A stretch of 14,847 bases of DNA from Thioalkalivibrio sp. Lineage in GTDB: Bacteria; Pseudomonadota; Gammaproteobacteria; Ectothiorhodospirales; Ectothiorhodospiraceae. The translations under genes were made by a program, and so were the position numbers. Location: contig PWGH01000153.1 in assembly GCA_003555285.1 (NCBI GenBank), positions 1 through 14,847 of the forward strand, written 5' to 3'. The first letter of the stretch is position 1. Every line of letters starts with the position of its first letter. Below are positions 1 through 14,847 of the stretch, one piece after another. Below the pieces are notes generated by a model. It was not told the origin of the DNA. It worked only from the letters and a program-made list of their open reading frames with translations, and searched no databases.

Positions 1-5
1 AGGGA

Positions 6-329
6 TCAGGCGCGCTTGGCGTGCGCGCCTTCGACGGCCTTCTTCAGCTCGCCGTTTTCGAACATCTCCAGCGTGATATCGCAACCGCCGATCAGTTCGC
101 CGTCGATGTAGACCTGGGGAAAGGTAGGCCAATCCGCATAGCGGGGCAGGTTCTGGAAGATCTCGGGGTCCGCCAGAATGTTGACGAAGGCGAACTCCTG
201 CTCGCAGCGCTTCAACGCCTCGGCGGCCCGACTGGAAAAGCCGCACATCGGAAATTGTGGCGTGCCCTTCATGAAGATCACTACCGGGTTTTCTTCCACT
301 TGCTGACGAATACGATCCATGACATCCAT
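6..329 (-). CDS. grxD: Monothiol glutaredoxin, Grx4/GrxD family
   Basis: This 107-residue protein is a CGFS-type monothiol glutaredoxin. The family binds a bridging [2Fe-2S] cluster with glutathione in the cytosol and acts in iron-sulfur cluster delivery, often with BolA proteins, rather than as a general disulfide reductase. The active-site CGFS is at residues 29-32, inside a segment reading FMKGTPQFPMCGFS. The thioredoxin-fold cis-proline segment WPTFPQVYIDGELIGGCDI follows in the second half and supplies the glutathione-binding residues. Length is normal for the single-domain bacterial form. I chose the ATG at 329 because AGGAGG lies 5 nt upstream. The open frame continues further upstream, but that extension has no glutaredoxin character. 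ychF lies upstream on the same strand after a 175-bp gap that holds a plausible promoter, so grxD is probably its own unit. Confidence 0.97.
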   Translation of the reverse strand: MDVMDRIRQQVEENPVVIFMKGTPQFPMCGFSSRAAEALKRCEQEFAFVNILADPEIFQNLPRYADWPTFPQVYIDGELIGGCDITLEMFENGELKKAVEGAHAKRA

Positions 330-348
330 GGCAACCTCCTGATGATTC

Positions 349-377
349 AATATGGGCACACGGCGGCGCGATCGCAA
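349..377 (-). promoter_or_regulatory. Candidate sigma70 promoter for grxD
   Basis: On the minus strand, TTGCGA (377-372) is followed after exactly 17 nt by CATATT (354-349). Each hexamer matches the consensus at 4 of 6 positions. The predicted start would fall about 13 nt upstream of the grxD ATG, leaving just room for its AGGAGG. This is pattern matching only, with no experimental support. Confidence 0.4.
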
Positions 378-504
378 TCGCATCGCCGCACGGATTCCGA
401 CTGACCCAGGACGCGGTGGGTGGCGGCAGACCGGGATCCACGAGGGACCGGGGGCTGCGAGCGACGAACCCGCGACCGGCAGGCCACCGGTTCGCAGCGA
501 AGGA

Positions 505-1596
505 TCAGACGTTGAAGCGAAAATGTACAACGTCCCCTTCGTTCATGACGTATTCCTTCCCCTCCAATCGCCACTTTCCGGCATCCTTTGCACCCTGCTC
601 ACCGCCATGGGCGACGAAATCGTCATAGCCGATCACCTCGGCGCGAATGAAACCCTTCTCGAAGTCCGTGTGGATCACGCCCGCGGCCTGTGGCGCGGTG
701 GACCCCGTGCGCACGGTCCAGGCCCGGACCTCCTTCGGCCCGGCCGTAAAGAAGGTCTGCAACTTCAACAGCCGATAAGTGGCACGCACCACCCGGTCCA
801 GACCCGGTTCAGAGACGCCGAGTTCGGCCAGAAACTCGACACGTTCCTCGGCCTCGAGCTGGGCGATCTCCGCCTCCATCGCCGCGCAGACGGCGACCAC
901 CTGCGCCCCCTCCATACTGGCGTGAGCCTGCACCTGGTCCAGGAAAGGGTTGTCGACAAAACCGCCCTCGGCCACGTTGGCGATATACATCAAGGGCTTC
1001 GCGGTCAGCAGATGCAGGTCCTGCAACAGCGCCAGGGCCTCGTCAGACAGGGCCTGGGCCCGCACCGGAACCCCGTTGTCCAGACCCGCCGCGACCCGCT
1101 CCGCGATCTCCAGGCGCAGGATGGCCTCCTTGTCCTGCGACTTCGCGGCCCGGGTCAGGCGGGTGATGGCCCGGCTGACGGTATCGAGATCGGCCAGCGC
1201 CAGTTCGACGCTGATGGTTTCGACATCCGACAGCGGATCGACCCGGCCGGCCACGTGCACGACATCGTCGTCCTCGAAGCAGCGCACCACCTGGGCGATG
1301 GCATCCGTCTCGCGTATATGGGCCAGGAACTTATTACCCAGCCCCTCACCCTGTGCGGCCCCGGCGACCAGACCGGCAATGTCGACGAACTCCACCGTCG
1401 TCGGCAGCACCCGCTGCGGCCGCACGATTCCCGCCAGCACCCCGAGGCGGGGATCCGGAACCTCGACCACGCCCACGTTGGGATCGATGGTGCAGAAGGG
1501 GTAATTCTCCGCGGCAATCTCGGCGCGGGTCAGGGCATTGAACAAGGTGGACTTGCCCACGTTGGGTAGACCGACGATCCCGCATTTCAAGCTCAT
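505..1596 (-). CDS. ychF: Redox-regulated ATPase YchF (OLA1 family)
   Basis: The 363-residue product is a full-length Obg-superfamily P-loop protein of the YchF/OLA1 family, which binds ribosomes and prefers ATP to GTP. The P-loop GLPNVGKST is at residues 9-17. Switch regions include [10 protein letters not shown] (31-40) and [17 protein letters not shown]. The G4 position reads NVAE instead of NKxD, the hallmark of the adenine-nucleotide specificity of the family. Cys35 lies where the redox-sensitive cysteine of the E. coli protein lies. A central coiled-coil insertion is followed by a TGS domain that ends at the C-terminus in [10 protein letters not shown]. The ATG overlaps the pth stop by 4 nt (ATGA), and AGAAGG lies just upstream inside pth, so the two are translationally coupled. 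The pth-ychF pair is widely conserved in proteobacteria. Confidence 0.98.
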
Positions 1597-2189
1597 GGTG
1601 CCTTCTCTTTGTCAGGGGCCGGCCGCCCATGCAGGCAGCGTACGGCCTTGTCCCAGTCGCCCGTGACGAGATCGTCGACGGTATCCAGCGCCGCCGCGAT
1701 GGCCTCGCGCATCCCGGCCTCCTCCTCGCGGGAGGGCCTTTCCAGCACGTAGCCGATCACTGCGTCGCGGACCCCCGGGTGGCCAATGCCGATCCGCAAG
1801 CGGGCAAAATCCGGCCCGAGATGCTGCTGGATATCGCGCAGGCCGTTGTGACCGCCATGGCCCCCGCCCCGTTTCAGACGCACGGTGCCCACCGGCAGGT
1901 CGAGTTCGTCGTGGACGACGAGGATCTCTTCGGGGGGAATCCGGTAGAAGGCCGCCAGTTTCTGCACGGCACCGCCACTGCGGTTCATGAAGGCCAGTGG
2001 CTTCAGCAGCAGACAGGTCGCCCCCTGCACGCTGATCCGTGCGACCTCGCCCTCATAACGCGATTCGGCCCGAAGCGCACCGCCCCGGTCGCTCGCGAGG
2101 CGGTCGACAAACCAGAAGCCCGCGTTGTGCCGAGTATCGGCATACCGCGGGCCCGGATTGCCGAGTCCGACGATCAGCCGCAACGCCAT
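1593..2189 (-). CDS. pth: Peptidyl-tRNA hydrolase
   Basis: This 198-residue enzyme cleaves the ester bond between peptide and tRNA in peptidyl-tRNAs that drop off the ribosome, recycling tRNA in the cytosol. The N-terminus contains the family signature [19 protein letters not shown]. Residues equivalent to the E. coli catalytic set are visible: Asn11, His21 (catalytic base), Asn69 in FMNRSGG, Asp94 in VVHDELDLP, and Asn115 in [13 protein letters not shown]. Length is typical. The ATG at 2189 starts directly with the conserved [10 protein letters not shown], 24 nt after the rplY stop. The Shine-Dalgarno is only a weak G-rich run, so it probably depends on read-through from rplY. It is coupled to ychF by an ATGA overlap. 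Nothing is unusual. Confidence 0.98.
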
Positions 2190-2213
2190 GCTCGGGACCC
2201 GTCCCGATTGAAC

Positions 2214-2852
2214 CTAGGCCGTGTCGCCACCAAGGCCCTCATCTTCCTCTTCCGCAGCCGCAGACTTCTCGCCACGCGGCAAGGTGATGCTGACCACCGT
2301 CGCATCATGATCTTCGCCGTGGCTCAGGGCCACCGACGTCACCCCGGCCGGCAGCACCAGATCGGACAGGTGCAGGGAATCGCCGACCTCGAGATTGGCG
2401 ACGTCCACATCGATCCCCTCGGGCAGGTTCTCCGGGAGGCACTCGACTTCGATATCATTCAACTGCCGGTTGATCATGCCGCCGCCGGTCTTCACGCCCT
2501 TGCAGGTGTCCTCGTTGAGGAAATGCACGGGCACATGGACGCGAATCGGCTCGTCGGCACTGACCCGCAACAGGTCCACGTGCAGCAGTGTCGGCTTGAA
2601 CGGATGGCGCTGCACATCGCGCAGCACGGCCCGCTCCGACTTGCCGTTCAGGTTGACGGTGAGGATGTGGGAATAGAAGGCGTCGTGCTTCAGATTCAGC
2701 CAGATCGCATTGTGTTCCATGGTGATGGCAACCGGCTCCTGGGGGCCCCCGTAGAGGATCCCGGGCAGTTTTCCGGTGCGACGCAGGCGGCGGCTCGCAC
2801 TCGATCCCTGCTCCACACGTGCTTCGGCTTCGATGACAAAATCCAGACTCAT
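2214..2852 (-). CDS. rplY: 50S ribosomal protein L25, long form with CTC domain
   Basis: The 212-residue product is the long, two-domain form of L25 (TL5/Ctc type). Residues of about 1-95 form the 5S-rRNA-binding domain, including [13 protein letters not shown] near residue 30 and the LLHVDLLRV segment near 90. The rest is the beta-rich CTC domain ([28 protein letters not shown]), ending in an acidic tail rich in Glu and Asp. E. coli has only the first domain (94 residues); the long form is usual in pseudomonads and many other bacteria. I chose the internal ATG at 2852 because it starts the canonical N-terminus and has GGAG about 10 nt upstream. The leader contains a small hairpin at 2875-2900. 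It lies between prs and pth on the same strand, the order conserved in many gammaproteobacteria. Confidence 0.96.
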
Positions 2853-2874
2853 GGTGACGTTCTCCAAATAAATA

Positions 2875-2900
2875 CGCCTCACCCGCGACCAGATGAGGCG
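2875..2900 (-). terminator. Leader hairpin followed by a T-rich stretch upstream of rplY
   Basis: CGCCTCA and TGAGGCG form a 7-bp perfect stem around a 12-nt loop. On the minus strand the stem is followed at once by TATTTATTT and then the rplY ribosome-binding site. This could be a weak intrinsic terminator for prs transcripts, an attenuator, or simply a leader structure. The T tract is interrupted, so efficient termination is doubtful. Confidence 0.35.
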
Positions 2901-2924
2901 ACAAAGGGGGCCGAGGGCCCAAGA

Positions 2925-2947
2925 CGGGGCCGCACGATGCGGCCCCG
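2925..2947 (-). terminator. GC-rich hairpin behind prs
   Basis: A 10-bp perfect inverted repeat (CGGGGCCGCA / TGCGGCCCCG) closes a 3-nt loop in the prs-rplY gap. It is very stable on paper but is not followed by a T run on the minus strand, so it may be a transcript-stabilising 3' end or a Rho-linked structure rather than an intrinsic terminator. Confidence 0.4.
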
Positions 2948-2954
2948 GACAACA

Positions 2955-2997
2955 GGGTCAATTAAAACCAGGGTCAACCAAAAAAAACGGGGGTCAA
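2955..2997 (-). repeat. Three spaced TTGACCC copies around the prs stop codon
   Basis: On the minus strand TTGACCC occurs three times, at 2997-2991, 2977-2971 and 2961-2955, with 20- and 16-nt spacing. The first two copies are each followed by a T-rich run (eight and four T). The first copy contains the prs TGA stop. It looks like a degenerate short tandem repeat of about 16-20 bp. TTGACC also resembles a sigma70 -35 box, but I see no good -10 partner. Confidence 0.5.
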
Positions 2998-3950
2998 TCC
3001 ACGAAGAGCGAACTCACGGATTCCTCTTCGCTGATACGGCGAATGGTCTCCGCCAGCATCTCGGCCACCGACAGCACACGAATTCGGCCGCAGGCCTGCG
3101 CGTTGGGCTGTAGCGGCAGGGTGTCGGTCACCACCAGCTCATTCAGCTCCGAACCTTCAATATTAGCAACTGCTGGACCAGAAAGCACGGCATGCGTGGC
3201 ATAAGCGTAGACCTTGGCCGCACCGTGCTGTTTCAACGCCAGGGCGGCCTGACACAAGGTCCCGGCGGTATCGACCATATCGTCGATGATCACACAACAA
3301 CGATCGCGGACATCGCCAATGATATGCATCACCTGGGCCTCGTTGGGACGCGGGCGGCGCTTGTCGATAATGGCCAGGTCGGCATCGTCGAAGCGCTTGG
3401 CGATCGCGCGCGCCCGCACCACCCCGCCGACGTCCGGCGACACGACGGTCACTGCACCCGCCTCGCGGCGCCAGATGTCCCCGAGCAGGATCGGCGAGGC
3501 GTAGATGTTGTCCACCGGCACGTTGAAGAAGCCCTGCACCTGGTCAGCGTGCACATCGATGGTCAGCACCCGGTCGGCGCCGACGGCCTCGATCATGTTG
3601 GCCACCACCTTCGCCGAGATCGGCACTCGCGCCGAACGCACCCGGCGGTCTTGGCGGGCGTAGCCGAAATAGGGAATCACGGCCGTGATGCGTCCGGCGG
3701 AGGCCCGGCGCAGGGCATCCACCATGATCAGCAATTCCATGATGTTGTCGTTGGTCGGCCGCCCGGTGGGCTGAATGATGAAGACATCACGCCCGCGCAC
3801 GTTCTCGAGGATCTCGACCTGCACTTCGCCATCGCTGAAGCAGCCGACGGTGGCCTTGCCCAGGCGCAGATCCAGGTAATCGGCCACCTTGTGGGCGAGT
3901 TGCGGGTTGGCGTTCCCCGCGAAGATCATCATTCGACTCTTGTCGACCAC
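2994..3950 (-). CDS. prs: Ribose-phosphate pyrophosphokinase (PRPP synthetase)
   Basis: The enzyme makes 5-phosphoribosyl-1-pyrophosphate from ribose 5-phosphate and ATP for nucleotide, histidine, tryptophan and NAD synthesis. Class I features are clear: [20 protein letters not shown] near the N-terminus, the ATP-binding run [20 protein letters not shown], the flexible-loop [27 protein letters not shown], and the PRPP loop [14 protein letters not shown]. The start is uncertain. I favour GTG at 3950, giving 318 residues beginning [15 protein letters not shown], with GGGA upstream at suitable spacing. GTG at 3980 (328 residues) and ATG at 3932 or 3929 are possible. The 3980 start would add residues with no counterpart in E. 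coli Prs. It lies between tRNA-Gln and rplY, the conserved gammaproteobacterial order. Confidence 0.97.
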
Positions 3951-3983
3951 GGCTATTTCCCGGTCTGAGGCATGGAACACGAA

Positions 3984-4009
3984 CGGCCCGCTCGGAACGG
4001 GGCGGGCCG
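3984..4009 (-). terminator. Hairpin between tRNA-Gln repeats and prs
   Basis: CGGCCCGC and GCGGGCCG form an 8-bp perfect stem with a 10-nt loop. On the minus strand it ends a few bases before the rejected upstream prs GTG at 3980 and is followed by a weakly T-rich stretch. It might end tRNA transcripts or sit in the prs leader. A second, imperfect hairpin (4062-4084, CCGGGATG against CATCCGG) lies just upstream. Both assignments are guesses from symmetry. Confidence 0.3.
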
Positions 4010-4080
4010 GCCCGCTAGTGTAGCGCGGGATTGGCGCGGAACCCTACACCCGCACCCGCGGCCGGGATGTGACGCCGCAT

Positions 4081-4308
4081 CCGGCCCTTTCTTCATGACG
4101 CCCGGGCATACCCCTGGCCTCACGACTTCGCTTGGCTGGGCCGGCAGGATTACGGCGCTGCCGCGCCGCCTTCGGGCCGCCACCTGCGGTGGCGTTCCGC
4201 CCCGCTGGCGGGGCGGTCGAACCCGGTTCTCTCCTGCCGGCCCTTCCTTCGTGACGCCCTAAACATACCCCTGGCCTCACGACTTCGTTTGGCTGGGCCG
4301 GCAGGATT
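4081..4308 (-). repeat. tRNA-derived 157-bp-period repeat (rtT-like)
   Basis: Two copies of a segment of about 71 bp lie at 4081-4151 and 4237-4308, differing by a few substitutions and one indel. In the tRNA sense, each begins with the last 19 nt of tRNA-Gln, from the T-loop through the encoded CCA. It then runs through about 52 nt of shared downstream sequence ending in GGGCCGG. In the first copy (4237-4308) the 19 nt are part of the real tRNA. In the second (19 nt at 4133-4151) they are an orphan fragment. The period is 157 bp, with an 85-bp palindrome-rich spacer at 4152-4236. The E. coli tyrT locus is known to carry 178-bp repeats that each include 19 bp of the tRNA-Tyr 3' end. This architecture is the same, though the sequence need not be related. 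Confidence 0.85.
4153..4216. repeat. Cluster of three adjacent palindromes between the tRNA-tail copies
   Basis: Three perfect inverted repeats follow each other. They are 4153-4168 (CGGCGC, 4-nt loop, GCGCCG), 4178-4194 (CGCCACC, loop TGC, GGTGGCG) and 4197-4216 (CCGCCCCGC, loop TG, GCGGGGCGG). Between the first and second, GCC-TTCG-GGC offers a small UUCG-loop hairpin. Such tight clustering in a non-coding spacer suggests a structured RNA or a palindromic repeat (REP/BIME-like) unit rather than chance, even at high G+C. Confidence 0.75.
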
Positions 4309-4364
4309 CGAACCTGCGAATGCCGGGATCAAAACCCGGTGCCTTACCACTTGGCGACGGCCCA
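4290..4364 (-). tRNA. tRNA-Gln (anticodon UUG)
   Basis: The minus strand folds into a complete 75-nt cloverleaf with encoded CCA. The acceptor stem TGGGCCG pairs with CGGCCCA and the discriminator base is G. The anticodon stem CCGGG/CCCGG encloses loop TTTTGAT with anticodon TTG, reading CAA (and CAG by wobble). The T arm is GCAGG-TTCGAAT-CCTGC. A tRNA-Gln between ispE and prs is a conserved gammaproteobacterial arrangement. It lies 59 nt after the ispE stop with no clear terminator between, so it may be excised from an ispE-prs transcript. Its 3' tail is duplicated 157 bp downstream. Confidence 0.97.
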
Positions 4365-4384
4365 ATTGAAACTACAATCACGTG

Positions 4385-4436
4385 CTGCACTTCGATCCTG
4401 CACTTCGGTCCTGCACTTCGATTCTACGCTTCGGCC
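4385..4436 (-). repeat. 13-bp tandem repeat, four units, running into the ispE stop codon
   Basis: Four consecutive 13-bp units occupy 4385-4397, 4398-4410, 4411-4423 and 4424-4436. On the minus strand the consensus is GAYCGAAGTGCAG. The unit at 4424-4436 is diverged (ending GCGTAG) and contributes the last ispE residues and its TAG stop. The other three fill most of the gap between ispE and the tRNA. The period is exact and the first three units differ at only two positions. Confidence 0.9.
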
Positions 4437-5317
4437 TCGCATCGTCCGACTGCCGCGCACAGCGGCGAACGATTCTGCAACCGCACCACCCAGCTGCGCC
4501 AGGGGACGGGCTGTCGCGCTTGCACCGCATGCGCCGCGGCCGAGTCCGGAAACACGCCGAACACGCAGCCTCCGGTTCCGCTGAGCCGCGCCGAAACCCC
4601 TGCGCCTTCCAGCCAGCTCAACGCGGCATCCACGGGCGGCGCATGCCTGCGCACCACCGGCTCGAACACATTGCCCAACGCTGAATAATCCAGGGAGGCA
4701 GGATCCGAGGGCGCGATTCTCTCGGCGGGACAGTCTCTTGTCAACTCATCCGCCGCAAACATGCGGGCGGTGGAGATCGCGACACCGGTGTCGATCAACA
4801 GGATCCAGGGGGTATCCGGCGTCACCGGGACCAGCCGATCGCCCACCCCTTCGGCCCAGGCGGCCTGCCCATGCACGAAGACCGGTACATCGGCACCCAG
4901 ACGCAAACCGAGCTGCGCCAGGGTCGCGACATCCAGCCCCAGGTCGTATAACGCATTCAGGGCGACCAGCGTGGTGGCCGCATCGGAGCTGCCGCCACCC
5001 AGACCGCCGCCGACCGGGATCCGCTTGTTCAATTCGATTCGCACACCGAAATCGGCAGCACAATGATCGGCGAGCAGACGCGCCGCCTGCAGGCACAGAT
5101 TATCCGCCCCCGTGAGCGCTTCCGGCGCCTGGATCTCGAAATGGCCCGCCGGCCGCACCGCGAAGCGCAAGGTGTCACACAGGTCCACGAACTGAAAGAC
5201 CGTCTGCAATTCATGATAGCCGTCCGAACGGCGACCGGTGATGTGCAAGAAACGGTTGATCTTCGCCGGCGCCGGGAACCATGCCTGGAACCGCGCCGCC
5301 CCGATCGGCGCCTTCAC
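4424..5317 (-). CDS. ispE: 4-diphosphocytidyl-2-C-methyl-D-erythritol kinase
   Basis: IspE is the GHMP-family kinase that phosphorylates CDP-methylerythritol with ATP in the MEP route to isoprenoids. From the GTG at 5317 it has 297 residues. Visible features are PAPAKINRFLHITGRR with the substrate-binding Lys19, DGYHELQTVFQFVD, the glycine-rich ATP loop GGGLGGGSSDA (103-113), GADVPVFVHG with catalytic Asp143, and the C-terminal GHMP motif LSGTGGCVFGVF. The chosen GTG has GAGG 9 nt upstream. A second GTG at 5332 overlaps the lolB stop as GTGA and would give 302 residues; the conserved core does not start until residue 15, so either is possible. The order lolB-ispE-tRNA(Gln)-prs is conserved. 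The last codons and stop lie in a 13-bp tandem repeat, so the C-terminus is probably variable among relatives. Confidence 0.96.
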   Translation of the reverse strand: MKAPIGAARFQAWFPAPAKINRFLHITGRRSDGYHELQTVFQFVDLCDTLRFAVRPAGHFEIQAPEALTGADNLCLQAARLLADHCAADFGVRIELNKRIPVGGGLGGGSSDAATTLVALNALYDLGLDVATLAQLGLRLGADVPVFVHGQAAWAEGVGDRLVPVTPDTPWILLIDTGVAISTARMFAADELTRDCPAERIAPSDPASLDYSALGNVFEPVVRRHAPPVDAALSWLEGAGVSARLSGTGGCVFGVFPDSAAAHAVQARQPVPWRSWVVRLQNRSPLCAAVGRCEAEA

Positions 5318-5328
5318 CTGCCGGGCCC

Positions 5329-6051
5329 TCACACCCCCGAGCCGGTCGGGTTCAAGCCGGCTGGCCCGGAGACTGCTGGCTCGGGCGCCTGGGGGCGCAA
5401 CTGCCAACGGTCCACCGACACGCGCAGGCGCATGTCGGCCCGGTGCAGATGCAGGGATTTCGGCATCGAGAACGTTTCGGCGGTCTCCCCGACCGTTTCA
5501 AAGGCCCCGTAGCTGATCTCCCATCCATCCTGAATCAGGCGTCGGGGTCGCCCCTCCCGGTCCGCACGCAGATCGAAACCGACGTCCGGCCGTGCCAGGC
5601 CCCGCACCCAGTAGACCAGGCCGCTCACGGGAATCTCACGGCCGGTCAGCTGGGCGATCAGGGTATCGGGATCAGCGGCCTCGAAGTGTTCCCCATCGCG
5701 GGTGATCAAGAGCGCCCGATCCCCGCCCAGCAGCAATCGGCCGCCGCCCCGCCCCATCGGCCCCGAAAGGTCGATCACCTGCTCGGCTCCTTCGGCACGC
5801 CAGCTCAGCTGACCGGACCAGGTTTCGCTCGGCAGTTCCAGCGTCATCCGACCGGCCAGACGCCAATGGCTGATCGGCGCGAAGCTCAACGATCGCTCCG
5901 CAAAGGCCACCTCGGCCTGCGCACGATCGGGAGCCGTTTGCGGCACCGCGGCACACCCAGCGAGCGCGAGCAGCAACGACAGCCCGGACAGCATCGCCGC
6001 GACCGACGCAAGCGGCCGACGCGTGCCGGCACACGTTCCGCGACAGACCAC
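5329..6051 (-). CDS. lolB: Outer-membrane lipoprotein receptor LolB
   Basis: LolB receives lipoproteins from periplasmic LolA and inserts them into the inner leaflet of the outer membrane. It is itself a lipoprotein. The lipobox LALAGC puts the lipidated Cys at residue 33 of the form starting at GTG 6051, after the hydrophobic run MLSGLSLLLALAG and a basic TRR. The mature part (208 residues) has the LolA/LolB pattern: HWRLAGRM, WSGQLSWRAEG, DLSGPMGRGGGRLLLGGD, PVSGLVYWVRGL and a C-terminal RLRVSVDRWQL. The start is ambiguous. GAGGT lies 5 nt before GTG 6051, but a stronger GAGGAG lies 7 nt before GTG 6108, which would make an unusually long 51-residue signal region. The TPR lipoprotein gene is upstream and ispE begins at or just after the stop, consistent with an operon. 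Family assignment also rests on this conserved context. Confidence 0.93.
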   Translation of the reverse strand: MVCRGTCAGTRRPLASVAAMLSGLSLLLALAGCAAVPQTAPDRAQAEVAFAERSLSFAPISHWRLAGRMTLELPSETWSGQLSWRAEGAEQVIDLSGPMGRGGGRLLLGGDRALLITRDGEHFEAADPDTLIAQLTGREIPVSGLVYWVRGLARPDVGFDLRADREGRPRRLIQDGWEISYGAFETVGETAETFSMPKSLHLHRADMRLRVSVDRWQLRPQAPEPAVSGPAGLNPTGSGV

Positions 6052-6140
6052 ATCACACCTCACGAGGTGTCTCCAGCGCCCCGACGACGCTACAACCATC
6101 GCTCGCACGAACCCACTCCTCGGCTGATCCCACGCGCTGA

Positions 6141-7895
6141 TCACTGGCCAAGGTCGCGGTGCACCCGCAGCAGGCGTTGGTGATCCGGCTCTCGCTCCAG
6201 CGCGGCATCCAGGATGGCCCGGGACTCCTCGCGCTCCCCCAGGGCCCACAGCACCACCGCGAGGTTGCTGGCGATCTCGCCATCGGGCAGCAGGGCATAG
6301 GCCTCACGCAGCTTCACCAAGGCCTCGTCCAGGCGCCCGAGCCGGTACAGGACCCAGCCGTAACTATCGATGATGGCCGCATCGTCCGGACGTTGTGCGT
6401 AGGCGCGCAGGATCAGCTCATGGGCCTCCTCGTAGCGATCCGTGCGATCCGCCAGGGTATAGCCCAACGCGTTCAACGCCGCAACATTGTCCGGGTCGGC
6501 AGCCAGGATCGCCCGAAAATCGGCCTTCGCCGCTACCGTGTTCCCGGCGCGTTCGTACACCAGGCCACGCAGGTACAGGAGATCCCGGTCCCCCGGGAAC
6601 TGGATCAGGCCATGGGCAAGACGCCCCAGCGCCTGCTCCAACTCCTCCATCTCACGGAGCATGTTGGCCTCGGCCAGGTAGGCACGCAGCACCAGTTCCT
6701 CGTCGCCATCCTCCTGCAGGGCCGCAAAGTGCGCGCGGCCTGCCTCCGGGCCATCGATCTCGGCCGCCAGCCGAGCCTGGCGCAGGCTGGCGTCATCGGC
6801 ATGCTCCCCTTCGCCCAGCGCTTCATAGGCGCGCTTTGCCGCCTGGAGATCGCCGGCCTGCTCATGCAACCGCCCCAGGTAATAATGGGCATCGTGAATC
6901 CGCCGCCCGCTTGCCAGCAGCCGCTCGAGATACCCCTGGGCCAGACCGAACTGCCCTGCCTCCAGACTCAGCAGGGCGGTGGTCAGAAGCAACTCGGCAT
7001 CGTCGGGCGCCAGCGCGAGCAGGCGATCGAATTCGGGACGTACACGCTCGAAATCCTCGACATCCACCAGGGCCCGCGCATAGGCCAGGCGCACATCCCG
7101 TCGCTCGGGATGGGCCTCGACCGCGGCCGCCAGGGTCTCCCGGGCCGCATCCGAATCCTCGAGTTCGATTAGCGCCCGGGCGAGGGTGATGCGCAATGCC
7201 ACCGCGTCCGGAAAACGCTCGATTCCGGCCCGCGCAACCGTGCGTGCCCGCACGAAGTATTCCAGACGCAGTGCCAGTTCCGCGTAGGCCTGCCAGCCCG
7301 TCGCTTCATCGGAACGAGCCTCGACCACCGCCTCCAGGGCATCGAGGGCAGCACCCGAATCCTCGGCTTGCACCAGCAATGCGACCACGGTGCGGTAGCC
7401 CTCCTCCGCACCGAGTCGCTCGATAAGCTGCTGCAACAAGATCGAGGCCTGCTGCGAGCGGGCCCCACCGGTCATCAGCACGGCGGCGATCTGCAGCGCC
7501 TCGAGGCTGTCCGAATCCAGGGCCAGCCAGCGTTCGGCGGCCGCCAGGGCGCGCGGATGATGGTGTGCAAACAACGCCAGACGCGTCGCCCGCTCGGCCA
7601 CCGCTGGGTCCTGGCTCAGCCGGGCCGCGCTCAGGTAATAGTCGCTGGCTTGCTCGTAGGCCCCCATCTGTGCCGCCAGTTCCGCGGCCAGCAGGCTGAA
7701 CAGGAGCTCGGCCTCGGGATCCACCAAGGCGCGCGACGGACTCCAGGCCGTCGGTGAATCCACTGCCTGCCCCGAAAGGACCGGAGCCCCCGGATCGCCG
7801 TGACCCGAAGTCTTCAGACCCGATGCCTGCAAATGGTTTTGCGTACAGCCAGCGAGAATCAACGCGAACAGGGCGACGGCGAGTACACGTGACAT
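6141..7895 (-). CDS. lbcA: TPR-repeat outer-membrane lipoprotein, LbcA-like
   Basis: This 584-residue protein starts with a lipoprotein signal, MSRVLAVALFALILAGC. Cys17 is the lipidation site and Thr at +2 favours the outer membrane. The rest, apart from a short Gly/Ser/Pro linker (about 18-60), is a solenoid of tetratricopeptide repeats. Typical helices include AYEQASDYYLSAARLS near the N-terminus and AALNALGYTLADRTDRYEEA, IIDSYGWVLYRLGRLDEAL and IASNLAVVLWALGEREES near the C-terminus. In Pseudomonas aeruginosa the gene in this position between hemA and lolB, PA4667, encodes LbcA, the adaptor that activates the C-terminal protease CtpA against peptidoglycan hydrolases. I infer the same role from position, length and architecture; the sequence alone shows only a TPR lipoprotein. 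No CtpA gene is in the window. The start is set by the signal peptide, as the ribosome-binding site is weak. Confidence 0.92.
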   Translation of the reverse strand: MSRVLAVALFALILAGCTQNHLQASGLKTSGHGDPGAPVLSGQAVDSPTAWSPSRALVDPEAELLFSLLAAELAAQMGAYEQASDYYLSAARLSQDPAVAERATRLALFAHHHPRALAAAERWLALDSDSLEALQIAAVLMTGGARSQQASILLQQLIERLGAEEGYRTVVALLVQAEDSGAALDALEAVVEARSDEATGWQAYAELALRLEYFVRARTVARAGIERFPDAVALRITLARALIELEDSDAARETLAAAVEAHPERRDVRLAYARALVDVEDFERVRPEFDRLLALAPDDAELLLTTALLSLEAGQFGLAQGYLERLLASGRRIHDAHYYLGRLHEQAGDLQAAKRAYEALGEGEHADDASLRQARLAAEIDGPEAGRAHFAALQEDGDEELVLRAYLAEANMLREMEELEQALGRLAHGLIQFPGDRDLLYLRGLVYERAGNTVAAKADFRAILAADPDNVAALNALGYTLADRTDRYEEAHELILRAYAQRPDDAAIIDSYGWVLYRLGRLDEALVKLREAYALLPDGEIASNLAVVLWALGEREESRAILDAALEREPDHQRLLRVHRDLGQ

Positions 7896-8013
7896 AGCGG
7901 GGTTCCACACGGTTGGATATTCTCTATCGACGGGCAAATGGCCGGGCAGGTTCCAATGGCATTTCGCGGGATGAACTGTATCCGATGGCGCCAAGCAGTA
8001 CACTACCGGGTCA

Positions 8014-8043
8014 TTGACCCTGTCCGGATCCGAGTCCTACTAT
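8014..8043 (+). promoter_or_regulatory. Candidate sigma70 promoter abutting hemA
   Basis: TTGACC (8014-8019) and TACTAT (8038-8043) are separated by 18 nt and match the consensus at 5 of 6 and 4 of 6 positions. The -10 box ends only 5 nt before the hemA ATG, so transcription would begin at or within a base or two of the start codon. No Shine-Dalgarno sequence is seen there. The rest of the 153-bp divergent gap (7896-8048) shows no clear promoter for the opposite TPR gene. Confidence 0.45.
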
Positions 8044-8048
8044 CCCTT

Positions 8049-9332
8049 ATGCTGTTCGCTCTAGGCATCAATCACAAGACGGCCCCGGTCCAGGTGCGCG
8101 AACGGCTGGCGGTCAATGACGTCCAGTTGGCGGAGGCGCTCAGTTCCCTGCATTCCGGAGTGCAGGTCCCCGAGGCCGCCATCCTCTCCACCTGCAACCG
8201 GACCGAGATCTATTTCCGCGAGGCCGACGATCACGGCGAGGATCGGGTACTGGACTGGCTCGGTGGGTTCCACGGCATCCGGCGCAGCGAGATCGAAGGC
8301 TACCTGTACCGTCATCACGACAACGAGGCGGTGCTGCACGCGCTGCGTGTGGCCTGCGGCCTCGACTCCCTGGTCCTCGGCGAACCCCAGATCCTGGGGC
8401 AGATGAAAATGGCCTACCAGCATGCCCATGCCGCTGGCACGCTGGGCTTGTCCCTGGAGCGCCTGTTCCAACATGCCTTCGCCACCGCAAAGGACGTCCG
8501 GACCTCGACCGCGATCGGCGCCAGCGCCGTCTCGGTGGCCTTTGCCGCGGTTTCGCTGGCACGCCAGATCTTCGGGGACCTGAAGCCGCTGACCGCCCTG
8601 GTGATCGGCGCCGGCGAAACCATCGAACTGGTGCTGCGCCACTTGTCCAGCCAGGGCATCGGGCACCTGATCGTCGCCAACCGCACGGTCGAGCGCGCGC
8701 ACACCATCGGTGATCGTTTCCAGGCCGAGCCCATCCCACTGACCGCCCTGCCCGACTACCTGCACCGGGCCGACATCGTGATCAGTTCCACCGCCGCCCC
8801 CCTGCCGATCCTGGGCAAGGGTGCGGTGGAGCGGGCAATCCGCAAGCGGCGTCACCGCCCGATCTTCATGGTCGATATCGCGGTCCCGCGCGACATCGAG
8901 CCGGAAGTGGCGGAACTCGAGGACGTCTATCTGTACACGGTCGACGACCTGCATGAGGTCATCAACGACAACATGGCCTCCCGCCAGGCAGCGGCCGAGC
9001 AGGCGGAACAGATCATCGCGACCCGCGCCGATGAATTCATGCGCTGGCTGCGTGCCCGCGATTCGGTAAATAGTATCCGCCGCCTGCGCGACCAGGCCTA
9101 TGACATTCGTCAGGAATCGCTGGCGCGCGCCGAGGCGCAGATCCGTGCCGGCCGCCCGGCCGGAGAGGTCATCCAGCAACTCGCCCACAGCCTGACCAAC
9201 CGGCTGATGCACGGCCCCTGCAAGACGCTGAACACCGCAGCCCACGACGGGGATACCGACCTGTTCCGCGCGGCTCACCGCCTGTTCTTGCTACCGGACG
9301 AGACGGGCCTGGATCCTCGGGATGATTCGTGA
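8049..9332 (+). CDS. hemA: Glutamyl-tRNA reductase
   Basis: HemA reduces glutamyl-tRNA(Glu) with NADPH to glutamate-1-semialdehyde, the first committed step of haem (and, where present, bacteriochlorophyll and cobalamin) synthesis by the C5 route. The 427-residue product shows the catalytic-domain motifs [10 protein letters not shown] (5-14), [10 protein letters not shown] with nucleophile Cys49, and [17 protein letters not shown]. An NADPH-binding domain follows ([56 protein letters not shown]), and then the C-terminal helical dimerisation domain. The ATG at 8049 gives the canonical N-terminus [13 protein letters not shown] but has no Shine-Dalgarno. The gene diverges from the TPR lipoprotein gene and heads hemA-prfA-prmC. 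The stop overlaps the prfA GTG (GTGA), implying translational coupling. Confidence 0.98.
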
Positions 9333-10414
9333 AGACGTCGTTCCGACGCAAACTCGAAGGGCTCGCTGAACGTCATGCCGAGATCGCGCAGCTGCTCGCC
9401 GCCCCGGAGACGGCCGCGGATGTCGACCGCTTTCGCCGACTCTCGGTCGAATACGGCCAACTGGAGCCGGTAGCCACGGCCTGGGCGGCCTGGACCGAAA
9501 ACCAGCAGGCCCTCGAGACCACCCGGCTCCTGCTGACCGACGCGGAGTCCGACGTCCGCGCGCTGGCCGAAGACGAGATCGAACACCTGCAGGAACAGAG
9601 CCTGCGTCTGGAACAGGACCTGCAGGCGCACCTGATGCCGCAGGACCCGCACGACGAGGCGAACGTGTTTCTCGAAGTTCGGGCCGGGACCGGCGGCGAC
9701 GAGGCGGCCATCTTTGCCGGGGACCTGCTGCGCATGTACACCCGCTACGCCGAGCAGCGCCACTGGAGCCTGGAGATCCTGAGCGCCAGCGAGGGCGAGC
9801 ATGGCGGCTATCGCGAGGTGATCGTGCGCATGATCGGCAGGGGCGTCTATTCCCGGCTGAAATTCGAGTCCGGGGCGCACCGTGTGCAACGTGTCCCCGA
9901 AACCGAATCTCAGGGCCGTATCCACACCTCGGCGGCCACGGTCGCGATCCTGCCGGAGCTGGACGCCGTGGAGATGCCGGAGATCAACCCGGGCGATCTG
10001 CGCATCGACACCTACCGTGCGAGCGGCGCTGGCGGCCAGCACGTGAACCGTACGGACTCGGCGGTGCGCCTGACCCACCTACCCACCGGTCTGGTCGTGG
10101 AATGCCAGGACGAGCGCTCTCAGCACAAGAACAAGGCGCGGGCGCTGAGTGTGCTGGCGGCCCGTCTGTACGAGGCCGAACGCAGCCGCCAGGCCGCCGA
10201 GCAGAGCGCCGCGCGCAAGAGCCTGGTCGGTAGCGGCGATCGTTCCGAGCGCATTCGAACCTACAATTTTCCGCAGAACCGCATCACCGACCACCGAATC
10301 AATCTGACGATCTACAAGTTGGACGCCGTGATGGCCGGCGACCTGGATCCGCTGATCGACCCACTGACCCACGAATACCAGGCCGAGCAGCTCGCCGCCC
10401 TCGCCGAGGAATGA
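9329..10414 (+). CDS. prfA: Peptide chain release factor 1
   Basis: RF1 recognises UAA and UAG in the ribosomal A site and triggers hydrolysis of peptidyl-tRNA. This 361-residue protein has the usual length. It carries a helical N-terminal domain, the [20 protein letters not shown] segment, the codon-recognition PxT motif as P190-E191-T192 in [15 protein letters not shown], and the catalytic GGQ at 235-237 within [19 protein letters not shown]. Gln237 is the substrate of PrmC, encoded next. The PxT form, with no SPF, identifies RF1 rather than RF2. The GTG start overlaps the hemA TGA by 4 nt and has only a weak GGAT upstream. The stop overlaps the prmC ATG as ATGA. Confidence 0.98.
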
Positions 10415-11271
10415 GCCGCTCACCCGTGCCGGCCACCATCGCCACCCTGCTGGCCGAGGCCCGACGGCAGCTAGCGGCGTCCGGAATCGAGGCCGCCGGC
10501 CTGGAGGCGCGGCTGCTGGTCGGCCACACCTTGCAGCTGCAGACCGCCGCGTTGATCGCCCATGATGATCAGCCGGTCGCTGCCGAGGAATGTGAAGCCA
10601 TCCACGCGCTGATCCAGGCGCGGCTCGCCGGACAGCCAATCGCCTACTTGATCGGCCAGCGCGAATTCTGGTCCCTGCCGCTGCAGGTCGATCAACGCGT
10701 CTTGATCCCCCGCCCGGATACCGAGCTCCTGGTCGAATGTGCGCTGCACCGGATTCCATCCGGCCCGGCCCGGGTGATCGACCTGGGCACCGGATCGGGC
10801 GCGGTCATCCTGGCCCTGAAGACGGAGCGCCCGGCGCTGGAGGCCTTTGCCAACGATCACCAGGCCGACGCGCTGGCCGTCGCGGCCGCCAATGCCCAAC
10901 GGCTTGCGCTGCCCATACACGCGTTCCGGGGACATTGGCTCCTGGCGATCGCTCCGCGCCCGCTCTTCGATGCCATCGTCAGCAACCCGCCCTATATCGA
11001 CGCGGCGGACCCGCATCTGGATCAAGGTGATCTGCAGTTCGAGCCACGCACCGCGCTGGTGGCACCGCAGCAGGGTCGGGCCGATCTCGAGCTGATCATT
11101 CGGCAATCCCGCCCGCGGCTGCGACCGGGCGGCTGGCTGCTGCTGGAGCACGGCTTTGATCAGGGTTCCGCGGTGCGCGCGTTGCTGCACGAGCACGGCT
11201 TCATCGCCATTGGCAGCCATCGTGACCCGGGTGGCCACGAACGGGTGACCGAGGGCCAGGCGCCTGGGTGA
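10411..11271 (+). CDS. prmC: Release-factor glutamine N5-methyltransferase
   Basis: PrmC (HemK) methylates the GGQ glutamine of RF1 and RF2 using S-adenosylmethionine, raising termination efficiency. The 286-residue protein has the small helical N-terminal substrate domain (1-80), then [34 protein letters not shown] motif [17 protein letters not shown] (about 122-137), and the catalytic N5-glutamine motif NPPY (192-195) in [11 protein letters not shown]. The C-terminus ends with [18 protein letters not shown], typical of the family. The ATG overlaps the prfA stop by 4 nt, placing enzyme and substrate genes in one coupled unit. The gene after it is not the usual moeB but a small unknown protein after a 112-bp gap, so the coupled cluster probably ends here. 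Confidence 0.98.
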
Positions 11272-11349
11272 AAGCCACCGCCTGGCGTTGCAACCCGCCT
11301 TCGGGATCGGGATGCACACCGGACACCTGGGCCCGTGATGCAGCGACAA

Positions 11350-11377
11350 TGCAAAACGACGCCGGGAACACTACGAT
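11350..11377 (+). promoter_or_regulatory. Weak candidate promoter abutting the HMA-like gene
   Basis: TACGAT (11372-11377) is a 4-of-6 match to the -10 box. Its usual start distance lands exactly on the ATG at 11384. The best -35 partner, TGCAAA (11350-11355, 16-nt spacer), is poor. No ribosome-binding site is visible before the ATG. Read as weak evidence only. Confidence 0.25.
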
Positions 11378-11383
11378 AGAACC

Positions 11384-11785
11384 ATGGACACGACCCTCTG
11401 CGCCCGGGAACTGGTCTTCCGCGGTCCCCATCGAGATGCCGATCAGGCCCCGGCAGCCGCACTGTTGCTGGCGAATTCGCCGTTGGTGTCGGAGGTTTCC
11501 GTCACCGCCTGCAACCGGGTCCTGGTTCGGTACGATCTGCGCGAGCTCACCTTTGCCGAGATCGAGTCGGCCCTGGAGGAATTGGGCTTTCACATCGACA
11601 ACAGCGTGTTGACCCGCCTGCGCCGCGCCTATTACCTCTATTGCGAGGACACCCGCCGAGCCAACCTGAAGATCAACCCCAATTGCTTCGGCCAGTGTGC
11701 CCGCCGGGTCTTCGTGCGCGAGTACCAGAAACACCAGCACGGCTGCCGGGACCAGCGCCCCTCGCACTGGCGCGAATACCGGTAG
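11384..11785 (+). CDS. Small protein with HMA-like N-terminal half, function unknown
   Basis: I do not recognise a named family. The 133-residue protein appears to have two parts. Residues of about 8-70 have the alternating beta-alpha-beta-beta-alpha-beta pattern of a heavy-metal-associated ferredoxin fold (SEVSVTACNRVLVRYDLREL, then FAEIESALEELGFHI), but the metal-binding CxxC loop is absent. The C-terminal part is basic and rich in aromatics and potential ligands: Cys87 in YYLYCEDT, Cys101 and Cys105 in NPNCFGQCARR, His118, His120 and Cys121 in KHQHGCRD, ending in WREYR. It has no signal peptide or membrane segment and is probably cytosolic. The coding frame has third-position G/C bias like its neighbours and sits between prmC and moeB, both on the same strand. 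A metal- or cofactor-related role is only a guess from the Cys/His content. The ATG lacks a Shine-Dalgarno. Confidence 0.8.
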   Translation: MDTTLCARELVFRGPHRDADQAPAAALLLANSPLVSEVSVTACNRVLVRYDLRELTFAEIESALEELGFHIDNSVLTRLRRAYYLYCEDTRRANLKINPNCFGQCARRVFVREYQKHQHGCRDQRPSHWREYR

Positions 11786-11880
11786 CGGCGCGGAACGCCC
11801 TCGACCGCCGACCCGACCCACAGCCCGGTCATCCGGCGATGCCACGGCCGGGTGCAGATCGCGGCTGAATCCTCGGTGAC

Positions 11881-11956
11881 GGCTCGATGGGTTGGGGGTG
11901 CCTCCCGATTCTCGGTGCGGCTCGATGGGTTGGGATCGCCTCCCGATTCTCGGTGC
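11881..11956. repeat. 38-bp tandem direct repeat, two full units
   Basis: Units at 11881-11918 and 11919-11956 are identical except for three adjacent bases (GGT against ATC after GGCTCGATGGGTTGGG). The second half of each unit, CCTCCCGATTCTCGGTGC, includes the 12-bp tip of the adjoining inverted repeat (GATTCTCGGTGC). Unit two therefore overlaps the left arm of that element at 11945-11956. A decayed further half-unit precedes unit one. There are no spacers, so it is not a CRISPR. Confidence 0.9.
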
Positions 11957-12061
11957 GGGGGAGGACCTGTTGGCGGGACGCCGTGAATACATCCCTGTAG
12001 GCTTGACGGCAGCATCCCTGCTGCCGACACCCGCCAACAGGTCCTCCCCGCACCGAGAATC
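11945..12061. repeat. Palindromic element with 33/32-bp arms and two inner hairpins
   Basis: The left arm (11945-11977) and right arm (12030-12061) are perfect reverse complements apart from one extra G in the left run of Gs. They enclose 52 bp that hold two further hairpins (11988-11999 and 12007-12026), giving a junction-like fold on either strand. The element is 117 bp long, has no coding capacity, no visible target-site duplication and no transposase nearby. The size and structure suit a small non-autonomous mobile element (MITE-like) or a structured-RNA repeat. Whether it is dispersed in the genome cannot be told from one copy. Confidence 0.85.
11988..12026 (-). other. Twin GGA-loop hairpins, possible CsrA/RsmA-binding RNA
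   Basis: Read on the minus strand, the core contains CGGCAGC-AGGGAT-GCTGCCG (12026-12007, 7-bp stem, hexaloop) and then TACA-GGGA-TGTA (11999-11988). The second matches the known CsrA selection consensus RUACARGGAUGU at 11 of 12 positions (the leading R is C). The first shares AGGGAU with GGA in the loop. The two GGA triplets are 24 nt apart, compatible with bridging by one CsrA dimer. No minus-strand promoter is evident, so expression is unproven. Confidence 0.4.
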
Positions 12062-12162
12062 TGCGCTGTACCGGGGCGGACACGCTGTGCCGGTGGACAC
12101 GCCACTTTGGCGAACACCTGCGTTGTTGGAGGCTGCAAGCTCGCTCTGAATCGGGAAGAGAA

Positions 12163-12948
12163 ATGGACGAAGACGAATGGTTGTTGCGCTACAGCCGCCA
12201 GATTTTGCTGCCGGGCATCGGGACCGAGGGGCAGGAACGCTTGGCGGCGGCGCATGTGGTGGTGATGGGGCTTGGCGGGCTCGGCTCGCCGATCGCCACC
12301 TACTTGGCGGCGGGTGGTGTGGGCCACCTGACACTGGTCGATTTCGATCAAGTGGACTTGAGCAATCTGCAGCGCCAGATCCTGCACGGGCAGGCCGACA
12401 TCGGCCGAGCGAAGGTGGAATCGGCGGCCGAGAGTCTGGCGCGGCTGAATCCCCACTGCCGCGTCGACCGGATCGCGAGCCGCCTGGAACAGGGGCACCT
12501 GGAGGCTTTGTTGCGTCGGGCCGACCTGGTCCTGGACGGCACCGACAACTTCTCCAGCCGAGCCCTGATCAACCGGGCGGCGGTAGCCACCCGCACGCCG
12601 CTGGTCTCTGGGGCGGTGATCCGCTTCGAGGGTCAGGTGACCACCTTCGATCTTCGCGATCCCGACGCGGCCTGCTACCACTGCTTGTACGGGGAGGGGG
12701 ACGAACTCGGGGAGACCTGCAGCGAGTCGGGCGTACTGGCGAGCCTGCCGGGGATCATCGGCAGCCTGCAGGCCACCGAGGCGATGAAGCTGCTGATCGG
12801 GCTGCCGACCCTGGCCGGCCGCCTGCTGCTCGTGGATGCGCTGACCATGAGCTTTCGCACCTTGCGCCTGAGCCGCGATCCGAACTGCCCTGTGTGCGGC
12901 CCCGTCGACCAAACCCGCCGATCGCCGGCCCGGTCACGGGCTCAATAA
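12163..12948 (+). CDS. moeB: Molybdopterin-synthase adenylyltransferase (E1-like)
   Basis: This 261-residue E1-like enzyme most likely adenylates the C-terminal glycine of MoaD for sulfur transfer in molybdopterin synthesis. Features in order are RYSRQILLPGIG (9-20), nucleotide loop GLGGLGSP (36-43), DFDQVDLSNLQRQ with the conserved NLQRQ, Lys84, and DGTDN (125-129). Zinc-binding CxxC pairs are C171/C174 and C242/C245, and GETCSESG contains Cys186. The frame ends about 20 residues after the last zinc cysteine. There is no rhodanese domain. ThiF is the main alternative, as the two families are close; position next to prmC, as in pseudomonads, favours MoeB. No moaD or thiS is in the window. The ATG has GGAAGAG at good spacing. 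The last six codons and the TAA are part of a 17-bp hairpin, giving a low-complexity C-terminus. Confidence 0.92.
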   Translation: MDEDEWLLRYSRQILLPGIGTEGQERLAAAHVVVMGLGGLGSPIATYLAAGGVGHLTLVDFDQVDLSNLQRQILHGQADIGRAKVESAAESLARLNPHCRVDRIASRLEQGHLEALLRRADLVLDGTDNFSSRALINRAAVATRTPLVSGAVIRFEGQVTTFDLRDPDAACYHCLYGEGDELGETCSESGVLASLPGIIGSLQATEAMKLLIGLPTLAGRLLLVDALTMSFRTLRLSRDPNCPVCGPVDQTRRSPARSRAQ

Positions 12949-12966
12949 CGAGCCCGTGACCGGGCC
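12927..12966. terminator. 17-bp perfect hairpin between convergent moeB and hslO
   Basis: Bases 12927-12943 and 12950-12966 are exact reverse complements (GGCCCGGTCACGGGCTC) around a 6-nt loop AATAAC. The moeB TAA lies in the loop. It stands between convergent genes and is symmetric, so it could act for both strands. There is no T run on either side, so it is not a textbook intrinsic terminator. It may work with Rho, or protect 3' ends. Confidence 0.6.
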
Positions 12967-13033
12967 CAGCGAGAACGGACCCGCTCGCGCTGCCAATTGC
13001 CGTAGGGCCCGCTGCGTTGCCGAGTGCCTGTGC

Positions 13034-14059
13034 TCAGTGGCGCGTGGAGCCGACATCGGGCCGGGGTTCCGGCGCGACACACAAGGCCTCGGCATCGACG
13101 GCATCGAAGCGGTAGTGGGCGTTGCAGAACTCACAAGTCACCGCCACCTCGCCCTCCTGCGCCAGCGTGGCGCGGATCTCGTCGGCACCCAGGCGGGTCA
13201 GCATCTCCTCGACCTTGGCCCGCGAACAACTGCAAGCAAAGCGCATTTCCTGGGCCTGATGGAGGCGAACCTGTTCTTCGTGGAACAGGCGCAGCAGCAG
13301 GCCTTCGATTGGCTGCTGCAATAATTCGGCGGCCGTGACGGTATCGCCGAGCAGAGTCGTCCGGACCCAGTCCTCGGCATCGCGCGGGGTCGGCGCACCA
13401 TCCCGGCCCGGCAGGGCCTGCAGTAGCATGCCGGCGGCGCCGTTGGCGTCGGCGGCGAGCCAGATCCGCGTCGGCAGCTGCTCGGAGCGCTCGAAGTACG
13501 CATTCAACGCCGCCGCCATGGAATCGCCCTCCAGGGCCACCACGCCCTGGTAGCGATCCCGCCCGCCACCCGGATCCAGCGTGATGACCAGCCGGGCATC
13601 TTCCCCGAAAAGGGCTGCAAGCCGGCCTTCCGAAGCGCTCGATTCCGGAGGCCTCGAATCGGATCCGCTCGAATCGGAGGATCGACGCTCCAGGGTCGAG
13701 GCCTCTGAACCTGGCACGTCCGGCGTCCCGGAGGGGATCGATTCCACCTCGGCGCCCGCCTTGAGATCCTCGGCACGATAACGCGCCAAGCCCCGCAGGG
13801 CCCGACTGCCGGTGGCCTGCACCACCAGCATGTGCAATGGACCCGAGCCGATGATCTGCAGGATCAGCGCACCGTCGAATTTCAGGGTGGCGGCGATCAG
13901 CGCCACAGCCGCGTAGGCCTCACCCAACAGATCCCGTACCGCCGGTGGATACGAATGCCGCTCGAGCAGGGCCTGCCAGGCCGCATCCAGGTGCACCCAT
14001 TCCCCGCGCACCGGCGTGCGTTCGAAGCCAAAGCGATGCAGGGTATCCCGCTCGGTCAT
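13034..14059 (-). CDS. hslO: Redox-regulated chaperone Hsp33
   Basis: Hsp33 is a cytosolic holdase activated by oxidation and unfolding of its zinc-binding C-terminal switch. This form has 341 residues against about 292 in E. coli. The N-terminal substrate-binding domain (KFDGALILQIIGSGPLHMLVVQ, RALRGLARY, then RYQGVVALEGDSMAAALNAYFERSEQ split across the domain) and the linker LFHEEQVRL are intact. The redox switch is CSC at 276/278 and CEFC at 309-312, with an extra Cys327. Most of the added length is a Ser/Glu/Asp/Pro-rich insertion at residues of about 105-144, before the ALFGEDARLVITL strand. The DNA there includes three 15-bp units in frame. I chose ATG 14059, which has GGAG 6 nt upstream and starts MTERDTLHRF. 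The gene follows gatB after 67 nt. Confidence 0.95.
   Translation of the reverse strand: MTERDTLHRFGFERTPVRGEWVHLDAAWQALLERHSYPPAVRDLLGEAYAAVALIAATLKFDGALILQIIGSGPLHMLVVQATGSRALRGLARYRAEDLKAGAEVESIPSGTPDVPGSEASTLERRSSDSSGSDSRPPESSASEGRLAALFGEDARLVITLDPGGGRDRYQGVVALEGDSMAAALNAYFERSEQLPTRIWLAADANGAAGMLLQALPGRDGAPTPRDAEDWVRTTLLGDTVTAAELLQQPIEGLLLRLFHEEQVRLHQAQEMRFACSCSRAKVEEMLTRLGADEIRATLAQEGEVAVTCEFCNAHYRFDAVDAEALCVAPEPRPDVGSTRH
13636..13680 (-). repeat. In-frame 15-bp repeat inside hslO
   Basis: Three consecutive 15-bp units (13636-13650, 13651-13665, 13666-13680) share the core CTCGAATCGGA on the plus strand with small changes. They code in frame for Ser/Asp/Glu/Pro-rich pentapeptides within the hslO insertion. 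Each unit adds five residues without shifting frame, which suggests growth by replication slippage. Confidence 0.7.
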
Positions 14060-14126
14060 CGCAAACTCCGGTTCCACGAATCCCGGGCCGGTGCATCCCC
14101 GGCCCATGGCGGCGGCAGGCACTCGG

Positions 14127-14847
14127 TCATGGGGCCTGCAACCGTTCGCGCAGGCGCTCGTTGACCTGCGCCGGATTCGCCTTGCCCTGGGTCTTCTTCA
14201 TCACCTGGCCCACGAAGAACCCGAAGAGCTTGTCCTTGCCGGCCCGAAACTGCTCGAGTTGTCCGGGATTGGCGGCGATCACCGCGTCGATGATCGCGTC
14301 GATCGCCGCGGTATCGGTGATCTGCGTCAAGCCGCGGGCCGCAATGATGCTGTCGGGATCGCCCTCGCCGGCCCACATGGCCTCGAAGACCTCCTTGGCG
14401 ATCTTGCCGGAGATGGTCTCGTCCTGGATTCGGGTCAACAACTGCCCGAGCGCCGCGGCCGAAACCGGACTGTGCGCCAGCGCGATCTCCGAACGGTTCA
14501 GGGCTCCCGAGAATTCGCCCATGATCCAGTTGGCGGCGAGCTTCGGCGCACCGCACTGGGTCACCACCGCCTCGAAGAAATCCGCAAGCTCGCGGCTCCC
14601 GGTCAGCGTTTCGGCGTCATAGGATGACAGGCCGTATTCGGACAAAAACCGTTCGCGCTTGGCATCGGGCAACTCCGGAAGACCGGCGCGCAGCACCTCG
14701 ATGTCCGCGGCGTGCACGACCACCGGCAACAGGTCCGGATCCGGAAAATAACGGTAGTCGTTGGCCTCCTCCTTGGACCGCATTGGGCGCGTCTCGTCGC
14801 GGTCCGGGTCGTACAGGCGGGTCTCCTGCACCACCGTGCCGCCGGAT
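14127..14847 (-). CDS. gatB: Asp-tRNA(Asn)/Glu-tRNA(Gln) amidotransferase subunit B, 3' part
   Basis: The frame runs off the end of the window, so about 240 C-terminal residues are seen. GatB binds mischarged Glu-tRNA(Gln) or Asp-tRNA(Asn) and, with the GatA amidase and GatC, converts them to Gln- or Asn-tRNA. The visible part begins with the end of the catalytic cradle, [20 protein letters not shown], and [14 protein letters not shown], one of the strongest GatB signatures. It then has the helical domain and the YqeY-like tail domain ([30 protein letters not shown]) that contacts the tRNA elbow. The stop is at 14127. hslO follows on the same strand after 67 nt with no clear terminator, so the two may be co-transcribed. 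The true start and gatCA lie outside the window. Note that the window also encodes tRNA-Gln(UUG), a plausible substrate. Confidence 0.97.

Follow-up and report, generated by a model that had tools for sequence, protein, structure and literature searches.

The 14,847-nt stretch of DNA analyzed here (the window) contains, at 11945 to 12061 on the minus strand, a near-perfect palindrome with a core and two arms, which was delimited by inverted-repeat search, folding, and family alignment. It belongs to a family of palindromic repeats that occupy intergenic sites in many Gammaproteobacteria. Across the family, the bases of the two hairpin loops are retained despite changes in the stems, the arms, and even the surrounding transposon ends, and the spacing between the loops is nearly fixed at 23 nt. 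The best explanation, to which we give about an even chance, is that this is a repeat family with twin ANGGAN loops that are read on the GGA strand, most likely by CsrA/RsmA, and that the element is a putative mobile docking module.

The arms of the window copy at 11945 to 11977 (3' arm of the GGA strand; inverted repeats and arm alignment) and 12030 to 12061 (5' arm of the GGA strand; inverted repeats), both annotated without strand, form 32 base pairs, interrupted by one gap of a single base. Hairpin 1 (12007 to 12026, minus strand; sequence and covariation) has a 7-bp GC stem, CGGCAGC/GCTGCCG, around the loop AGGGAT at 12014 to 12019. Hairpin 2 (11980 to 12002, minus strand; sequence, covariation, and loop count) consists of an inner part, TAC-AGGGAT-GTA, at 11988 to 11999 with the loop at 11991 to 11996, and of an enclosing frame, GCC...TTCAC-GGC, in which outer GCC/GGC pairs flank the one-sided bulge TTCAC (11983 to 11987, minus strand; family tail counts). 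A preliminary description of this DNA had reported two minus-strand hairpins with AGGGAU loops, and both are present, at 12007 to 12026 and 11988 to 11999; the distance of 24 nt that it gave between the GGA triplets is corrected here to 23 nt, start to start. The element lies between an open reading frame at 11384 to 11785 without a Pfam match and a ThiF-family gene at 12163 to 12948; both are on the plus strand, which places the GGA strand antisense to each of them. A sequence scan of 11780 to 12300 gave no match to a sigma-70-type promoter, in agreement with the earlier remark that no promoter is apparent, and no terminator-like site was found in the same region. Two tandem 38-bp repeats (11880 to 11955, plus strand; direct-repeat search) enter the left arm of the element, and the end of this left-flank repeat recurs, inverted, at the distal end of the arm at 12030 to 12061, as if fold-back copying of the flank had lengthened the palindrome.

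The palindrome in the window folds with a z score of −10.28, and none of 200 shuffles was equally stable. The twin-hairpin pattern had zero matches in shuffled sequences, but it was devised after viewing the window and its absence there says little, so that the weight is carried by the family evidence. In the window copy, hairpin 2 is not part of the minimum-energy fold; its formation costs 0.2 kcal/mol and has a probability of 0.25. Among 373 other copies, identified with a finder that required the loop, hairpin 2 is within the minimum-energy fold in 90, and the median cost of forming it is 1.1 kcal/mol. The predicted hairpin 2 is supported by covariation, not by energy.

To describe the family, a pattern scan of genome_contigs for GCCTACANNNNNGTATTYACGGCG, in which the loop was left free, gave at least 119 stretches with 124 copies among the matches listed, and all 80 listed match titles belonged to Gammaproteobacteria, as judged by reading the names. 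A covariance model (R1), built from 62 rows and with a consensus that holds the loop, detected from 1 to at least 150 copies per genome in 16 genomes chosen as carriers. Fifteen of these had at least 21 copies, a number of dispersed copies typical of MITE- and REP-like repeats, three had at least 150, and one had a single copy. The laboratory methanotroph Methylotuvimicrobium buryatense 5G carries 150 copies or more. In a class-wide sample, for which we used stricter filters and scored at most 16 candidates per genome, 54 of 274 genomes had a model match. The presence of the family is patchy: in the family of G239, 18 of 39 genomes carry the element, at 1 to 40 copies each, and G239 itself lacks it. 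Of the genomes sampled, G239 is closest to the window as judged from one protein, which is 75% identical to the product of 8052 to 9332, taken here to be HemA. A plasmid search in distant mode gave weak chance pieces only, while a pattern scan of IMG/VR gave 10 stretches, 2 of which (L005 and L008) are copies by eye. The suggestion in the preliminary description that a dispersed repeat spreads twin CsrA-type sites is borne out to the extent that carrier genomes hold many copies and that the same twin loops recur family-wide.

We found the loop of hairpin 2 to be ANGGAN in 123 of the 124 copies among the matches listed in the genome_contigs scan, with the loop free. Using a finder in which loop and stem letters were both free, this loop was present in 255 of 257 distinct copies; this set comprises all fetched loci, part of which were fetched with R1 and its loop-holding consensus, which introduces a mild bias. 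The exceptions are L101 (AGGAAC) and L071, which resembles a chance palindrome. The fixed bases are A in 256, G in 257, G in 256, and A in 256 of the 257 copies, and at both N positions all four bases occur, with no clear covariation between the two. The alternation of fixed and free bases in loop 2 suggests that individual bases are read. In hairpin 1, scored with loop letters free, 158 of 216 copies have the exact ANGGAN hexaloop, 48 more have GGA in or at the loop, and 10 have something else. The commonest GGA-to-GGA spacing, in 224 of the 255 copies measured, is 23 nt, and the bulge of hairpin 2 is TTCAC in 152 and TTTAC in 82 of 257 copies. Among copies in Stenotrophomonas, counted in 63 of 71 rows after omission of 8 with larger indels, several of which have a broken hairpin 2, there is no substitution at the fixed bases of either loop, and one row is gapped there. 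In these rows, the N positions of loop 1 are nearly invariant (62 and 63 of 63 alike), and at the first N of loop 2, A occurs 19 times, G 17, and T 26. This position differs three ways among near-identical copies, as if it were unusually fast-changing.

The family core is 51 nt (27 + 24), and the best local alignment of the arms has a median length of 25 with 91% complementarity (113 copies including the window). In alignment A1, made of the window and 61 of 71 non-redundant rows, the arms and hairpin 1 covary, and none of 500 shuffles reached the covariation score, while 76 of 500 reached the count of pairs changed on both sides; the choice of rows is favorable, as 10 with a decayed or odd hairpin 1 were omitted (L019 twice, L024, L059, L066, L071, L083, L095, L106, and L107). 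Both stems of hairpin 2 covary in copies found by the model, and again none of 500 shuffles reached the score; in these 59 rows, which were aligned by the covariance model and lean toward it, pairing is 100% in the inner and 98.3% in the outer stem. The hairpin 2 stem changes from TAC/GTA (181 of 257 copies) to CCC/GGG (48), TCC/GGA (12), CAC/GTG (6), and TAT/ATA. Between copies in 2 of 9 genomes (G255 and G194), the outer arms are 0.45 to 0.46 identical, which is nearly random (random identity is 0.36 with a 95th percentile of 0.50), and yet the core is 0.89 alike and the arms of each copy still pair at 0.95 to 0.97. In the other seven genomes, identity between copies in the outer arms ranges from 0.60 to 0.98; this comparison of nine genomes used a finder that required the loop. 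Whether or not CsrA is involved, such an arrangement, in which the arms drift but stay complementary around a core kept base by base, is unusual and would need a reader. The preliminary description had allowed that homologous elements might change freely at the GGA or that the match might be incidental to palindrome structure. A check across the family revealed no such free change, with loop 2 kept as ANGGAN in nearly all copies as stems covary and arms drift, and the incidental origin is rejected by the family-wide conservation of the loop.

These observations make it very improbable that the family is a pure mobile parasite, whose loops appear conserved merely through the recency of the copies: copies are near-identical in Methylotuvimicrobium and Methylomonas, but the loops hold across lineages with changed stems, arms, and tails, and Stenotrophomonas copies that are nearly the same elsewhere vary at the first N of loop 2.

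The mismatches in the arms bear on which strand folds. In 90 distinct copies with arms reaching at least 14 of 20 pairs, we counted G.T 101 versus A.C 12, A.G 44 versus C.T 6, G.G 21 versus C.C 2, and A.A 10 versus T.T 5, and mismatches with G outnumber those with C in 63 of these copies, with the reverse in 4. The counts in 211 copies are similarly distributed (G.T 162 versus A.C 24, A.G 64 versus C.T 12, G.G 28 versus C.C 7, and A.A 15 versus T.T 4). Based on this asymmetry, the folding strand is probably the GGA strand, either as RNA or as single-stranded DNA, which agrees with the earlier claim that orientation matters.

The loop pattern of the family equals A/UCANGGANGU/A, which the accessible text of PMC5864733 and PMC6849547 reports to be optimal for RsmE, a homologue of CsrA, and the positions that vary in the family are the N positions of this optimum. 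The loops also have the trait of CsrA sites that ANGGA, ideally as CANGGANG, is in a hairpin loop. An A-U/U-A pair outside the C-G closing pair is present in hairpin 2 stems of the forms TAC/GTA (181/257) and CAC/GTG (6) and absent from CCC/GGG (48), TCC/GGA (12), and most copies of hairpin 1. A single dimer could span two CsrA-type loops whose separation is fixed. We infer that something reads the loop bases on the GGA strand and that the likeliest reader is CsrA/RsmA. Once the GGA strand is transcribed, one CsrA dimer would grip both loops, and the element would act as a mobile CsrA docking module, such that transcripts crossing it in the GGA sense would come under CsrA. With tens to more than 100 copies in many carrier genomes, the elements could also titrate CsrA. 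A bolder version, which we hold only tentatively, is that repeats in unrelated transposon backbones with a twin CsrA docking head would form a self-spreading CsrA sponge and target network of dozens or hundreds of intergenic sites, including those of YPAL. If the loops bind CsrA, a major posttranscriptional regulator of Gammaproteobacteria has a large, overlooked, and mobile set of sites, and this binding would explain the persistence of these repeats.

Several observations weigh against CsrA. The conserved bulge and the GCC/GGC pairs are not needed by CsrA, and the bulge is unexplained; hairpin 2 is outside the minimum-energy fold of the window copy, presence is patchy, and in Stenotrophomonas, loop 1 is almost constant at its N positions. 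Nor is there an orientation bias: copies in tandem gaps are sense to neighboring genes in 25 cases and antisense in 28, based on gene calls from a small ORF model rather than annotation and after 34 of 124 copies had been dropped (23 at an edge and 11 overlapping an ORF call). The family alignment has no conserved columns outside the arms and, hence, no conserved promoter, and the Rfam small RNA that matches some copies (Ysr224; see below) is annotated on the CCC strand. In favor of CsrA, the csrA gene was detected in 50 of 54 sampled carriers, and G239 has it too; csrA was also detected in 185 of 220 non-carriers, however, a difference that is not clear, so that the comparison of carriers with non-carriers decides nothing. 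In four carriers (G024, G085, G116, and G212), we saw no csrA; in three of these, the alaS contig stops just downstream of alaS, and G116 has a short flank downstream of alaS without a csrA-like frame. The regular expression used for csrA in alaS flanks was positive for only one of seven loci, the control L219, and missed G089, which has csrA elsewhere.

The preliminary description had also proposed that the element might work as a small CsrA-binding RNA, and this part is not supported for the window copy, which gave no sign of being an expressed small RNA. Its position antisense to both neighbors, the lack of a promoter match, and the absence of a sense bias among the copies argue against a simple sponge RNA, and the window copy may be silent. 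The element resembles sponge RNAs of the CsrB/RsmY type, which have repeated GGA in hairpin loops (PMC4383904, accessible text), but differs from them in having two sites per unit, long arms, and many copies per genome, and in lacking an Rfam match at gathering score and a promoter match in the window.

An alternative that we regard as possible, though doubtful, is that single-stranded DNA of the GGA strand folds and that a recombinase, replication protein, or nucleoid protein recognizes its loops in moving or using the element, with a coincidental match to CsrA. The absence of an orientation preference relative to genes, the conserved extra bulge, and the patchy, high-copy distribution all fit such reading of DNA. 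So does the mismatch bias, which is present in every gene-orientation class, weakest with the GGA strand antisense to both neighbors (16 versus 5), and does not single out the G.T wobble: the ratios GT:AC, AG:CT, and GG:CC are all skewed, and A.A exceeds T.T. As the skew is not specific to G.T, DNA folding or strand-biased mutation fits as well as RNA. Alignments of two orthologous Stenotrophomonas sites, in which one element type is swapped for another while the flanks are shared, are likewise in agreement with the DNA-level alternative. Among 367 orthologous Stenotrophomonas pairs, identity was at least 0.89 in 136, 0.70 to 0.89 in 99, and below 0.70 in 132 (ungapped identities, with L225 doubling L230). 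This spread does not separate the orthologous copies into two clean identity classes, which leaves the site alignments as the support for an exchange of types. Speaking against a reader of DNA, agreement with the CsrA loop by chance, including which positions vary, is unlikely, and the core rides in unrelated backbones. In Methylotuvimicrobium, it is inside a unit with the ends TATACCC (left, 9 of 10) and GGGTATA (right, 10 of 10), in Methylomonas inside a unit with other ends, and in Yersinia inside YPAL; the core is, therefore, not simply a transposase end. Moreover, we identified 56 matches to Y1 transposase in 20 genomes, and at none of 30 loci, representing 30 of these matches, was there a copy in the retrieved flanks, while the carrier G255 had no Y1 match. 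The 0 of 30 loci with an adjoining copy also speaks against a RAYT-mobilized REP. The duplication finder gave no target duplication consistent across copies, and the G239 contig ends before the site matching the window copy and offers no empty site for this comparison.

We consider it unlikely that the element is an mRNA 3'-end stabilizer, i.e., a long hairpin that is transcribed with the upstream gene in either sense and protects messages, as suggested for YPAL, with loops unused by CsrA. In favor of this, divergent gaps hold 12 of 90 copies (no baseline computed), many copies are near stop codons, and several Ysr224 copies are expressed in Yersinia ruckeri according to the available text of PMC12112432. 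A stabilizer leaves the base-by-base conservation of the loops and the strand asymmetry unaccounted for.

The Yersinia branch of the family is known. The sequence of Y. pestis RU-2 (YPAL, 168 nt), as printed in Table 1b of PMC2759123, shares the core of the family, including both CANGGANG loops, and like the family, YPAL is dispersed, intergenic, and, in the text available, described as mobile. The available text of PMC2229807 reports mobility with duplications of 3 to 26 bp and targets near dyad symmetry, and that of PMC2267715 places YPAL among the Y. pestis stem-loop families. By eye, the ends of the 168-nt unit are absent from the flanks of the window copy, and they are also absent from the Methylotuvimicrobium and Methylomonas copies. 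Two Yersinia-type copies match Rfam RF02770 (Ysr224) above the gathering score (L005, 133.9 bits; L069, 126.5 bits), and the score of the window is 26.9 bits (cut-off, 70); as noted above, Ysr224 is annotated on the strand opposite to the GGA strand. In the part of PMC9029176 available, Ysr224 appears in a list of the 20 bacterial small RNAs with the highest prevalence. Since this RNA corresponds to the complementary strand of a repeat that is dispersed, small-RNA prevalence counts may count repeats. No Rfam family reached the gathering score in the window at 11700 to 12300. Of six weak matches (E up to 5, below gathering), four were to microRNA families via the long hairpin, and only Ysr224 is real. 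REP/BIME and ERIC are also short palindromic intergenic repeats, and the ends TATACCC...GGGTATA of the Methylotuvimicrobium unit resemble ERIC/RU-1 as printed in PMC2759123; the element differs from REP/BIME and ERIC in its core and in the lack of a Y1 transposase beside copies at the 30 loci. In the literature searched, mostly without subscription papers (including the 2006 YPAL paper), none of the matches listed joins the element to CsrA, and no class-wide description was found among them. Within the reach of these searches, neither the family beyond Yersinia nor its twin CsrA-type loops seem to have been described before.

Beyond single dispersed copies, some loci have compound arrangements. 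Within the Stenotrophomonas regions, which were chosen because paired copies already showed there, 14 copies form seven divergent pairs; in L225, L226, L227, L228, and L229, the members of a pair are separated by approximately 250 to 320 bp, and this interval includes other short palindromes. In orthologous copies in L241 and L252, both near 1511, another short palindrome is inside the loop of hairpin 1. Tandem arrays with a unit of approximately 160 to 180 bp, and accordingly many GGA loops in a row, are present at L025:3118-3738 and G363:C2:663769-664169, and L104:4885-5799 is a mixed cluster with copies in both orientations.
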